Source of the DNA: Armatimonadota bacterium
GTDB lineage: Bacteria; Armatimonadota; Zipacnadia; UBA1398; JAKPQA01
Direction of reading: 5' to 3'
DNA length: 64,000 bases
Assembly (NCBI GenBank): GCA_029547025.1
Contig: JAKPQA010000237.1
Location: 1 to 64,000, forward strand
Shown: in pieces, positions 1 through 64,000 of the stretch
Layout of the letters: each line of letters begins with the position of its first letter
Position numbering within the stretch: position 1 is the first letter of the stretch
Program-made: the position numbers and the translations under genes
The notes under the pieces: model-generated
The model's input: the letters and a program-made list of their open reading frames with translations, nothing else
Databases searched by the model: none
Told to the model about the DNA's origin: nothing

Positions 1-893
1 ACCGGGCCGAGGTGCTGGCCACCGTTTACCGCAAACCGGGAAGGTCGTTGATCGCGCTGGCGCACTGGCCGTCGTCGGCGGCCCCGAAGCCCACGGGGAC
101 GGCCCCGCGTGCGGCGAGGGCCCCGATCGTCGATGGTGAGCTCGATGAGGCCGAGTGGAGCGGCGCGGCGAGACTCACGCGGTTCCATCGGTTGGGGACG
201 GACGAGACGCCCCTGGCGGCGATCGAGGCGCGGGTCACCCACGATGGCGAGCGGCTGTACATCGGCTTCCGCTGCGAACAGCCCGGAGGCAAGCCGGTGG
301 CGGCCACGACCGAGCGGGACGGCACCGTGTGGCTGGACGACGCCATCGAGCTGTTCATCGCGCCCACGCCGGGCGAACGGACCTACTACCAGTTCGTCGG
401 CAATGCACGGGGCGTGTTCGCGGACCTGAAGGCGATGGATCTGACCTGGGACGGCAGCTGGATCTACAGAGTGCATGTGAGCGACGGGTGGTGGACGGGC
501 GAGGTTGCAGTCCCGCTACCTGAGCTCGGAATCGCGTTCGCCGATGGCGTGGAGATGGGCCTGAACGTCGGGCGCGACCGCCAGGGCGGCGGGCACGAGC
601 TCTCATCCTGGGCGCCGGTGAGGAACTCGTTCCATGACCCGGCCAACTTTGGGACGCTTCACCTGGTGGTCACTGGTCCGCACTCCAGCGATCCCGCACC
701 TGGCGCGGCGACCGACGAACTGCCCGTCCGCCTCCAAATCGACTGGGCGGCCCTCGGGCTGGACCCGGCCACGACCATGCTCCGTGCCCCGGCCATCGAG
801 AACTTTCAGTCGCCGGCGGAGTTCGCGCCCGATGACGCCATCCCGGTGCAGCGGAGTGGCGGCTGGCTACTCATCGCCGAGCCGAAAGGATAG
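1..893 (+). CDS. C-terminal part of a CBM9-like carbohydrate-binding protein (5' truncated by window edge)
   Basis: The reading frame is open to the left edge, so the true start lies outside the window. A GTG at 12 exists but is probably internal. The first visible residues (VLATVYRKPGRSLIALAHW) look like the end of a beta-sandwich domain seen at the C-terminus of large DUF6067/GH123-type hydrolases (family recollection). From about residue 40 of the visible part a CBM9-like domain follows: an IVDGELDEAEW opening, then WLDDAIELFI, then a GLNVGRDR/SSWAPV end. This domain type binds sugars outside the cell. After it come about 75 residues with no recognised domain. It lies about 150 nt upstream of the GH16 gene on the same strand, which suggests a shared role in polysaccharide use. 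The enzymatic part, if any, is not visible. Confidence 0.75.
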   Translation, partial: RAEVLATVYRKPGRSLIALAHWPSSAAPKPTGTAPRAARAPIVDGELDEAEWSGAARLTRFHRLGTDETPLAAIEARVTHDGERLYIGFRCEQPGGKPVAATTERDGTVWLDDAIELFIAPTPGERTYYQFVGNARGVFADLKAMDLTWDGSWIYRVHVSDGWWTGEVAVPLPELGIAFADGVEMGLNVGRDRQGGGHELSSWAPVRNSFHDPANFGTLHLVVTGPHSSDPAPGAATDELPVRLQIDWAALGLDPATTMLRAPAIENFQSPAEFAPDDAIPVQRSGGWLLIAEPKG

Positions 894-1041
894 CGGGGGC
901 AGACTCCCTGCGCGGCGATCGTGCGGCGACCGCGTCCGGCGGGCGCGAGCATGGTGCGTTGCCTGCCCACGCCGGGCATCTGCCGCGCCCAACCCACCGC
1001 GGCAACCTACGCGTGTCCTTTGGCTGGAGGGGGTGTGAGTG

Positions 1042-2757
1042 ATGGCACGAGCGATGGTGGCGCTCGGGGTGCTGTGGGTCGGCGCGTTCGGGTGGGCGAC
1101 CGAAGACGTGCTAATCGACGAGTTCGGAGCGGAGCCACAGGGGTGGCGATTCGTCGGCGGGGAGGAGTTCCCGGGCGCCAAAGGTGCGCTCGACCGCGAC
1201 GACGTGCTGGGCCACAACGGCACGGGCAGCATGAAGCTCTCGGCCGACTTCGCGGGAGGCGGCGCGTACGTCGGGGCCTGGAAGGACATGCCCGACCTCC
1301 AGGGCCGTTTCCTGACGGGTATCCGCCTGTGGGTGAAGTCGAGGGGCGTTTCGCAGATCGGGATCCGGCTGGCCGACCGCTCGGGCCAGTGCCACCAGGC
1401 CACTCGCGTGGCGGTTCAGCCGGATGACCAGTGGCACGAGCTCGTACTGCCTCTCACCGACCTGGTGGGTGGCGAGCACTGGGGCGGGGCCAACGACGGC
1501 AAGTGGCACGGGCCGCCCACGGGATTCGGGCTGAACATCGGCAGGGACGGGCTTGCCGGGGGCACAGCGGGTACCCTATGGTTCGACGACTTCTCATGCA
1601 CCGTCTCCAACACCGCGCCCGGACAGCCGACCGTCCTTGCCGGCGTGCTCTCGCAACCCTCATGTCGCCCGGGGTATGGGTTCGATCTGACGTTCAGATG
1701 GCTCGCCGAGCCTATGGAGCGCGACTTCACCGTGTTCGTCCACTTCGTGGGGCCTGGAGGAGACACCGTGTTTCAGGGGGACCACGAGCCCCCCCTCGGC
1801 ACGGCCGTGTGGACCGGAGCCGTGGAGTACCAGCACACGGTTGTCGTGCCAGCCGATGCACCGGCCGGCGAGTACCGCATCATGGTGGGCCTCTACGACC
1901 ACGCGGCCGCCGGGCGCGGCTGGGACCATCAGACACTTCGGGTAGGCGAGGGCGTCAGGATCCAGGACGACGGGACGACGTACGAGATCGGCAGGTTCAC
2001 CGTCGACCCGGCAGCCCCTGTGCCCAAGCTCCCTCCGCCAACACTGAACCTCGAAGGCTACCACCTGACCTTCTCGGAGGAGTTCGACGGCCCACTCGAC
2101 GTGTCGGCGTGGGGGCCGGGGACGCGCTGGATTGCCCACACGCCCTACGCGGGCGACTTCGGCGATGCGCCGTTCGCCGATCCCGAGCCCGGGTTCCCGT
2201 TCACCGTGGAGAACGGTGTGCTCCGCATCGAAGCCAGGAAGGACGACCGCGGCTGGCGGGCGGGCCTGCTCTCGTCAGTCGACTCGAAGGGTCGCGGCTT
2301 CTCGCAGCAGTACGGCTACTTCGAGATGAGGGCCATGTTCCCCAAAGGGCCAGGCACGTGGCCCGCCTTCTGGCTGCTGGGCGTGCCCGAACTGGTGAAC
2401 CGCGGCAAGGTTACGCAGATCGAGATCGACGTGGTCGAGCAGTACGGCATTGCGCCCAATGCCCTGCACACCACGGTACACCTCTGGTATCCCGGCGGGA
2501 AGCACTGGGCCGAGGGGAAGCCGTCCATCGTCGAGGGCATGACCGACGACTTCCACACGTATGGTGTATCGATCGATGAGGCCGACATTGTCTTCTACTA
2601 TGACGGAGTCGAGCTGCGCCGGATGAACACCCCCGAGGAGGCGAAGGTGCCGCTGTACGTACTCATCGATCTGGCCCTCGGCGGCGGTTGGCCCATCGAC
2701 CAGACGCCAAACCCGTCATTCATGTACGTCGACTACCTGCGGGCGTATGCGAAGTAG
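1042..2757 (+). CDS. Secreted glycoside hydrolase family 16 enzyme with N-terminal carbohydrate-binding-like domain
   Basis: The 571-residue protein has an N-terminal signal peptide (about residues 1-20, ending near FGWA). A galactose-binding-like beta-sandwich follows at about 25-190, then an Ig-like segment at about 195-320. A C-terminal GH16 catalytic domain starts near LTFSEEFDGPLD. The GH16 active-site motif is EIDVVE, with E461, D463 and E466 as predicted nucleophile, helper and acid/base. This spacing is the beta-bulge form found in laminarinases, agarases and carrageenases. GH16 enzymes hydrolyse beta-1,3/1,4 glucans or galactans with retention; the substrate here cannot be told from sequence. 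ATG 1042 was chosen over the adjacent GTG 1039 because the GGAGGGGG ribosome site at 1026-1033 is better spaced from it. Confidence 0.9.
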   Translation: MARAMVALGVLWVGAFGWATEDVLIDEFGAEPQGWRFVGGEEFPGAKGALDRDDVLGHNGTGSMKLSADFAGGGAYVGAWKDMPDLQGRFLTGIRLWVKSRGVSQIGIRLADRSGQCHQATRVAVQPDDQWHELVLPLTDLVGGEHWGGANDGKWHGPPTGFGLNIGRDGLAGGTAGTLWFDDFSCTVSNTAPGQPTVLAGVLSQPSCRPGYGFDLTFRWLAEPMERDFTVFVHFVGPGGDTVFQGDHEPPLGTAVWTGAVEYQHTVVVPADAPAGEYRIMVGLYDHAAAGRGWDHQTLRVGEGVRIQDDGTTYEIGRFTVDPAAPVPKLPPPTLNLEGYHLTFSEEFDGPLDVSAWGPGTRWIAHTPYAGDFGDAPFADPEPGFPFTVENGVLRIEARKDDRGWRAGLLSSVDSKGRGFSQQYGYFEMRAMFPKGPGTWPAFWLLGVPELVNRGKVTQIEIDVVEQYGIAPNALHTTVHLWYPGGKHWAEGKPSIVEGMTDDFHTYGVSIDEADIVFYYDGVELRRMNTPEEAKVPLYVLIDLALGGGWPIDQTPNPSFMYVDYLRAYAK

Positions 2758-2766
2758 GCTCGCGCC

Positions 2767-4179
2767 TCAGGGCACCGGCAGCGCCGTCTTCGCGCGATCC
2801 ACGGTGATCCCCAATGACTTGAACCAGGGGAACAGGTCGCGCTCCATGGCGATGCTGAGCACCGCGACGGCATCGTCGGCCGTGTAGTCGTCCACCTTGC
2901 CGGGATCGATGAGCTGGCGCTTGGCCTGGAAATACCGGGCCAAGATGTCCGGCCTCTCGGTGCGGAGCTGCTCGAAGATCCACATCGGCTTCGCCATGGC
3001 AACGCTGTGCGGCACGCCGGTACCGTGGGCGATATCCAGCTTGGAGAAATCGGGATCGTCTCTGCGTGCGTTGTCGATCCAGCCTTTGAGGGTCTCGTCG
3101 GCCGCTTCGGCCTCACCCATTCCGCGTCCGGCGAGGATGCCCACGTAGGACGCGATACCTTCGTTCCACATGGGCTCGGGGAAGGGCAGCACCCACGAGT
3201 GAGTGGCCTCGTGGGCCAGCAGCTCGATCATACCGTATGACTTCTCGGGGAAGCCGCCCCAGAAGACACCGAGGCCGATCTCTGTCCCGCTGGAGAACCC
3301 ACCGCCGCCGGTGGGAAGGAGGATGAGGCTCGTAAGCATGCCGGACGCTGGGGGAACGCCGAGGATGGACTCAAGCACGGGCCGCTCGCGGGAGTAGAGA
3401 TCGAAGATCGTGTCAGCATAGGGCCGCATGTAGTCGTTGTAGCGGATCCTGAGCCCGCCACGCTCGACAGCGTTCTCGGGCGGCATGCTCTCCGGTGGTC
3501 GATTGGCGTCGACGGCTTTCCCTGAGGCCACCTGCGCCAAGAGCGGCTGCAGCCAGCTCGCGTTGATGGGGTCGCTGGCATCCGGCTGACGGCCACACAA
3601 GCCGCGGGAACCCAGGAGCAGCGCCCCATGGCCCACGGGCCGGCGAGCGAGAAGCGGGCGCCGGGCGGCGTCCTCGATGAGTACATGCCACGCGCCGGGC
3701 TCAGTCAGCTCGAGAACGCGGCCCCCGTAATAGTCAATGGTGCCCGCTTCGAGCTCCTTGGCTGCGCGCAGGGGCACCTCGGCCGCATCGGGCACGAACC
3801 GGGCCCCAAAGGCCGCCGCCAAGTCGTTCAGGCGGTAAGCTTCCTCGCCGCGGAATGTGGCGAAATCGCCGAGGACCACCACGCCTCCGCCTGCCTCAAG
3901 ATACGCCCTCACGGCCGCCACGTCCTCAGGCGTGTAGGCACAGGGCGTGGCGCCCGAGCTCAACACCAAGAGATTAACGTTGCCCAAGTCGAACTTGCTG
4001 AGTGTGCCCCAGACCCGGCAATCAGCGCCGCCTTGGGGTTCCACATACTGGGCTCCGAACCGCCCATCGAAGTAGAAGCTGAACTCATGCCCGATATCCG
4101 TGGCCGAGTGGATGGCGAATGCGCCGGGCGGCGCGGCCGTGGCGGAGCTGGCGAGACCGAACAGGATCACGAGGGGCAT
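2767..4179 (-). CDS. Secreted gluzincin-like metallopeptidase-domain protein
   Basis: The 470-residue protein has a short signal peptide (MPLVILFGLASSATA). The N-terminal half (about 20-220) resembles a GATase-like/ThuA fold, with runs such as NVNLLVLSSG and GGGVVVLGDFA. The C-terminal half carries an HExxH zinc motif (H323, E324, H327) followed at E340 by WNEG, as in peptidase-MA/M1-like gluzincins. It could therefore be a secreted zinc peptidase, although the spacing to the third ligand is shorter than in true M1 enzymes. The start at 4179 is preceded by GGGGAG about 7 nt upstream. The frame stays open further 5', but that part would overlap the divergent alanine dehydrogenase gene. It stands alone on this strand, convergent with the GH16 gene. 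Confidence 0.72.
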   Translation of the reverse strand: MPLVILFGLASSATAAPPGAFAIHSATDIGHEFSFYFDGRFGAQYVEPQGGADCRVWGTLSKFDLGNVNLLVLSSGATPCAYTPEDVAAVRAYLEAGGGVVVLGDFATFRGEEAYRLNDLAAAFGARFVPDAAEVPLRAAKELEAGTIDYYGGRVLELTEPGAWHVLIEDAARRPLLARRPVGHGALLLGSRGLCGRQPDASDPINASWLQPLLAQVASGKAVDANRPPESMPPENAVERGGLRIRYNDYMRPYADTIFDLYSRERPVLESILGVPPASGMLTSLILLPTGGGGFSSGTEIGLGVFWGGFPEKSYGMIELLAHEATHSWVLPFPEPMWNEGIASYVGILAGRGMGEAEAADETLKGWIDNARRDDPDFSKLDIAHGTGVPHSVAMAKPMWIFEQLRTERPDILARYFQAKRQLIDPGKVDDYTADDAVAVLSIAMERDLFPWFKSLGITVDRAKTALPVP

Positions 4180-4351
4180 GGCAGACTCCCCGCTCGAGAG
4201 GCGATGGAACGACGACATGGTCGAGTGTACGGCGCGGCACTGCCTCCGGCAAGCGGTCGAGCAGCCCACGTGGCGTCGGAACGTGAAGGGGCTGGATGAC
4301 GCGCGTTTGAAAGGGAATGCTTGCTTGACACACACAGGAAGGTGATGCCGC

Positions 4352-5470
4352 GTGATCGTAGGGGTCCCAACCGAGATCAAAGACGGCGAGCAGCGCGTGG
4401 CGATCACGCCCGATGGGGTCGCGACGCTCACGAGCGACGGCCACCGCGTCCTCGTCCAGGCGGGTGCCGGCGCTGGCGCGGGAATCGACGATGACCAGTT
4501 CGCTTCGGCTGGGGCCGTGACCGTGCCGTCGGCCGAAGAGGTGTGGGGCACGTCGGACCTGGTGCTCAAAGTCAAGGAGCCCGTGCCTCAGGAGTATCCC
4601 CTTCTCCGGCGCGGCCAGGTGCTGTTCACCTACCTGCACCTGGCCGCCGGGCGCGAGCTGACGCTGGCCTTGCTCGAGTCGGGCATCGTCGCGATTGGGT
4701 ACGAGACCGTGCAGCTCGACAACGGAACGCTGCCACTGCTGGTGCCCATGAGTGAGGTGGCCGGCCGTCTGGCAGTCCAGGCCGGGGCCAGGGCGCTGGA
4801 AGCACATAGCGGCGGCCGGGGGATTCTGTTGGGCGGCGTGCCGGGCGTGGCGCCGGCCGACGTGGCCATCATCGGCGCGGGCGTGGTGGGCTCCAACGCG
4901 TGCACCATCGCCATGGGCATGCGGGCCAACGTCACCGTGCTCGACAAGAGCCACGATCGACTGAGGTATGTGCAGGATACGATGCACGGCAATGTGATCA
5001 CGGTGATCGCCACTCCGCTCTCCGTGGCGCGGGCTGTCTCATACGCCGACCTGGTCATCGGGGCGGTGCTAGTGCCGGGGGCCTCGGCGCCACGGCTCGT
5101 GACCGAGGCAATGGTGGCCGCCATGAAGCCCGGCGCGGCCATCGTGGACGTCGCCATCGACCAGGGAGGCTGCGTTGAGACCATGCGGCCGACGTCGCAC
5201 TCGAACCCGGTCTTCATCCACAGTGGCGTCGTTCACTACGGCGTGACCAACATGCCCGCTGCCGTGCCGCGTACGTCCACATGGGCGCTGACCAATGCAA
5301 CGATGCCCTACGCGCAAGCTTTGGCCGCCCTCAGTTGGGAGCGCGCGGCCGCCCTCGACCCGGCCCTGAGACGCGGGATCCAAATCGTCGACGGCCAGGT
5401 CGTGTATGATGCAGTCGCCCAATCGCTGAACCTGCCGCTTGGGTCGTTGCCGGCATCGGTGGCCTCGTAG
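4352..5470 (+). CDS. ald: Alanine dehydrogenase
   Basis: The 372-residue product matches the L-alanine dehydrogenase family along its full length. It catalyses NAD-dependent interconversion of alanine and pyruvate plus ammonia in the cytoplasm. The substrate and catalytic residues known for the family are all in register: R15, K75, H96 and D270. A Rossmann NAD motif, GAGVVG, lies at 175-180. The start is GTG 4352 with AGGAAGG about 10 nt upstream. It is the first gene of a seven-gene plus-strand run and lies 41 nt before the homocysteine methyltransferase-domain gene. Nothing unusual is seen. Confidence 0.97.
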   Translation: MIVGVPTEIKDGEQRVAITPDGVATLTSDGHRVLVQAGAGAGAGIDDDQFASAGAVTVPSAEEVWGTSDLVLKVKEPVPQEYPLLRRGQVLFTYLHLAAGRELTLALLESGIVAIGYETVQLDNGTLPLLVPMSEVAGRLAVQAGARALEAHSGGRGILLGGVPGVAPADVAIIGAGVVGSNACTIAMGMRANVTVLDKSHDRLRYVQDTMHGNVITVIATPLSVARAVSYADLVIGAVLVPGASAPRLVTEAMVAAMKPGAAIVDVAIDQGGCVETMRPTSHSNPVFIHSGVVHYGVTNMPAAVPRTSTWALTNATMPYAQALAALSWERAAALDPALRRGIQIVDGQVVYDAVAQSLNLPLGSLPASVAS

Positions 5471-5511
5471 GTCTGGGGTGCCGCTGGCGATGGGGAGAGG
5501 GAGGACACGAA

Positions 5512-6381
5512 ATGCCAGATCTGCTGGCGCGTCTGAGTGATAGGCCACTCGTGGCCGACGGGGCCACGGGCACGGAGCTTCAGAAGCGCCTGGGCAACCC
5601 GGGTGAGTGTTACGAGGCACTGAATCAGACCCATCCCGACGTCGTCCGTGACCTCGCGGCCGCCTATGCCGCCGCAGGGTCGGACATCATCACGACCAAC
5701 AGCTTCGGTGGATCGCGCCTCAAGCTCGCCCGGGTGGGACTGGGCAGCCAGGCTCGCGCACTGAGTATCACCGCAGCGCGCTTGGCCCGAGAGGGCGCCG
5801 GGTCCGATGTGCTCATCGCCGGTTCCATGGGCTCCACGGGGCGCCTGATCGAGCCGCTGGGCGACCTGTCCGAGGAGGAAGCCGTGGAGTGCTTCTCCGA
5901 GCAGGCGGCGGCATTGGCCGAAGGCGGGGCCGACCTGATCCTCGTGGAGACGATGATGTCGCTCGAAGAGGCCCTCGCGGCGGTGCGAGGGGCGCGCCAA
6001 GCGGCCGATATCCCAGTCGCCTGCACCTTCGCATTCGTGATGAGCCACCGCACCATGTTCGGCGTGGGGGTGGAGGACGCCGTCCGGTCGCTGGAGCAGG
6101 CCGGCGCGGCCGCTGTGGGGTTCAACTGCGGCGAACTCACATTGGAGAGCGCGCTGACATTGGTCGAGGAGTTCGCAGCAGTTGCTTCGGTACCGGTGAT
6201 CGCCCAGCCGAACGCGGGTCTGCCTGAGCTTGTCGCCGGCGAGACGGTGTTCCGCGAGACACCGGAGTCCATGGGGGAGTATGCCAGGCGGTTTGTGGCG
6301 GCCGGTGCCGCCATCGTGGGGGGCTGCTGTGGGTCGACACCCGAGCACATCCGCAGTATGGTGAAGGCGCTGCGGCCCTAG
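5512..6381 (+). CDS. Homocysteine S-methyltransferase-domain protein
   Basis: The 289-residue single-domain protein has the Hcy-binding TIM-barrel fold. The three zinc-ligand cysteines are present: C206 in FNCGE and C272/C273 in GGCCGS. The DGATGTELQ opening and TTNSFGG segment are typical of MmuM/BHMT and the N-terminal module of MetH. It should transfer a methyl group to homocysteine. The donor cannot be read from sequence: S-methylmethionine, betaine, or a corrinoid protein encoded elsewhere are all possible. A strong GGGAGG ribosome site precedes ATG 5512. Its stop codon overlaps the possible GTG start of the next gene (TAGTG), suggesting coupling. Confidence 0.9.
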   Translation: MPDLLARLSDRPLVADGATGTELQKRLGNPGECYEALNQTHPDVVRDLAAAYAAAGSDIITTNSFGGSRLKLARVGLGSQARALSITAARLAREGAGSDVLIAGSMGSTGRLIEPLGDLSEEEAVECFSEQAAALAEGGADLILVETMMSLEEALAAVRGARQAADIPVACTFAFVMSHRTMFGVGVEDAVRSLEQAGAAAVGFNCGELTLESALTLVEEFAAVASVPVIAQPNAGLPELVAGETVFRETPESMGEYARRFVAAGAAIVGGCCGSTPEHIRSMVKALRP

Positions 6382-7250
6382 TGCCGCACTCTCTCGCCCG
6401 AGTAGGCCCCAGGATGGAATCGCACTCCCGAACAGAGATCGTGCTGCCCCTTCGCGTGGGGACCGACACCGATAACCAGAGTATTGCCGCGGCGATCGCG
6501 GCGGCAATGGAGCGGGATCTGCCTCCGGGCGCCGCGGCTCGGGTCGCCGTCGACGGGCCACCCGGGGGGCTGGGGACTGGTGATGGCGCCAGCATCACCT
6601 TGTGCATCTCGGGCGTCGAGGCATCAGCGATGCCGCTTCCACGCCTGGCGCCCCGCGGGCAGTCGGGCATGGAGGGCCGGCTCAGCCTGCTCCGGCTGCG
6701 GCTTGAGGATGTACGTCTGCCCGAAGGCGCGCTTGACCTCGTCGAGATGTCCTTCCCCGGTGCCGGCTACTGGTTGGGCGCCGATGGCGATCGCACACAC
6801 CTGAGGCTTGTGAACCTGCCTGGCGGAACCGCGCGGGTCTTGCTCTCGACTGCCAGCCTGCGCCGGTTGGTGTCGGCGCGAGCACCTACGATCGCGAATC
6901 CAGAGATCCGCCTGGCCGATGGCGGCTGGGTGGAAGCCACCGGGGGAATCCGGCTCGGCCCGTTTCCGGCAAGAGCGCGCTTGCGCGGGCGGATCGTGTG
7001 CCGGACAGGCAACGCCCTGTGCATCGAGGACCTGGAGCTCAGCGCGGGCTCGCTGGCACTGCCGGCTCCTCTGGTGCGGAGCGTGGAGACGGCGGTGAAT
7101 CCACTCGTGGACCTGGCGCGGGACGTACCGCTTCCGTTCGACGTGCGCATCACGCAGGTGACAACCGAGGACGGCAACCTGCGTCTCGATGCCCGCGTGA
7201 GCCCCCTCGTGGCGGATGGGGCCAAGAAGGATTGGTGGCAGTTGTCTTGA
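6381..7250 (+). CDS. LmeA/DUF2993-like lipid-binding domain protein
   Basis: The 289-residue protein shows alternating short beta strands (LRLRLEDVRLPEGALD, RVLLSTASLRRLV, then ARLRGRIVC). The pattern resembles the DUF2993/LmeA family, tubular lipid-binding proteins with roles in envelope lipid or mannan metabolism in Actinobacteria. No signal peptide or membrane segment is visible, unlike many family members, so a cytoplasmic or non-classical location is possible. GTG 6381 overlaps the previous stop; ATG 6414 is an alternative start. The assignment rests on fold-like pattern and composition only. Confidence 0.5.
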   Translation: MPHSLARVGPRMESHSRTEIVLPLRVGTDTDNQSIAAAIAAAMERDLPPGAAARVAVDGPPGGLGTGDGASITLCISGVEASAMPLPRLAPRGQSGMEGRLSLLRLRLEDVRLPEGALDLVEMSFPGAGYWLGADGDRTHLRLVNLPGGTARVLLSTASLRRLVSARAPTIANPEIRLADGGWVEATGGIRLGPFPARARLRGRIVCRTGNALCIEDLELSAGSLALPAPLVRSVETAVNPLVDLARDVPLPFDVRITQVTTEDGNLRLDARVSPLVADGAKKDWWQLS

Positions 7251-7369
7251 AATAGCCGTATCACACAGACGAATGTGGCGAACGGCAAACCGGATCGCCA
7301 TGGTAGGCGTGTGTGGCGCGTGGGTCACAGAACCCAGCAAGTGGCCCGCGTGGGGAGGTGTGTGTTTTA

Positions 7370-9217
7370 TTGCCTGAGGTGTCCCAGGAGATCCTGGAAG
7401 AGTGTGCATACATGTACGTCGAGGACCTGGTCCACGAGTGCATCCACAGCTCAGATGAACCGGTCCGCACGAACGTCATCGTTCTGTGGCTGAGGGAGCG
7501 GGGGCTGAGCGTATCGTCATCGTTCATCCGCGCATTCTTCCTCGGTAGCGAACGGTTCGTGTCGGATGGGCGCAGATGGGAAGTCGCGTGTCGCAAGGAA
7601 GCCGAGGGCGCGGCGATCGACGGCGCGGCTCGGGCCCTTCTGCGCGGCGTGGGCCGGCCCCTGCCACTGCGCGCCCTGGCCCACCAGGTTGCGCTTGCGA
7701 AAACCATGGGGCCCAAGGAGACCATGGTGCAGGTCGAGCGGTTGGTGCGCTCCCGCGACTCATACTTCGTCACCGAAGAGGGCATGGTGGGGCTGAGCGA
7801 ATGGTTGCTCAGAGTCGGATCCGGGTCCCACGAGGATGTCGTGCTCGACAACTTCTTCGAGGACTCCTCCGAGGTGGATGCCATATCTGAGGCATTCGAC
7901 CAGATCCGGCGCGACGACGACTCGGCAACCATGCTAGCGGCCATGGAGGTAGTCGGCTGTCCCCTGACGATCCGCGCGCTGCAGTACCTGTGCTGGCGCC
8001 GCGATCCCGCTGCGTTCGATGCACAGGCCCACTATGTGGCGCTACTGCGAAGCGATGACTTCCTCGTTTTCTCCGACCAGTCTGCGGCTCCCAGCAGCCT
8101 GCGTCCACCGATCATCGAACTTATCCAGGCTGCCGCGCAGGAGGCGGCTGAAGAAGACGGTGCGGCTCACGAGGGGCTCACAGGGGGAAGCGAGTTCCGC
8201 CTCAGCGATGAGGACATGGGTGAGGTCATCGCGCTGCTCGAGCAAAAGCGACGATCGATGTCTCCCGATGCGCTGGTCATGGAGGCTCTCGAGGTATTCC
8301 CCGAGGAAGAGAGGTTCGCGGCTGCCGTGGCCCGCCTCGAGGATGCGCTCGAGGGCGACGATCGGCTCATCAAGATCGGCGGGCGCTACACGCTGCCGGA
8401 GTGCGTCCCGCAGGGCCTGAACCACATCCCACCGATGCTTGTGCTCGATCGGCTCAATGTCGTCGGAGCCTCGGGCGAGGATGTGGACGTGGAGCTCGAT
8501 GATCCGGGCCTGGACGGCGACCTCGCGGAACGGGTCCACGACCCCGAGCGCGAGGATGTGGGCGAAGAGGATGAGGTGCTGCTGGATCCCGCCGCGGTGG
8601 CCACTCCCGAGGCGGTCACTTGGGTGGTGCCGTACCACCACTTCCTGGCAGGCACTCTCAAGATCCGCAAGATGGATGGCGACTTCTATGGGGGACAGAC
8701 CGGTGTGGTGGACTGCGTGTTCCGCTACGCCCAGAGCGGCGAGGTCTTCGTGACCTGGGCGAACCTCGACAACGGGCTCCTCTTTGGACTGGGCGACTTC
8801 TACCGCCGATATCTCCGCCCGTCGGGCTCCGTGCTGCGGATCCGGCCACTCCCCGCCGCGGGCGAGTTCGAGCTCTACCACGACGGCGAGACTGACCCGT
8901 TGACTTGGCTCGATGATGAAAGCATGAAGCGCCTGCTGGACCTCCGCACCGAGTGTGAGGCCCGGCGGATGTCAGTGCTCGATGTGATGTCGAGTCTCAT
9001 GCCCTTCCACGAGGAAGGCGCCCCGTTTCTGCGCATCCACACCGAGGTCAATGCATGTCGCCGTACCAGCAAGCGCGTGGTGGCCTCGATGCTCTCGTAC
9101 TACCAGTGCTTCCACCAGCGTAGCGCCCAGAGAGATCGATGGGTCTTTGACGACCGAAAAGTGGAGCAAGGGCGCAGCCGAAGCAAACGCAAGTACGTGC
9201 GGAAAGGAACCAAGTAG
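7370..9217 (+). CDS. Protein of unknown function with repeated winged-helix-like modules
   Basis: I do not recognise this 615-residue protein as a named family. The N-terminal two thirds contain about four repeats of roughly 70-90 residues. Each ends in a short hairpin with an aromatic and a glycine: SERFVSDGRRWEV, RDSYFVTEEGMVGL, SDDFLVFSDQ and DDRLIKIGGRYTL. This is the pattern of HARE-HTH/RpoE-delta-like winged helices. A very acidic linker follows (about 375-430), then a beta-rich domain (TWVVPYHHFLAG onward), and a basic C-terminal tail (RSRSKRKYVRKGTK). The architecture suggests nucleic-acid or RNA-polymerase binding, but this is inference. TTG 7370 was chosen because GGGGAGGTG lies about 9 nt upstream; GTG 7313 lacks such a site. 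gltX follows 80 nt later. Confidence 0.7.
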   Translation: MPEVSQEILEECAYMYVEDLVHECIHSSDEPVRTNVIVLWLRERGLSVSSSFIRAFFLGSERFVSDGRRWEVACRKEAEGAAIDGAARALLRGVGRPLPLRALAHQVALAKTMGPKETMVQVERLVRSRDSYFVTEEGMVGLSEWLLRVGSGSHEDVVLDNFFEDSSEVDAISEAFDQIRRDDDSATMLAAMEVVGCPLTIRALQYLCWRRDPAAFDAQAHYVALLRSDDFLVFSDQSAAPSSLRPPIIELIQAAAQEAAEEDGAAHEGLTGGSEFRLSDEDMGEVIALLEQKRRSMSPDALVMEALEVFPEEERFAAAVARLEDALEGDDRLIKIGGRYTLPECVPQGLNHIPPMLVLDRLNVVGASGEDVDVELDDPGLDGDLAERVHDPEREDVGEEDEVLLDPAAVATPEAVTWVVPYHHFLAGTLKIRKMDGDFYGGQTGVVDCVFRYAQSGEVFVTWANLDNGLLFGLGDFYRRYLRPSGSVLRIRPLPAAGEFELYHDGETDPLTWLDDESMKRLLDLRTECEARRMSVLDVMSSLMPFHEEGAPFLRIHTEVNACRRTSKRVVASMLSYYQCFHQRSAQRDRWVFDDRKVEQGRSRSKRKYVRKGTK

Positions 9218-9297
9218 CCGTCGCCGGATGTGGCCGGCCCTGGGATGTGCACGCCTCAGCTGCCCAGGCGGCCTCCACGGCGGCGGCGGTAGATAAC

Positions 9298-10806
9298 ATG
9301 CCAGAGACCTCCGTCCGCGTTCGGTTCGCGCCCTCCCCAACGGGCGTCCTTCACATCGGCAGTGTCCGTACGGCCCTGTACAACTGGCTTTTCGCGCGGC
9401 ACGAGGGAGGCACCCTCGTGCTACGCATCGAGGACACGGATCAGGAGAGGGGCACGCCCGAGGCACTTGAGTCCGTGTTCGGTACCCTGCGCTGGCTGGG
9501 GCTAGACTGGGACGAGGGACCGGACATCGGGGGGCCCTATGGACCGTACATGCAGTCCCAACGCCTCCCCATCTACCAGCAGGCTGCGGCCCGGCTTCTG
9601 GAGCGGGGCGCGGCATACCGCTGCTTCTGCACCCAGGAGGACCTGGCCCGCATGCGCCAGGCGGCCGAGGCAGCGGGACGGGTACCCCGCTACGATGGCC
9701 GGTGCCGCGGTCTGGACCCCGATGAGGCCGCGCGGCGCGCCGAGGCCGGAGAACCGTGCGTCCTCCGGTTCCGGATGCCCGACATGGAACGCCTCAAGGT
9801 CCCCGATCTCATCCGGGGCGAGGTCGTGTTCGAGGCCCGCGAGTTCGATGACTTCATCATCGTCAAGTCCGATGGCTTCCCCGTCTACAACTTCGCCAAC
9901 GTCGTGGATGACGCGGGGATGAAGATGACTCACGTCATTCGCGGCGAGGACCTTCTCCCCAGCACGCCGCGCCAACTTGTGCTCTATGACGCCCTCGAAT
10001 GCCCACCGCCGCAGTTCGCCCACGCCCCCATGTTGTTGACTCCCGAACGGCGGAAGCTCTCCAAACGAGACCTGCCCGAAGGCGCGCTCGCATACCGCGA
10101 TGAGGGCTACCTACCGGTGGCGGTCGTCAACTTCCTATCGCTACTCGGATGGTCTCCCGGAGACGACCGTGAAGTGTTCACGCTGGACGAGATCGTCCAG
10201 GCATTCAGCATCGACCGCATCTCGCCGGCTCCTGCGGTGTTCGACAAGCAGAAGATGGAGTGGCTCAACGCTCAGCATCTGAAACGGACGCCAGGATCGG
10301 AGCTGGCTCCCCTGGTCAGGGAGCGGATGGTCGCGGCCGGGATGCTCGGTCCGGGCGAGCCGAGCGACGAGGAGGCCGGGTACCTTGTGGCAGTCGTCGA
10401 CCTGATGAAGGAACGCGCGCGCACCCTGAACCAGCTCGTGGAGCACTCGCGTTTCTTCTTCAGCGACGAATACGCGTTCGATGAGGTCGGTGTGCGCAAG
10501 CGCCTTCTGAAGCCAGAGGGCATGGCGGACATATTGGTGGGGCTGGCCGGCTCGCTCGACGCTGTGGCACCGTGGACGGCCGAGGCCATCGAGACGTCCT
10601 TTCGGGCCAGTGCGGACGCCCAGGGAGTTGCGCACGGCACCGCCATCCACGGAGCAAGGGTCGCCGTGAGTGGACAAACCGTGGGGCCAGGCCTCTTCGA
10701 CTTGCTGGCGGTGCTGGGACGCGAGCGGACAACTGCACGACTGCGTGCGGCGGCCGAGAAGCTGCGTGCCGGCGCATTCCTGTCGGGCTCCGGCACCACG
10801 GCGTGA
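9298..10806 (+). CDS. gltX: Glutamyl-tRNA synthetase
   Basis: The 502-residue class I aminoacyl-tRNA synthetase charges tRNA-Glu with glutamate. The HIGH-type signature is PSPTGVLHIGS near residues 12-22, and the KMSKS-type loop is K253-LSKR-257, the usual GltX variant. The RIEDTD and GEDLLPSTPRQ segments are also typical. ATG 9298 starts exactly at the conserved N-terminus; the frame extends back to GTG 9247, but that would add an unconserved Ala-rich leader. No clear ribosome site is present. Whether it is discriminating or also charges tRNA-Gln cannot be decided here. Confidence 0.96.
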   Translation: MPETSVRVRFAPSPTGVLHIGSVRTALYNWLFARHEGGTLVLRIEDTDQERGTPEALESVFGTLRWLGLDWDEGPDIGGPYGPYMQSQRLPIYQQAAARLLERGAAYRCFCTQEDLARMRQAAEAAGRVPRYDGRCRGLDPDEAARRAEAGEPCVLRFRMPDMERLKVPDLIRGEVVFEAREFDDFIIVKSDGFPVYNFANVVDDAGMKMTHVIRGEDLLPSTPRQLVLYDALECPPPQFAHAPMLLTPERRKLSKRDLPEGALAYRDEGYLPVAVVNFLSLLGWSPGDDREVFTLDEIVQAFSIDRISPAPAVFDKQKMEWLNAQHLKRTPGSELAPLVRERMVAAGMLGPGEPSDEEAGYLVAVVDLMKERARTLNQLVEHSRFFFSDEYAFDEVGVRKRLLKPEGMADILVGLAGSLDAVAPWTAEAIETSFRASADAQGVAHGTAIHGARVAVSGQTVGPGLFDLLAVLGRERTTARLRAAAEKLRAGAFLSGSGTTA

Positions 10807-10852
10807 ACCGTTGGCCACCCCCTCGGCGACACGCCGGAGCGGGAGGATGTGC

Positions 10853-13090
10853 GTGGCGGCGCTGGCGCGGGGTCTGATACGCACCTGGCTCGTTCGGCTG
10901 GTAGTGGCGGCGGGCGCGGCCGGTGCGTGGGCGCAGAACGACCCCACGGAAGGCGCATCGCCCGGCGGCGGTCTCAGTCTGGCCCTCATCCTACTCCTCG
11001 CTGTCGTCGGCATCGGCATCGTGGCTCTCATGGCGTTTCTCGCGTTCTACTCGAACACGAAGCGCCGGGAGCAGGCCGGGCGATCAGCGGCCGCCTTGGC
11101 GGCCAAGCAGATAGAAGCCCGGCACCAGAGAGCTCTGGGCCGCCTCGCCCAAGAGCGGGAGCTGCTTCACCGGGAGCTCGAGAAAGCTCAGGCACAGGCA
11201 CGCAAGGCCGACCGGCAGGTCGAGGGACGGCCCGATGACCCGGTTGACCGGGGCGAGGTCCGCGTGCGCGCATGGATCGACTCGGTTGTCGATCTCTTGT
11301 GGCATCCTGACATCCCCGGGGCGAAGCTCACGCGAGCTCAGGCGCTGGCTATCGACCGCGATGTGAGCCGGTGGGTCCCATACGATGCCGCGCTATCGGG
11401 ACGACGTTCGCTGTCGCAGGATGAGACCGGTGTCCTGCCCCCGCAATCGAGACGACTTGCTGATGTGCTCCGCGAGACGACCCGTGCGGTGCTCATCGGT
11501 GGGCCGGGATCCGGCAAGACCATGGCGCTGCGCACCATAGCCCTCGCGTACGCTCGGGACCGCACCAAAGAGGTCTTCGGGTTCCGCGAGTCGCGGCTCG
11601 CGGCATATATCCGGCTCGGATCACTGGCCCCCGAGGACCTGACACGTCCACTCCCACAGGTACTGGCGGACCAAACCTTCCCCGAAGGCGTGGGGGCTGC
11701 CGCCTTCGTGGAGACGCACCTGAAGGCCGGTAGCTTCATCCTCCTGTTCGATGACCTACACCTCGTCCCCAGCCATGAGCTCCGCGAGCAGGCCCTCCGA
11801 TGGATCGAGGCAGCCGAGACTGCGTACCGGAAGAACGTGTTCATCATCGCCACACGGCCGGGCGACTATGGCGGGCACCTTCGACTCCCCGTCCAGTTTC
11901 GGGAGTACTCACTCGTGCCCCTGGGCCCCACCGAGGTCGAGCATGTGACGGCAAGCGTCGCCACGGCACTGGCGCTCACGCATCATCCGGACGGAGCGTC
12001 GGCTGAGGAATGTGCGGGCGAAGTCCAGCGGATCTGCGCCACCATTACCAACGCCCTGGCAGACTGGGGGATCTCGCCGGAGGCGACCTCCCCGCTGGAC
12101 ATCGTGGCTGCCGCGCTGGCTCCCGTGGCGGGACTCGAGACGCCCCGAAGTGAAGCGGAGCGCCTCCAGCGCTTGGTCACCGCGCTCTGCGGGGGGCATG
12201 CGACGCCCGAGGCACCGCGGCCAGTGACCGATGCCGATACGACGGTGCGGCTCCTCGCGATGCTGGCGTACCGCTTGCACACGACCGGGCGATCGGATGT
12301 GAGTTCCGCCAAGGTCCTCGGGTTCCTCGAGGAGGCCCTTGTCGGGACTCCCATCGACCCCAGTGAGGCACGACAGGTCCTGCGATTCGCCATCGACGGG
12401 GCCACCGTGCTCCGGGCGGACGCCGGAGGACGCGTGCGATTCGTGATCCCCTCCGTCCAGGAGATCCTGACGGCGGTTCACGCCAGATACGCGACCGACC
12501 CGATGGCTCTGGTGTCGCGGCTGCATGAGCCGTTCTGGCACGAGGTAATCGTCCATGTGTGCTGCTTGCTCGATTCGAGAGACATGATCCAGCGGCTTGC
12601 CTACGTCCCCGAGGAGGAGTTTGCGGCCAACTGGCCAGTGGTGTGGCGATGCGCGTGCCATGTCCTCGGTGAGGGCGTCCGTTCACATGCCTTCGCCCGG
12701 CGTGCGCTTGAGGCGCTGTCGCAGGGGGCGACCAGTTCCGATCGCATCATCCGCGCCGCCGCGGTACGCGCGCTGGGAGACCTGCGCATCGCGGGGTGCA
12801 GCGAGGTACTCTCGCGAGCATCCGAGGATCGCCACAGCGTGGTACGACTGTGCGCCGCTCGGGCCATGGGCGTCATGCCAGACACGGCGGGCGCGCAGTC
12901 GCTCGTGGCGCTGCTCACCGATCGGGATGAACTGCCGGAGGTCCGATGTGCCGCGGCGTCGTCACTCGCCATGCTGGGCTATGTGGACGCCGTACCCCAC
13001 CTCGCGTCAATGGCGGACGATCCGAACCCGAGGGTCTCCGAGTGTGCACGGCTCGCGGTGGCTAGCCTGACCCCGGCCGAAGAACCCTAA
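10853..13090 (+). CDS. Membrane-anchored NACHT-like P-loop NTPase with C-terminal HEAT repeats
   Basis: The 745-residue protein begins with a signal-peptide-like stretch (to about A27) and a strong transmembrane helix (about 41-66). A basic stop-transfer and a coiled coil (about 70-125) follow. The NTPase domain has Walker A GGPGSGKT (216-223), Walker B FILLFDD (295-301) and a sensor-like VFIIATRP (329-336), as in NACHT ATPases. The last about 120 residues are HEAT-like repeats (VRALGDLRIAGCSEVL and the following units). NACHT proteins act as signal-dependent oligomerising switches, and some bacterial ones are anti-phage sensors. A membrane-tethered version with a short HEAT sensor could be a regulator or a defence protein. 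GTG 10853 has GGGAGG 6 nt upstream; ATG 10847 is an alternative. Confidence 0.75.
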   Translation: MAALARGLIRTWLVRLVVAAGAAGAWAQNDPTEGASPGGGLSLALILLLAVVGIGIVALMAFLAFYSNTKRREQAGRSAAALAAKQIEARHQRALGRLAQERELLHRELEKAQAQARKADRQVEGRPDDPVDRGEVRVRAWIDSVVDLLWHPDIPGAKLTRAQALAIDRDVSRWVPYDAALSGRRSLSQDETGVLPPQSRRLADVLRETTRAVLIGGPGSGKTMALRTIALAYARDRTKEVFGFRESRLAAYIRLGSLAPEDLTRPLPQVLADQTFPEGVGAAAFVETHLKAGSFILLFDDLHLVPSHELREQALRWIEAAETAYRKNVFIIATRPGDYGGHLRLPVQFREYSLVPLGPTEVEHVTASVATALALTHHPDGASAEECAGEVQRICATITNALADWGISPEATSPLDIVAAALAPVAGLETPRSEAERLQRLVTALCGGHATPEAPRPVTDADTTVRLLAMLAYRLHTTGRSDVSSAKVLGFLEEALVGTPIDPSEARQVLRFAIDGATVLRADAGGRVRFVIPSVQEILTAVHARYATDPMALVSRLHEPFWHEVIVHVCCLLDSRDMIQRLAYVPEEEFAANWPVVWRCACHVLGEGVRSHAFARRALEALSQGATSSDRIIRAAAVRALGDLRIAGCSEVLSRASEDRHSVVRLCAARAMGVMPDTAGAQSLVALLTDRDELPEVRCAAASSLAMLGYVDAVPHLASMADDPNPRVSECARLAVASLTPAEEP

Positions 13091-13269
13091 CGCGGCCCCG
13101 GCGGGAGGGTGGACTACCGAGGGGTCCGAACACCCCGGCGCCCGTGCGTTCCGGCCGGCGCGACCGACAACCCAAACCGGAGCCGAGAGGGGGGTGTCCC
13201 GACGGCCCGCTGCGTGGCGGTGCCTACCGGGACCCGTTGCCGTTGGAGGCCCTGGACGTCAGCACTGCC

Positions 13270-15210
13270 GTGCCCAACGACCGCAACCCGTCGCGTCTCA
13301 GGTTCCGTGCAGTGATCGTGGGCTTGCTGCTCATCCCTCTCAACGCGTACTGGCTGGCGATCGTCGAGCTGGTTCGGAACACGCAGACACCGACCTCGGT
13401 CTCCCTCTTCTTCAATGTCATCTTCACCGTCGTCCTGGTGTCTCTGGCCAACGCTCCACTCCGGCGATGGGTGCCGGCGTTGGCCCTCTCGCGCGTGGAC
13501 ATGGTCGTCGTCTATGTGCTCACAACACTCGGATCGGCCATGGCCGGCATCGACATGCTGTGTTGCCTCATCCCCATCATGGCGTACCCCTTCCACTACG
13601 CGAGCCCCGAGAACGGCTGGAGTGAGGTGGTGCTCCCGTGGTTCCGGAGCGAGCTGATGGTCACCGATCGCATCGCCCTGGCCAACTTCTGGTCCGGGGG
13701 CAGCTCGCTCTATCAGCCGGAGAACCTATGGCCGTGGCTGATGCCACTGGCGCTCTGGCATGTACTCATCGCAGCGCTGGCACTCATGTTCATCGCCGTG
13801 ACGGCTCTGTTCCGCAGACGCTGGATCGAGTCCGAGCGGCTGACATACCCGATCGCTCAAGTGCCCATGGAGCTCACACTTCGACCAGAGCACCTGAGCC
13901 GAGACCGCTGGTTCTGGCTGGCCTTCGGGACCGCTCTCTGCATCGACGTGCTCAACGGACTCCACGTGCTCAAGCCTGTCGTGCCTCAGATCCCCGTCCG
14001 CTCGTCTGCCTACCCCGGCTTCAACCTGGGGGCTCAGCTTGTCGATCGCCCGTGGAACGCTGTGGGGTTCATGGCCGTGTCGTTCTACCCGTTCGTTATC
14101 GGGCTGGGAATGCTGATACCGGCCGAGTTGTCCTACTCATGTTGGGTATTCTACCTACTCTTCAAGATCCAATTGGTGGTCGCCCAGCAGTGGGGCCGGC
14201 TGGAAACTAATGGCTTCCCGTTCACGAAAGAGCAGTCTTTTGGCAGTTTCGTTGGCCTGGTTGTTTTCTCGCTGTGGACCAGCCGCGGCTACCTCCGTCG
14301 CATCGGCCGCGCGGCGCTGCGGGGGGGTGGGACCCGGGAGGACGGGGAGCCCCTCTCGATGCGGGCGGCGTTCGCCCTACTCCTGGCGGCCACAGCGGGG
14401 CTCGTAGCCTTCGCCATCGGTGCGGGAATGAGCGCGTGGTATGCCGGAGCGTTCCTTGGCATCTACGTGCTCCTGGCCCAGTCGGTGACCCGCATCCGGG
14501 CGGAGATGGGAATCCCGACTCATGAGCTCTACTTCGTGGGACCCGGCCAGATACTGTTCAGAATGCTGGGCTCGCACTTCATTGGTCCCGCCAATATGGG
14601 TGCATCGTACCTGTTCTACTGGTTCAACCGGGCCTACCGGTCGCATCCGATGCCACACATCGCCGAAGGGCACAAGCTGGCAAGCCGAGCCGGACTGACG
14701 GCGCGCTCCCTCACGGCGCCCATGCTCGCCGCCATGCTCATCGGAAGTGTCGCCGCGTGTTGGTCCATACTGCACCTCTACTATCGCGATGGCGCCGCCG
14801 CCAAATGGGGGCCGTTCTACCACGCCCAGTGGATCGCCAGCGCGCCCCTGAGTGAGCTGGCGGGAGTGCTCCAGGCACCCACGCGCGCCGATCCCCGGGT
14901 GATCGGTGCAGTACTCATGGGAATCGGGGCCACGATCGCCGGGATGCTAGGGAACTCCCGCTTCACGGGCTGGCCGCTCCATCCGATCGGGTACGCCGTG
15001 GCGAATGCGTGGGCGATGGACCACATGTGGTTCTCGCTCTTCGTGGCGTGGTGCGTCAAGTCGACCTTGGCGCGCCACGGCGGCGCCACCGCGTTCCGCA
15101 AAGCCGTGCCATTCGCCATGGGGCTGGTCATCGGTGACTTCATGGCTGGCAGTTTCTGGTCACTCTACGGCACCGCCAAGGGCCTGAGGGCGTACAGCAT
15201 CTGGGTCTAG
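13270..15210 (+). CDS. Polytopic membrane protein of the DUF6785/DUF6784 type
   Basis: The protein has about 646 residues from GTG 13270 and roughly 12-14 hydrophobic segments, beginning with AVIVGLLLIPLNAYWLAIVE. The FRAVIVGLLLIPLNAYW start and the HYASPENGW region match, as I recall, the uncharacterised DUF6785 family found in Armatimonadota, Planctomycetota and relatives. Large aromatic-rich loops lie between helices, such as ENLWPWLMPLALW and YLFYWFNRAYRSHPMPH. The function is unknown; a transport role is only a guess. The start is uncertain: the frame is open to GTG 13144, but that extension is Arg/Pro-rich and no start has a convincing ribosome site. It ends the plus-strand run, convergent with the next gene. 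Confidence 0.7.
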   Translation: MPNDRNPSRLRFRAVIVGLLLIPLNAYWLAIVELVRNTQTPTSVSLFFNVIFTVVLVSLANAPLRRWVPALALSRVDMVVVYVLTTLGSAMAGIDMLCCLIPIMAYPFHYASPENGWSEVVLPWFRSELMVTDRIALANFWSGGSSLYQPENLWPWLMPLALWHVLIAALALMFIAVTALFRRRWIESERLTYPIAQVPMELTLRPEHLSRDRWFWLAFGTALCIDVLNGLHVLKPVVPQIPVRSSAYPGFNLGAQLVDRPWNAVGFMAVSFYPFVIGLGMLIPAELSYSCWVFYLLFKIQLVVAQQWGRLETNGFPFTKEQSFGSFVGLVVFSLWTSRGYLRRIGRAALRGGGTREDGEPLSMRAAFALLLAATAGLVAFAIGAGMSAWYAGAFLGIYVLLAQSVTRIRAEMGIPTHELYFVGPGQILFRMLGSHFIGPANMGASYLFYWFNRAYRSHPMPHIAEGHKLASRAGLTARSLTAPMLAAMLIGSVAACWSILHLYYRDGAAAKWGPFYHAQWIASAPLSELAGVLQAPTRADPRVIGAVLMGIGATIAGMLGNSRFTGWPLHPIGYAVANAWAMDHMWFSLFVAWCVKSTLARHGGATAFRKAVPFAMGLVIGDFMAGSFWSLYGTAKGLRAYSIWV

Positions 15211-15222
15211 TCCGACCCCACA

Positions 15223-16062
15223 TCAGTTGCCCACGATGCCCACACAGAGCGCGGGGATGACCCAACCGTCGCCCTGGCGGACCACGAGGACGATCCCGCT
15301 CAGATCGAACGACATCTGGTCCGCCAGAGAGAGAGACAGGCTCAGGAGGGCCACACCCGCTCCACGCGTCGCTGCATGTCGCCGGACGGCGCCGTCCAGA
15401 GTGAGCCCCTGCGGCGCCATGGCCTGAGCCATGGTCAGAAGCTCCTTGGCATCCGAGAAGGCGTAGACCCCACCCGATGGGCCGCCGGCCAGGCCAACCA
15501 CAGGACCGTCGGCCACCCGGGCGAATGCCTTGTCGAAGTCCCGCTCGTTGCCGGCCTTCACCAGCTCGGCGACGATGTCAGACACCGGAGGGACCTCAGC
15601 TTCCGGTGCCTCCGGGGACTCAGCAACCAGTGCGAGAAGATTCGCGCGCCACAAGCCTCGCTGCTGGCTGAGTACCGCGTACCCCGGCACGGGAGCGGCA
15701 CCCTCGCGGCGGGTCGACCACGAAGCCAGCGCCAGCTCGCCCAGCACTTCGATCTGTACGTCCTCCAGCGCCCCCAGGCCGTCGAGCCGGTGGGCAAGCC
15801 CCTGCGCAACCATCCCCTCACGGTCGGTCCGCAGTGGCTCGGTGTCCCCGTCGGCCACAAGCCCAATGAACGCGCGCGGATCGGTCAACTCCTCTAGAGC
15901 CGCGCGGTCATGCGATACCAGTGCCTGAACGACTCCGCGTAGCGCCGCCTCGACCTGGTCACTTTCCTCACTCCATGCCGGCCGAGAGCCGACCAGAAAC
16001 ACCATGCAGGCCCCCACGAACAGCGTCCGACACAATGGCCCTCTGGCTCCATCCCAACACAT
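15223..16062 (-). CDS. Secreted protein of unknown function with NTF2-like segments
   Basis: The 279-residue protein has a clear signal peptide (hydrophobic TLFVGACMVFLVG, cleavage near PAWS). The mature part has two similar alpha+beta segments of about 110-120 residues. The first holds VVQALVSHDRAALEELTDP and the second IVAELVKAGNERDFDKAFA. They look like a duplicated SnoaL/NTF2-type fold, in which a helix with a Lys/Asp-rich turn precedes curved strands. No catalytic residues can be named. ATG 16062 has GGAGGTG about 7 nt upstream, a strong site; longer starts in the same frame are not supported. It follows the sugar-isomerase-like gene by 89 nt. Confidence 0.62.
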   Translation of the reverse strand: MCWDGARGPLCRTLFVGACMVFLVGSRPAWSEESDQVEAALRGVVQALVSHDRAALEELTDPRAFIGLVADGDTEPLRTDREGMVAQGLAHRLDGLGALEDVQIEVLGELALASWSTRREGAAPVPGYAVLSQQRGLWRANLLALVAESPEAPEAEVPPVSDIVAELVKAGNERDFDKAFARVADGPVVGLAGGPSGGVYAFSDAKELLTMAQAMAPQGLTLDGAVRRHAATRGAGVALLSLSLSLADQMSFDLSGIVLVVRQGDGWVIPALCVGIVGN

Positions 16063-16151
16063 AGCACGACACCTCCGTAGCCGGGCCGCGATACACCCGC
16101 CCCTCAAGGACGCCCGAGCGCGAGTACGGATCCCTTCAGGGCGGTAGGACA

Positions 16152-16943
16152 CTAGGTCTGGGCCAGTATCTGGTCCATCCTCGCCGACGTCTCACGCAGC
16201 GTCTCGTCCGGCCCATCGACCTCCGAGATGACCGGCCCCGCATAGCCCACGTCGCGGAGGCCCTTCACAACCGCCGGCCAATTCACATCACCATCCATGA
16301 GCTGGACGAACTGGTAGCCATCGCGGCGGAAGTCCTTGAAGTGCACGCGCCGGATCTGCTGGCCCAGCACTCCAATCCAGTGCTCGGGGAAACCCCAGAT
16401 CAGCATGTTGCCCACATCGAGGTACACGTTGACCCAGGGGGATCCCAGATCGGTCACGAACCAACGCAGCTCCGTAGGGGACATGAACATCTTGTTCCAG
16501 ACATTCTCAATGCACAGGCGGACCTGACGCCGCTCTGCCTCTGGAGCCAACTGCAGCAGCCCCTCCCTGGCCCGCTGGTGAGCCACATCATCGCGGATGT
16601 CTGGCCCGACGTACCCGGGCACGCACAGCACGTGGCCGGCTTCCAGGGCCTCGGCCGCCTCCATGCACTTGCCGAACACGGCAACGGCCTTTGCGCGTTC
16701 CTCGGGGTCATTCGACGTCAGCGCGCCACCGCACAGGGGCAAGACGCTCGTGTAGGTCACTCCGAACTCTCGGGCCAGCGCGGTCAACCGCCGGTAATCA
16801 TCGGGGGTCGACTCCGGCGTTAGCTCGCCCTTGGGCCTCATGCAGAGCTCCACGGCCTGATACCCGGCGTCGACGGAGAAGCGCAACACCTCGCGCAGCG
16901 GCCGGTCCTTCGCGAATACAATCTGAGAGATCCCTTTGGTCAA
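16152..16943 (-). CDS. Sugar phosphate isomerase/epimerase-family TIM-barrel protein
   Basis: The 263-residue protein has the xylose-isomerase-like (AP-endonuclease-2) barrel. The metal-site pattern is visible: ENVWNKM, YLDVGNM, HFKDFRR and SEVDG near the C-terminus supply the expected Glu, Asp, His and Glu ligands. Members isomerise or epimerise sugars, or act on inositol and keto-sugars; the substrate is not readable. The start is TTG 16943, supported by AAGGAAGG 7 nt upstream and by the conserved strand (ISQIVFAKDRPL) that follows. It is downstream of a membrane protein gene (70 nt gap). Confidence 0.82.
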   Translation of the reverse strand: MTKGISQIVFAKDRPLREVLRFSVDAGYQAVELCMRPKGELTPESTPDDYRRLTALAREFGVTYTSVLPLCGGALTSNDPEERAKAVAVFGKCMEAAEALEAGHVLCVPGYVGPDIRDDVAHQRAREGLLQLAPEAERRQVRLCIENVWNKMFMSPTELRWFVTDLGSPWVNVYLDVGNMLIWGFPEHWIGVLGQQIRRVHFKDFRRDGYQFVQLMDGDVNWPAVVKGLRDVGYAGPVISEVDGPDETLRETSARMDQILAQT

Positions 16944-17013
16944 GTAGTAACCTTCCTTTCGCTTGGCACCAGATCGGGTTGCCTGCGCGGCGGAGACTCG
17001 CCCGACGACTTCC

Positions 17014-18810
17014 TCAGCGAGACGGCGGCTCCTGCACGTACCCCGCCCCGCGAAGGGCTTCGGAGTCGGCCCTGCGGTACTGTTCGATCAACGCAAGAGC
17101 ATGGTCACGCGCATCGTCAAGCCTGACCGCGTCCGAGGCACCCGTGCCCGCCGTCGCCTCCCCAACTGCATGGGCCTCCGTGTCGAGGAGGACCCGAGCG
17201 AAGCAGGCTGTGTCGAAGCAGATCTCAGGGGGCTCGCTGTACCGGGCCTCGTGGACGTGGACCGCCGCCGATGAGCCCGCGGACAGCAGTATCACTGCGA
17301 TGGCAGACGCCGTGGCCACAGTGCGCCAGTGGACCACGGCGACCGGCGGCGGGACGATACTCAGAAGGACCCCCAAGAGCCCGTGGCGGGTGCCGCGGCG
17401 CCAGAATAGACGCCGGGTGTGGGCGCAGGCGCCCAGGTAGACCAACACGGCAGGTGCCGCAGCTACACCGGCGCCGAGAGCCGGAGACCGGACCTCGACT
17501 GGAACCGACGACAGCCCCACGGCCAGGTCCCGATCCGGCGCCAGGAGCGCGCCACCGAAGGTGTTCGCCACAGCGAGCAGATCAGGGCTCAACCCCGCGG
17601 TCGCCAGTCGGGGGGAGAGCAGTGCGGCCCCGATGAGAAACGCCACCGGAAGCACCGATATGAACGCCATGAGGACCACGGGGCCGAGCCGGAACGGTGC
17701 CGCGGCTCCCCCGTGGCCCTGGTGGTCCATGACCCCCGCCCCCTGAAGACAGAGCCAGATCGCGGTGGCCAGACACATGGCCACCGCGAGGGTCCGAACT
17801 GGTACCACGGTGAGAAACAGCGCCCGATCCTGGGCCAGGTCGACCGTCAGGCTGGACAACGCCTCGTTGGCCTCGTCGGCAGCGGCGAGCCAGGCCGCGG
17901 CGCGCTCCACGACGGCACCGTCCTTGATCTCTTGGGCACGGCCCGCGTGGGCCAGAATGATCCCCCGAGCCGCCTGTACGCGCAGCTTCAGGAGCGCCGC
18001 CTGCCGAAGGTCACGCAGGACAACGCCAGACCGATTGGTGAGGAATGCCGCATACGCGTCCAGCCGCCGCAGGTCGCGAAGTGCCGAGGTCGGATCCCCG
18101 ATCACGGCGTACTGCTCGCGTTCCTGACACCAGCGTCCAAAGTCCTCAACTGAGAACCAGCCGGCCATCGAAGGCTGCGGCAGCGGCGCCGCACCGTCTG
18201 CGGCTCGGGCACGCATCTGCAGCGGCAGCCAATCGGGGACCCGGGCGGCACGAAGCGGACGGGCCACCTCGAGAAAACGCCACGCATCGTCGCGGGCACC
18301 GAGGCTGAGCAGCGAGGCGGCGAGCAGGTAGTACCCCGCCCGCGAGTCCGGGGCCTGGCTCACGGCGCGCAGAGCGTAGTGAAGGGAGCCCTCTCCGGCG
18401 ATCAGCGCCGTGTGGGCCGCGAGAAAGGCCGCGTCCCCGTTCCGCGGTTCGGCGTTCGAGCTCAGCGCGAACTCCCTGGCCCGGTCTGCGGCCGAGGAAG
18501 CCAACAGACCGCCCATCCAGTGCCGTAGAGCCGGCCGCTCGGACAGCTCAGCTTCGCGCTGCGCGGTGTGCAGGAATGCCCGGGGCGACATGCCGGCCGA
18601 GGGGCGCATGGGATCATAGTGGGTGGGAGGGAAAAGAGCGCACACCAATGCCCCTGCGACTGGCACGAGCAGGAGCCACGCGCGCCAGGAGTGCCGAGGC
18701 GTCCGTGCCCCAGCAACACCTGCCGGCGCAGCGACCACGTCGGGCCGAGACCGCGTGACTTGGCGCAACCGTGGACCCCTCCGCTTGCCAAGTGGCCGTA
18801 ACGCGCCCAC
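17014..18810 (-). CDS. Large membrane protein of unknown function with TPR-like ectodomain
   Basis: I do not recognise this 598-residue protein. It has one N-terminal membrane helix (about 43-62) and then about 260 residues of Ala-rich helices. Their TPR-like pairing is visible in YYLLAASLLSLGARDDAWRFLE, suggesting a tetratricopeptide-type solenoid. Four or five membrane segments follow between about 330 and 530, including VRTLAVAMCLATAIWLCL and GPVVLMAFISVLPVAFLI. A short polar tail contains two cysteines. Start GTG 18810 has only a weak ribosome site, so the N-terminus is uncertain. It lies 77 nt after hemB on the same strand. Confidence 0.6.
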   Translation of the reverse strand: MGALRPLGKRRGPRLRQVTRSRPDVVAAPAGVAGARTPRHSWRAWLLLVPVAGALVCALFPPTHYDPMRPSAGMSPRAFLHTAQREAELSERPALRHWMGGLLASSAADRAREFALSSNAEPRNGDAAFLAAHTALIAGEGSLHYALRAVSQAPDSRAGYYLLAASLLSLGARDDAWRFLEVARPLRAARVPDWLPLQMRARAADGAAPLPQPSMAGWFSVEDFGRWCQEREQYAVIGDPTSALRDLRRLDAYAAFLTNRSGVVLRDLRQAALLKLRVQAARGIILAHAGRAQEIKDGAVVERAAAWLAAADEANEALSSLTVDLAQDRALFLTVVPVRTLAVAMCLATAIWLCLQGAGVMDHQGHGGAAAPFRLGPVVLMAFISVLPVAFLIGAALLSPRLATAGLSPDLLAVANTFGGALLAPDRDLAVGLSSVPVEVRSPALGAGVAAAPAVLVYLGACAHTRRLFWRRGTRHGLLGVLLSIVPPPVAVVHWRTVATASAIAVILLSAGSSAAVHVHEARYSEPPEICFDTACFARVLLDTEAHAVGEATAGTGASDAVRLDDARDHALALIEQYRRADSEALRGAGYVQEPPSR

Positions 18811-18887
18811 GAGCCCGACTGGCGACCTGTCATGGCCCTCGCTCTATTCGTTCCACAGGAGCGTGTCGGCGCACTGAGGAGTTGAGC

Positions 18888-19904
18888 CTAAGTGCGCTCA
18901 GACGCCGGTACGTCCGCCTTGAGCCAGGCCGCCAGGTCCTTGGCATGATAAGTGAGAATCATATCAGCGCCCGCGCGGCAGATACTGGTGGCAATCTCAA
19001 GGACGGTACGCCGCTCGTCCAGCCATCCCATCGCAGAAGCCGCCTTCACCATGGCATACTCGCCGCTCACGTTGTATGCGGCCAGCGGCAGGTCAAAACG
19101 CGCTCGCGCGGACCGCAGGACGTCCAGATAGGCGAGGGCGGGCTTCACCATGAGGATGTCCGCTCCCTCATCGGCATCCAGTGCCATCTCACGCATGGCC
19201 TCCCGGACGTTCGCCGTATCCATCTGATACGACCGACGGTCACCAAAACGGGGCGTGGACTCCGCCGCCTCACGGAAAGGCCCGTAGAACGCCGAGGCAT
19301 ACTTGGCGGCATACGACATGATGGGCACCTCGGAATGCCCTGCCGCATCCAGGGCCCAGCGGATGGCCCGCACCCTTCCGTCCATCATGTCCGAGGGCGC
19401 GATCACATCGGCTCCAGCCTGTGCTTGGGACACTGCCGTGCTGGCGAGGCGCTCCAGTGTCGCGTCGTTGTCCACGTCATCACCGCGCAGGACGCCGCAA
19501 TGGCCATGGCTCGTATACTCGCAAAGACACACATCGCCGATGACCAGCAACTCAGGGAACCATTGCTTCACAGCCCTCATCGCTTGCTGGACGATGCCGT
19601 CTGGGTCGTCGGCCCCGCTTCCCCGCTCATCCTTGCGTTCGGGAATCCCAAACAGCATGATCGCAGGGACTCCAAGGGCCACCACCTCGGAGATTTCGTC
19701 CTTGAGGCAGTCCACCGACCAGCGGAAGCACCCGGGCATCGATGCGATGGGCATCCGCACGCCCCGGCCCGGCTGGACGAAGACCGGGTAGATCAAAGCA
19801 TCGGGCGTCAAGCGCGTCTCGCGGACCATCCGGCGCATCGCGGGCAGACTACGCAACCGCCGCGGCCGATGTGGCCCGGGCAACGGGAGAGTAGGGGATG
19901 CCAT
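18888..19904 (-). CDS. hemB: Porphobilinogen synthase (delta-aminolevulinate dehydratase)
   Basis: The 338-residue enzyme condenses two 5-aminolevulinate molecules to porphobilinogen in tetrapyrrole biosynthesis. The catalytic Schiff-base lysines are K201 (SYAAKYAS) and K254 (LMVKPA). The active-site zinc cysteines C126, C128 and C136 are all present, so this is the zinc-dependent type. ATG 19904 shares its first base with the upstream SPOR gene stop (TGATG), a typical translational coupling; a GTG one codon earlier also exists. No other heme gene is in view. Confidence 0.97.
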
Positions 19905-20743
19905 CACAGATCACCGATGGGCCGCGTGTCCTGCCCGCCATCACCGGCAGGCGGCGGCGCCAAGCCAGGCTCCCCGCCGCTCGGCGCAGCCTCCTGCCCA
20001 GAAGCTCCAGCCGCAGGCGACGGCGGAGTGGGAGTTGGGGTAGCAGGCGAATGCGCTCCCGCCTGCAGTTCCCTGCGCAGCTCCTTGCCGATACGGGCCG
20101 CTTCCTCAGGGGTCGCCGCCGTGCCACCGCGAATCCGGTAGCCGACCGTACCGTCCGTATTCCGCGTCTCCTCCACGTAGGCCGTCCGCCCCTGACTCCT
20201 CATGCGCTGCACCAGCGAGCGTGCCTCTTCCTCGGAGTACACTCCCAGGTCGACGCCATGCCCGCCGGATGTGGCAGGACCGCCATCCGTGGTGCCGTAC
20301 CCAAGCCGTCGAAGCGCGGCCGCACGCTCCGCCTCGGCCCGCTCGGCCGAGGCCGCATCGTTCTCCCCAGCCTTCGACTCCGTGTCCGTCTTCGCCTGGC
20401 CCGGGTCGCGGCTCCCGAACACGGCCGGTCTGCCCTCCGCAGCGCCCTCCGGGGTCAGATACTCTCCCACCGCAATCTGCACTTGCGCCTTATCAGGGCC
20501 CATCGGCCCGAAGACGCGCTCGAGCAGCCCCTCGCCTCGCTCGGCCAACGTGAACCCCTTGCCGGCGTCCCAGGTCTTGAGTTGCCGCACCGGCACGGCC
20601 TGAGACTCGAGCCGCCGCCCCACGCCCAGGCCCACGGCGTACGACAGGCCGAACACAACCAGCAAGCCAGCAGTGACGGTCCCCCAGAACCTCAAGGGAC
20701 GTCCCCACGAGCCAGCGTTCGTCAGCGACGTCGCAGTGCCCAT
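19904..20743 (-). CDS. SPOR-domain protein with a single N-terminal membrane anchor
   Basis: The 279-residue protein has a short cytoplasmic N-terminus and one membrane helix (about 20-42). A low-complexity charged region follows (about 90-155). A SPOR-like module comes next, with [18 protein letters not shown] and [20 protein letters not shown], then a Pro/Ala/Gly-rich tail. SPOR domains bind glycan strands lacking stem peptides at division septa, so a cell-wall or septal role is likely. The ATG at 20743 has GGAGG 5 nt upstream. It sits 20 nt after the aminotransferase gene and is coupled to hemB, making aspC-like/SPOR/hemB one probable operon. Confidence 0.75.
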
Positions 20744-20763
20744 GCATCCTCCATTCGCGAAAC

Positions 20764-21945
20764 CTAACACAGGGCTCGCTCGATGCGGTCCAGGCCCTCC
20801 TCGATGTGAGCCATGGACGTCGCGAACGACAGCCGCGCAGAGGTCGGCGCCCCGAACGGCGTGCCCGGCACCAACGCAACTCCAGCGTGCTCGAGCAGAA
20901 AGCCGGCCAGGTCCATAGAGTCTTGGATGGTCACGCCCGCCCGGGTGGTTCCCATGATGGGCGAGAAGTCGGGAAGTGCGTAGAACGCACCCCGCGGCTT
21001 CGAGACCCGGCAGCAGCTCATCGAGGACAGACGACCGTACATGAAATCCCTGCGCTGCTCGAACTCAGCGCGCATGGCCTCGACGCAGTCCTGTGGGCCC
21101 GTGAGTGCCTCCACGCAGCCTGCGATGGCGAACGAGGCCGGATTCGACGTGCAGTGATCCTGAAGGTCGGCCATGGCGCTGATCAATGGCTCTGGGCCCA
21201 GCGCCCACCCCAGCCGCCATCCCGTCATCGCGTACGTCTTCGACGGGCCATTGACGTACACCGTGCGCTCAGCCATCCCCGCCCCACACTCAAGGATGCT
21301 GCGGTGCGGCCGGCCATCGTAGGTAAGTCGATCATAGATCTCGTCGGAAACGACCATCAGATCGTGCTCAACGGCAATCGCCGCCAGGCCCTCCAGCACG
21401 GACTCACCATACACGCTGCCACAGGGATTGCTCGGGCTATTGACGATGATGGCCCGGGTGCGACCGGTAATCGCGGCGCGGACCGCCTCCAGGTCCGGCG
21501 CGAAATCATCCTCGACGGACGTCTCTACGATCACTGGTCTTCCGCCGGCCAGCGCGACCTGTTCAGGATAAGTCACCCAGTAGGGCGCAAACAGGATGAC
21601 CTCATCGCCCGGGTCGATCAGGGCCTGCATGACATTGTAGAGAGTATGTTTTGCTCCACACGAAACCAACACCTGCTTCGGCGTGTAGCTCACGCCCGTG
21701 GCCTCGCGGACGGCCTCGCAGACGGCGCTGTGCAGCTCCGGGAGCTTGCTCGGGGCATACCGGGTGTCACCGCTCGTCACGGCGAGGGCCGCTGCCGCTG
21801 CGATGTGAGCCGGCGTGTCAAAGTCAGGCTCCCCCGCCCCGAAACCAATAACGTCGATGCCCTTCGACCGCAGCTCCTTCGCTTTGCGGCTGATCGCCAG
21901 GGTCGCCGACGGCGACACGTTGGTGGCGCGGGTGGACAGTCTCAT
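20764..21945 (-). CDS. Aspartate aminotransferase (class I PLP-dependent)
   Basis: The 393-residue enzyme is of the class I aminotransferase fold, subgroup Ib, resembling Thermus/Bacillus aspartate aminotransferase. It moves amino groups between aspartate and 2-oxoglutarate. The PLP lysine is K236 in the SKTYAMTGWRLG signature, with R244 for phosphate or substrate contact. N173 (NSPSNPCG), D201 and Y204 (SDEIYDR) supply the cofactor contacts. ATG 21945 has GGAGG 8 nt upstream. It is the first gene of the SPOR/hemB operon and is divergent from the GHL10 gene, with facing TTGACG hexamers between them. Confidence 0.93.
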   Translation of the reverse strand: MRLSTRATNVSPSATLAISRKAKELRSKGIDVIGFGAGEPDFDTPAHIAAAAALAVTSGDTRYAPSKLPELHSAVCEAVREATGVSYTPKQVLVSCGAKHTLYNVMQALIDPGDEVILFAPYWVTYPEQVALAGGRPVIVETSVEDDFAPDLEAVRAAITGRTRAIIVNSPSNPCGSVYGESVLEGLAAIAVEHDLMVVSDEIYDRLTYDGRPHRSILECGAGMAERTVYVNGPSKTYAMTGWRLGWALGPEPLISAMADLQDHCTSNPASFAIAGCVEALTGPQDCVEAMRAEFEQRRDFMYGRLSSMSCCRVSKPRGAFYALPDFSPIMGTTRAGVTIQDSMDLAGFLLEHAGVALVPGTPFGAPTSARLSFATSMAHIEEGLDRIERALC

Positions 21946-22014
21946 GGCACGATCCTCCACTCGGGCCGACCTCGCGCCCGGCAGGACGCGGTGGCCACGA
22001 ACCATACGGTGGCT

Positions 22015-22089
22015 AGCGTAGCCGAGGGCGCCCGCACCGTCAACGCTCTCCAGCCGCCGTTGACGCCTCTGGGCGGGCGTCCACATAAT
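22015..22089. promoter_or_regulatory. Divergent promoter pair between aminotransferase and GHL10 genes
   Basis: On the plus strand TTGACG (22060-22065), an 18-nt spacer and CATAAT (22084-22089) form a good sigma-70-type promoter for the GHL10 gene. On the minus strand TTGACG (22038-22043), a 17-nt spacer and TACGCT (22015-22020) could serve the aminotransferase operon; that -10 is weaker. The two -35 regions form a perfect 8-bp inverted repeat (CGTCAACG at 22038-22045, CGTTGACG at 22058-22065, 12 nt apart), so one factor bound there could affect both directions. Pattern match only. Confidence 0.55.
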
Positions 22090-22107
22090 GCCCGCATGTG
22101 GGGACCC

Positions 22108-23823
22108 ATGGTCGCGAGGGTGCTTGCACTATTCCTGTGCGGCTGCGCCGCTGTGGCCGCGCCGACAGAGCTTCGTGGCGTCTGGTCCCACGCCACCGCG
22201 ATGGACACGCCGGAGAAGGCGGCGGCCCTACTCGCCAGGCTCGAGGACGCCCGCCTCAATGCCATATACCCCCTGTGCTTCTATTGGGGCGGGACGGCCT
22301 ACTGGTCGAGCCGCATCGCACCGCAGGCCGAGGTCGTGCGCCGGGGATTCGACCCGGTGGCCCACTGGCTGTCCATCGCGAGGCCCCGGGGCATCGCCAC
22401 CCACGTCCGGTTGGTCGTTGGGAACTACGGTACGAGTGAGGCAGGTGCGCTGTTCCCGGCCCATCCGGAGTGGCGCCTCGTCGACGTCTCGGGCCGCCCC
22501 GGCAACTGGTATGACCTGGGCAACCCCGAGGTGCGCGAGTTCATGGTCCGACTGGCAACCGAGGTCGCCGCGACCTACGCCGTCGATGGCGTCCAGCTTG
22601 ACTTCGTCCGCTACCCGGGCCACGAGTGGGGATACACGGCTGCCGCCAAGCGCGGCTTCCGAGAGACAACCGGGTACGACCTCGATCCCCTCCTCGGCTC
22701 CTCGCTTCCCTCCATCATCTGCGCCAGCTCGAACCGCGTCGGTCCGGTGAGCACCGCACGGCCGCTGGCGGTGTTCGACAACGGGCACCCGGCCGTGTTG
22801 GTCAACGCGCTGGGCTCCGGGACGGCCGCCGTCCTGAACTGGCAGGCGTTCGCCTCGCGGACCCCCGCCAGTGATGAGATCCTCAAAAGGATTGCGACGA
22901 GCTTCGGCGCGAGCCCGGCAACGCTCCGCTACACCTATCCCGCCCAGACGCGAGCCCGCTACGGGCAGCGTGCGGTGGACCAGATGCAGGCGTGGCTCCG
23001 GTCGGTCCTGGGCTATGCAGCGCAGCCCGTTGACGCCCAACGCCTCGAGGAGCTCAGCCGCAGGTGCCTTCTCCTGCTTCCCGGGTGTTACCTCATGGAT
23101 AACACCGCCGCCAACGGCCTCGAGCTGTTCGTTCGAGGCGGCGGCAGGGCCATATTCGTCGACGGCCCGGCACCCACCATGGGCAACGCGCATCTCCGGG
23201 CTGTCACCGGCGCCCAGGGGGGCCTGGGCTGGTCCAGCACCAGCGCCGTGCTCCTTCCTACCAGCCCGGATCCTCGGATCCCGTCGCGCGGCGCGCCCAT
23301 GTCGCCCGAAGAGGCTGGCGCCCTGATCCGGGCTTGGGATACGTACCGCGAAAGCTGTATCACCGACCTCGTGCGCCAGACGGCCGCTCGGGTGCACGAA
23401 GCGCGCCCGGGCGCTCAGGTGACGGCGGCGGTGTTCCGCTCGCGTGCCTCGGCGGCCGAGCGCCTTCAGGACTGGCCCCGCTGGCTCCGCGAGGGCTTGG
23501 TCGATGGCGTCTTCCCCATGGCCTACACCACCGACAACAGCTCGCTCCGCGCGCTTCTGGACGAATGGTCCATCACCGACCCTGGGCTCACCCGCACGAT
23601 CCCGGGCTTGGCCATCTACAACCTGTCGAACGAGGACGGCCCGCCCCCCGCGCCGGAGGCGGTACTCGAACAGATTCGCATATGTCGTGCCAAGGGCGCG
23701 AAAGGCGTCTGTCTGTTCTCGGCGAACCAGCTCAACGAAGCCCTCCGGCGCTGCCTGCGCGAGCAGGCGTTCGCCGCCGCGGCGACATCAGGTGCAGACT
23801 GGCTGCATGAGGGCGGGAGGTGA
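22108..23823 (+). CDS. GHL10-family (DUF187-type) secreted glycoside hydrolase with a large inserted domain
   Basis: The 571-residue protein begins with a signal peptide containing a possible lipobox (LCGC). The GHL10/DUF187 barrel starts at ELRGVWSHAT and includes the conserved VDGVQLDFVRYPG. Its C-terminal half returns near RAWDTYRESCITDL and includes DGVFPMAYT. Between the halves lies an insertion of nearly 200 residues (about 215-400) with GATase/ThuA-like features such as PAVLVNALGSGTAAVLNWQAF and GGGRAIFVDGP. Family members are predicted extracellular glucosidases. ATG 22108 was chosen because the predicted transcript begins near 22096; ATG 22096 is the alternative. The frame extends far upstream only by chance, antisense to the aminotransferase. 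Confidence 0.8.
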   Translation: MVARVLALFLCGCAAVAAPTELRGVWSHATAMDTPEKAAALLARLEDARLNAIYPLCFYWGGTAYWSSRIAPQAEVVRRGFDPVAHWLSIARPRGIATHVRLVVGNYGTSEAGALFPAHPEWRLVDVSGRPGNWYDLGNPEVREFMVRLATEVAATYAVDGVQLDFVRYPGHEWGYTAAAKRGFRETTGYDLDPLLGSSLPSIICASSNRVGPVSTARPLAVFDNGHPAVLVNALGSGTAAVLNWQAFASRTPASDEILKRIATSFGASPATLRYTYPAQTRARYGQRAVDQMQAWLRSVLGYAAQPVDAQRLEELSRRCLLLLPGCYLMDNTAANGLELFVRGGGRAIFVDGPAPTMGNAHLRAVTGAQGGLGWSSTSAVLLPTSPDPRIPSRGAPMSPEEAGALIRAWDTYRESCITDLVRQTAARVHEARPGAQVTAAVFRSRASAAERLQDWPRWLREGLVDGVFPMAYTTDNSSLRALLDEWSITDPGLTRTIPGLAIYNLSNEDGPPPAPEAVLEQIRICRAKGAKGVCLFSANQLNEALRRCLREQAFAAAATSGADWLHEGGR

Positions 23824-23826
23824 CGG

Positions 23827-25203
23827 TTGGCTCGCATGGGAGTCGCACGCCCACAGCTGGGACGCCGCGTGGCGCAGACGGCCCGATCGTGCACTGTCGT
23901 GTGGGCGATCGCCGCGTGCGCCGCGGTGCTGCCGGGGGCGCCGGATCAGACTCCCGCGCTCGGATCCGACAGGGCGCTCACCGTGGCTGGACGCCACTCG
24001 CCCTCGTGTGCTCTCAAGGCCGACCTGCTGGCCTATGTCGAGTATGGCGTCGCTGCCGACGGTACACTCACTCAGAACCTATACCTGATGTCGCTCGACG
24101 GGCGCACCACCGAGCGGCTGTCCACGACGTCCATGGTCTGGGACCCGTGCGTCTCGCCCGACGGACGCAACGTCGTCTGCAGCGCCGTACGTACCGTCGA
24201 TGGCGAACAAAGGGCCGGGCTGTGGGTGATCAACATCCAGTCCAGGGCGCCCACATTGCTGCTGCCGGCCACGCTCAAGTCGGCGCCGTTCGCGCCGTGC
24301 TACTCGCCAAACGGCGAGCTCGTGGCATATGTCCGCAGTGAAGACGATCGAGCCACTCGTGCGGGGCTCTGGGTCATGACGGTACTCCGGAAGCAGACCC
24401 AGCTTTTCGCGCTGCACGAGACCCTCAGCCTTTCCACGTCCTCGGGCCTCATGTGGATGCCCGACAACGTGACACTGCGATTCGTCGCATCCGCGAGCGG
24501 TGGGACCCAGGAGATCACCAGCCTGTGGGAGCTGAACACACGAACCGGCAAGATGAAACACGTACTCACCTTCCCCCTCGATGAGCGAATCTCCGACGCC
24601 GCATGCTCGCCCGACGGGACGCGAGTGGCCTACATCCGGACCCGGGGGGACAAGCGGGAGCTGGTGGTGCGCGATCCGCAGACTCCCGAGGGCCGAGTCG
24701 TCGCCCAACCAGTTGCGCCGCCGGTCCTGATCCCGCGGCCGTTCGAGAGCGACCTGAGCTTCACGGGTGACTCCGGGGCGATTGTGTACGTCTCGGGGAC
24801 CGAGCTTCGGATGGTCGATGTCGTCGAAGGAGGGCATCTGGCCTCGCCCGCCTATGCCACCGAGTGTGCCGAGAACCTGACCGAGATCCTCCACGCCCTC
24901 GAACGCTATTCGCGCGGACACGAGGGCAATGTCCCAGCCCCAGGGGCGGACGCTACGCACCCAGAGCCGTTCTTCTGGGTGCCGCTCCTCCGCCCCCTGA
25001 TGGACCGGCCTGAGCGGTTGCGGTGCCCGTCGGACGCCAAAGGAGAGGGGCCGACCAGCTATGAGCTGGCCCCGGGAGTTGCCGGGCGGGCATGGGCCGA
25101 ACTCAGAGCCGAGCGGCAGATCGTTCTGCGGGACCGCGAGCCGTTCCATGGCGGGAAGCGGATGGTCATCTACAGCGATGGTAGAACCGAGCTCGTTGAG
25201 TAG
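23827..25203 (+). CDS. Secreted TolB-like beta-propeller protein with DUF1559-type C-terminus
   Basis: The 458-residue protein has a signal peptide (VVWAIAACAAVLPG). About five or six PD40/WD40-like blades follow, with repeated SPDG turns (VSPDGRNVVCS, YSPNGELVAYV and CSPDGTRVAYI). The last about 110 residues differ: NLTEILHALERYSRGHEGN, then RLRCPSDA, then FHGGKRMVIYSDGRTE. That is the signature of the C-terminal region of DUF1559 pseudopilin-like proteins, but the N-terminal prepilin helix is absent. TTG 23827 sits 5 nt after GGGAGGTGA, 3 nt past the GHL10 stop; ATG 23836 is possible. Role unknown, probably extracellular sensing or binding. Confidence 0.72.
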   Translation: MARMGVARPQLGRRVAQTARSCTVVWAIAACAAVLPGAPDQTPALGSDRALTVAGRHSPSCALKADLLAYVEYGVAADGTLTQNLYLMSLDGRTTERLSTTSMVWDPCVSPDGRNVVCSAVRTVDGEQRAGLWVINIQSRAPTLLLPATLKSAPFAPCYSPNGELVAYVRSEDDRATRAGLWVMTVLRKQTQLFALHETLSLSTSSGLMWMPDNVTLRFVASASGGTQEITSLWELNTRTGKMKHVLTFPLDERISDAACSPDGTRVAYIRTRGDKRELVVRDPQTPEGRVVAQPVAPPVLIPRPFESDLSFTGDSGAIVYVSGTELRMVDVVEGGHLASPAYATECAENLTEILHALERYSRGHEGNVPAPGADATHPEPFFWVPLLRPLMDRPERLRCPSDAKGEGPTSYELAPGVAGRAWAELRAERQIVLRDREPFHGGKRMVIYSDGRTELVE

Positions 25204-26935
25204 TACCCGCCGCCTCGTCGGGCCAGCCGGACTCGCCCTGGCCCTCGGTCTCTCCGCGGCGTGTGCCCCTGCCGCGTTGGCCGCTCGCTACACCGTCTGG
25301 CGCCTGGCCGAAGGCCGGGCACCTACCGTTTCGGCGGACGGGCGCCTGGTCTGGTTCTGGAGCCGAACCGGGGCGCAGTGGCAGCTCCACCGATCTGAGA
25401 CCGACGGCGCGAACATGGTGGCCCTGACAGGGCCAGGCACCGGCTGGCCCGATGTGCCGGGACAGACCAGCGCGAACGTCCGCGCCGTCTCCGTCTGCGC
25501 TTCAGGGTCTACGCTGGTGGCCGTGGCGCGCTACGTGCTGCACCCCGGGTCATCTCCGGTCGATTTGAGCGGGAGCCTCACGGAACCAAACGGTGAACTC
25601 CTCGACGCACTGGTCACGCGGGATGGTTCGCGGGTCGTCGCCCTCGCGAAGGGGATCGGCGCGCCCCTCGGGCCCGATGCCCGGCTGATGGTGGGTTCGC
25701 CCGCTGGGGCACCGTGGGTAACGGTGTGGGAAGGGCCCCTGGGGGCCGCTGACGCCAAAGAGCCACGGCTCGCAGCCTCGGCCGACGGCACAGTACTGGC
25801 GCTCGTGATCGGCGACTCGTCAGACGGCGGCGAGGCGCCGGGCGTGGGGCGTGTTTCAGTCTGGGCACTGCAAGAGGATGGCACCTGGGCGTCGGATGCC
25901 ACGGATCCCCAGCCGGCCCGCGGACTGCCGTGCCTGAGTGCCGACGGCCAGCGCCTCGCCTATGTTGATGGCCTCGACGGCACGCGCGTTCTGACCTTTG
26001 ACCGCGCCCGCCGCGCCGCGTCCAGCATCGCGACGGGTGCCACAGGGCCGATCACGTCACTCGCCATGGATGACTTCGGCCGACGGATCGCGGCCTGCGC
26101 GGCCGGGCGGGTGTACTACGCGGCATTCACGGGACACACGAGCCACGAGGTACCCGGCCTCTCCGGGGCGCGGTCAGTGAGCCTGAGCGCCGACGGCGAT
26201 GTCCTGGCCGCAGAGACGAGCCGCGGTATTATGGTCGGACTGGCCCGTGGCGGCGGGGCGGTACCGGCCGTTCCATCGGCGCGCCCGGTCCCGGCAGGGC
26301 CGTCCGCTGCGGCAACGGCGCGCGGCCGTCAGATCCGGACCTTCGATGAGACTCTGGCTGACCTCTACCGTCTGGCGCAGAGGATCCGTCTCGGTCCTGC
26401 AGCCGCGCCGGACGAGGCGGAAGCAGAGGCGGCGCCCCGGCCCTCCGAGACGGGCATCATTGCCGCGGAAGCAAACTCAGGCTGGCAGCTCTACGAACAC
26501 GCCGGGCTGAGTCTCCGCGTGCTCGTCCCTCCGGGCTGGCAGGTGCTCGAGGACAGCAGCGAGGACGGCATCGTGCTTATGGGCGCGGCGGCCGACACCG
26601 CACCCGGCGACGGCGCGGCGCCTGGCCCGGTGGGAATCCGCCTCACGCTGGCGCCGCCGGACGAAGACGACCTGATGCTCGTGGCCCAGGAAGCCATGTC
26701 AGTGGCCGAGCTGGACGCACCACCGACTCGCAGCTCCTGCCTGCTCTCCGGTGCCACCGCGGTCCGTCTCGATGCGAACGGGACCGTGGATGGCGTGAGC
26801 CAACGACTCACCACGATCGCAGCAACAATAGGCGGCCGCACATACTGCGCGGCCGCCCTGACACCGTCCTCCGCAGGCACCCAGACGCGCGCGTGGGTCC
26901 GGCGGTCACTCCAAAGTCTCACCGTGACCCCTTAG
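25178..26935 (+). CDS. Secreted beta-propeller-like protein of unknown function
   Basis: The 585-residue protein has a signal peptide (GLALALGLSAACAPAALA). A long region of PD40-like blades follows, with APTVSADGRLVWFW, RLAASADGTVLALV and PCLSADGQRLAYV. An Ala/Pro linker leads to a C-terminal alpha+beta domain (about 440-585, starting WQLYEHAGLSLRVLVPPGWQ) of the PsbP/DUF1795 kind. The ATG at 25178 overlaps the previous gene by 26 nt in another frame, so the two propellers are probably translated together. No catalytic residues are recognised. It ends 22 nt before the convergent lipoprotein gene. Confidence 0.68.
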   Translation: MVEPSSLSSTRRLVGPAGLALALGLSAACAPAALAARYTVWRLAEGRAPTVSADGRLVWFWSRTGAQWQLHRSETDGANMVALTGPGTGWPDVPGQTSANVRAVSVCASGSTLVAVARYVLHPGSSPVDLSGSLTEPNGELLDALVTRDGSRVVALAKGIGAPLGPDARLMVGSPAGAPWVTVWEGPLGAADAKEPRLAASADGTVLALVIGDSSDGGEAPGVGRVSVWALQEDGTWASDATDPQPARGLPCLSADGQRLAYVDGLDGTRVLTFDRARRAASSIATGATGPITSLAMDDFGRRIAACAAGRVYYAAFTGHTSHEVPGLSGARSVSLSADGDVLAAETSRGIMVGLARGGGAVPAVPSARPVPAGPSAAATARGRQIRTFDETLADLYRLAQRIRLGPAAAPDEAEAEAAPRPSETGIIAAEANSGWQLYEHAGLSLRVLVPPGWQVLEDSSEDGIVLMGAAADTAPGDGAAPGPVGIRLTLAPPDEDDLMLVAQEAMSVAELDAPPTRSSCLLSGATAVRLDANGTVDGVSQRLTTIAATIGGRTYCAAALTPSSAGTQTRAWVRRSLQSLTVTP

Positions 26936-26957
26936 GCCGCTTCGCTCACCAGCTCGG

Positions 26958-27644
26958 TCACGGGGCGACGATCACGACGCTGGCATGGGCGGTCTTCACG
27001 CCTAGCATCACCGTGACGACTCCGCCGCCCTCGCCGCTGGCGGTGAACACGCCGTTCGGGTCGATCGTCCCGCCTGTTCCGTGGAACCCCCAGATCGGAT
27101 GCGCGCCACCAAGGTTGTCGCCTTCGGCCACCATCTCGAAGGTCACCCGCTGGCCCGGTCTGAGGCGAGCCGTCGAAGGAGCCACGGCGAGCGAGTCGAC
27201 GCGCAAGTCCGGCCGGACCACGTCAAGCCAGACAACGAGTGACAGAGCAGCCCGCCCGGACACCTGGATGGGCACGGTACGGATCCCGTAGCCGACATAC
27301 TGGGCCGGCGGCTGTACCTGCAAGGTGGCGTTCCCCTCCGGGATGCCAGTGAACGTGTAGCGGCCATCGGCCGAGCTGACCGCGCGGTGAATGGTGCCCG
27401 CCCTGTCCGTCAGAGCCAGGAACGCTCCCACCACCGCCTGCCACGCCGTCTGCCGTGCACCTACGGCCTCGGCGACGACGGGACTGACCACCACCTGCAC
27501 ATCCACGTCTCCCCCCCGAGGCACGCTCCCGCCGCTCAGCCCATCACCGGCAACATCGGGCAGATTTCCGCCGCCCGTCTGCGAGCAGCCGCCCACAAGG
27601 GCCAGTCCGAAAAGGGTCAGCAACACCCGGGCGCTAGTCCGCAT
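26958..27644 (-). CDS. Lipoprotein with carboxypeptidase-regulatory-like and Ig-like domains
   Basis: The 228-residue protein has a lipoprotein signal (LALVGGC; acylated Cys at about 20). A middle domain of the carboxypeptidase-regulatory type (GAFLALTDRAGT, GRYTFTGIPEGNATLQV) is followed by a bacterial Ig-like Big_2-type domain (VAPSTARLRPGQRVTF, GTIDPNGVFTASGEGG). Such proteins are surface-attached binding or structural modules. ATG 27644 overlaps the upstream regulator gene by 11 nt. Its GGAGG ribosome site lies 11 nt upstream, inside that gene, so translation is probably coupled. Confidence 0.75.
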   Translation of the reverse strand: MRTSARVLLTLFGLALVGGCSQTGGGNLPDVAGDGLSGGSVPRGGDVDVQVVVSPVVAEAVGARQTAWQAVVGAFLALTDRAGTIHRAVSSADGRYTFTGIPEGNATLQVQPPAQYVGYGIRTVPIQVSGRAALSLVVWLDVVRPDLRVDSLAVAPSTARLRPGQRVTFEMVAEGDNLGGAHPIWGFHGTGGTIDPNGVFTASGEGGGVVTVMLGVKTAHASVVIVAP

Positions 27645-29490
27645 TCGGTTCACGTCCTCCCGGGGGCGTGCATGACGCCCCGCTGTCTCGAGGGATGAGT
27701 CCCAGCACATCCGTTGGCGCGGCGTCCCGCCACCTCAACAGCGTGCGGTCATCCACGTCGACCCCCAGACTCGAAGCCAGCTCCGTAAGAATGTACATCA
27801 GGTCGGGCGATCGGAGAAGGGTCGCTCGAATATGGTGACGCTCAAGCTGCGACGCCATCTCAAGTACCTCATCATGAGCTGCCGCCAGCTCCGCCTCGCG
27901 CTGGGCACCGGGCGGAAGAGCCCGACACAAGGCCGCGCGGGCGGCGAGCACCGGGAGGCCAAGCCCCGCGTTCTGGGCCTCCGACAGCGCGCGCCGCGCC
28001 GCCGCGATAGCCTCCTGACGCCGTCCATCGGCCAAAAACGCCGCCGACAGCACGCGCCGCGCCTCCGCCGATAGGTGCCGCGCCCCTGCCTCCTCCGCCT
28101 GCTGAACCGTCTCCTCGGCGATATGCAGCGCGCGATGGGGGGCCTCACGCAGACAGGCCACCTCGGCTTGCACCAGGCGCGCCCAGCAGGCATAGAGACT
28201 CGCGCCGACGCCGTTGGCGGCATGGAGCGCGCGCTTGGCCAACTCTTCGGCATCGGACAGGAGGTGACTCATCAGACATGAACGCGAGAGGGCCAGAGCC
28301 GAGAACAGCTCCGGCATCGCGCTGCGGACCCGCGTCGCCATCTCGAGACCCTCCCGTCCCGCCTCACGCGCCTCCTCCAGACGCCCCACCGCAGCGTACC
28401 ACTCACATAAGCATGCCAGTGCCGCCGCCTGTCGGCTCTGGTCGGCCGAAAGCTCGGCCATCCGAAGCGTTCGGTCCAGGTGCACATGGGCGGAGCCCAC
28501 CTCACCGGCTCTCAGGAGGCTCAGGCCGTAAGTCAGGTCCGCCTCGAGCCCTTGGTCGGGCAGCCCGGCCTCCCGCGCGCACTCGGCCGCCCGCCGGGCG
28601 TACCGCGCCGCCGCCCGGTACCGGCCCCACGCCATAGCCACGTTCGCGCGATTGGCGAGAACGTAGGTCCGGGCAAAGGCCCCGATCTCTCCCCCCTCCG
28701 CGGCCGCCGCCTCCTGCTCAGCCCGGGCCAGCTGTGCCCACGCCTCTCGAATCCGACCCATCTGCTCGTAGATGGCCGCCAGAGAGAGAATGGCCGCCCA
28801 CCGGGTCCCCGCATCGTCTGAGGTCACGAGCTTCCCAGCGTGCTCCAGGGCCAAGGTGAACTGCCCGGTACTCTGGAGGGCGCTCACCAGGCTCTGCCGG
28901 CACGCCCGTGCCCCGGCCCGCTCGCGCAACGCCTCGAAAGCGGCCAGAGCACCCTCCAGTTGCTCGATGGCTTCCGGAAATGAGCCGAGCTGAATCAGGC
29001 TGTTCCCGCCCCGCAGACGAGCCCGTGCCCCCAGGAGGGGCTCGCCCAGCGACTCGGCCAGCTCAACGACCTCCGCGTACGTGGCCGCGGCCCGGGCATG
29101 GTCCGGGGGAGCCGCCAGGGCCGCGCCCAGACGCATCAACGATTCCACGCGCTGCTGCAGGTCCGTGCGGGCTCGGCCGAACAGTCGGCGAGGGCCGTCA
29201 CCATCGGGTGAAGTGCGAGGAATCTCCGGATCGCCTTCGGAGTCCTCCGCGTCCTCGTCGGGCCCCTCGACGTAGAAGTAGGGCAAGCGGCGGTGTGTCA
29301 ACCGCGCGATGCGCTGCATCACATCCAACGGCGGAAGCGTCGTGCCCTTGATGTAGCGGTAGACGAGTGCCCTCGAGCAGCCCAAAGCCTCGGCGAAGGC
29401 GCGCACCGACCCATAGCCGGCACTCTCGATGGCCGCCTGGATCCGTCGCCCGTGCTCGAGACGGCCCTCTGGAGTCGAGAAATCCCACAT
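27634..29490 (-). CDS. XRE-family HTH protein with long TPR array
   Basis: The 618-residue protein starts with a Cro/C1-type helix-turn-helix (about 10-60; VRAFAEALGCSRALVYRYIKG). A short acidic linker follows, then about 480 residues of TPR-like helical pairs. Examples are GNSLIQLGSFPEAIEQLEGAL and LAAIYEQMGRIREAWAQL. The layout resembles peptide- or protein-sensing RRNPP or MalT-like regulators, although no ligand is evident. ATG 29490 gives the conserved HTH start. An extended -10 (TGCTAGAAT) lies 36-44 nt upstream. The overlapping lipoprotein gene may be its partner or target. Confidence 0.75.
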   Translation of the reverse strand: MWDFSTPEGRLEHGRRIQAAIESAGYGSVRAFAEALGCSRALVYRYIKGTTLPPLDVMQRIARLTHRRLPYFYVEGPDEDAEDSEGDPEIPRTSPDGDGPRRLFGRARTDLQQRVESLMRLGAALAAPPDHARAAATYAEVVELAESLGEPLLGARARLRGGNSLIQLGSFPEAIEQLEGALAAFEALRERAGARACRQSLVSALQSTGQFTLALEHAGKLVTSDDAGTRWAAILSLAAIYEQMGRIREAWAQLARAEQEAAAAEGGEIGAFARTYVLANRANVAMAWGRYRAAARYARRAAECAREAGLPDQGLEADLTYGLSLLRAGEVGSAHVHLDRTLRMAELSADQSRQAAALACLCEWYAAVGRLEEAREAGREGLEMATRVRSAMPELFSALALSRSCLMSHLLSDAEELAKRALHAANGVGASLYACWARLVQAEVACLREAPHRALHIAEETVQQAEEAGARHLSAEARRVLSAAFLADGRRQEAIAAARRALSEAQNAGLGLPVLAARAALCRALPPGAQREAELAAAHDEVLEMASQLERHHIRATLLRSPDLMYILTELASSLGVDVDDRTLLRWRDAAPTDVLGLIPRDSGASCTPPGGREPNAD

Positions 29491-29525
29491 GCAGGTCCCC
29501 GCGCTCTGAGGATCAATACAGGGGG

Positions 29526-29534
29526 ATTCTAGCA
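29526..29534 (-). promoter_or_regulatory. Extended -10 promoter element for the XRE-TPR gene
   Basis: On the minus strand TGCTAGAAT fits the extended -10 consensus (TGnTATAAT, five of six in the hexamer). No -35 hexamer is seen at 17 nt, as is usual for extended -10 promoters. It would start transcription near 29519-29520, about 30 nt before ATG 29490. This also argues against the longer start at 29535, which overlaps the element. Confidence 0.45.
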
Positions 29535-29637
29535 TCGCGCGACAGCTGCGCCGCCCCGAACTCGAACGACTCGTTGGGAAAGTCAATGATGATGCGACAG
29601 ACCGGCCCCGACAGCCAGCCACACCCGCCACGAGGTG

Positions 29638-30978
29638 CTAACGGCTGAAGCGGGAGAACAGGCTTCGGCTCTCGTCGTCTGGGCTCGAGTAGGGGAGGGG
29701 CATCGTCGGGCGGCGCGGAGGGTCATAGGCGGGTTCAGTGTAGGTCAGCCCTTCCTCGAACAGCACCGAGAAGTGCCCGACCTCGAGAGGCGGAGCCGTC
29801 CGCGTCCCAAGGGGATCCGCCGATGACAAGACCCGTGCTTCGCTCTTGAGTGAGATCTCGCCCCATCCGGCCACCTGTTCGGCCTGCGGGATGGTCCAGA
29901 AGCCGAAATAGGTCTCGGCCTCTCGTCCGCGCAGCAGTCGACGCAGGTGCAGGCCCTCTCGGGGGTGGGCCCACTCGTCGGGCAGGATGGTCGGGCGAAG
30001 CGGCTGTTCCACGGTAACGTAGCGGTGCGCGAACATGGCCCACGGCCTTCCCGAGATCGAGTAGACCGAGTATACGCCACGCCCCTCGGCATCCAGCCGC
30101 GTCACCTTCACCGTGCCGTCCCGGAGACGCAGGATCATGTACTTCTCTATTCCGCCCTCGACGTACTGCTCGAGGTAACCCAAGCCCTGGGTGGGGCCCA
30201 CATCGACAACATCGCTGTTGGTGACTGGCAAGCTATTGAAGACAAAGTTCGTTGCCAACAGCACCCGGTTACCCTCGTGGGGAACATAGACGTTGAACGC
30301 CAGGAACGGATACAGACGCAGCTTGGGTATGACACGCATCGAGCATGCAAAGTAGCGCGGGAACTTGTGCTCCGCGAGAACAGGAACGCGCTCGAGTATG
30401 AAAGGACCCGTGTACAGGACGCAGTCTCCTGGTGAGTGGGCGAACTGCGCCTGGTCGGGATTGGCAAGGGTCTGAGGCGCGATCACACCCGTGACCGGCA
30501 CATCGCCGCCACTGACGACCGGGATCCCCGTGGGCGAGGTCAACAGCGCCGGCCCACTCTCCGGATCGGGCCGCGCAGCCTGGGGCACGTAGCTGGGCAC
30601 AGGCACCTCGATTGACGACACGGCGCGCGTGGGGGGCGGGACATAGGACGGAACCACGCCAGGCCCCTCCGCGACGGCCCCTCCGGTCGCGGCGCCCGCC
30701 CCACTGGTTTGGGGTTCCCAGGAGCCGTCCCGTTCTCCGGGACCCGGGCAGTAGTGGGTGGGGCTGGGGCAGGCGTGGGCGATGGCATAGGGCGGGATCA
30801 CGAACCGGTCCCGGCAGGCCCCCCCGCGTAGCGCACAGCAGATCCCGCAGTGGTTGAGGCTACGGTGATCCTCCGGCCGAGCACCCTCTGCCGCCGCGGG
30901 CGACGCCATGGGTGCCAGGGTTCCAAGCAACCAGGCCATGAGCAAGAGTGGCTGGGAGTGCCGCAGTGATCGCGTCAT
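29638..30978 (-). CDS. Secreted Cys- and Pro-rich protein of unknown function
   Basis: I do not recognise this 446-residue protein. It has a signal peptide (LLLMAWLLGTLAPMASPAAA). A cysteine-rich segment of about 45 residues (NHCGICC, GGACRDR, HACPSP, HYCPGPG) follows. A Pro/Val-rich linker with repeated VPSYVP comes next. A beta-rich domain (about 180-400) contains HKFPRYFACSMRVIPKLRLY and MILRLRDGTVKVTRLD. Eight cysteines in the first third suggest disulfides outside the cytoplasm. A weak ribosome site (GGAACG) precedes ATG 30978. The 184 nt upstream, up to the next gene at 31163, hold no feature I can name. Confidence 0.55.
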   Translation of the reverse strand: MTRSLRHSQPLLLMAWLLGTLAPMASPAAAEGARPEDHRSLNHCGICCALRGGACRDRFVIPPYAIAHACPSPTHYCPGPGERDGSWEPQTSGAGAATGGAVAEGPGVVPSYVPPPTRAVSSIEVPVPSYVPQAARPDPESGPALLTSPTGIPVVSGGDVPVTGVIAPQTLANPDQAQFAHSPGDCVLYTGPFILERVPVLAEHKFPRYFACSMRVIPKLRLYPFLAFNVYVPHEGNRVLLATNFVFNSLPVTNSDVVDVGPTQGLGYLEQYVEGGIEKYMILRLRDGTVKVTRLDAEGRGVYSVYSISGRPWAMFAHRYVTVEQPLRPTILPDEWAHPREGLHLRRLLRGREAETYFGFWTIPQAEQVAGWGEISLKSEARVLSSADPLGTRTAPPLEVGHFSVLFEEGLTYTEPAYDPPRRPTMPLPYSSPDDESRSLFSRFSR

Positions 30979-31162
30979 GTCGGGACATCGTTCCTTGATA
31001 CTCGGCGAAGATTGGAAGACTCACGCAAGCACAAGCTGCAAGCACGTCGCGCATCCCAAGCACATCGAAGCGAGCGCCATTACCGTCTCACACCGATTGA
31101 CTTATTCAGAGGCCGGCAGGTTCGTCCCTCCGGCGGCGAAACCGCGACGCGACTGGCACGCC

Positions 31163-31792
31163 CTAGTCGGCATCCACCCGACCCCTTACGGTGAGCGCAC
31201 CCGGATCGACCTCATAGAGGCGGTTGTCCTTCAGAACGAACAGGGACCCTCCGTTGGCGACCATGACAGGAAGGCCGAGCTTCGGCGCGTCCTCGAGCTT
31301 CACCACGCCTTGGCGGGCGAGAGTGGCCAGCTCGAACTTGTAGACACGATCCTCGACAGCCACGAAGAGGAAGCCATCCAGGGCCACCATTCCGGCCCCT
31401 GAGTTGCCGGCGGAGTGGTCCATGTCGGCCGAAGCCTGAACCTCCAGCGGATCCATTGCGACTCTATTCACCTTATCATCTTTCACCACGAAGACATCGT
31501 TGCCTACAGCCAGACTTGCCGACGTGCCGCTCTTCGGGACGCGGGGCAGGACCACGTTCCCCTCGGGGCGGAGTCCCCGGACGTCGAACTTGTACACACG
31601 ATCGCCACGCACGACGTAGAGATCCTTGCCCGCGGTGACCATCGAGGGATCTCCGATGTTCTTGGTCGAGAGGCTATCTCCGATGTCGTCAAACAGACCG
31701 GCTTCCGCCATCGGCGCCCGCACCATCGAGATGTAAACGAACACGGCAGAGAGAACGACCACGAGCGACACGCGGCGAGTCAGCGGAGACAT
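31163..31792 (-). CDS. Secreted small beta-propeller-like protein
   Basis: The 209-residue protein has a signal peptide (VSLVVVLSAVFVYISM). The mature part has four short repeats of the form GxxLYVVxxDRVYKFDxxxL: DLYVVRGDRVYKFDVRGL, DVFVVKDDKVNRVAMDPL, FLFVAVEDRVYKFELATL and SLFVLKDNRLYEVDPGAL. Each is about 45 residues with a Val/Tyr-rich strand pair, as in YVTN/PQQ-like propellers. Four blades is few for a closed propeller, so it may be an open or dimeric form. ATG 31792 is preceded by GAAGGGGG. Confidence 0.62.
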   Translation of the reverse strand: MSPLTRRVSLVVVLSAVFVYISMVRAPMAEAGLFDDIGDSLSTKNIGDPSMVTAGKDLYVVRGDRVYKFDVRGLRPEGNVVLPRVPKSGTSASLAVGNDVFVVKDDKVNRVAMDPLEVQASADMDHSAGNSGAGMVALDGFLFVAVEDRVYKFELATLARQGVVKLEDAPKLGLPVMVANGGSLFVLKDNRLYEVDPGALTVRGRVDAD

Positions 31793-32086
31793 TGGGCACC
31801 GCCCCCTTCCACACCGCAGTGTACTTCGGTACACGCGCGGAGGCCAAGGGGCCGGGCTCGGTCGCGCCTCTCTCTTGGCCTTGCACTAGGCGGTGAGCCT
31901 CGACGGGCACGGATGGCCCGTCCACCGCACTGCCCTGTCGGGTGGAGGGCGCGCACGGAGGGGCGCCCGAAGGCCGAACAACCGTGGGGCTCACCCGAAG
32001 GCGCGGCTGGCTCGGACGGCCACGGAGGGCGCGATGATGGTCAATGCCGACAGGACCGGTCCGCTCGCGGGCAGTCGCCCGCAGCG
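31793..32086. other. Gene-free interval with a GTGTAC-TTCG-GTACAC hairpin
   Basis: About 294 bases between two minus-strand genes hold no convincing reading frame. The one distinct element is a perfect 6-bp inverted repeat with a 4-nt loop at 31819-31834. It is a stable cUUCGg hairpin when read on the plus strand. It lies about 27 nt upstream of the propeller gene ATG and has no T tract, so a leader structure or operator is as likely as a terminator. Confidence 0.35.
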
Positions 32087-33589
32087 TCAGCCTCGGCCCT
32101 GCACTGCCAGGTGCTCGAGCACTTGCTGGGCCGACGGGCGAGTCCGGAGAACCGCCGACCAGTCGGTCCGCTCCTCCACCGCCCTCTTGGCTTGCGCCGC
32201 GAATGACGTGTCGCCCAAAAGGATCGCGCCCACCAGGTGGGCATCTCGGAAGAGGAACTGGAAGTAGGTGGACTCGGACGCGTGATGCACGACCCGAAAG
32301 CTGGCGTCCTGAGGTTCAACCAGACCAACGCTGAACAGATCAATGCCCAAGACCTTGAGGGTGTTCGACCGGGGGATGCCGCCAAACTCGACCGACAGGC
32401 CGGCCGCGTTCATGCCGGCGATGCTGCCCTGGAACTGGGCGGGAGCCCAGAGACCATACACAGTGCCCCGATGCTCCGCCACGTCGCCAGCGGCCAGGAT
32501 GTCGGGCGCGGAGGTCTTCATGTGATCATCGACGATAATGCCCTGGTTCACACCCAAGCCCGCGGAGCGCGCCAGATGGCTGTTGGGCCGCACCCCGGTG
32601 GTGATCACAACCAGGTCAGCGCGGACCTCGTCTCCACCCTCCAGCAGCACACTGCGAACCCGCTCGTCGCCCAGGATCTCCTGCACGCGCACACCCAGGC
32701 GTACGTCGATCCCCAGGGCACCGACCAGCCTCGCGAGGAGCCGCCCGGCCCCCTCACAGAGCTGGCGGGCCAGCAGCCAGGCATACCCCTCCAGAATCGT
32801 GACCTGGGCGCCCCGTCGGGCCAGCGCACCGGCCGTCTCCAACCCCAGAATGCCGCCCCCGAGGCACACACACCGGACGCCGTCGCCCACAGCGCCGAGG
32901 ATACGATCCGCATCCTGGATCGTGCGTAGAGCCGTCACGCCCTCACGGCGAGACCCCGGAATCGGGGGGACGAACGGATGGGCGCCCGCGGTGATCACCA
33001 GCCGGTCATATGCCTCCCATGTTCCGTCGGACAGCCGGACTGAGTGAGTCCCGGGATCGATCTCCGCTGCCTCTGCACCTGCGACCAGGTCAATGGCTTG
33101 AGTCTCATACCAGGCGCCCGGGTGAATGGGCAGCGCCTCCGCAGGGACTTCGCCGGCCAGATAGCGGGTCAGGTTGAGCCGGTAATAGGGCAGTCCGGGC
33201 TCCCGACACACCAACAAGACCTCGGCCTCGGGAGCGGCCGCGCGGATAGCTTCCGCTGCCGATAGCCCGGCGATACCCCCGCCGACCACGATGGCTCTGC
33301 CGAGATCGCTCGCCCGGTCGGCCGCCGCTCCCGGCGCGCTCTGAGCGTCGAAACGGTCGCGCCCGGCGGCACAGACCGGGCACACCTCAGGCGGCTCGCC
33401 TCCCCCATGGACATGCCCGCAGTTGAGGCACCGCCAGGCGGTCGGCACGGACGCCGGCGCTGGCGCCGGCTCCTCGTAGAGCTCGAAGTCATCGCGATAG
33501 GCCCCACACACCGGGCACCACTCGGGCGGCTCATCACCACGATGGATGTACCCGCAGACCCCACAGCGCCACGCGGTGGGTGATGCCAT
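32087..33589 (-). CDS. NAD(P)H-dependent FAD oxidoreductase with two N-terminal rubredoxin-like domains
   Basis: The 500-residue protein carries two rubredoxin-like iron knuckles in tandem: C9/C12 with C25/C28, and C54/C57 with C70/C73. Both have the YIHRGDEPPEWCPVCG-type spacing of rubrerythrin-class rubredoxins. A pyridine nucleotide-disulfide-type flavoprotein follows: FAD-binding GGGIAG (103-108), NAD(P)-binding GGGILG (244-249), and a late FAD motif (ILAAGDVAE). A C-terminal NADH-rubredoxin-reductase-like domain completes it. It can probably pass electrons from NAD(P)H through FAD to its own rubredoxin centres, for oxygen or peroxide reduction. It lies 30 nt after the permease gene, which is unexpected company. 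Confidence 0.88.
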   Translation of the reverse strand: MASPTAWRCGVCGYIHRGDEPPEWCPVCGAYRDDFELYEEPAPAPASVPTAWRCLNCGHVHGGGEPPEVCPVCAAGRDRFDAQSAPGAAADRASDLGRAIVVGGGIAGLSAAEAIRAAAPEAEVLLVCREPGLPYYRLNLTRYLAGEVPAEALPIHPGAWYETQAIDLVAGAEAAEIDPGTHSVRLSDGTWEAYDRLVITAGAHPFVPPIPGSRREGVTALRTIQDADRILGAVGDGVRCVCLGGGILGLETAGALARRGAQVTILEGYAWLLARQLCEGAGRLLARLVGALGIDVRLGVRVQEILGDERVRSVLLEGGDEVRADLVVITTGVRPNSHLARSAGLGVNQGIIVDDHMKTSAPDILAAGDVAEHRGTVYGLWAPAQFQGSIAGMNAAGLSVEFGGIPRSNTLKVLGIDLFSVGLVEPQDASFRVVHHASESTYFQFLFRDAHLVGAILLGDTSFAAQAKRAVEERTDWSAVLRTRPSAQQVLEHLAVQGRG

Positions 33590-33619
33590 CGGCCGACCTC
33601 CCGGAGATCACGGGGCCAC

Positions 33620-34477
33620 TCAGCCCTTGAGCGCGCCCATGGTAATGCCCTTGGTCAGGTGTTTCTGGAGGAACGCATAGAGTAGCAGTGTCGGCATCAT
33701 GACCATCACCAGGGCAGCGAACGCCTCGCCCCAGTCACTGCGGTACTGGCTGACAATGGTGATGTTGGCCAGGCCCAGCGGCAGGGTCCGAATGGTCTCG
33801 GACGCCTTGCCCGAGAGGAACATGAAGGCCAGGAAGAACTCATTCCACGTGGAGAGGAACGAGAAGATGGCGACGGTGATCAGACCTGGCCGAGCCAGGG
33901 GCAACATGATGGACCAGAAGGCTTTGACCTCGCTGGCACCATCCATGAGGGCGGACTCGTGCAGTTCGCTGGGCAGCGACTTGAAGAACCCCGTCAGGAT
34001 GAAGACGGAGAAGGGCATGCCAAAAGCCACATAGACCATGAGCAGCCCGGTCAGGCTATCCAGCAGATGGAAGCGCTTCATCTGGAAGAACAGGGGCACG
34101 ATCGCGAGTTGGAGGGGGATCATCAAGCCGGCCAGGAAGTAGAAGAACAGGGGCCGCGCGCCCCGGAAGTGGAAGCGCGACAGCGCGTAGGCTGTCATGG
34201 CCGAGAGAATCAGCACTGCCGCGACCGTCGCCACGGTGATGGCCACGCTGTTGCCAAAATACTGACCGAAGCGTCCATCGGTCCAGGCCCGTACGAAGTT
34301 GGGCCACTGCAGGTCATTCCAGGGCGGCAGCTTGAAGGGCTCGAGAAACACGTCCTTGTCACGCTTGAGTGAGCTGTACAGCAGCCACACCATGGGGTAG
34401 ACCACGACCACGGTGTAGCCCAGCAGTATCAGATAGATGGGCGGGTCCCAGATCGAGAACCGCCGTCGGCTCTCCAT
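33620..34477 (-). CDS. Carbohydrate ABC transporter permease, MalG type
   Basis: The 285-residue inner-membrane protein has six predicted helices. The cytoplasmic EAA-type loop (ESALMDGASEVKAFWSIMLPLARPG) docks the ATPase. It ends with the family-typical KHLTKGITMGALKG. It should pair with the permease half of the fusion protein 12 nt upstream to form the membrane channel of a CUT1-type sugar importer. No ATPase gene is nearby, so a shared MsmX-like ATPase elsewhere is likely. Confidence 0.94.
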   Translation of the reverse strand: MESRRRFSIWDPPIYLILLGYTVVVVYPMVWLLYSSLKRDKDVFLEPFKLPPWNDLQWPNFVRAWTDGRFGQYFGNSVAITVATVAAVLILSAMTAYALSRFHFRGARPLFFYFLAGLMIPLQLAIVPLFFQMKRFHLLDSLTGLLMVYVAFGMPFSVFILTGFFKSLPSELHESALMDGASEVKAFWSIMLPLARPGLITVAIFSFLSTWNEFFLAFMFLSGKASETIRTLPLGLANITIVSQYRSDWGEAFAALVMVMMPTLLLYAFLQKHLTKGITMGALKG

Positions 34478-34489
34478 GCGCTACCTCAC

Positions 34490-36928
34490 TCAGTACTCAA
34501 CCGTCTCGCGCCGCATGAGGCGAAGCGTCGCGGCAGTGCCGAAGAACACCATGAGGAACAGCAGCACCGCGATAGCGGTGGCCTCCCCGACCTTGTACTC
34601 GGTGAACATGTCCTGAACCATCAACGTCCCGACCACATGCACTTCGGTGACCGGCCTTTGGTTGGTAAACAACCATATTACTTCGAACGCCTTCATGCCC
34701 CCGATGACCATAAACACGATGGCGATAGACAGCACGTCCCAGATAAGAGGGAGCGTGATCGTCCAGAACTGGCGGAAGGCCGAGGCGCCATCCAAGTCAG
34801 CGGCCTCGTAGAGGCTCTGGGGAATGCTCTCCATGGCCGCGAGGAATAGCAGCATGTTGAAGCCGCATGCACCCCAGATGGACATGGGGATGAGGGCGGT
34901 GTAGAGGTGCTCCTGCGACGTCCAGGCGTAGCCTTTGAAGTAGTCAAGGCCAATGGCGGTCAGCAGGCGGTTGATAGGCCCTCCGCTGGGCTCATAGAGC
35001 TGCATCCACAGCAATGTGGCCGCCACGCTGCCCAAGATGTTGGGGAAGAAGAACACAATGCGGAACACCTTGGAGCCCCACAGGTTGCGGCTGATGCATG
35101 TCGCGAGGAACAGGGAGAGCGGCAGGACACAGGCGGGAATCACGAACATCAAGTACAGGTTATTCCGAAGAGCGATCCAAAAACCGTCGCTCTCAAACAG
35201 CATCCGCGCGAACTGCTGCAGCCCCACATACTGCATCGGCGTCAGGCCGTCCCAGCGGTTGACCGACCACACGAAGGACTTGAGGCTCGGGACCACCACG
35301 AACACCGTGTACAGTATGACCGCCGGGCCCACGAACAGGACAATGTTGAACCAGCTCAGCCCCAGTCGTCTGGGGGCGTCGGTCCCGGCGGCGCCCCGGG
35401 ACTTCTCCTGGCGATAGCCGCGGAGGGTCACGGTGACCGTGTAGACGATCGCGGCGAGCAGGAGACCCATGAGCGTCAAGGGCTGCCACACGTGACGGAC
35501 GGTGATCTGGTCCGGGTTGGCCTTGCGGGCCCGCACGGCGATGGCGCCGTTTTCGAGGTTCCTGGCCGCCTGGGCAGGGTCCAGCTTCCCGGTGATGACA
35601 CCGACGCGCGCGTCGCTCCAGTACTGCGCGAACTCGGGGAAACCCTCGCCGGGAGCCGCGCCGTAGGCTGACTTGCTGGCGTTGGTGATGCGGACCAGAT
35701 CGGCCAGGTCCTCGCTGACATTGCCTTCGGTAGCTCCCTTCACCGCTGCGACAATGTCGCGCATCCGGCAGAACTTGCCGGCCTGGGCGCGTGAGGTCAT
35801 GAAGCGCAGGAAGTCGACTCCCTGCCTGGCGTGGGGCGCGGCCCGGAACACGAAGTAGTAGCTCGTGGCCGTATAGACGGCTGTCGGGTCGCCCTTCCCA
35901 CCGGGTACGATCGGCAGGTTGAAGGCGCCCAGACGGAACCCCTCCGGAATCTTCCCAAGCATCTCGCTCTTGAGCCATGACCCGCACGGGATCATGGCCG
36001 TCTTCCCGTTGAAGAAGCGCTGCTGAGCCATGGTGTGGCTGTGGCCCATGCACCCTGGCTCGAAGTACTTGGTGGCCACCTCCTGAGTCAGGGTCAGCGC
36101 CTTGATGAGTTGCGGGTTGTCGAAGCTCCCTGGTTCGAGGTTCTGCTGGGCGTAGAAGCCGTCCCGCCCGACCTGGTGGTAGTAGGCGGAATCGATCAGC
36201 GACTGGGCATAATCAGGGTACTGTCCCTGGAACGCCAACGGATGGACCACGGCCTCGCCGGCCGAGGCGGGATGCGAAGCCCGGTAAGCCTTAAGCGTCG
36301 TGGGCCGCATCTCCCCGGCATCTACGAACGCATCAAGGTCGTACCAGCCCGCCGGAAGCTTGGCCTCCTCGATGGTCTGGCATAGAGCGAGGAACTCATC
36401 CCAGGTCGTGGGGGGCCTCCAGCCGTTCTCCTCAAACATCGTCTTGTTGTACCAGATGGCGAACACCGAGTACAGGAACGGGATCCCGTAGGTCTTGCCC
36501 TCCCAGGTGTACCGCTCGAGGCTGCCCGTCAGAAACGAATCGCGCCACGTCGAGTCGTTCTCCCAGTTAGGACCATCGAGGAACTCATCGAGGGGGAGGA
36601 TGTCGCCATTGCGGATGAGCGCCCAGTAGTTCAGTCCGGCGTTGGTCACATCGGGGTAGCTGCCCTCGAGCACACGGACCCGCACCTTGTCGGCGATTCG
36701 CGGGTCACCGTAGAGGTCAATACTGACCCCGGGCACCTGCGTCTCGTAGTCGGCGGCGCACTGGGTGAAGAAGTCCAGGCCCTCGCCGCCTTCGAAGACA
36801 GGTACATCGACGGTCACCCGCTCAGGGGCACTACGGGAGTCCTCCTCGCCACCCGCCATCGGCCATGATAGAGCCCACATGGCCGCCACCAAAGCCACTC
36901 CGGCCACCTTAGCCTTACGTGCGTACAC
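34490..36928 (-). CDS. Fusion of extracellular sugar-binding protein and MalF-type permease
   Basis: The 812-residue protein contains two normally separate ABC-importer parts. Residues 1-28 are a signal sequence. About 38-470 match CUT1 solute-binding proteins (DFFTQCAADYETQVPGVSI, then TYGIPFLYSVFAIWYNKTMF, and W/Y-rich). A transmembrane helix (about 480-503) and basic linker lead to a six-helix permease (about 525-810). The permease has the EAA loop near 705-730 (SLYEAADLDGASAFRQFW). Topology fits: binding domain outside, tether helix, permease. GTG 36928 has a GGAG site 7 nt upstream. No frameshift is needed; codon use is continuous across the joint. See finding. Confidence 0.9.
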   Translation of the reverse strand: MYARKAKVAGVALVAAMWALSWPMAGGEEDSRSAPERVTVDVPVFEGGEGLDFFTQCAADYETQVPGVSIDLYGDPRIADKVRVRVLEGSYPDVTNAGLNYWALIRNGDILPLDEFLDGPNWENDSTWRDSFLTGSLERYTWEGKTYGIPFLYSVFAIWYNKTMFEENGWRPPTTWDEFLALCQTIEEAKLPAGWYDLDAFVDAGEMRPTTLKAYRASHPASAGEAVVHPLAFQGQYPDYAQSLIDSAYYHQVGRDGFYAQQNLEPGSFDNPQLIKALTLTQEVATKYFEPGCMGHSHTMAQQRFFNGKTAMIPCGSWLKSEMLGKIPEGFRLGAFNLPIVPGGKGDPTAVYTATSYYFVFRAAPHARQGVDFLRFMTSRAQAGKFCRMRDIVAAVKGATEGNVSEDLADLVRITNASKSAYGAAPGEGFPEFAQYWSDARVGVITGKLDPAQAARNLENGAIAVRARKANPDQITVRHVWQPLTLMGLLLAAIVYTVTVTLRGYRQEKSRGAAGTDAPRRLGLSWFNIVLFVGPAVILYTVFVVVPSLKSFVWSVNRWDGLTPMQYVGLQQFARMLFESDGFWIALRNNLYLMFVIPACVLPLSLFLATCISRNLWGSKVFRIVFFFPNILGSVAATLLWMQLYEPSGGPINRLLTAIGLDYFKGYAWTSQEHLYTALIPMSIWGACGFNMLLFLAAMESIPQSLYEAADLDGASAFRQFWTITLPLIWDVLSIAIVFMVIGGMKAFEVIWLFTNQRPVTEVHVVGTLMVQDMFTEYKVGEATAIAVLLFLMVFFGTAATLRLMRRETVEY

Positions 36929-37005
36929 GTTGCGCTCCAGTCCGCGTCATGCCGCCCACCACGTACCGGCGGCGATGCTGGGTTCGGGGCGCGGAGGCGA
37001 ATGAC

Positions 37006-38805
37006 CTACTCCGCCGTCGCAACCGGCGCCCCATCCTCGGGCTCCGTCGATGAGGGAGGGCCCGAGGCCTCCAGGAAGTCGAGCATGCGCTTCCGGGCAT
37101 CGTGGAAGCGCGCCGGGTCTGTATCATAGTCGCTAGGGCTGCGGGTCAGCCCAGTCAGAATGTCGTAGGCTCTCCTCGGATCGCGCTCCGCCACGGCACA
37201 GAGCAAGGAATGGTCCACGAGGCCGTCTCGGAACGCCAGCATGCGCAGGGAGAGCCGGGGGCCGTCGGGACCCGGGTACAACATCCAGTCCTCGCCGGGG
37301 CCGAAGCTCGCACCGCGCGGACTGTCGGGCCGCGGCCCGATCGAGGTCCGGTAGGGGTTGGCCCCCCGGTACGCGTTGCCCCCGTAGCACACGTAGCCCT
37401 GCGCGCCCAGGCCAAACGCCATCCAGGGGTAGAGGCGGGAGTTGGCCAGCGGCTCATCGAGGTGGCGGTTCGGAAACGGGGGCAGTGGGACCGCCCCCGT
37501 GAACAGCCAGTTTGCAAGGCCCTGACGATGACGATCGGCCGCCAGGGCCTGCTCCGCGGCCAAGACAGTCACGGCAAAGACCTGCACGTCCACCAGCGGC
37601 GACAAAGCCGCCGGGGACTCGTTGATGGCATCCATGGCCGGCACTCCGGGCATGTTGGACCGAAGCATCTCAGACAGGAGCCCATATACCCCAGCATCTT
37701 TGGGCTCGCCCAACTGCTGCTGGATGTACACCCCGGTCCATCCATGGGCGTCGAGATGTGCCTTGAGGGCCTTGTAGAAGACGGGGATGAACGAGAGCCA
37801 CCGCTCGAGCGCCTCGGGCTGGGCGGGGTCACATAGCCGTTCCCGCTTCCGGGTCAGCTTGTCGATCACGTAGGTCCCATCGGGCGCCTCGCCCGCCGGT
37901 AGGAGTGCGATCGGCTGACCCACCATCTTTCGGAAGCCAAGGCCCAGGAACAGGCGCATCCAGCGGTCGAAGCGGGCGAAGTCGAAGGCAAACTGGCCAT
38001 TCTCGTCGCGCGCCACACGAATGAGGGGCTGCTCGTAGTTGACGAGCGGCGTCAACATGTGGGTCTGTCCAGCCGCGCGGAGCCGGCGCCCCGTGATCTC
38101 GAGAAGTCTCCAGTGTTCCTCGCTCCACCAGTCAGGCGCCGCCCTCGTCGTCAGAAGGTCAGGGTCTGGTCGGATCTCGAGCAGGTAGTCGAGAGCCGGG
38201 TAGTCCTCCAGGCAGGTGGCGCGGACATCCAATGTGAAGGGTAGCTCACGCGCTACATGGTTCGCGCGCAGCGCCATGTGCCCGGTGTATCGTCCCGGCG
38301 GGCAGTCGGGGGCCACGAACACATCAACGAGAGCGGCGTGCCACAGCCCGTCCGACAGGTCGAGACGGTCGGCGGGAACCAGTACCTCGGCAACATCGAA
38401 GGGAGCCGGCCGCACGAGCGCTTGCATCCAATCGGGGGGCGGTGGGGACGCCGGCGTGTCCCGGTTCGGCACGTTCGTGTTGGCCTCGATGTGGACAGGC
38501 AAGACCTCATACAGAGCAGATTGGGCCACGATTCCCGTGCCGTCTTCCTGTCTGGGGGGAGATACCGATAGCGCACAGATCTGGCCGGGGGTCATCATCG
38601 CCGCGAACACGAACGACACCGAGGCGCCACGCGGCACGCTCACCGGCTGAGCATATGCCGCGGGCGTGGGGGTCCGGTCCGGGTACACGCGGCTGAGGCT
38701 ATCGACCCGTATGACGTTGAGGGATGGGAGCGCCTCGGCACACGCCGCCATCAAGAGCACGGCGACGGGAGCTAACACCGCTCGCATGGAGCCATACCGC
38801 GCCAT
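37006..38805 (-). CDS. Secreted GH123/DUF4091-like protein
   Basis: The 599-residue protein has a signal peptide ending near CAEA, two beta domains, and a TIM-barrel-like C-terminal half. It resembles the DUF4091/GH123 N-acetyl-beta-galactosaminidase clan. In that clan a DEP motif provides the Asp/Glu pair that handles the acetamido group. Here the matching segment reads YIQQQLGEPKD, with Gly366 in place of Asp and Glu367 kept. The rest of the barrel (MDAINESPA onward) fits the clan. Activity is therefore uncertain. ATG 38805 has GAGGAGG about 10 nt upstream; ATG 38787 is possible. It heads the ABC-importer gene cluster. Confidence 0.7.
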   Translation of the reverse strand: MARYGSMRAVLAPVAVLLMAACAEALPSLNVIRVDSLSRVYPDRTPTPAAYAQPVSVPRGASVSFVFAAMMTPGQICALSVSPPRQEDGTGIVAQSALYEVLPVHIEANTNVPNRDTPASPPPPDWMQALVRPAPFDVAEVLVPADRLDLSDGLWHAALVDVFVAPDCPPGRYTGHMALRANHVARELPFTLDVRATCLEDYPALDYLLEIRPDPDLLTTRAAPDWWSEEHWRLLEITGRRLRAAGQTHMLTPLVNYEQPLIRVARDENGQFAFDFARFDRWMRLFLGLGFRKMVGQPIALLPAGEAPDGTYVIDKLTRKRERLCDPAQPEALERWLSFIPVFYKALKAHLDAHGWTGVYIQQQLGEPKDAGVYGLLSEMLRSNMPGVPAMDAINESPAALSPLVDVQVFAVTVLAAEQALAADRHRQGLANWLFTGAVPLPPFPNRHLDEPLANSRLYPWMAFGLGAQGYVCYGGNAYRGANPYRTSIGPRPDSPRGASFGPGEDWMLYPGPDGPRLSLRMLAFRDGLVDHSLLCAVAERDPRRAYDILTGLTRSPSDYDTDPARFHDARKRMLDFLEASGPPSSTEPEDGAPVATAE

Positions 38806-39014
38806 GCGGCAGCGGCCTCCTCAGATGCCCGGTGTCCGATTACGGCGGCCCGGACCGTCATCGAAAGAAGGACTTCGCGCCCCAAAGCCAAACGTCCTAC
38901 CCGAGACCCGCGTGGAGCAAGCACCGAACCTTGCGCGGGTACTGCCGTTGGTACCACGAAGCCCGGCACCGGCGCCCCAAGCGGCGCTGGGGCCGACCGA
39001 CTGGAGGCGTCGTC

Positions 39015-40739
39015 GTGAAGGCTCTGCCCTGGAAACCCATCGCCATTGCGGCGGCCGTCGTCGTGGTCGTGGGTGGCGGCGCCACGTCCCTGTTCCTGAT
39101 CCAGCCGTGGAAGAAGGCGACCCGCCCTGCGGCCGGTGCAGACGCCGCAAAGCCTACTCAGCCAGCGCCCAAGCTCGTGGCCGAGGTCGGCAAGGTGCCG
39201 ATTACGCAGGAGGCTTTCAACGAGGCCTACGAGTCTGCCGTGTCCACCCAGAAGCGGCCACCGTCGTGCGTCGAGGTCATCCCGCTGAAGTACCGTGTCC
39301 TGGTGGACCTTGTGCGCACCGCCGCGCTCGAGACCAAAGCCAAAGAGCACAAGATCGCGCCCACTGAGGAGCAGGTGACCGCGTTCGCCACCGACCTCGC
39401 CAAGGCCAAGATCTCCCGGCGCCACCCGACCCCGGAGGCCCTGGCCGCCTATCTCAACGAAGAGGGCCTAACCGAGACGGCCTACATCGAGCAGGTCGCC
39501 AAGGAGCTCCTCGAAAAGGACCGCAAAGCCGTAGAGCGTCAGTGCCTGGCTGAGGAGCTGGCGAAGGTGGTTACGGCGGACGTGAAGGTGACTGCCGAGG
39601 ATCTACCTCGATACTTCACGGGTGTTCGCATACGCCGGATTACGGCAGCCACGGGTCATACGGACCCCGGCAAGCCCGCCGTCACCGACGCGGAGGCCGA
39701 GAAGCGCATCCGGGCTATCTATGAAGAGCTCAGGGGAGGTGCGGAGTTCGCTCGACTCGCCCGGGAGAAGTCCGACCACCGCGAGTCTGCCGCGCAGGGC
39801 GGTCTCTTCACCCTCCCGGACGGAGGCCGGTACGTCCTGTACGGTACGTTCGGCAAGGAGTTCGACGACAACGTGTTCTCGACGCCTGTCGGGCAGTACA
39901 CCAAGCCGTTCAAGACCGACACGGGGTGGCACATCGTTCGCGTGGAGGACAAGCAGACCGAGCTGCCCAATGACCTTCCTCAGAAACGTGAGGAATACCG
40001 GAAGCTCGTCGAGCAGAAGATCAAGCAGCAGACCTTCGATGAGTGGTTCGGCAAGCTTCCCGAGACCCTGGGTTTCACCGTCCATGACCCCGAGCTCGAG
40101 GCCTTCCGCCTCCAGGAGGAACAAGCGGACTACCGGGGGGCCTTGGCCAAGTACGACGAAGCCCTCGCCGCCAACGACGAGGATCGGGCGGCCATTGTGC
40201 ACAATCAGGCTGTCTGCCACTTCTCGCTGGAGGAGTATGACGAGGCCGAACGACTCATGGCAGAGGTCATCGAGCTGGCAGACTGTGTTGAGGTGCGGGC
40301 GTTCTACGGCGAGCTGTACCTGATTCGGGGCGAGAAGGACAAGGCGAAGGAGCAGCTCGCCAAGGCCTCCGATCTCGCATCCAAACTGCCGGCGGAGGAC
40401 GAGATCCTGTGGCACCGGAAGCTCGCCAAGACCTACGAGGACATGGGCGAAACTGAGCTTGCCAAGGGCGAAAACGCCAAGGTCGAGGCCGTCAAGGCGG
40501 GCGGCGCCAAGGGGGGCAGCACCCCGTCTCCTGAGCCCTCCGTCAGCAAGGCCGCCGCGGAGCCGACGGGCGCGCGGCCGAAGGCGCCGGCAGCTCCGTC
40601 CACGCGGCCTGCGACTCGCCGCCCCAGCCCACCGTCTCGCACACCACCGGCGCGCACGACGCAGAGCACGGCTCCGAAACCCAAGCCGAAGTTGCCGGAC
40701 TTCCCGAGCAATCCCTACGCACAGCCCCAACAACCCTAG
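39015..40739 (+). CDS. Membrane-anchored PpiC-type (parvulin) foldase with SurA-like N-domain and TPR tail
   Basis: The 574-residue protein has one N-terminal membrane helix (about 8-30). A SurA/PrsA-like helical domain (about 50-195) is followed by a parvulin peptidyl-prolyl isomerase domain (about 198-320, with FARLAREKSDHRESAAQGGLF). Two or three TPR-like pairs and a Pro/Thr-rich tail complete it. It should assist folding of exported proteins outside the membrane. GTG 39015 has GGAGG at 39003-39007, ideal spacing. The frame is open upstream and remains coding-like back to GTG 38832, so a 61-residue Arg/Trp-rich N-terminal extension is possible (see finding). Confidence 0.85.
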   Translation: MKALPWKPIAIAAAVVVVVGGGATSLFLIQPWKKATRPAAGADAAKPTQPAPKLVAEVGKVPITQEAFNEAYESAVSTQKRPPSCVEVIPLKYRVLVDLVRTAALETKAKEHKIAPTEEQVTAFATDLAKAKISRRHPTPEALAAYLNEEGLTETAYIEQVAKELLEKDRKAVERQCLAEELAKVVTADVKVTAEDLPRYFTGVRIRRITAATGHTDPGKPAVTDAEAEKRIRAIYEELRGGAEFARLAREKSDHRESAAQGGLFTLPDGGRYVLYGTFGKEFDDNVFSTPVGQYTKPFKTDTGWHIVRVEDKQTELPNDLPQKREEYRKLVEQKIKQQTFDEWFGKLPETLGFTVHDPELEAFRLQEEQADYRGALAKYDEALAANDEDRAAIVHNQAVCHFSLEEYDEAERLMAEVIELADCVEVRAFYGELYLIRGEKDKAKEQLAKASDLASKLPAEDEILWHRKLAKTYEDMGETELAKGENAKVEAVKAGGAKGGSTPSPEPSVSKAAAEPTGARPKAPAAPSTRPATRRPSPPSRTPPARTTQSTAPKPKPKLPDFPSNPYAQPQQP

Positions 40740-40785
40740 CGAGCCCCCTGGGGGCAAGCGCACTCAGCTATCGGAGGACGCAACA

Positions 40786-41862
40786 ATGGCGAGACTGTTC
40801 GGCCGTTCCTACTCCCGAAACGAGCTCATGCGTCGCACGGGCAATGCTGACCAGTTCGGCGGAGTGCGGCTCAGCCGCCTCGAGGACGGCAAGGCGCATG
40901 ATGTGCTGGTCGCCGACTTCCGCACGGGCTCTGGCCTCAGTTTCACCGTCGCCCCGGGCCGCGGCATGGACATCGTGCACAGCGACTACTGCGGCATCCC
41001 GCTGTGCTGGCGGTCCTCGACGGGCGATGTTGCGAGCGAGTACGCAGAGCCAGAGGAGTTCGGGTGGCTTCAGGGCTTCTTCGGTGGCCTCGTGGCGACG
41101 TGCGGCCTGACCTACGCCGGCGCACCGTGCGTTGATGAGGGCAAGCCGCTGGGGCTGCACGGCCGCGTGAGCAACATCCCGGCCACCAATGTGCTCGCAG
41201 ACACCGCATGGGAGGGTGATGAGCTGCTGATGTGGTGTCAGGGCAAGGTCCGTGAGGCCAGTGTGTTCGGCCCCAATATCGTGCTATCCCGGCGTGTGAG
41301 CGCCAAGCTGGGCGAGAAGCGGCTGTTCATTAACGATGTCGTGGCTAACGAGGGGCATGAGACCCAGCCCCACATGCTTATCTACCACATCAACATCGGC
41401 TACCCCGCAGTCAGCGAGGACTCCGTGTTCATGGCGCCCAGCGCCAGACAGACACCCCGCGACGAGCCCTCAGTTCGGGCGCTCGACCGCTGCTTTGGCT
41501 TCGAGGCGCCCGAAGACGGCGTGCCCGAGCAACTCTTCCGGCATGACATGGTCGCGGGGCCCGATGGGCGCGTGCTCACCGCTATCGTGAACAAGACCCT
41601 GAACTTCGGTGTCTACCTGCGGCACCGCCTCGACCAGCTTCCTGTGTACTCGCAGTGGAAGATGTGCGCCAGCGGGCACTACGTGTGCGGCATGGAACCG
41701 GCGAACTGCGAGGTCACAGGGCGCGCCCGGGCGCGGCAAGAGGGTAAGCTGCAGTTCCTCCAGCCGGGCGAGGCCAGGAGCTACGACCTCGAGCTCGGCG
41801 TGGTATCCGGCGCCGACGAGGTCGCCCAGATCGAGAGCGAGATCCGGGCCACCAAGGGGTAG
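40786..41862 (+). CDS. DUF4432 aldose 1-epimerase-like protein
   Basis: The 358-residue protein matches DUF4432, a galactose-mutarotase-like fold. Visible family features are the APGRGMDIVHSDYCGIPLCW strand, the LHGRVSNIPA loop with a conserved His/Arg, and the HMLIYHINIGYP strand. It probably binds a sugar or sugar acid in the cytoplasm and may interconvert anomers. No signal peptide is present. ATG 40786 has GGAGG 8 nt upstream; the open frame before it overlaps the foldase gene in another frame and is spurious. Confidence 0.85.
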   Translation: MARLFGRSYSRNELMRRTGNADQFGGVRLSRLEDGKAHDVLVADFRTGSGLSFTVAPGRGMDIVHSDYCGIPLCWRSSTGDVASEYAEPEEFGWLQGFFGGLVATCGLTYAGAPCVDEGKPLGLHGRVSNIPATNVLADTAWEGDELLMWCQGKVREASVFGPNIVLSRRVSAKLGEKRLFINDVVANEGHETQPHMLIYHINIGYPAVSEDSVFMAPSARQTPRDEPSVRALDRCFGFEAPEDGVPEQLFRHDMVAGPDGRVLTAIVNKTLNFGVYLRHRLDQLPVYSQWKMCASGHYVCGMEPANCEVTGRARARQEGKLQFLQPGEARSYDLELGVVSGADEVAQIESEIRATKG

Positions 41863-42221
41863 GGGAGCGAGAGCCAGGCGGCTTGCGGGCAGTCTGTGCA
41901 GAGACCGGGGGCCGGTTCGAACGGTCCGCCGCCAAGGCCAGACCCGGCCCGAGGACCTCCGCCATAGCACAAGGCCAGGGTGTCATCCTGGGCGTAGCAT
42001 CTGCGGCGCGAAGGGTCTCGGCTAGAACGAGCCGGGCACCGATGGCACTGGTCTGTGCCGGCGCTTCGAGGCCGCTGCAGGCCGAGATCCTTCGTCGCTG
42101 GCGCTCCTCGGACACACCCGGCGGCGTTTCGCGCCAGGCTCCCGGGGTCGCCGTGGCTCCGTTCCGGCGCTGGATGCGCACCGGTCCCCAGCCTGCCCGT
42201 CGAGTTCCCGCGGCCGTGACG
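41863..42221. other. Gene-free interval between convergent genes
   Basis: About 359 bases between a plus-strand and a minus-strand stop codon. The reading frames here are interrupted or lack start and ribosome sites. No tRNA, hairpin with T tract, or repeat was found. A GGTTCGAAC string at 41914-41922 looks like a tRNA T loop, but its flanks do not pair. Nothing further can be supported. Confidence 0.5.
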
Positions 42222-43016
42222 CTACTTCTCCACCTGGTCGATCTCCGCGGCCTTGCCGGCGCGAATGCCCAGCTGGAGGAACTCGGGCGTCGCCGGCAGG
42301 TGCAGGCTGAACTGGGCCTTGGCGTCGACCGCGAGGCTCGCGCGGCCAGCGGCCAGCGCCAGGAGATGGCCACCGAACCGTCGATCTGCTGACAGGAAGT
42401 GCAAGTGCCAGCCGCCGACGTTCACGCCCTCGACGAAGCGCGGGCACCAGAACCCCACCACCGTGCCATCCACATCCTTCGTCTCGAACTCGGGCTGGTT
42501 CTGGGTGACGGCCGCCAGCGGCGGGAACGGCTTCTCCTGGCGAGGCACACTGCGCGTTCTCACGGCGGCGAAGTGCCCGTCAACTCGTGCCGCGTAGAAC
42601 AAGTTGTCGGAGATGCGCAGGCCATCGAGGGCCGCCTTGATAGCGTCGAGGTCAGCCGGCTGGTCGAGCTCGGCCGAGGCGTCGGTGCGGAACGTCGTTG
42701 CCGAGGCGAACGGAGTGGTTGCCGTGTCCTCCACCGACCGGACCTCGCCAGTGGCGAGCACCTGGTACGCGTGACCTTCCAGCAGGACGAGCTCGCCATC
42801 GAGGCAATCGAAGGTGCCGATACCCGTGTCACCGTGTTGGCGTAGCTCACCGATGGACAGGCCGCCCGTGTACGCGCCGTCCAGCAGCGCGTTGATCGTC
42901 GAGACCTGGAAGAGGACGTCGGGCGGGGGGCCGACATCGTCGATGCCAAGTGCAGGCCAGAAGGCGACAGCGAGTAAGAGGGCGAGTAGCGGAGCACTGA
43001 GAGGGTGGCGGCGCAT
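42222..43016 (-). CDS. Secreted alpha-acetolactate decarboxylase
   Basis: The 264-residue protein belongs to the BudA family, which converts alpha-acetolactate to acetoin. The zinc site is intact: GWHLHFLSADRRFGGH gives the HxH and downstream His, and conserved Glu/Arg positions (GTFDCLDGELVLLEG, FYAARVDG) are present. The N-terminus MRRHPLSAPLLALLLAVAFWPALG is a signal peptide, so the enzyme should be exported. Exported forms are known in some bacilli, so this is unusual but not unique. ATG 43016 has GGAGG 7 nt upstream. It is the last gene of the ileS-led run, 52 nt after the HD gene. Confidence 0.9.
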   Translation of the reverse strand: MRRHPLSAPLLALLLAVAFWPALGIDDVGPPPDVLFQVSTINALLDGAYTGGLSIGELRQHGDTGIGTFDCLDGELVLLEGHAYQVLATGEVRSVEDTATTPFASATTFRTDASAELDQPADLDAIKAALDGLRISDNLFYAARVDGHFAAVRTRSVPRQEKPFPPLAAVTQNQPEFETKDVDGTVVGFWCPRFVEGVNVGGWHLHFLSADRRFGGHLLALAAGRASLAVDAKAQFSLHLPATPEFLQLGIRAGKAAEIDQVEK

Positions 43017-43068
43017 GTGCGGCCTCCGTTCGCGGCGGAACCCGCGGCAACCCACCGGGGTTGCGCGG

Positions 43069-45926
<2,858 letters not shown>

Positions 45927-45929
45927 AGG

Positions 45930-46856
45930 CTATCGCTTGGGGGTGGGAGAGCGCCGGCTGTGCTTCTTCGGTTTCTTCTTGACCGACAACGCGGCGGCCC
46001 TGTCGGCAGCCTCGGCGACGGGCACGGGGGGAATGGGCAACCTCTCCTTGGGGGCCTTCCGCAACTGCCAGATCAGGATGCCCGCCGAGATGGCCGCGAT
46101 GGCGATCGACGCCCATTGCGCTTCCGTGAACGGCCAGGCAAAGAACGAGGAGGGCTGCCCCGTCGCTGGGGAGGAAGCGCCGGCCAGCATGATCTTGGCG
46201 CTTACCCCCTTGCGAAACCCCTCAATCACGAACCGGATGGCAGAGTAGGTGACGAGGTACAGCAGGAACACCTGGCCGTGGAAGCGTTTGCGATAGAGCG
46301 CTGCCACCATGACGAAGCACAGCAGGATGTTGGCAGCGGAATCATACAGCTGCGCCGGATGGCTGGGGGGAGTCAACGCCCCCTTGACGAAGGGGTCGGG
46401 GAACCGGCATCCCCAGTCGTGGCCCGTAGGACGCCCGATACAGCACCCGTTCAGAAAGCAGCCGATCTTAGTGATCGCATATCCAATAGCCAGTGAGGGC
46501 ATGAACTGATCGGCCATGCGCCAGAACGGCACTCGGTAGATGCGAGAGAACAGGACCCCGGCGAGAAGCGCCCCCAGCAGCCCACCGTGGAAGCTCAGGC
46601 CACCCCGGTTCACATAGAGCATCTCGAGGGGCGTCTCGAACTGACCCATATTCAGCAGGACATACATAACTCGAGCGCCGATGAGACTGCCGATCAGGAC
46701 GAACAAGGCGACGTCAATGATGCGGTCCGGCTTCAGCTCCGGGGTGAAACGCGCGTGCCGATGAAGCAGCGCGATGCCCACCAGGAAGGCGATGGCCAGC
46801 ATCGTGCCATAGGAGTGGACCGGCACATTGCCCACACGGAACAGGACAGGATGCAT
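45930..46856 (-). CDS. lgt: Prolipoprotein diacylglyceryl transferase
   Basis: The 308-residue membrane enzyme attaches diacylglycerol to the lipobox cysteine of prolipoproteins. Visible signatures are SFHGGLLGALLAG, the ITKIGCFLNGCCIGRPT region and the RFVIEGFR segment, with about seven helices. A Lys-rich C-terminal tail (KKKPKKHSRRSPTPKR) is an addition to the usual length. ATG 46856 has GGGGGT 8 nt upstream; a longer start in frame would add an unconserved leader. Its substrate processing partner lspA is directly upstream. Confidence 0.95.
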   Translation of the reverse strand: MHPVLFRVGNVPVHSYGTMLAIAFLVGIALLHRHARFTPELKPDRIIDVALFVLIGSLIGARVMYVLLNMGQFETPLEMLYVNRGGLSFHGGLLGALLAGVLFSRIYRVPFWRMADQFMPSLAIGYAITKIGCFLNGCCIGRPTGHDWGCRFPDPFVKGALTPPSHPAQLYDSAANILLCFVMVAALYRKRFHGQVFLLYLVTYSAIRFVIEGFRKGVSAKIMLAGASSPATGQPSSFFAWPFTEAQWASIAIAAISAGILIWQLRKAPKERLPIPPVPVAEAADRAAALSVKKKPKKHSRRSPTPKR

Positions 46857-46878
46857 TGACAGACCCCCGCGACGCAGA

Positions 46879-47559
46879 CTAGTCAGAAGCAGGAGAAGAA
46901 GCGGACGGCTCGGCTTGGTGCGGTGCCAGAGCGGAGGCCGCGGCGTCGACTCTGGGTACGTCATCGTCCAGCAGGCTGGAGTCAGCGATCTGCTGCGGGA
47001 CGGCTTCCTGGCCGTCTACGTGCTCGTCCCGCCATTGGGAGTCCGGGTCCTCGACCGGCTGGTCATGGGGCAGACCGAAGTAGAGATACCCCGCGACCAG
47101 AACGGCGCCGACGGTGACACCAATGTCCGCCACGTTGAAGTCGGGCCAAGCGAAGCGCCCGGCATGGAGCTTGATGAAATCGACCACATGGCCACGCGCC
47201 AGTCGGTCCACCAGGTTGCCGGCGGCACCCCCCAACACCATGGCTAGCCCCACGGCCAGATAGCGGCGCCGGAGTGTGCCCCGCCAGCAGATGTAGGCAA
47301 CCACCAGGGTAGCCAGGACCTGGACTCCCACAAGAACAGCGGGGTACGACCGCAGCCAGCCCAGCGCCGCTCCTGTGTTGGTGGTGTGCGTGAGAGTGAA
47401 GAACGCCGTCTGAGGCCGGGCGCCCCCCAAGGGGATCGCCGCCGCGACCCACAGCTTGGTCAACTGGTCCAGCGCGAGCGTGGCCCCCGCCAGCGCAAAC
47501 AGCCAACCGCGCCCGACCGCGCTGGTGCGGGTCCCATGGGTCGTCTCCATGGACGTCAC
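46879..47559 (-). CDS. lspA: Signal peptidase II (lipoprotein signal peptidase)
   Basis: The 226-residue membrane aspartyl protease cleaves lipoprotein signal peptides after Lgt acts. Catalytic motifs are NTGAALG, GGAAGNLVDR and FNVADIGV, with the two Asp in the last two. Four helices are visible. The C-terminus extends about 65 residues beyond the usual end with an acidic, Ala-rich tail. Start GTG 47559 overlaps the ileS stop by 4 nt (GTGA) with GAGGTGG just upstream; ATG 47550 is an alternative. Lgt and LspA together fit the lipoproteins seen elsewhere in the window. Confidence 0.95.
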   Translation of the reverse strand: MTSMETTHGTRTSAVGRGWLFALAGATLALDQLTKLWVAAAIPLGGARPQTAFFTLTHTTNTGAALGWLRSYPAVLVGVQVLATLVVAYICWRGTLRRRYLAVGLAMVLGGAAGNLVDRLARGHVVDFIKLHAGRFAWPDFNVADIGVTVGAVLVAGYLYFGLPHDQPVEDPDSQWRDEHVDGQEAVPQQIADSSLLDDDVPRVDAAASALAPHQAEPSASSPASD

Positions 47560-50339
47560 ATTACCACCTCGGCGCACCGAGCGCATAGACCCTTCCCTTC
47601 AGCGAGCCCCGGCACCACGTGCCAGCAGCGGGGGCACCGCTCTCCCTCGGCCCGGGACACGGCCACGCGCAGTCCGGCGATGCGGTCGCTCTCGTAAATG
47701 GGGTCGTCGACGGGATCCGTGCCGCAGACCGCCCTGGACACGATGAGGAACTCGGCCAGTGGAAGTCCCTCGGCCTCAAGCTGATCCACGAGCAACGCGT
47801 ACTCGGCAGGCGCCTCGATCGCGACCTGGCCGTCGAGCGGCTTCTTGAAGAGGTTGGACTCCCGGGCTCGCTCAATGCCGCGGTAGACCTCGCGGCGAAG
47901 CTCGAGCGCCCGGTCAAAGCGAGCCAGGAGCTCGTCATCGCGCCATTCGGGTTGGGACTCGGGCCACGCGGCCAGTTGGACGGTCGGGAGGTCGTCGGTG
48001 CGGAAAAAGGTCTGCCAGATCTCCTCGGTGGTGAATGTGAGCATGGGGGCCAACAGGCGGGTCAGCGAGCTGAGGACCGCGTACAGAGCCGTCTGAGCCG
48101 CACGCCGGGCTTTCGACGCGGCCGGCTCGACGTAGAGGCGGTCTTTCAGCACATCCAGCACCACCGTGCTGAGATCCACGGCGCAGAAGCTGTGAACGTC
48201 CTGGTAGACCTGATGGAAGTCCCAGGCCTCGTAGGCTGCGGTGGCCGCATCGATGAGCACGGCGAGGCGCGCGAGGACCCACCGCTCGAGCGCGGGCAAG
48301 TCGGTGTAGGGCACACCATCGGCGACGGGATCGAAGTCGCCCAGATTGCCCAACAGGAACCGGCAGGTGTTGCGAACGCGGACGTAGGTGTTGGCCACTT
48401 GCTCCAGGATCTGTGCCGAGCAATGGAGATCTCGCTTGCAGTCCACCGAGCAGACCCACCAGCGGAGGATATCGGCGCCGCTGGTCTGGCAGATCTCCTG
48501 CGGGTCGATCGTGTTCCCAAGCGACTTGGACATCTTCCGGCCCTGCTCGTCGACCACAAACCCATGGGTAACTACCGTGCGGTACGGTGGTGTGCCTCGA
48601 TAGGCCATGGCCGTGAGCAGTGAGCTCTGGAACCACCCCCGATGCTGGTCGCTGCCTTCGAGATACACGTCGGCAGGGAAACCAAGGTCGGGGCGCACGT
48701 CGAGCACACCAGCGTAGCTGGTGCCGGAGTCGAACCACACGTCCATGATGTCGGTCTCTTTGCGGAACGCCGACGCGGCGCCTCCGCACTCGGGGCAGAC
48801 AAAGCCCTGAGGCAGGATCTCGTCGGGATTGCGCTGCCACCAGGCATCGGAGCCCTCACGTCGGAAGAGCTCAGCCACAGCGTCAGTGGCCTCCCGGGTG
48901 AACACGGCGGCACCGCAGGGGCAGTGGAAGATCGGAAACGGAACGCCCCACACCCTCTGCCGCGAGATGCACCAGTCGGGTCGGGTTGCCATCATGCCCG
49001 TGATCCGCTGCTCGGCTTCGGATGGAACCCACTGGACCCGGCTCACCGCTTCGAGCGCGGGTGCCCGAAGCCGCTCCATATTGATGAACCACTGTTCTGT
49101 CGCCCGAAAGGCTATTGGATGGTGACAACGCCAGCAATGAGGGTACTGGTGGAGCGTCTTCCCACTCTGGACCAGATAGCCATGGTCCCTGAGCCATGCG
49201 ATGATGTCCGCGTTGGCGTCCTCACAGTACTTGCCCGCGAAGATGCCAGCAGCCTCCGTGAGTTCGGCCCGGTCATTGAGCGGGCTCAAGACCGGCAAGC
49301 CATATTGGCGACCGGTGTTGAAGTCATCCTCACCGTGACCCGGAGCCGTGTGGACACACCCGGTGCCGTCTTCGAGGGTAACGTATTCGGCCAGGACGAT
49401 GGGAGAAGAGCGATCGGCGAAGGGATGACGGCAGAGACACCCTTCGAGTGACTTACCCGCGTGTGTGGCGATGATGTCTCGCTTGGGGGCGCCCCAGAGC
49501 TCGAGCACACGGTCGAGGAGGGCCTCGGCGACGATGATGTACTCGCCCTCGACGAAAGCCACCACGTAACGCGCATCGGGATGGACGGCGATGGCCATGT
49601 TGGCCGGTAGGGTCCACGGGGTGGTGGTCCAGATGACCACCGAGACACGGTCGGATTCCGAGAGCCCAGGGGACAGACGCGAGCGGTCGTCGTTCCACGG
49701 GAATCGGACATAGATGGAGTCGCTGGTCTTGTCGGTATACTCGATCTCGGCGTCGGCCAGGGCCGTCTCGCAGTGCCCGCACCAGTAGACGGGGCGCAGG
49801 CCACGATAGATGTGGCCCGCCCGGGCGATCTCGCCAAACACGCGAATCTGCTCGGCCTCATACTCCCCCCGGAGCGTGAGGTAGGGGTGGTCCCAGTCAC
49901 CACGAACTCCCAGGCGGCGGAACTGCTGCCCCTGGCGTTCGACATAGCGCAGAGCGAGCTCGTGGCACTGCTGCCGCCACTCGAGGGCTCCCACGTCGCG
50001 CCAGTTCCGCCCGGTCTCGCGGTAGAGCACCTGCTCCAACGGCAGACCGTGGTTGTCCCACCCGGGCACGTAAGGGCAGTCATAGCCACGCATTGTTCTG
50101 TACTTGACGCTAATGTCTTTGAGGATCTTGTTCTGTGCTGTGCCGATGTGGATATCGCCGTTGGAATACGGAGGCCCATCATGAAGGATCCACTTCGGGC
50201 ATCCTTCTCGATGACTGCGGACGAGCCGGTAGAGGTCCAGGTCCTCCCATAGCTTCAGGATGTCTGGCTCCCGAGTCGCCAGGTCCGCCTTCATTGGAAA
50301 AGCGGTCTTCGGCAGGTTGAGCGTGTCGGAGTACCCCAT
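47556..50339 (-). CDS. ileS: Isoleucyl-tRNA synthetase
   Basis: The 927-residue class I synthetase charges tRNA-Ile. The HIGH motif is in GPPYSNGDIHIGTAQN near the N-terminus, and KMSKS is in GRKMSKSLGN. The editing domain contains the TTPWTLPANMAI segment. A C-terminal zinc-binding motif (CPRCW, then CARC) and an internal pair (CPCG, CPECGG) are present. It is the first gene of an eight-kilobase minus-strand run. No T-box is seen in its short leader, in contrast to the nearby cimA gene. Confidence 0.97.
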   Translation of the reverse strand: MGYSDTLNLPKTAFPMKADLATREPDILKLWEDLDLYRLVRSHREGCPKWILHDGPPYSNGDIHIGTAQNKILKDISVKYRTMRGYDCPYVPGWDNHGLPLEQVLYRETGRNWRDVGALEWRQQCHELALRYVERQGQQFRRLGVRGDWDHPYLTLRGEYEAEQIRVFGEIARAGHIYRGLRPVYWCGHCETALADAEIEYTDKTSDSIYVRFPWNDDRSRLSPGLSESDRVSVVIWTTTPWTLPANMAIAVHPDARYVVAFVEGEYIIVAEALLDRVLELWGAPKRDIIATHAGKSLEGCLCRHPFADRSSPIVLAEYVTLEDGTGCVHTAPGHGEDDFNTGRQYGLPVLSPLNDRAELTEAAGIFAGKYCEDANADIIAWLRDHGYLVQSGKTLHQYPHCWRCHHPIAFRATEQWFINMERLRAPALEAVSRVQWVPSEAEQRITGMMATRPDWCISRQRVWGVPFPIFHCPCGAAVFTREATDAVAELFRREGSDAWWQRNPDEILPQGFVCPECGGAASAFRKETDIMDVWFDSGTSYAGVLDVRPDLGFPADVYLEGSDQHRGWFQSSLLTAMAYRGTPPYRTVVTHGFVVDEQGRKMSKSLGNTIDPQEICQTSGADILRWWVCSVDCKRDLHCSAQILEQVANTYVRVRNTCRFLLGNLGDFDPVADGVPYTDLPALERWVLARLAVLIDAATAAYEAWDFHQVYQDVHSFCAVDLSTVVLDVLKDRLYVEPAASKARRAAQTALYAVLSSLTRLLAPMLTFTTEEIWQTFFRTDDLPTVQLAAWPESQPEWRDDELLARFDRALELRREVYRGIERARESNLFKKPLDGQVAIEAPAEYALLVDQLEAEGLPLAEFLIVSRAVCGTDPVDDPIYESDRIAGLRVAVSRAEGERCPRCWHVVPGLAEGKGLCARCAEVVM

Positions 50340-50393
50340 TCAAACCACCCCATCTAGTGACGCGGGACCTGGAACCTTCGCCTCGTGGATGCG

Positions 50394-50434
50394 TCATAAA
50401 GGTATGAGATTGTCTGCCGGGGCATTGCCCCGGC
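50394..50434 (+). promoter_or_regulatory. Leader elements between ileS and the WGN-repeat gene
   Basis: The 113-nt divergent gap holds two inverted repeats. TCATA-AAGG-TATGA lies at 50394-50407, a 5-bp perfect palindrome that also supplies the only AT-rich hexamers in the gap. GCCGGGGC-ATT-GCCCCGGC lies at 50416-50434, a perfect 8-bp hairpin ending 18 nt before ATG 50453. The second could form in the 5' end of the repeat gene mRNA. No clear -35 was found. Function unproven. Confidence 0.35.
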
Positions 50435-50452
50435 GTCTGGAGTGAGCGACGG

Positions 50453-50896
50453 ATGCTCAAGACGTATGCATTCACGGCGATCGTCCTCGGTGTGGCTGCC
50501 GCGTGGACGGCCGGCTCCACGCCGGCATGGGCCCAACTTGTCCTCATGCCTCCGGACGCCAGCGACAACGTGCCGGCGGATAAGGACTCCGTGTGGGAGG
50601 TCATCGAGCTCAAGCACATCGGCGCCGGAAGCGTCGCCCAGATCCTCGGAGGCAGCGTCTTCAGCCTGAACTCTGACCTGATGCTGCTCGGCCGTCAGGG
50701 GACGCCTGGCCGCGGCGGCCGCTCGTGGAACAACGGAGGGTGGGGCAACGGCGGTTGGGGAGACAACGGCTGGGGCAACCGCGGCTGGGGAAATGGCGGC
50801 TGGGGCAACAACCGCTGGGGGAACAGCGGCTGGGGCGCCAACGGCTGGACCCAGAACGGATGGGGGCAAGGCGGATACGGCGGACGCGCCTGGTAG
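50453..50896 (+). CDS. Small secreted protein with secretin-N-like segment and tenfold W-G-N pentad repeat
   Basis: The 147-residue protein has a signal peptide (cleavage near PAWA, residue 27). A short segment WEVIELKHIGAGSVAQILGG (about 48-67) resembles the N0/N1 repeats of secretins. Residues 92-141 are ten consecutive five-residue units of the form W-G-N-x-G, giving a Trp every fifth position. Gly, Asn and Trp make up nearly all of this part. The DNA is ten degenerate 15-bp units (50726-50875). No family known to me has this layout. It stands alone on this strand apart from a small ORF 98 nt downstream. GGAG lies about 10 nt before ATG 50453. Confidence 0.75.
   Translation: MLKTYAFTAIVLGVAAAWTAGSTPAWAQLVLMPPDASDNVPADKDSVWEVIELKHIGAGSVAQILGGSVFSLNSDLMLLGRQGTPGRGGRSWNNGGWGNGGWGDNGWGNRGWGNGGWGNNRWGNSGWGANGWTQNGWGQGGYGGRAW
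50726..50875 (+). repeat. Ten tandem 15-bp units encoding W-G-N-x-G
   Basis: Ten in-frame 15-base units, each starting TGG or TAC-like and usually reading tggggcaacNNCgg. Third codon positions vary (GGC, GGG, GGA, GGT for Gly), so the repeat is kept at the protein level rather than by recent DNA duplication. Unit order by residue: WNNGG, WGNGG, WGDNG, WGNRG, WGNGG, WGNNR, WGNSG, WGANG, WTQNG, WGQGG. Confidence 0.85.
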
Positions 50897-50993
50897 GTGC
50901 GATGGCGGCCAAGGAGCTGCGCCTCGGGCGGCGAACAACACCCCCAGCTGGTTCGGCACTGCGGTGCTGGCCGTGGGACGGGAGTGGTCGCCC

Positions 50994-51212
50994 ATGATGC
51001 TGGTGAAGCTCACCGAGATGGACGACGGCACGGTCAAAGCCGAGACGGCAAGAGCCGTGCTCGGGTTCTTCGAAGACATGACGGTGTCGGATGTCGCCGC
51101 CTTTCTCGTCAAACGCGCGGAGGATGTGGGCGAGACGATCCGTTTCGTCGACAAGTTGGATGAGCCCACAGAGCACATCGACTTCCAACGCCTCATGAAG
51201 CGCAAGTTCTAG
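50994..51212 (+). CDS. Small protein of unknown function
   Basis: The frame gives a 72-residue acidic/basic mixed protein (LVKLTEMDDGTVKAETARAV, then DMTVSDVAAFLVKRAEDVGE, then HIDFQRLMKRKF). It has clear amphipathic helices and high GC at third positions, so it is probably coding. ATG 50994 has GGGAG about 10 nt upstream. The same frame stays coding-like for about 60 nt further upstream (SWFGTAVLAVGREWSP) without an ATG; GTG 50963 is possible. It is in a different frame from the WGN-repeat gene, so it is either a second cistron or the end of a frameshifted longer protein. Confidence 0.5.
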   Translation: MMLVKLTEMDDGTVKAETARAVLGFFEDMTVSDVAAFLVKRAEDVGETIRFVDKLDEPTEHIDFQRLMKRKF

Positions 51213-51224
51213 CAACCACGGGCG

Positions 51225-52826
51225 TCAGGCGGGTCCTCCGCCTGACGCCATCTCGCGTGAGCGCGCCCGGCGCAGACCGAAGGTGAGGCTGTCGACCAAC
51301 GCCTCCCAGCTCGCCGCCAGGATGTCCTCCGATACCCCCACGGTTCCCCAGCTCTCGTGTCCGTCAGTGGTCTGGATCAGCACCCGGACTCGGGCGGAGG
51401 CCCCGGCCTCGCCGTTGAGCACGCGGACCTTGTAGTCGGTCAGGCGGATGTGCTCCAGTTCGGGGTAGAAGGGCACGAGCGCCTCCCGCAATGCCCGTGC
51501 CAGGGCATCCACCGGACCCGTGCCCTCTGCGGCCGTGTGGCGGACCTGGTCACCGACCCGGACGCGAATTGTCGCCTCCGTGTAAGTGTCTCCGGCCCCA
51601 TGCCGGCCATCGAGGACGCGATAGTTCTCCAGCACGAAAAACGGGTCGCGGGGCCGCAGAATCTGCTCGGCCAGAAGATGGAAAGAGCCCTCGGCGGCCT
51701 CGAACTCATACCCCTCATACTCCAGGTGCTTGAGGCGCTCCAGCAACCGACCCACCGCGGGGTCGCGCTTGTCGAGGTGGGGATAGGTCGTGTGAAGCTT
51801 CTCGATGATCGTTGCCGTTCCGGACTGCTCCGAGACCAGGATGCGACGCTCATTGCCCACGAGCTCGGGCGCGACGTGCTCGAACGACACGGTCTTCTTG
51901 CGCACAGCGTCGATGTGAGCCCCGCCCTTATGGGCGAAGGCGGAGTTGCCGACATACGGCTGGCGCTCGTCCGGGGCCTCCATGACCATCTCGGAGATGA
52001 AACGCGACACACTGCTCAGGTGCGTGAGCGCCTCTCGCGAGAGCGCAGGGATGCCCTGCTTCAGGACCAGGTTCGGGATGACGGAACAGAGGTTGGCGTT
52101 GCCGCAGCGCTCCCCGTAGCCGTTGATGGTGCCCTGCACTTGGCTGGCCCCCAGATGGACCGCCAGCGCCGCGTTGGCCACGGCACACCCTGCGTCATTG
52201 TGTGTGTGAATGCCCCATGGTACCGCGATGTGCTCGCGGACCTCACGAATCATCTGTTCGAGCTCGTGCGGGAGCGTGCCCCCGTTGGTGTCGCACAGCA
52301 CGACCCATGCGGCACCGCCGTCTTGGGCGGCCCTCAGCGTGGCGAGCGCATACGCGGGGTTGTGCTTGTAGCCGTCGAAGAAGTGCTCGGCATCGTACAC
52401 CACCTCGCGCCCGCGTTCGGCCAGATAGGCGACGGACGACCGGATCATCTCGAGGTTCTCGTCGAGACTGACGCGCAGGATCTCCTCAGCATGCAGATCC
52501 CAGCTCTTGCCAAAGATGGCCACAACGGTCGTCTCGGCCCCGAGCAGCGTCTGGAGGGTAGGATCTGTCTCGGGGCGATTGCCGCCGCGACGCGTACTGC
52601 CAAAGGCGCTCACCTTGGCGTGCTTGAGGTTCAGGGCGCCGACATGGCGGAAGAAGGCGACGTCCTTGGGGTTCGTGGGGTTCGGCCACCCGCCCTCGAT
52701 GTAGTGAATGCCCAGATCGTCGAGGCGCTGGGCGATGCGCAGCTTGTCCTGGAGCGATAGGGCAATGCCCTCGCCCTGACAGCCGTCGCGCAACGTCGTG
52801 TCGTAGATGCTCACGCTCTGGCCCAC
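51225..52826 (-). CDS. cimA: (R)-citramalate synthase
   Basis: The 533-residue enzyme condenses pyruvate and acetyl-CoA to citramalate, opening the threonine-independent route to isoleucine. It is a DRE-TIM metallolyase: IYDTTLRDGCQGEGI is the catalytic start, and GIHTHNDAGCAVANA with NGYGERCGNANL supply metal ligands. The C-terminal about 130 residues are the LeuA-type allosteric domain (feedback by isoleucine in the family). Length and opening separate it from isopropylmalate synthase, but a homocitrate/isopropylmalate relative cannot be fully excluded. GTG 52826 has GGAGGTG about 6 nt upstream. An isoleucine-type T-box precedes it, which strongly supports this function. Confidence 0.93.
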   Translation of the reverse strand: MGQSVSIYDTTLRDGCQGEGIALSLQDKLRIAQRLDDLGIHYIEGGWPNPTNPKDVAFFRHVGALNLKHAKVSAFGSTRRGGNRPETDPTLQTLLGAETTVVAIFGKSWDLHAEEILRVSLDENLEMIRSSVAYLAERGREVVYDAEHFFDGYKHNPAYALATLRAAQDGGAAWVVLCDTNGGTLPHELEQMIREVREHIAVPWGIHTHNDAGCAVANAALAVHLGASQVQGTINGYGERCGNANLCSVIPNLVLKQGIPALSREALTHLSSVSRFISEMVMEAPDERQPYVGNSAFAHKGGAHIDAVRKKTVSFEHVAPELVGNERRILVSEQSGTATIIEKLHTTYPHLDKRDPAVGRLLERLKHLEYEGYEFEAAEGSFHLLAEQILRPRDPFFVLENYRVLDGRHGAGDTYTEATIRVRVGDQVRHTAAEGTGPVDALARALREALVPFYPELEHIRLTDYKVRVLNGEAGASARVRVLIQTTDGHESWGTVGVSEDILAASWEALVDSLTFGLRRARSREMASGGGPA

Positions 52827-52868
52827 GGCAACACCTCCACCCGTGAGGGTCCTGTGGCCCGGAAACGG

Positions 52869-52898
52869 AAAAGTCCGTCTCCGTAGCCGGAGACGGAC
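52869..52898 (-). terminator. Rho-independent terminator of the cimA T-box
   Basis: A perfect 11-bp GC-rich stem with a 4-nt loop followed by four T on the minus strand. Its 5' side follows the T-box sequence directly, so antiterminator and terminator are mutually exclusive in the usual way. It ends 42 nt before the cimA start. Confidence 0.9.
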
Positions 52899-53160
52899 TG
52901 GTCGGTCCGCGGTACCACTCCGCTTCCGATGCGCAATGCACCGGCTCTCTACCGGCCACGGGCTTTGGCCCCACGGGCACCCGCCGATGGCCTGCCCCGC
53001 TAACGGTGGGCTTCCGGCAGCGTCTACTCGCCCACAACAGGGGCTTTCGGGCTGCAACTCGCGGGCGATCTTCGGCTGGGCACCGCTCCCGGGCTCGCAC
53101 CATCCCCGGTTCGCTGAAGCAGAACTCCCAGCGTACTGTTCCCGGTCGTCGTCTTTGTGG
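52869..53160 (-). promoter_or_regulatory. T-box riboswitch (isoleucine specifier) upstream of cimA
   Basis: Reading the minus strand, all T-box landmarks are in order. An AGUA element (53134-53137) faces the specifier loop. The stem I distal region has CAGCGAACCGGGGATGGTGC. The specifier loop GAAGATCGCCC (53063-53073) carries AUC, an isoleucine codon, at 53067-53069. The antiterminator T-box GAGTGGTACCGCGG (52907-52920) has a UGGU bulge able to pair with the ACCA end of uncharged tRNA-Ile. An 11-bp terminator stem (52873-52883 with 52888-52898, loop 52884-52887) ends in UUUU (52869-52872). Uncharged tRNA-Ile should favour the antiterminator and cimA expression. The 5' boundary is approximate. 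Confidence 0.93.
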
Positions 53161-53213
53161 GAACGGACTGGCTATGCAAGGAACAGGCGGCTGCACCGCG
53201 CTAGAGAGGCCGG

Positions 53214-53297
53214 TGCCGAGGAGGGGAGTCGAACCCCTACGAGGGAACCCTCACTGGACCCTGAACCCAGCGCGTCTGCCAGTTCCGCCACCTCGGC
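53214..53297 (-). tRNA. tRNA-Leu (anticodon CAG)
   Basis: A complete class II tRNA folds on the minus strand. The acceptor stem is GCCGAGG (53291-53297) with CCTCGGC (53215-53221), discriminator A at 53214. The anticodon stem-loop is CTGGG-TTCAGGG-TCCAG, giving anticodon CAG for CUG codons. A long variable arm (GAGGG/CCCTC) and T arm AGGGG-TTCGACT-CCCCT are present. The A73 discriminator and variable arm are the leucine identity marks. CCA is not encoded (CCG follows), so it must be added enzymatically. It lies about 55 nt upstream of the T-box on the same strand. Confidence 0.97.
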
Positions 53298-53316
53298 ACG
53301 CTCGACAGCGAAATGC

Positions 53317-53345
53317 ATGTTAGGCACTTCGGTGCCCCGTGTCAA
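53317..53345 (-). promoter_or_regulatory. Promoter of tRNA-Leu (and possibly of the cimA T-box transcript)
   Basis: On the minus strand TTGACA (53340-53345) and TAACAT (53317-53322) are separated by exactly 17 nt. The -35 is perfect and the -10 matches at four positions. Predicted start near 53310, about 13 nt before the mature tRNA 5' end, as is normal for tRNA promoters. No intrinsic terminator and no second promoter are seen between the tRNA and the T-box. Confidence 0.75.
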
Positions 53346-53375
53346 GGGCCGGGGGCGGCGCGACTGCCGCGGCGT

Positions 53376-53404
53376 TTGACACCCCTGTGAGGCACCGGTA
53401 TACT
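53376..53404 (+). promoter_or_regulatory. Near-consensus promoter for secDF
   Basis: TTGACA (53376-53381), a 17-nt spacer and TATACT (53399-53404): the strongest sigma-70-type promoter seen in the window. It faces away from the tRNA-Leu promoter; the two -35 hexamers are 30 nt apart. Predicted start near 53411 gives a leader of about 259 nt before secD. Confidence 0.8.
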
Positions 53405-53410
53405 TCACGC

Positions 53411-53669
53411 TTCGAGACGGTTCCGGACCCTGCTGGCGCCCGGCGACGGCAGGGCTGTCGTGGTGCGTGACACGCGCCACGGCGGGTACCGCTGTGAGGG
53501 CGGAGCTACGCCACCGCGAGCACGGGGCCAGAACGCCCCGAGGTCGGCTGAGTTCGGCGGCCTCCCGTGGGTTGCCGGACCGGCCTGGAGCCAGGGCGCG
53601 CCGCCCAAGGCTCCGGGAGCTCGTGACATTCCCCCGAGGCTCGCCTAGGGGCGGGAGGCCACCTGACGT
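53411..53669 (+). other. Long secD leader without recognised element
   Basis: The predicted transcript has about 259 nt before secD. GC-rich hairpins can be drawn, for example GGGGC-CAGAAC-GCCCC (53524-53539), and a 62-codon frame from GTG 53460 to TAG 53648 has moderate coding-like bias. Neither matches an RNA or protein family known to me. A GGGAGG site at 53652-53657 serves the secD ATG. Confidence 0.35.
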
Positions 53670-55943
53670 ATGCGCCTACGCAGGCTATCGCAGGAGACCA
53701 GGAACATTCTGTACGTGATCGCCGTCGCGCTGATCGCGTTTGAGGTGGGTTTCCAGCCCATCCCGCTCAGCGTCAAGGAGAAGGTGGCCGAAGCAGAACC
53801 CGAGTTTGTGCGGACCCTCACCTACGAGTTCGCGAGCAATCTGGTTGGGATCCCGTCGGACCAGCCTTCCGCGGAGAAGAAGGCGGAGCAGAAGGCTACC
53901 TCTGAAGCGCCCGATAAGGCGGGGGACTCCAGCAAGGCCGGCGAGTCCAAGAAGACGGAAACGAAGCCCAAAGAGCCCGCCAAGCCGCTGACTCGGGATG
54001 ACCTCGTGAAGGAGATCAGAACCGAGCTAGAGAGCAAGGGCGTGCTCATCGCGGAAGACCCCAATGCCATCGCATTGCCCAAGGACAACCGGGTCGAGGT
54101 GAAGGTTCAGCTGCCTCCGACTCGGCGGGGCACCCGGCTCATCCCCGACGAGGGCAAGTTCAAGGAGTTCGATCGGGACGCCGCTGCCGCGCTCAAGGCG
54201 AAGTATTCGGGGCGGGCCGGTGCCATCACTCGAGTGGTTGCCAAAGTCCCCCGTCCGACAGAGGCGGAGCCCAACGTTCTCGTGAAGATCGGGCCGGTCC
54301 TCGGCCGGTACCTGGTGGTCGACCGGCCCTATCCACGCGTGAAGTTGGGCCTGGACCTGCAGGGCGGGGTGCGCAAGGTCTACGAGTGCGTGCCCGTGAG
54401 CACCTACCGCTACACTGACGAGACGCTCCCCACGGCGAAGAGTGGAGGCGGCACCGCGGCGAAGACCGCGGAGCAGCCGGCGACCGCGGCGGGCAAGGGG
54501 GAGGCCAAGACGGGCGGCGAGCCGGGCGCCCAGACGCCTGCCGAGGACACGCAGGCGATCTGGAGGACCGTGGCGGACGAGGTGAAGAAGGCGCTGACGG
54601 CCGAGGGAGCACGGGTGCAGGACTCGGCCCCAGTGGCTCGAGGCGTCTCAGTGACGGTGCGCACGCAGAACGAGGATGAGGCGAAGGCCTATCGTGCCAT
54701 CATCGACCGCGTGGTGAAGCAGCACGTGCCCGCCGCGACGCTCGCCGATGAGTCCAACATCTACATGACGAAGGACACTCTGCGGATCGTTCGCGATGTT
54801 ATCCAGCGTCGGGTGGACGGACTGGGCCTCACCGAGCCCGTGATCCAGGTCGAGGGCGACAACCGTGTCGTCGTCGAGATACCCGGCAAGCCGCAGGGCG
54901 ATATCGGCACGGAGGAAGCCCTGCTCGAGTTCGCGGAGGCCGACACTCAGAAGTTCCAGTTCAGCCAGCGTGAGGAGACTCTGCCGGGAGGCCGGAAGGT
55001 CGAGAAGGTCATCATCACCGACATGCGCACCGGCAAGCCGGTGGACCACAAGGTCTTCCTGAGCGATCCCACGACCCGGATCGTGTTCACCGGCGCCGAC
55101 CTGAAGAACCAGTGTCAGGCCCAGCCCGATCCCTACACCAACTCCTGGCAGGTCGCCTTCCAGATGAAGCCTCAGAAGGCAGAGGACTTCCGCCGCTACA
55201 CGGCCAGCCACGTGGGCGAACCCCTGCTGATCGTGCTGAACCGGGAAGTCATCATGTATCCGCAGATCAAGCAGGCCATCGGTGGGTCGGGTGTGATCGA
55301 GGGCAACTTCTCCTCCGCCGAGGCCAACCAGCTTGCTGTCTTCCTGAACGCGGGCGCCCTGCCGATCCCACTGGACGTCATCGAGACCCAGCAAGTGAGC
55401 GCGACACTGGGGCGCGATGCGATTACCAAGAGCGTTTGGGCGGGCGCGCTGGGCTTCGCCTGCGTGGCGCTCTTCATGGTGTTCTACTACCGCCTGCCCG
55501 GGGTCATCGCGGCCGTGGCCCTGGGGATCTACCTGTTGCTCATTGTTGCGGCGAATGTCATGCTCGACGCCACGCTCACCTTGCATGGCATCGCCGGGCT
55601 GATCCTCACGATCGGTATGGCGGTGGATGCCAACGTGCTCATCTTTGAGCGGCTCAAGGAAGAGCTGCGCTCCGGCAAGTCCATGAGGATGGCGGTGGAA
55701 GCAAGTTTCGCGCGGGCCTGGACGGCCATTCTGGACGGCCATATGACGGCGATCTTGGCGGCATTGGCCCTCCTGATCTATGGGACCGGCGGGATCCGAG
55801 GGTTCGCGATCTCACTCATGCTCGGGACGGTGTGCAATCTGATTACTGCCGTCACCATTACGAAGCTGCTGATGATGACCGTTACGCAATCGAGGCTCGC
55901 GCACATCAACTGGCTGTTTCGCGGTGCAGAGGGGAGGAGCTAG
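53670..55943 (+). CDS. secD: Protein translocase subunit SecD
   Basis: The 757-residue RND-type membrane protein uses the proton gradient to help pull exported proteins out of the Sec channel. It has an N-terminal helix, the large periplasmic domain with the conserved LGLDLQGG motif, and six helices near the C-terminus (ALGFACVALFMVFYYRLPG, then TIGMAVDANVLIFERLKEELRSG). It is longer than usual because of two Lys/Ala/Glu-rich low-complexity insertions, about 62-107 and 253-300. ATG 53670 is 12 nt after GGGAGG. secF follows after 3 nt. Confidence 0.96.
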   Translation: MRLRRLSQETRNILYVIAVALIAFEVGFQPIPLSVKEKVAEAEPEFVRTLTYEFASNLVGIPSDQPSAEKKAEQKATSEAPDKAGDSSKAGESKKTETKPKEPAKPLTRDDLVKEIRTELESKGVLIAEDPNAIALPKDNRVEVKVQLPPTRRGTRLIPDEGKFKEFDRDAAAALKAKYSGRAGAITRVVAKVPRPTEAEPNVLVKIGPVLGRYLVVDRPYPRVKLGLDLQGGVRKVYECVPVSTYRYTDETLPTAKSGGGTAAKTAEQPATAAGKGEAKTGGEPGAQTPAEDTQAIWRTVADEVKKALTAEGARVQDSAPVARGVSVTVRTQNEDEAKAYRAIIDRVVKQHVPAATLADESNIYMTKDTLRIVRDVIQRRVDGLGLTEPVIQVEGDNRVVVEIPGKPQGDIGTEEALLEFAEADTQKFQFSQREETLPGGRKVEKVIITDMRTGKPVDHKVFLSDPTTRIVFTGADLKNQCQAQPDPYTNSWQVAFQMKPQKAEDFRRYTASHVGEPLLIVLNREVIMYPQIKQAIGGSGVIEGNFSSAEANQLAVFLNAGALPIPLDVIETQQVSATLGRDAITKSVWAGALGFACVALFMVFYYRLPGVIAAVALGIYLLLIVAANVMLDATLTLHGIAGLILTIGMAVDANVLIFERLKEELRSGKSMRMAVEASFARAWTAILDGHMTAILAALALLIYGTGGIRGFAISLMLGTVCNLITAVTITKLLMMTVTQSRLAHINWLFRGAEGRS

Positions 55944-55946
55944 GCC

Positions 55947-57170
55947 GTGCAGCAGGCGCTACGGACCGGCGGGAAACACCCCTTTGACATCGTGGCGACC
56001 CGGTGGTTGTGGTTCACCCTGTCGGGGCTGGTTGGGGCCGTGGGGCTCGTGTTCCTGTTCAGCCGGGGGCTGAACCTCGGGCTCGACTACACCGGAGGAG
56101 GCCAAGTTCGCTTCTACACGGGCGAGGGCAAGCAGCTTCCGCCTCTGGGTTCACCGGATCGTCCGAAACTCGCTGCGGCGATCCGGGATGCGGCGAGTAA
56201 GGCCGTGGGTGGCGCCGTCGACTGCCGCCTATCGGGTGAAGATCAGATCGTGCTGCAGTTCCCGGCCCGAACCAATGAGGAACTCGAGTCACGGACGGCC
56301 CGGTTGCGTGATTCGCTCAACCAGGCGTTTGGTGACCAGCTCGGCACCGTTCGGGGGGGGGACAAGGATCACCCCGACCGCTTGGATACGACGTTCATTG
56401 GGCCCAAGATCGGAGGCGAGCTGCGGGCCAATGCGGTCAAGGCCCTCATACTGGGGTCCCTGCTGATCTTGGGGTACCTCTGGCTCCGGTTCGAGTTTCG
56501 TTTCGGCGTCGCCGCGCTCATCGCCATCCTGCATGACGCGGTGATTCTGGTGGGCGTCTTCGCCATCGGCTACTGGCAGATCGACCTGGCGTTCATCGCG
56601 GCGATCCTGACCGTTCTCGGGTATTCGGTGAACGACTCGGTGGTCATCTTCGACCGCATCCGCGAGAACATGGGGGCGCGGCGCAAGTCGGAGGACTTCG
56701 CGACCGTCGTCAATGACTCGCTGTGGCAGACGATGCCACGGTCGATCAACACGACGGCCACGACCCTCTACACGCTGGTGTTCCTGTTCCTGGTCGGTGG
56801 AGAGACCATCCACACGTTCTCGCTGGCACTGCTGGTGGGCATTTTCTCAGGCGCCTACTCGTCCGTGTTCAACGCCGCGCCCATCGTGGTGCAGTGGGGC
56901 ATCTGGTCGGCGCGCCGTGCGGAGCGGAAGGCCGCCAAGGAGCGCGAGGGCGCGGCGGCTCGGCCGGTAGCCCGCCAGCGGCGGGCACCCGCCTCGGCTA
57001 CGGTGGCGTCGGCCGACGCCTCGGCGGCAGAGGGTGTGGACGCCAACGGCTCGCCGGTTTCCACACCGGCCTCGGCTGGTAACGGTGGGGATGCGCCGAC
57101 CAAGGCGCGGGCGCAGGCCGCCAAGCAGAAACGTGCCGGGCGCCCCCAGAAGAGCAAGAGGCGCTGGTAG
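55947..57170 (+). CDS. secF: Protein translocase subunit SecF
   Basis: The 407-residue partner of SecD has the first helix (WLWFTLSGLVGAVGLVFLFSRG), the GLDYTGGGQV motif, and five C-terminal helices including LTVLGYSVNDSVVIFDRIRENM. The last about 75 residues are an added Ala/Lys/Arg-rich cytoplasmic tail (ending KKSKRRW-like), absent from E. coli SecF and possibly ribosome- or nucleic-acid-interacting. GTG 55947 is 3 nt after the secD stop, with GGGAGGAG upstream. Confidence 0.96.
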   Translation: MQQALRTGGKHPFDIVATRWLWFTLSGLVGAVGLVFLFSRGLNLGLDYTGGGQVRFYTGEGKQLPPLGSPDRPKLAAAIRDAASKAVGGAVDCRLSGEDQIVLQFPARTNEELESRTARLRDSLNQAFGDQLGTVRGGDKDHPDRLDTTFIGPKIGGELRANAVKALILGSLLILGYLWLRFEFRFGVAALIAILHDAVILVGVFAIGYWQIDLAFIAAILTVLGYSVNDSVVIFDRIRENMGARRKSEDFATVVNDSLWQTMPRSINTTATTLYTLVFLFLVGGETIHTFSLALLVGIFSGAYSSVFNAAPIVVQWGIWSARRAERKAAKEREGAAARPVARQRRAPASATVASADASAAEGVDANGSPVSTPASAGNGGDAPTKARAQAAKQKRAGRPQKSKRRW

Positions 57171-57174
57171 TCCC

Positions 57175-57636
57175 GTGACACGAACCGGAAGCCGGGGGCG
57201 ACGCCTGTCTCCGAAGCGGGCTCCGTCGGCGTGGCACTTGCTGTGCTTCTACTGGCTTCCCGCAGTGGTCTACGCGGCACTCATCCTCAGGCTGTGCACA
57301 ACGCGGCTCGATCTGCCATTGCCAGTGGTGCGAGGTATTGACAAAGTGGAGCACGGCGCCGCGTTCGGCAGTCTTGCCCTGGCCTTTCTGCGCGCGGTAT
57401 GGGCCACATGGCCCAGGCGACCCCTCTGGGTCGCCGTGCTGGCCTCCGGCGTGGCCGCAACAGGTCTGGGGGCCCTGGTCGAGGTGTTGCAGCGGTCGGT
57501 TCCGGGCCGTCGCAGCGACTGGTTCGACCTGGTCGCCGATGCAGCGGGTACCGTTCTGCTGCTGGGACTCGCCTACGCGTTCCTTGGGCGCTCGCCACGG
57601 ACGCGAGTCAGGCCAATTCCTCGGCGCAACGTCTGA
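57175..57636 (+). CDS. VanZ-family membrane protein
   Basis: The 153-residue protein has four predicted helices and the VanZ-type conserved positions DKVEHGAAFG and EVLQRSVPGRRSDWFDLVADAAG. VanZ proteins modify cell-envelope or antibiotic sensitivity (teicoplanin), but most homologues, like this one, are of unknown role. GTG 57175 is 4 nt after secF, so it is part of the secDF transcript. Its 3' end overlaps the convergent threonine aldolase gene by 29 nt. Confidence 0.85.
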   Translation: MTRTGSRGRRLSPKRAPSAWHLLCFYWLPAVVYAALILRLCTTRLDLPLPVVRGIDKVEHGAAFGSLALAFLRAVWATWPRRPLWVAVLASGVAATGLGALVEVLQRSVPGRRSDWFDLVADAAGTVLLLGLAYAFLGRSPRTRVRPIPRRNV

Positions 57637-58651
57637 TCCGCTCGATGGCGAGCGGGATGTGCTCCACGGGTACGTCGTGATGAGTCACCAGGCGGATCCG
57701 GTCTCCGGCCGCATAGCACAACACTCCGCGGGCACTAAGAGCCGCAGCCATCGTCTCGGCCGCCGCCCGCTTGGAGCGGAGCGCGAAGTAGACCATATTG
57801 GTCTGAACCAGCGCGCGGTTGAGTTCCAGAGCGGGACACTCGGCCAGGCCATCCGCCAGACGAGTGGCCTTCTCATGGTCCTCGGCCAGACGGTCGACCA
57901 TTCGCGTCAGGGCGACGAGGCCCGCAGCGGCGAGCACCCCGGCCTGGCGCATCCCACCACCGAGCATCTTGCGCTTCCGTCGCGCCTCTGAGATGAACGC
58001 CGCGCTCCCGGCCAATATACTCCCCACGGGCGCACACAGGCCTTTGGAGAGGCAGAACATCACCGAATCGGCCGGTGCCGCGAGCTCGGCGGGTGGGACG
58101 CCCTGTCTGACGGCGCTGTTGCATATGCGGGCCCCATCCAGATGAAGCCACAGCCGGCGGGAACGACACAAGTCGGCCAGAGCCTCGGTCTGCGCTCGTG
58201 TCGTGCAGGTTCCTCCCGCGCGATTGTTCGTGTTCTCGAGTATGACCAGCGTCGTTCTCGGGTGATGCACGTTGTCCGGGGTGATTCCGGACTGCACATG
58301 CTCCGGCAGCAGCACCCCGTCGGGTGTCAGGGGGACAAAGCGTACCGAGACCCCTGCCACGGCGGCGGGAGCGCCACCCTCATACTCGGCGCTGTGCGTA
58401 AGGTGACCGCACACCAGTGCGTCACCGGGCCGCGTCGCGACCAGGATGGCGCACAGGTTACCCATGGTCCCGCTGGGAACGAACAGGGCGGCCTCCTTGC
58501 CGATGAACTCCGCCGCCGTCGCCTCCAGCCGGTTCACGGTGGGGTCATCGCCGGCGACATCATCACCGACCTCGGCCTCGGCCATCGCCCGGCGCATTTC
58601 CGGCGTCGGCCGCGTCACGGTATCGCTTCGTAGGTCCACCACTGGCTCCAT
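57608..58651 (-). CDS. ltaE: Low-specificity L-threonine aldolase
   Basis: The 347-residue PLP enzyme cleaves threonine (or allo-threonine) to glycine and acetaldehyde. Signatures are VDLRSDTVTRPT at the N-terminus, the HLTHSAEYEGGAP loop, HLDGARICNSAV (PLP-binding Asp), and the lysine K203 in CLSKGLCAPVGS. Every expected site is intact. ATG 58651 has only a weak ribosome site, but it is the conserved family start; the longer in-frame start would add an unrelated leader. Divergent from the Gfo/Idh/MocA gene. Confidence 0.94.
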   Translation of the reverse strand: MEPVVDLRSDTVTRPTPEMRRAMAEAEVGDDVAGDDPTVNRLEATAAEFIGKEAALFVPSGTMGNLCAILVATRPGDALVCGHLTHSAEYEGGAPAAVAGVSVRFVPLTPDGVLLPEHVQSGITPDNVHHPRTTLVILENTNNRAGGTCTTRAQTEALADLCRSRRLWLHLDGARICNSAVRQGVPPAELAAPADSVMFCLSKGLCAPVGSILAGSAAFISEARRKRKMLGGGMRQAGVLAAAGLVALTRMVDRLAEDHEKATRLADGLAECPALELNRALVQTNMVYFALRSKRAAAETMAAALSARGVLCYAAGDRIRLVTHHDVPVEHIPLAIERIRRCAEELA

Positions 58652-58751
58652 GGCCGGGGGCTCACCATCCTCAACCTTCCCCGTGGCGGCGACCAGACAA
58701 GCCGCGACGAGCGAAGGGACTCGCGCGCAGACTGGCGCACATAGTAGAGCA

Positions 58752-58780
58752 TCGACGCGGCTGTGGTCACGCCGCGTCGA
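58752..58780. promoter_or_regulatory. 10-bp perfect inverted repeat in the ltaE-oxidoreductase divergent gap
   Basis: TCGACGCGGC (58752-58761) and GCCGCGTCGA (58771-58780) are perfect inverted copies with a 9-nt spacer. The dyad is centred about 55 nt before the oxidoreductase ATG and 115 nt before the ltaE ATG. A TACTAT hexamer on the minus strand (58741-58746) could be an ltaE -10, placing the dyad over its -35 region. No T tract, so an operator is more likely than a terminator. Confidence 0.55.
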
Positions 58781-58820
58781 CTTGCGATGAGGCACCTCGG
58801 GGAGATGGGGAGAGGCGTCG

Positions 58821-59891
58821 ATGGCGGACGAACGGATCGGCTTTGCCATTGCGGGCTGCGGCGTTATCGCTCCGTGGCACGCCTACGGGATCACGCACTC
58901 AGGGCTGACGGAACTTCGAGCCGTGTTCGATGTGGTGTTCGACCGAGCCAAGGGCCTCGCCGCGGACGTGGCTTCGAAGTACGGTGTGCCCGAGCCGCGC
59001 GTGTGCCGGACCCTGGACGAGCTGCTGGAGGACAGCTCGGTCTCCGCGCTGAGTGTTTGCACGCCCAGCGGCCTGCATGCAGAGATCGGCATCGCGGCGG
59101 CTGGGGCTGGGAAGCATGTGCTGTGTGAGAAGCCCATCGACATCACGCTGGAGCACATCGACGCCCTAGTGCGCGCCTGCCAGGACGCCGGCGTGAAGCT
59201 TGGGTGCATCTTCCAGCGGCGCACCTCGCCGCTCTGGCAGGGGATTCGACGGGCCGTTCGGGAGGGCGCGCTAGGCAAGATGCTTCTGGGTGATGCATAT
59301 CTCAAATACTACCGAAGCCAGGCCTACTACGACAGCGGCGACTGGCGAGGCACGTGGGCCTTGGACGGTGGCGGATGCCTGATGAACCAGGGCGTGCACT
59401 GCATCGACCAGGTCCAGTGGATCATGGGGCCAGTGAGGTCCTTGTACGCACAGACCGACCACCTGGCCCGAAGCATCGAGGTCGAGGACGTGGCATGCGC
59501 GGTGCTCCGTTTCGAGTCGGGCGCCATGGGAGTGCTGGAGGGCACGACTGGCATCGCACATCCGGGTGTGGACCACCGGCTCGAGTTTCACGGGGAGACG
59601 GGCACGATCCGCGTATTCGAGGAGTCTATCGTTGAGTGGAATGTGCCGGGAGTCGATCAGGGCGAGTTCATCCCCCGGGGCACGGCTGGGCAGGAGGCGG
59701 CGACGGCCGATCCCACTGCGATCGGCATGGAGGGTCACCTTCAACAGATCCGCGACATGGCTGAAGCCATTCGGGACGACCGAGACCCCATGGTGACCGG
59801 TCCGGAGGCCCGCAAGGCAGTGGAGATCATTCTGGCGGTCTACCGGTCTTCGCAGCAGGGCCAGCCGGTGTCATTCCCCCTGGAGCAGTAG
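58821..59891 (+). CDS. Gfo/Idh/MocA-family oxidoreductase
   Basis: The 356-residue enzyme has an N-terminal Rossmann domain (GFAIAGCGVIAPWHAYG) and the CEKPI active-site motif (VLCEKPIDITLEH). A C-terminal alpha/beta domain has GGGCLMNQGVHCIDQ, in which the His is catalytic in family members. It oxidises or reduces a sugar, cyclitol or amino-sugar with NAD(P). The substrate is not readable. It is followed after 3 nt by the amidohydrolase pair, forming a three-gene catabolic unit. Confidence 0.93.
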   Translation: MADERIGFAIAGCGVIAPWHAYGITHSGLTELRAVFDVVFDRAKGLAADVASKYGVPEPRVCRTLDELLEDSSVSALSVCTPSGLHAEIGIAAAGAGKHVLCEKPIDITLEHIDALVRACQDAGVKLGCIFQRRTSPLWQGIRRAVREGALGKMLLGDAYLKYYRSQAYYDSGDWRGTWALDGGGCLMNQGVHCIDQVQWIMGPVRSLYAQTDHLARSIEVEDVACAVLRFESGAMGVLEGTTGIAHPGVDHRLEFHGETGTIRVFEESIVEWNVPGVDQGEFIPRGTAGQEAATADPTAIGMEGHLQQIRDMAEAIRDDRDPMVTGPEARKAVEIILAVYRSSQQGQPVSFPLEQ

Positions 59892-59894
59892 CCG

Positions 59895-60659
59895 ATGCCG
59901 GACGAACCCATTATCGACTGCCACGTACACCCGGACCCGGTTGACCTTCCCGAGGGGCTCATTCGCGAGGCCAACCGCTTGGGCGTGACACAACTCATCG
60001 TGGCCTCGCTCGGACGCTCGTGGGACTATGAGCCCTCTCACGAACACTGCGTGCGAGGCAATCGGGACACCCTCGCCTTGGTGGATCGCTATGGGGGCAT
60101 GGTGCTTGGTTGGGCCTACGTCAATCCTCGCTTTGAGGATGAGGCGGAAGCGGAAGTCCGCTGGTGTGTCGAGGAGGCCGGCTTCGTCGGGATAAAGCTC
60201 TGGGTGTCCGCCCTGGCCTCGGAGTCCTGTGTCGGCCGTATGATCGATCTGTCGGTTGAGCTGCGCGTCCCCGTCCTGATGCATGCGTGGCACAAGGCCA
60301 CGGGCAATCTGCCTCTGGAGAGCACCCCGCAGATGCTTGCCGGCCTGGCGCAGGCCAAGCCGAGAGCGCGGATCATCATGGCCCATGTCGGTGGCGACTG
60401 GCAACTGGGGAGCCGGGCGGCCGAAGGCAGCCCCCTTCTGGTGGACACCAGTGGCTCCATCGTGGAGAACGGTATGATCGAGGAGACGGTGGCTCGGCTG
60501 GGCGCGCACCGGGTGCTGTTCGGCTCGGACGCTGCCGGCGTGGACTTGGCCACCGCCCTCGCCAAGATCACAGCGGCAGAGATTCCCCACGAGGCCAGGC
60601 GCCGAATCCTGTATGACAACGTTGTTGAGCTTCTCAGCTGGAGGCGCCAGGCGGCATGA
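59895..60659 (+). CDS. Amidohydrolase-2-family metal-dependent hydrolase
   Basis: The 254-residue TIM-barrel protein has a complete metal site: CHVHPD (HxH), MHAW, AHVGGDW and GSDA. That pattern is typical of the ACMSD/amidohydrolase-2 group, which decarboxylates or hydrolyses small carboxylic or lactone substrates. It lies 3 nt after the oxidoreductase and overlaps the next gene by 4 nt (ATGA). Substrate unknown. Confidence 0.88.
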   Translation: MPDEPIIDCHVHPDPVDLPEGLIREANRLGVTQLIVASLGRSWDYEPSHEHCVRGNRDTLALVDRYGGMVLGWAYVNPRFEDEAEAEVRWCVEEAGFVGIKLWVSALASESCVGRMIDLSVELRVPVLMHAWHKATGNLPLESTPQMLAGLAQAKPRARIIMAHVGGDWQLGSRAAEGSPLLVDTSGSIVENGMIEETVARLGAHRVLFGSDAAGVDLATALAKITAAEIPHEARRRILYDNVVELLSWRRQAA

Positions 60660-61426
60660 GACTGGACGTGTGTGCCTGGTGCGGAACGTGGCCCTTCCAC
60701 GGCGTACCCCACTCGGATGTGGACGGCCTCCTTCACCTGATGGACCGTGCGGCGATTGACGGGGCGTTGGTGGCGCCGCTGGACGCCGTGTTCGACCGGG
60801 ACTGCCGCGGCCCCAATGCGCGGCTCGCTCGGGCGCTGGCGACCCGCGGCGACCGGATGGCGTTCTGCGCCATGGCCAACCCCAGGTACCCCGGCTGGCA
60901 GGAGACGGTCCGGATCGCGGATGAGGATTGGGGCGCGGTGGCGGTCCGCGTGATTCCGACGTACCACGGGTATCGCACCGATGACCAGAGCCTGGTTGAG
61001 TTGGCCGAGGTCCTCGCCGAACGGCAGCTGCCACTCATCGTGACCACTCGGCTCCTGGATGAGAGAAGCCATCCCCCCGCGTTTCGGGTGCCCCCGGCCG
61101 CCATGGAGGGCGTCAATGCCCTGCGCGCGCGTGTTCCCAGGGTGACGCTGGTGGTGTCCTGGGCGCGTGTTGCCGAAATCGCGGCCCTCGACGATAATGT
61201 CGCAGTAGATCTCTCGGGGGTGCAGGGGCCGGGCGGCTTCCTGGAGAGCCTCCTGGAACCGCCAGGGCAGCGCCGGGTCTTGCTCGGCACGGGCGCGGTG
61301 CTCCAGGTTCCGGAGTGTGGTCTAGCCAAGCTCGGCTACCACAGCCTCAGCCGACGCCAGGCCAGTGATGTGGCATGGGGCTGGGCCCGGGAGCTGTTCC
61401 CGCGCTGGGGCCCATCGGCGGGGTAG
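60656..61426 (+). CDS. Amidohydrolase-fold protein lacking metal-binding residues
   Basis: The 256-residue protein parallels its upstream neighbour in length and pattern, but the HxH is replaced: the first strand reads LDVCAWCGTWPF. The later His (VTTR, VVSWARV) and Asp (LLGTGA) positions are also lost. This matches a group of amidohydrolase-like proteins with an xDVNxxLGxWPF opening often found beside active relatives (as I recall). It may be a non-catalytic partner of the neighbour or use another chemistry. Start ATG overlaps the previous stop. Confidence 0.78.
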   Translation: MRLDVCAWCGTWPFHGVPHSDVDGLLHLMDRAAIDGALVAPLDAVFDRDCRGPNARLARALATRGDRMAFCAMANPRYPGWQETVRIADEDWGAVAVRVIPTYHGYRTDDQSLVELAEVLAERQLPLIVTTRLLDERSHPPAFRVPPAAMEGVNALRARVPRVTLVVSWARVAEIAALDDNVAVDLSGVQGPGGFLESLLEPPGQRRVLLGTGAVLQVPECGLAKLGYHSLSRRQASDVAWGWARELFPRWGPSAG

Positions 61427-61470
61427 GGGGCCGCACTCCCGTGGCGCCACGTGGGGCAGGGGGCCAAGGG

Positions 61471-61959
61471 ATGCTGGTGGAGATGGTGGTCCACGCCATC
61501 GCCGTGGACCAGGGAGAGCAGTACATTATCGTCCTGCGAGACGCGACCCACACGCGGGCTCTCCCCATCGTGGTGGGCGCGGTTGAGGCCCGGGCCATTG
61601 ACAACGAGCTGCGTCGCCGGCGGCCGCCTCGCCCCCAGACGCATGACCTCCTACGTGACATCGTGATGAGCATCGAAGCACAGGTTCGTGCGGTGATCAT
61701 CACCGAGCTCCGTGACCAGACCTACTATGCCCTCGTCGAGATCGAGAGGCATGGCGAGACCTACCAGATCGACTCCCGGCCTTCGGACGCCATCGCGCTC
61801 GCGTTGCGATGCCGGGCTCCCATCTATGTATCACAGGATGTAGTGGAGGACACCACGGCTGCCGCCGAGGAGGCCGCGCGGAGCGCCGGTTCGTCACCGG
61901 AGATCGACGAGCGTTTCCAGCAGATCATCGCGGACGCCGGCCTCAACGACGCGGAGTAG
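61471..61959 (+). CDS. BFN/DUF151 bifunctional-nuclease-like protein
   Basis: The 162-residue protein matches the DUF151 domain: LPIVVGAVEARAI, then THDLLRDIV, then YYALVEIERHGETYQIDSRPSDAIALALR. Related plant proteins are reported as nucleases; bacterial ones are mostly untested. The C-terminal about 35 residues resemble a UVR-like helical end. ATG 61471 gives the conserved start. Confidence 0.9.
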   Translation: MLVEMVVHAIAVDQGEQYIIVLRDATHTRALPIVVGAVEARAIDNELRRRRPPRPQTHDLLRDIVMSIEAQVRAVIITELRDQTYYALVEIERHGETYQIDSRPSDAIALALRCRAPIYVSQDVVEDTTAAAEEAARSAGSSPEIDERFQQIIADAGLNDAE

Positions 61960-61968
61960 CCCACGCCC

Positions 61969-62679
61969 ATGCGCGGCGCTCGGGCGCTCATCCACCATCG
62001 GACCGCTTGGTCTGTGGGCATCGCCGCCTTTGTCTCCGGTCTCTCCGGGGCGGTGACGCCGGGTCCCCTCTTGGTGGGTTGCGTGGGTGAGGTTGCGCGG
62101 TATGGCTTCGTGGCCGCGCTGCTGGTTGTCGCGGGGCATGCCATGCCGGAAGCCTGCATCATGTGGCTCGTTCACCGCCGCCAGGATGTAGTGCGGCGAG
62201 CGCGACGGACCCGCAGAGTGATCACGGCTCTCGGCGTGGGCGCGCTATGCCTGCTGGGCATTCTGCTGTTGCGCGACGGTCTGGCCGGGGGGAGCAGTCT
62301 GGATCTGGCGGCGCGGGGGGCGTCTGGCGGCCGCTCGGTCGGGCCGCTGATCGCGGGGCTCTTGCTGACGGTGACCAATGCCTACTGGTGGATCTGGTGG
62401 GCCACCGTGGGCGCCGCCCTCACGGCCGCCGCTGCGACTCACGGGCGCGGCTCACTGGTCGCCTTCTTTGTGGGGCATGAGAGCTCCGACCTCGTGTGGT
62501 ACGCCCTGGTCGGAGCGCTCGTCGCCACAGGCCGCGAGCGCGTCTCTCCCACCGTCTACCATGCGATGCTGGTCGCCTGTGGCGCTGCTATGTTCGTGAT
62601 GGCCGCCGTGCTCCTGCTCGGCCTGTTTCGTCGCGAGCCGGCCGAGCGGCCCGCGCCCGTTCACTCGTCAAACTGGTAG
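61969..62679 (+). CDS. LysE-family exporter
   Basis: The 236-residue membrane protein has about six helices and the family motifs SGAVTPGPLLVG in the first helix and TNAYWWIWWATVG in the middle. Such proteins export amino acids or other small molecules with proton exchange. A Gly/Ser-rich loop (GGSSLDLAARGASGGRS) separates the halves. Its stop overlaps the convergent pentapeptide gene by 19 nt. Confidence 0.88.
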   Translation: MRGARALIHHRTAWSVGIAAFVSGLSGAVTPGPLLVGCVGEVARYGFVAALLVVAGHAMPEACIMWLVHRRQDVVRRARRTRRVITALGVGALCLLGILLLRDGLAGGSSLDLAARGASGGRSVGPLIAGLLLTVTNAYWWIWWATVGAALTAAAATHGRGSLVAFFVGHESSDLVWYALVGALVATGRERVSPTVYHAMLVACGAAMFVMAAVLLLGLFRREPAERPAPVHSSNW

Positions 62680-63371
62680 CTGGGTAGCTCCGCAGCGGCC
62701 GGCGGCACGCGAGGCGACTGTGGTTCGGCCGGAGCGCGATCGGGTGGTGGGGCGACCGGCGCCTCGCCGGGCGAGGCACCGCGCAGCTCGGCGGCCGGCG
62801 AGGGGGTTGCCGCGAGATCCGTCGATCGCAGGTCGGCACCGGTCAGCTCCAGGCCGTCGAGGGCGGCTCCCCTGACGGCCATGCCGCGACAGTCGGCGCC
62901 CCTCAGAGTGGCGCCGGTGAGTTGGGCACCCTCGAAGTCGGCATTGCGGAGATCACACTCCCAGAGAATCGCCTCGCGCAGGTCGGCACCCGCTGCCCGG
63001 AGGCTCCGGCAGTCCGCACCGGTGGCCACGACGCGGTACCCGGAGACGCCGGAGAGGTCCGCATCGCGGAGATCCGCACCCCGCAGATCCGCCTCCACGA
63101 CCTTGGCGTCTCGGAGCTGGGCCGTCCGCAGATCGGCGCGCCGTAGGCGCGCATGCGAGAGATCTGCCGCTGCAAGGTCCGCGCCCCGCAGATCCGCCTC
63201 CGCCAAATCCGCCTCCGCGAGACTCGCACCGGCCAGATTGCAGCCCCCGAGACCCGCCTGCCGTAGGCCCGCCCCAGACAGATCCGGGCGAGCCTCCGGG
63301 TTGGCTGCGCGCCACGCATTGAAGGCCTCCGCGCCTTCCCGAAGCCGATCCAGGTGTTCCGAGTTGGCCAT
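62661..63371 (-). CDS. Pentapeptide-repeat protein
   Basis: The 236-residue protein has a short N-terminal helical cap and about 25 pentapeptides of the A(D/N)LxxA type between about residues 30 and 185. Examples are ADLAEADLRGADLAAADL and ADLREAILWECDLRNADF. They form a right-handed square beta-helix. The repeat is broken near GVSGYRVVATGADC. A Pro/Ala-rich tail follows. Functions in the family vary widely, from gyrase protection to scaffolding. ATG 63371 has AGGGGG 7 nt upstream. Confidence 0.88.
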   Translation of the reverse strand: MANSEHLDRLREGAEAFNAWRAANPEARPDLSGAGLRQAGLGGCNLAGASLAEADLAEADLRGADLAAADLSHARLRRADLRTAQLRDAKVVEADLRGADLRDADLSGVSGYRVVATGADCRSLRAAGADLREAILWECDLRNADFEGAQLTGATLRGADCRGMAVRGAALDGLELTGADLRSTDLAATPSPAAELRGASPGEAPVAPPPDRAPAEPQSPRVPPAAAELPSYQFDE

Positions 63372-63405
63372 CGTGCTGCCCCCTACTCCCGGTGATTGCG
63401 CCAGG

Positions 63406-64000
63406 CTATTGGCCGCCAGACCCGCCCTCCGGAGAATCGGCCGACGAGTCCACCGCCGCGAGCCGCACAGCGGCCGCGTCGGCCACATCGGCGCAGGCCA
63501 GGGCGGCGCCATAAGCTGTCCGTGCCTGGCCCGTACGGCCCAGCGCCTCGCAGACCATGCCCAGGGCCAGGTGTGCCGCGCCGAAACCGGGATCACACCC
63601 GGAGGCCTCCTGGAATGCAAGGCGTGCCGACTCCAGATCGCCCATATCGTAGTAGACTCGACCGATGTTGTAGTGCCACCGAGGCCGGCTAGGATCAAGG
63701 TGGACCGCGCGCCTCAGGTGCTCGAGGGCCTCCTCGTGCGCGCCCCGCGCCGCCAATGCCGCTCCCAAGTTGGCGTGGGCCGACGCGAGACCATCGTCGA
63801 GGCGAAGCGCCTCCCGCCAAACCGACTCGGCCTCGGTTGGGTTCCCCGCACGGGCGAGGGCCAGCGCATCGCGAGAGAGCTGCTGCGCCCGAGCGGCCCC
63901 CTCGATCGTCGGACCCGCTGGCGGCGCCACTGCCTCGGCCGTGTCAGGCTCCAGTACGGGTTCAGGTTCCGGTTCAGCCTCCGGTTCGGGCACGGGTTCC
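63406..64000 (-). CDS. C-terminal part of a TPR protein with Glu-Pro-rich linker (5' truncated by window edge)
   Basis: About 198 residues are visible and the frame stays open to the right edge. The N-terminal visible part is a Glu-Pro repeat (EPEAEPEPEPVLEP). It is followed by about four TPRs (ANLGAALAARGAHEEALEHL, then YNIGRVYYDMGDLESARLAF, then LALGMVCEALGRTGQARTAY) and a Ser/Gly tail. TPR arrays bind proteins; the Glu-Pro stretch is probably an extended spacer. GTG 63991 is internal, not the start. It lies 34 nt before the pentapeptide gene on the same strand. Confidence 0.75.
   Translation of the reverse strand, partial: EPVPEPEAEPEPEPVLEPDTAEAVAPPAGPTIEGAARAQQLSRDALALARAGNPTEAESVWREALRLDDGLASAHANLGAALAARGAHEEALEHLRRAVHLDPSRPRWHYNIGRVYYDMGDLESARLAFQEASGCDPGFGAAHLALGMVCEALGRTGQARTAYGAALACADVADAAAVRLAAVDSSADSPEGGSGGQ

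Follow-up and report, generated by a model that had tools for sequence, protein, structure and literature searches.

A short gene with a half secretin N1 motif and a tryptophan-periodic tail, and its relatives across a class of Armatimonadota

The 147-residue frame and its tryptophan array

The window, the whole stretch of 64,000 nt analysed here, carries on its forward strand, at 50453-50896, an open frame for a protein of 147 aa (stop codon counted in the coordinates), with a GC content of 0.62, 0.60 and 0.84 at the first, second and third codon positions. The gene and its upstream region contain the following features.

50371-50395 (+): ECF-sigma-type promoter candidate, GGAACC-N15-CGTC; about 0.02 such sites are expected per 260 nt
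50416-50434 (+): hairpin GCCGGGGC-ATT-GCCCCGGC in the presumed leader (leader fold z = -2.3)
50439-50442 (+): GGAG, Shine-Dalgarno-like on reading the sequence, 10 nt 5' of the ATG
50453-50533 (+): putative Sec-type signal peptide, residues 1-27, read from K3, a hydrophobic core and A-x-A
50585-50680 (+): half-N1 motif, residues 45-76, DSVWEVIELKHIGAGSVAQILGGSVFSLNSDL, from a profile match to PilQ N1 first halves
50681-50725 (+): linker from the motif to the first array Trp, residues 77-91
50726-50875 (+): ten Trp-led pentads, residues 92-141
50876-50893 (+): continuation of the register, with Tyr142 and the C-terminal Trp147

Judged by eye, the signal peptide is likely cleaved after Ala-Trp-Ala, and the homologues have signal-like N-termini too. 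Searches with Pfam and NCBIfam gave no family match for the 147-aa protein, and the secretin C-domain (PF00263) was absent from it in Pfam. We consider the frame a real gene, because a signal peptide, the half-N1 motif and a tail of Gly and aromatics recur in its homologues. The long frames that overlap it in other phases or on the minus strand (for example 50354-51205, -) were judged to be high-GC artefacts. A separate small gene lies 3' of it at 50994-51212 (+), encoding 72 aa from the ATG at 50994 (MMLVKLTEMDD...), with a coding-like GC by position of 0.61/0.31/0.83; its product is 58% identical to a protein from another family of the order, where the two genes are unlinked, and the longer frame enclosing it had no Pfam match.

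Tryptophan recurs in the second half of the protein at residues 92, 97, 102, 107, 112, 117, 122, 127, 132 and 137, at a spacing of exactly five. The ten pentads extend from 50726, the first base of residue 92, to 50875, the last of residue 141, and Tyr142 and Trp147 keep the register, giving 12 aromatic positions and an array that reaches 50893. A sequence-only reading had described this segment as ten W-G-N-x-G pentads; its coordinates and its Trp period hold, but the exact pentad is found in only 4/10 units, with Gly at the second position in eight, Asn at the third in six and Gly at the fifth in nine, so that Trp alone (10/10) is strict. The tail is 37% Gly and 16% aromatic and gave a lag-5 aromatic autocorrelation of z = 8.2, the top value among 46 homologous tails; in 200,000 shuffles of its 67 residues, none placed all 11 Trp in one phase. 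The proposal of a rare aromatic periodicity is supported.

At the DNA level the segment is a diverged 15-bp tandem array with 74% matches. Between its units pS was 0.51 and pN 0.28, the latter rising to 0.38 when the Trp codons were left out, indicating that the non-Trp positions of the pentads are weakly constrained and drifting. TGG is intact in all ten units, although at the remaining 12 positions of each unit about 26% of bases are off the column consensus, and the chance of ten intact TGG is about 1e-4 (0.74^30) if sites are taken as independent. The earlier proposal that selection acts on the protein thus stands mainly for the tryptophans and much less for the remaining positions; the retention of Trp suggests that the aromatics matter in this protein.

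The half-N1 motif and the split N1 of PilQ

A half-N1 profile matched a profile of PilQ N1 first halves with an hhalign probability of 98.6 (E = 7.5e-16, 31 columns), the two having been built without any common sequence, and it also matched PilQ N1 domains directly. The motif of the 147-aa protein conforms to the secretin N1 first-half type VI.LKY..A..A..FGG.VI. This protein contains the first half of N1 only: the second half (the full Secretin_N model has 69 positions) is absent, and the tail runs to the stop codon. In the PilQ secretin, N1 is a folded alpha/beta domain adjoining N0 (PMC3441751), and from the fold of secretin N1 domains the half-N1 would be expected to form beta-alpha-beta.

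The PilQ gene of this genome (L016:7333-9339, minus strand) encodes an N1 that is itself split, by a Gly/aromatic-rich insertion of 95 residues with 47% Gly and 11 aromatics. Pfam Secretin_N covers model positions 30-69 only in this PilQ (residues 393-433), because the first part of the domain sits before the insertion. N1 insertions of 77-116 aa and 27-47% Gly were found in the PilQs of all relatives examined, where Secretin_N likewise matches the second half of the domain alone. Compared with PilQ (Secretin_N, PF03958; STN, PF07660; Secretin, PF00263), the short protein has a homologous first N1 half, followed in both by a Gly/aromatic stretch, whereas it lacks the N1 second half, the secretin C-domain and N0/STN and ends in its strictly Trp-periodic tail.

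A protein search of the same genome returned one paralogue (C262; E = 7e-7), a protein of 312 aa encoded at L016:9385-10323, with an STN-like region, a half-N1 and a Gly/Tyr/Trp tail. Its gene occupies position X in a pilM-pilN-pilO-pilP-X-pilQ-aroB cluster, in which an NCBIfam match identifies PilM and matches in both Pfam and NCBIfam identify the secretin, while pilN, pilO, pilP and aroB were assigned from position and appearance only. The profile match to N1, together with the placement of the sole paralogue between the gene in the pilP position and pilQ, supports what had been a guess from the sequence, namely a link to a secretin or pilus system. The longer sister shares with the short protein its motif, kind of tail and export signal, but differs in its N-terminal STN-like region, its location in the pil operon and its Gly/Tyr tail, which has some Trp and no strict period. 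The window gene, like the short genes generally, lies outside pil operons, and most of these genes are orphans.

Both proteins look like PilQ cut inside the N1 insertion. The simplest reading of the sequences is a putative origin of both by duplication and truncation of PilQ, the 32-residue motif having too few residues for a tree; the window gene would then derive from the N-terminal part of PilQ, truncated within the Gly-rich insertion of N1. The genome contains seven secretin genes (two in C42, one each in C115 and C262, and three, clustered, in C361), and all seven above-cut-off Secretin matches lie outside the 147-aa protein. Given this number, PilQ is uncertain as the partner, if any.

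Homologues, tails and constraint

In relatives the motif occurs within PilQ N1, in proteins of about 250-300 aa that combine STN with a tail, and in short proteins of about 110-170 aa that consist of signal peptide, motif and tail, as the one from the window does. The STN region of the longer sisters was recognised with E = 2.8e-11 in one protein and 0.0075 in another. The motif was detected in 40 of the 46 genomes of the class at E <= 1e-3, PilQ N1 matches counted too; a wider profile, at E <= 1e-5, found 39 class genomes and 6/245 other genomes of the phylum. Among the loci examined, an STN-half-N1 gene lies directly upstream of pilQ in 14 genomes (overlapping loci of the present genome entered once), and 20 short genes were read. 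The invariant GG of the half-N1 is kept throughout the class. Judging from these sequences, the proteins constitute a previously unnamed, class-wide family, apparently made from half a secretin domain; they match no curated family, and the literature searched gave no description of half-N1 proteins and no published name for the STN, half-N1 and tail protein. The PilQ of this class has its own N1 interrupted by a Gly-rich chain at the position where the half-N1 proteins stop matching the domain.

Crude Nei-Gojobori counts gave a dN/dS of 0.09 for the body and 0.21 for the tail of an STN-type pair, and 0.28 for two short proteins of the same order; a further short pair had 0.41 in the body and 0.57 in the tail, and a pair so close that it differs at few sites had 0.72. 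The STN-type pair and the same-order proteins show purifying selection, and the values, all below 1, bear on whether the gene is simply a non-functional secretin fragment with a drifting minisatellite tail. Its truncated domain, its tandem DNA array and the weak constraint on the non-Trp positions would agree with such a fragment, but homologues in many genera have intact frames, signal peptides and the motif, and in the window gene the frame is open and the Trp codons are preserved; we therefore regard this explanation as largely refuted and very improbable. In three genera of one family (L022, L024 and L025), a gene that appears thiL-like by eye follows the short half-N1 gene, suggesting that gene order around it is conserved in that family.

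Gly makes up 14-69% of nearly all the 46 homologous tails. Their aromatics are chiefly Tyr, and they have 0-4 Trp each as compared with the 11 in the window protein. Strong five-residue aromatic spacing is present in few of them (L083, z = 5.5; L013, 4.9; L012, 3.6; L071, 3.3). A few contain Tyr pentads, the 11-Trp array was seen only in the window protein, and the same-order homologues L007 and L074 have Gly/Tyr tails without the period. Conservation of the repeat in relatives was thus not found, the strict period being no trait of the family. The sequence-only reading had taken homologues without periodicity as grounds for doubting its claim; most homologues are of that kind, but the frame is still real, with motif, signal and tail kept. 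From the tails compared, the five-residue period is best described as a recurrent, unconserved outcome, of which the window tail is the extreme, and the pattern is more in line with a chain of Gly and aromatics under loose constraint than with a particular fold.

The strict register over 12 positions, with its preserved Trp codons, could still denote an ordered repeat, either a beta-solenoid or a row of exposed aromatics with affinity for glycans or peptidoglycan. AlphaFold2, run on the single window sequence, gave a mean pLDDT of 42.7, with a short helix at 58-65, strands too weak to read and no repeat fold, which for a single sequence is weak evidence, the model being too poor to test a solenoid. 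Against an ordered repeat, homologous tails differ widely in length, in period and in which aromatic they use, and the non-Trp positions of the window array drift; the beta-solenoid raised at the outset is accordingly not favoured, and an ordered repeat of either kind seems unlikely. If the half-N1 proteins dock on the secretin, the same variation (Trp here and Tyr elsewhere, period five or none) would supply a natural series on which to examine how sticker-and-spacer chains behave in the periplasm.

Upstream elements and possible roles

GAAC...CGTC with ECF-like spacing occurs within 260 nt upstream of 14 of the 20 short genes, the window gene among them. The spacer is N16 in the other 13 genes and N15 in the window gene, making the latter the weakest case.

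An RNA element of about 75-105 nt, conserved and structured, also precedes 14/20 short half-N1 genes in relatives, this set overlapping with that of the ECF-like sites but not being identical to it. The element consists of a closing stem and a hairpin GAAGG..CCUUC with the loop CCCUCCCU, which is anti-Shine-Dalgarno-like, and many of its copies (L131-L159; for example L141:1446-1551 and L149:333-427) are preceded by an ECF-like promoter. The loop pattern GAAGG-N-CCCTCCCTCC-TTC was found in 28 of the 46 class genomes, one copy each except for one genome with two, and in 1/245 other genomes of the phylum; a reversed control pattern occurred once in the 291 genomes. All 29 class copies have the closing stem. 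For the 12 outer pairs of this stem, pairing is kept in 94% of cells and two-sided changes occur at 11, in a register anchored by hand, which favours the stem somewhat, and with covariation uncorrected for shared ancestry; in 2000 trials re-dealt 3' strands paired at most 75%, and slid registers gave 43-57%. The RNAalifold result and the R1 model are poor, as both came from MAFFT alignments in which the closing stem was out of place. At E <= 5, Rfam returned nothing for the 14 loci searched. The window gene has no such element upstream, the exact loop pattern has no copy in this genome, and an own-genome search with the poor R1 model was empty and carries little weight. Transfer RNA genes, suspected upstream of short homologues from the translated flanks, were not found there, the conserved flank being the RNA element. 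Where no half-N1 gene comes after a copy, its stem often ends in a terminator-like T-run; the element is apparently a half-N1 leader in some lineages and free-standing in others. It is alike in kind to the Caulobacter small RNA GsrN, which is controlled by sigma-T and has a C-rich loop (PMC5869019), with no homology claimed. A covarying RNA beside many half-N1 genes constitutes a separate new lead on regulation in the class.

As to the role of the protein, we tentatively favour, as a plausible reading that we hold with less than full conviction, a periplasmic accessory of the pilus secretin that docks by its half-N1 and carries a flexible, cohesive Gly/aromatic tail. Its architecture, the homology of the half-N1, the matching point of interruption, the paralogue beside pilQ and the class-wide conservation all point this way; from them we infer its location, docking, tail contacts and effect on the secretin. 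The protein would be exported to the periplasm, where the half-N1 may serve as a docking module for the N1 region of the secretin, where its partner would be the second half of an N1 in the PilQ ring, an open edge of such a domain or, alternatively, another half-N1 protein. An incomplete N1 may also neither fold nor bind, and the place of the short genes away from pil operons and the loose constraint on the tail outside Trp weigh against this reading. The tail would behave as a sticker-and-spacer chain, with Trp as stickers and Gly/Asn as spacers, making many weak aromatic contacts with the PilQ insertions or with other tails, much like the PilQ insertions themselves. Most likely the protein would act on the gate of the pilus secretin, stabilising, sealing or tuning it. 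If half-domains do dock on the pore, this would be a new way to build or seal type IV pilus secretins.

FG-repeat nucleoporins are Gly/aromatic sticker-and-spacer chains. The chains described here resemble them, by analogy and not homology, in being flexible and rich in Gly with aromatics at intervals, and some of them, the PilQ insertions, sit on a ring-shaped pore. By extension, a ring of N1 Gly/aromatic chains into which half-N1 proteins plug extra ones, here a chain of Trp pentads, could form a cohesive, pilus-permeable seal within the periplasmic vestibule, a proposal that we consider improbable and offer as speculation; a full-text literature search returned no relevant precedent joining secretins with nucleoporins and FG repeats.

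Docking could also be inhibitory, the half-N1 acting as a decoy that competes with the first half of PilQ N1 for the second half, which would hold back assembly of the secretin when the envelope is stressed. The half-N1 corresponds precisely to the stretch of N1 before the insertion, and the possible ECF-type promoter would be in keeping with such control. We saw no evidence of exchange, however, and for the STN sister beside pilQ a partner produced along with PilQ is the better explanation, so that a decoy appears doubtful.

Less probable than the accessory of the pilus secretin, though a distinct possibility and its main rival, is an autonomous protein of the envelope or matrix, whose tail drives condensation, coating or adhesion and whose half-N1 is a relic or a self-pairing module; a flexible tail of stickers and spacers may cause phase separation or adhesion, as suggested earlier for the array. 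The orphan position of most short genes and the free variation of their tails agree with autonomy, and the ECF-like sites upstream of them would point to envelope stress and not to control with a pilus operon. Against it, a half-N1 with its invariant GG is kept across the class beyond the need of a relic, and the longer sister stays beside pilQ.

An unrelated exported protein with a similar tail would also agree with an autonomous function. Searching a collection of genome contigs with the 147-aa protein returned only a WGNN protein, probably convergent: at L015:2144-2800, a sulfur-oxidising gammaproteobacterial symbiont encodes two exported WGNN/GYG-rich proteins in which, as in the window protein, repeats of this kind follow a signal peptide. 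They lack the half-N1 motif and belong to no NCBIfam family, and their similarity is confined to composition and repeat, so convergence is likely. They are reminiscent of sulfur-globule coat proteins.

Follow-up and report, generated by a model that had tools for sequence, protein, structure and literature searches.

A tRNA-Leu gene and the isoleucine T-box of cimA are probably fused into one operon in an Armatimonadota bacterium

In a stretch of 64,000 nucleotides from an Armatimonadota genome (hereafter the window), a gene for tRNA-Leu(CAG) lies closely ahead of an isoleucine T-box leader and the citramalate synthase gene cimA. We consider it likely that two transcription units have been fused at this point, the tRNA promoter driving both the T-box and cimA on one transcript. 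All the elements are in place, the leader has no detectable promoter of its own, no strong terminator follows the tRNA, and the same kind of layout recurs in other genomes. From these features we infer a single transcript, together with its processing and regulation.

Results

Layout of the locus

Read along the minus strand, the order is tRNA-Leu(CAG), a gap of 53 nt (53211-53159), the T-box and cimA (Table 1). A preliminary description of the locus had placed the leucine tRNA immediately upstream of an isoleucine T-box, and ARAGORN and Rfam recovered both. The genes secD and secF, identified with NCBIfam, occupy the plus strand and are divergent from the tRNA, T-box and cimA; a consensus scan of the region returned one promoter-like site before the tRNA and one before secD. 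The genome is a draft assembly of 369 contigs and no genome of the same family was among those compared, so the junction itself is seen once.

Citramalate synthase opens the pyruvate route to isoleucine. Its gene likely starts at a GTG codon at 52826, a start chosen from the sequence, with GGAGG upstream. Between cimA and ileS lies an ORF on the opposite strand (50453-50896, plus), and the two genes therefore need not form one operon. This ORF has a signal-peptide-like start and a tail of Trp/Gly/Asn-rich repeats, and a comparison with NCBIfam gave no match.

Table 1. Features of the tRNA-Leu, T-box and cimA locus in window coordinates
Feature	Position	Strand	Evidence or remark
secDF divergent promoter, TTGACA-17-TATACT	53376..53404	+	flanks, outside the tRNA/T-box unit
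Sigma-70-type promoter, TTGACA-17-TAACAT	53317..53345	-	-10 end 19 nt ahead of the tRNA
tRNA-Leu(CAG)	53212..53297	-	ARAGORN; Rfam RF00005, 47.7 bits
Weak hairpin with poor U-tract, CTGTTCCTTG	53187..53199	-	about -7.8 kcal/mol, 4 T in 8
T-box leader (Stem I, Stem II/IIAB region, Stem III, antiterminator)	52886..53158	-	Rfam RF00230
Specifier codon ATC (Ile), context GAA-G-ATC-G-CCC	53067..53069	-	alignment to RF00230
T-box terminator hairpin, 12 pairs, TTTTCCGTTT tail	52872..52899	-	5' arm also pairs in the antiterminator
cimA, citramalate synthase	51225..52826	-	TIGR00977, 731.8 bits (cut-off 450)

The leader is an isoleucine T-box

The leader aligns to the full RF00230 model (positions 1-219, 81.4 bits, E 7.3e-18), below the curated Rfam cut-off of 93 bits for T-boxes; many T-boxes of relatives fall below it too, and of the 41 genomes searched among relatives only 29 exceed it with any match. 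The T-box sequence GAGUGGUACCGCGG is present. Pairing of the antiterminator is complete in both A1 (5/5, CGGAG/CTCCG) and A2 (6/6, GCGGAC/GTCCGT), as is that of the terminator (12/12), and the two structures share GTCCGTCTCCG and exclude each other, the 5' arm of the terminator alternatively completing the antiterminator. The strong terminator at the end of the leader is part of the T-box.

As first described, the T-box reads AUC: the codon falls at the specifier columns of Stem I and fits the isoleucine pathway of cimA. Because ATC is kept in an identical sequence context in all 27 of the cimA T-boxes (27/27), the isoleucine assignment is independent of any single sequence. A gene for tRNA-Ile(GAT) is found elsewhere in the genome. 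The anticodon CAG is unable to pair with AUC, and tRNA-Leu is not the ligand of this T-box.

The genome has a second T-box (L002, G000:C361:69681-69987), which precedes a leuA-like gene and has the promoter TTGACA-17-TATCAT for itself (score 14.6).

The promoter probably belongs to the tRNA

The near-consensus promoter reported ahead of the tRNA withstood closer scoring. It reaches 10/12 against the consensus, where shuffles of the 1.2-kb region lead to an expectation of 0.1 such sites, and 13.6 by weight matrix. Similar promoters (TTGACN-17/18-TANNNT) stand before tRNA-Leu(CAG) genes elsewhere in the class, so that this one was probably the tRNA's own originally. The tRNA gene is single-copy, with one DNA match and one CAG anticodon found in the genome, and it does not encode CCA, the discriminator A being followed by CCG. 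Its minimum-energy fold in context is not a cloverleaf and keeps the acceptor stem intact; such folds are common for tRNA sequences and this one was disregarded as evidence.

Of ten further tRNA-Leu(CAG) genes in the class, none is followed by a T-box, and in half of them (5/10) a strong terminator comes 30-44 nt after the gene. In most relatives the gene is located away from cimA; in two of them (G015 and G026) the distance is 2-4 kb and the tRNA is on the opposite strand. Arrival of the tRNA together with the neighbouring secDF was considered and discarded: secD is not adjacent to cimA in relatives, and in the same-order genome G001 it is about 40 kb away.

The missing T-box promoter is a feature of this locus

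Outside the window's order, a T-box motif precedes cimA at 27/27 loci of the class (L036-L062), with similar spacing. Relatives were counted as usable when they had enough sequence upstream of the T-box, and each of these (25/25) has a sigma-70 promoter 4-41 nt before the cimA T-box, scoring 7.2-13.9 and mostly with an extended -10 (TGnTATAnT). In the window, no promoter-like site above chance was found in the gap by weight matrix and shuffles: the score is -0.9, under the median of 1.6 for shuffles of the same sequence, with an E. coli-type matrix and uniform background, an approximation that leaves room for a start by another sigma factor. The promoter and terminator scores in general are approximations made for this analysis. 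By these scores, the earlier statement that the gap has no second promoter is borne out. Since the cimA T-boxes of the relatives and the genome's second T-box keep their own promoters, the absence is, as judged by these scores, specific to this locus. Comparison of the same locus across related genomes, 25/25 with a T-box promoter and the window without, thus favours co-transcription.

Simple adjacency of the tRNA and the T-box is the first alternative to be weighed, with the leader starting inside the tRNA gene or at a gap promoter unlike sigma-70 sites. Adjacency alone could be due to chance, and some gaps in the Bacillota loci described below have weak AT-rich boxes. We nevertheless regard this explanation as unlikely, for an obvious sigma-70 promoter stands at the cimA T-box in all usable relatives and at the genome's other T-box, and the window gap scores under its own shuffle median.

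No tRNA was found in the cimA flanks (up to 1500 nt) of 29 relatives. A DNA pattern for the junction, consisting of a tRNA T-arm followed by the T-box motif at a set distance, retrieved the window alone from the class (46 genomes); across 151 genomes sampled from the phylum the window was the single true case, the other matches not being tRNA-like by their letters. Among loci of other phyla brought in by a CimA search, ARAGORN placed a tRNA ahead of cimA in L100 (Oryzomonas) alone, and no T-box motif was found there. Two genomes of the same order, G001 (L035) and G002 (L034), have cimA without a T-box, and no T-box match was found anywhere in either; these are the nearest relatives of the window compared, and the T-box seems to have been lost in them.

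No strong terminator separates tRNA and T-box

The preliminary description had also held that the gap lacks an intrinsic terminator. This is correct for strong terminators and has to be amended for one weak hairpin (Table 1), placed roughly where strong ones stand after orthologous tRNA-Leu(CAG) genes. L199, L200, L176 and L190 have strong hairpins similarly spaced from the tRNA, and the orthologous terminators of these four loci and of L179 reach -11 to -15 kcal/mol, mostly with longer T-runs. The hairpin is possibly an eroded tRNA terminator, and it may end a share of the transcripts. By the same scan, many of the genome's tRNAs that stand last in their cluster have no clear terminator, so that its lack is nothing out of the ordinary in this genome.

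The position of the hairpin gives some ground for a partial separation of the two units, in which it would stop a large share of the tRNA transcripts, a fraction would continue into the T-box, and this leakage would give weak expression of cimA. Its weakness, in both stem energy and T-run, compared with the orthologous terminators makes this quite improbable. Given that the T-box promoter of every usable relative is absent and that no strong tRNA terminator is left, transcription from the tRNA promoter is the most likely source of the cimA leader, and on this sequence evidence co-transcription with tRNA-Leu, as originally put forward, is the reading we favour.

tRNA and T-box tandems recur in Bacillota

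A pattern search of 399 sampled Bacillota genomes found tight tandems of a tRNA followed by a T-box, 22-33 nt apart, in 13 genomes (L252-L258, L261-L264, L266 and L282); the pattern takes in some distances and one spelling of the motif, and these counts are therefore lower bounds. Seven genomes (L252-L258) have tRNA-Pro(UGG), a Phe (UUC) T-box and a gene for a TlyA-family methyltransferase; five (L261-L264 and L282) have tRNA-Val(GAC), a Thr (ACC) T-box and thrS; and one has tRNA-Ala(GGC), a Leu (CUC) T-box and leuS. Gene identities were tested in one member per group and read by eye in the others. The TlyA profile match, at 182.8 bits, is just below the cut-off of 185.8, and the tRNA of L253, cut by the contig end and uncalled, closely matches the other tRNAs of its group. 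The rRNA methyltransferase gene tlyA is not a usual target for a T-box, and no mention of this combination came up in a brief search of open-licence literature.

Promoters before the tRNA are strong in the scored Bacillota loci (13.5-15.8). The tight gaps score 1.6-8.8, most of them without a convincing promoter; the AT-rich gaps of L261-L264, at 5.7-8.8, could hold weak ones. Looser layouts with both a terminator and a promoter in between were found in L259, L260, L270 and L272, and the first three of these have the order tRNA-Val(GAC), terminator, promoter, T-box, thrS. Judged by their sequences, the separated tRNA-Val/thrS loci look like the state before fusion and the tight ones like the state after it. 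The existence of four different tRNA/T-box pairs suggests that fusion arose independently at least four times, a number counted from the pairs.

These tandems also bear on the branched-chain-amino-acid coupling that had been proposed for the window, in which the leucine tRNA would be present so that the leucine and isoleucine pathways are tuned together. Although cimA serves isoleucine synthesis and leucine is a related amino acid, the T-box reads a codon that CAG cannot pair with, the tandems elsewhere combine Pro with Phe, Val with Thr and Ala with Leu, and in most relatives the tRNA is apart from cimA. Such coupling is very improbable and we abandon it. Because the Bacillota tandems join unrelated pairs, the Leu/Ile pairing looks accidental, with the shared promoter as the common factor.

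An assembly artefact, with two pieces of the genome misjoined at the tRNA, can virtually be dismissed: several contigs do end at tRNA genes (C183, C342, C150) and no same-family genome is at hand for comparison, but a single-copy tRNA is an unlikely place for a misjoin, the junction shows no shift in GC content, and other genomes have the same kind of layout.

Discussion

Fusion into a single operon is the most economical reading. All its parts are known ones, and a leucine signal is not required. The fusion would have originated by weakening or loss of the tRNA terminator and loss of the T-box promoter, through deletion or erosion. Mechanistically, transcription would begin at the tRNA-Leu(CAG) promoter, run through the tRNA and past a terminator that is weak or no longer active, and enter the isoleucine T-box. 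With sufficient charged tRNA-Ile, the T-box terminator would halt the polymerase and thereby end the tRNA precursor, while uncharged tRNA-Ile on the AUC specifier would favour the antiterminator, cimA then being a 3' extension of the same transcript. Either way, RNase P and 3' trailer enzymes would excise tRNA-Leu. The leucine tRNA would contribute its promoter and not a signal.

The preliminary description had suggested that tRNA processing releases the sensing RNA. Such release may take place; since the decision of a T-box is made during transcription, it would be unnecessary for sensing.

More broadly, and with somewhat less than even confidence, tRNA-led T-boxes can be proposed as a recurrent type of operon. 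In such operons the T-box would form the 3' trailer of a tRNA precursor, a strong tRNA promoter would feed the switch, the regulated terminator would double as the tRNA terminator and processing would set the 5' end of the leader, the whole arising repeatedly upon loss of the tRNA terminator and of the next promoter. A leader that is the physical tail of a tRNA precursor raises the questions of whether tRNA synthesis depends on the riboswitch terminator, and whether trimming of the tRNA destabilises or protects the leader. tRNA promoters are often growth-rate controlled, and could bring a second input, growth-rate or stringent, to amino-acid sensing and cimA. The apparent before and after versions of the tRNA-Val/thrS locus in Bacillota make the evolution of the fusion tractable.

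Comparison with known systems

In published descriptions, a T-box leader has a promoter to itself and reads a tRNA supplied in trans. In the open-licence papers searched we found no description of co-transcription of a tRNA with a T-box, and an earlier account elsewhere is possible. The window leader shares with transcription-attenuation T-boxes of the isoleucine class (RF00230) the AUC specifier, the conserved T-box sequence, the mutually exclusive antiterminator and terminator, and a biosynthesis gene downstream; it differs in having no detectable promoter of its own and a tRNA gene between promoter and leader. The cimA T-boxes of the class are the same in gene, specifier and leader architecture and similar in spacing to cimA, but each usable one has a separate promoter, and the cimA flanks examined contain no tRNA.

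Operons that join tRNAs and mRNA are known from E. coli, where thrU-tyrU-glyT-thrT-tufB has a shared promoter and the tRNA is cut from the precursor. The window likewise combines a tRNA and a protein gene with one promoter by sequence scoring, and adds between them a riboswitch with a regulated terminator, which would also end the tRNA precursor. In the Bacillota tandems, too, a tRNA stands closely before a T-box and a strong promoter before the tRNA; they differ in the identities of tRNA and T-box, in an encoded CCA and in a shorter gap.
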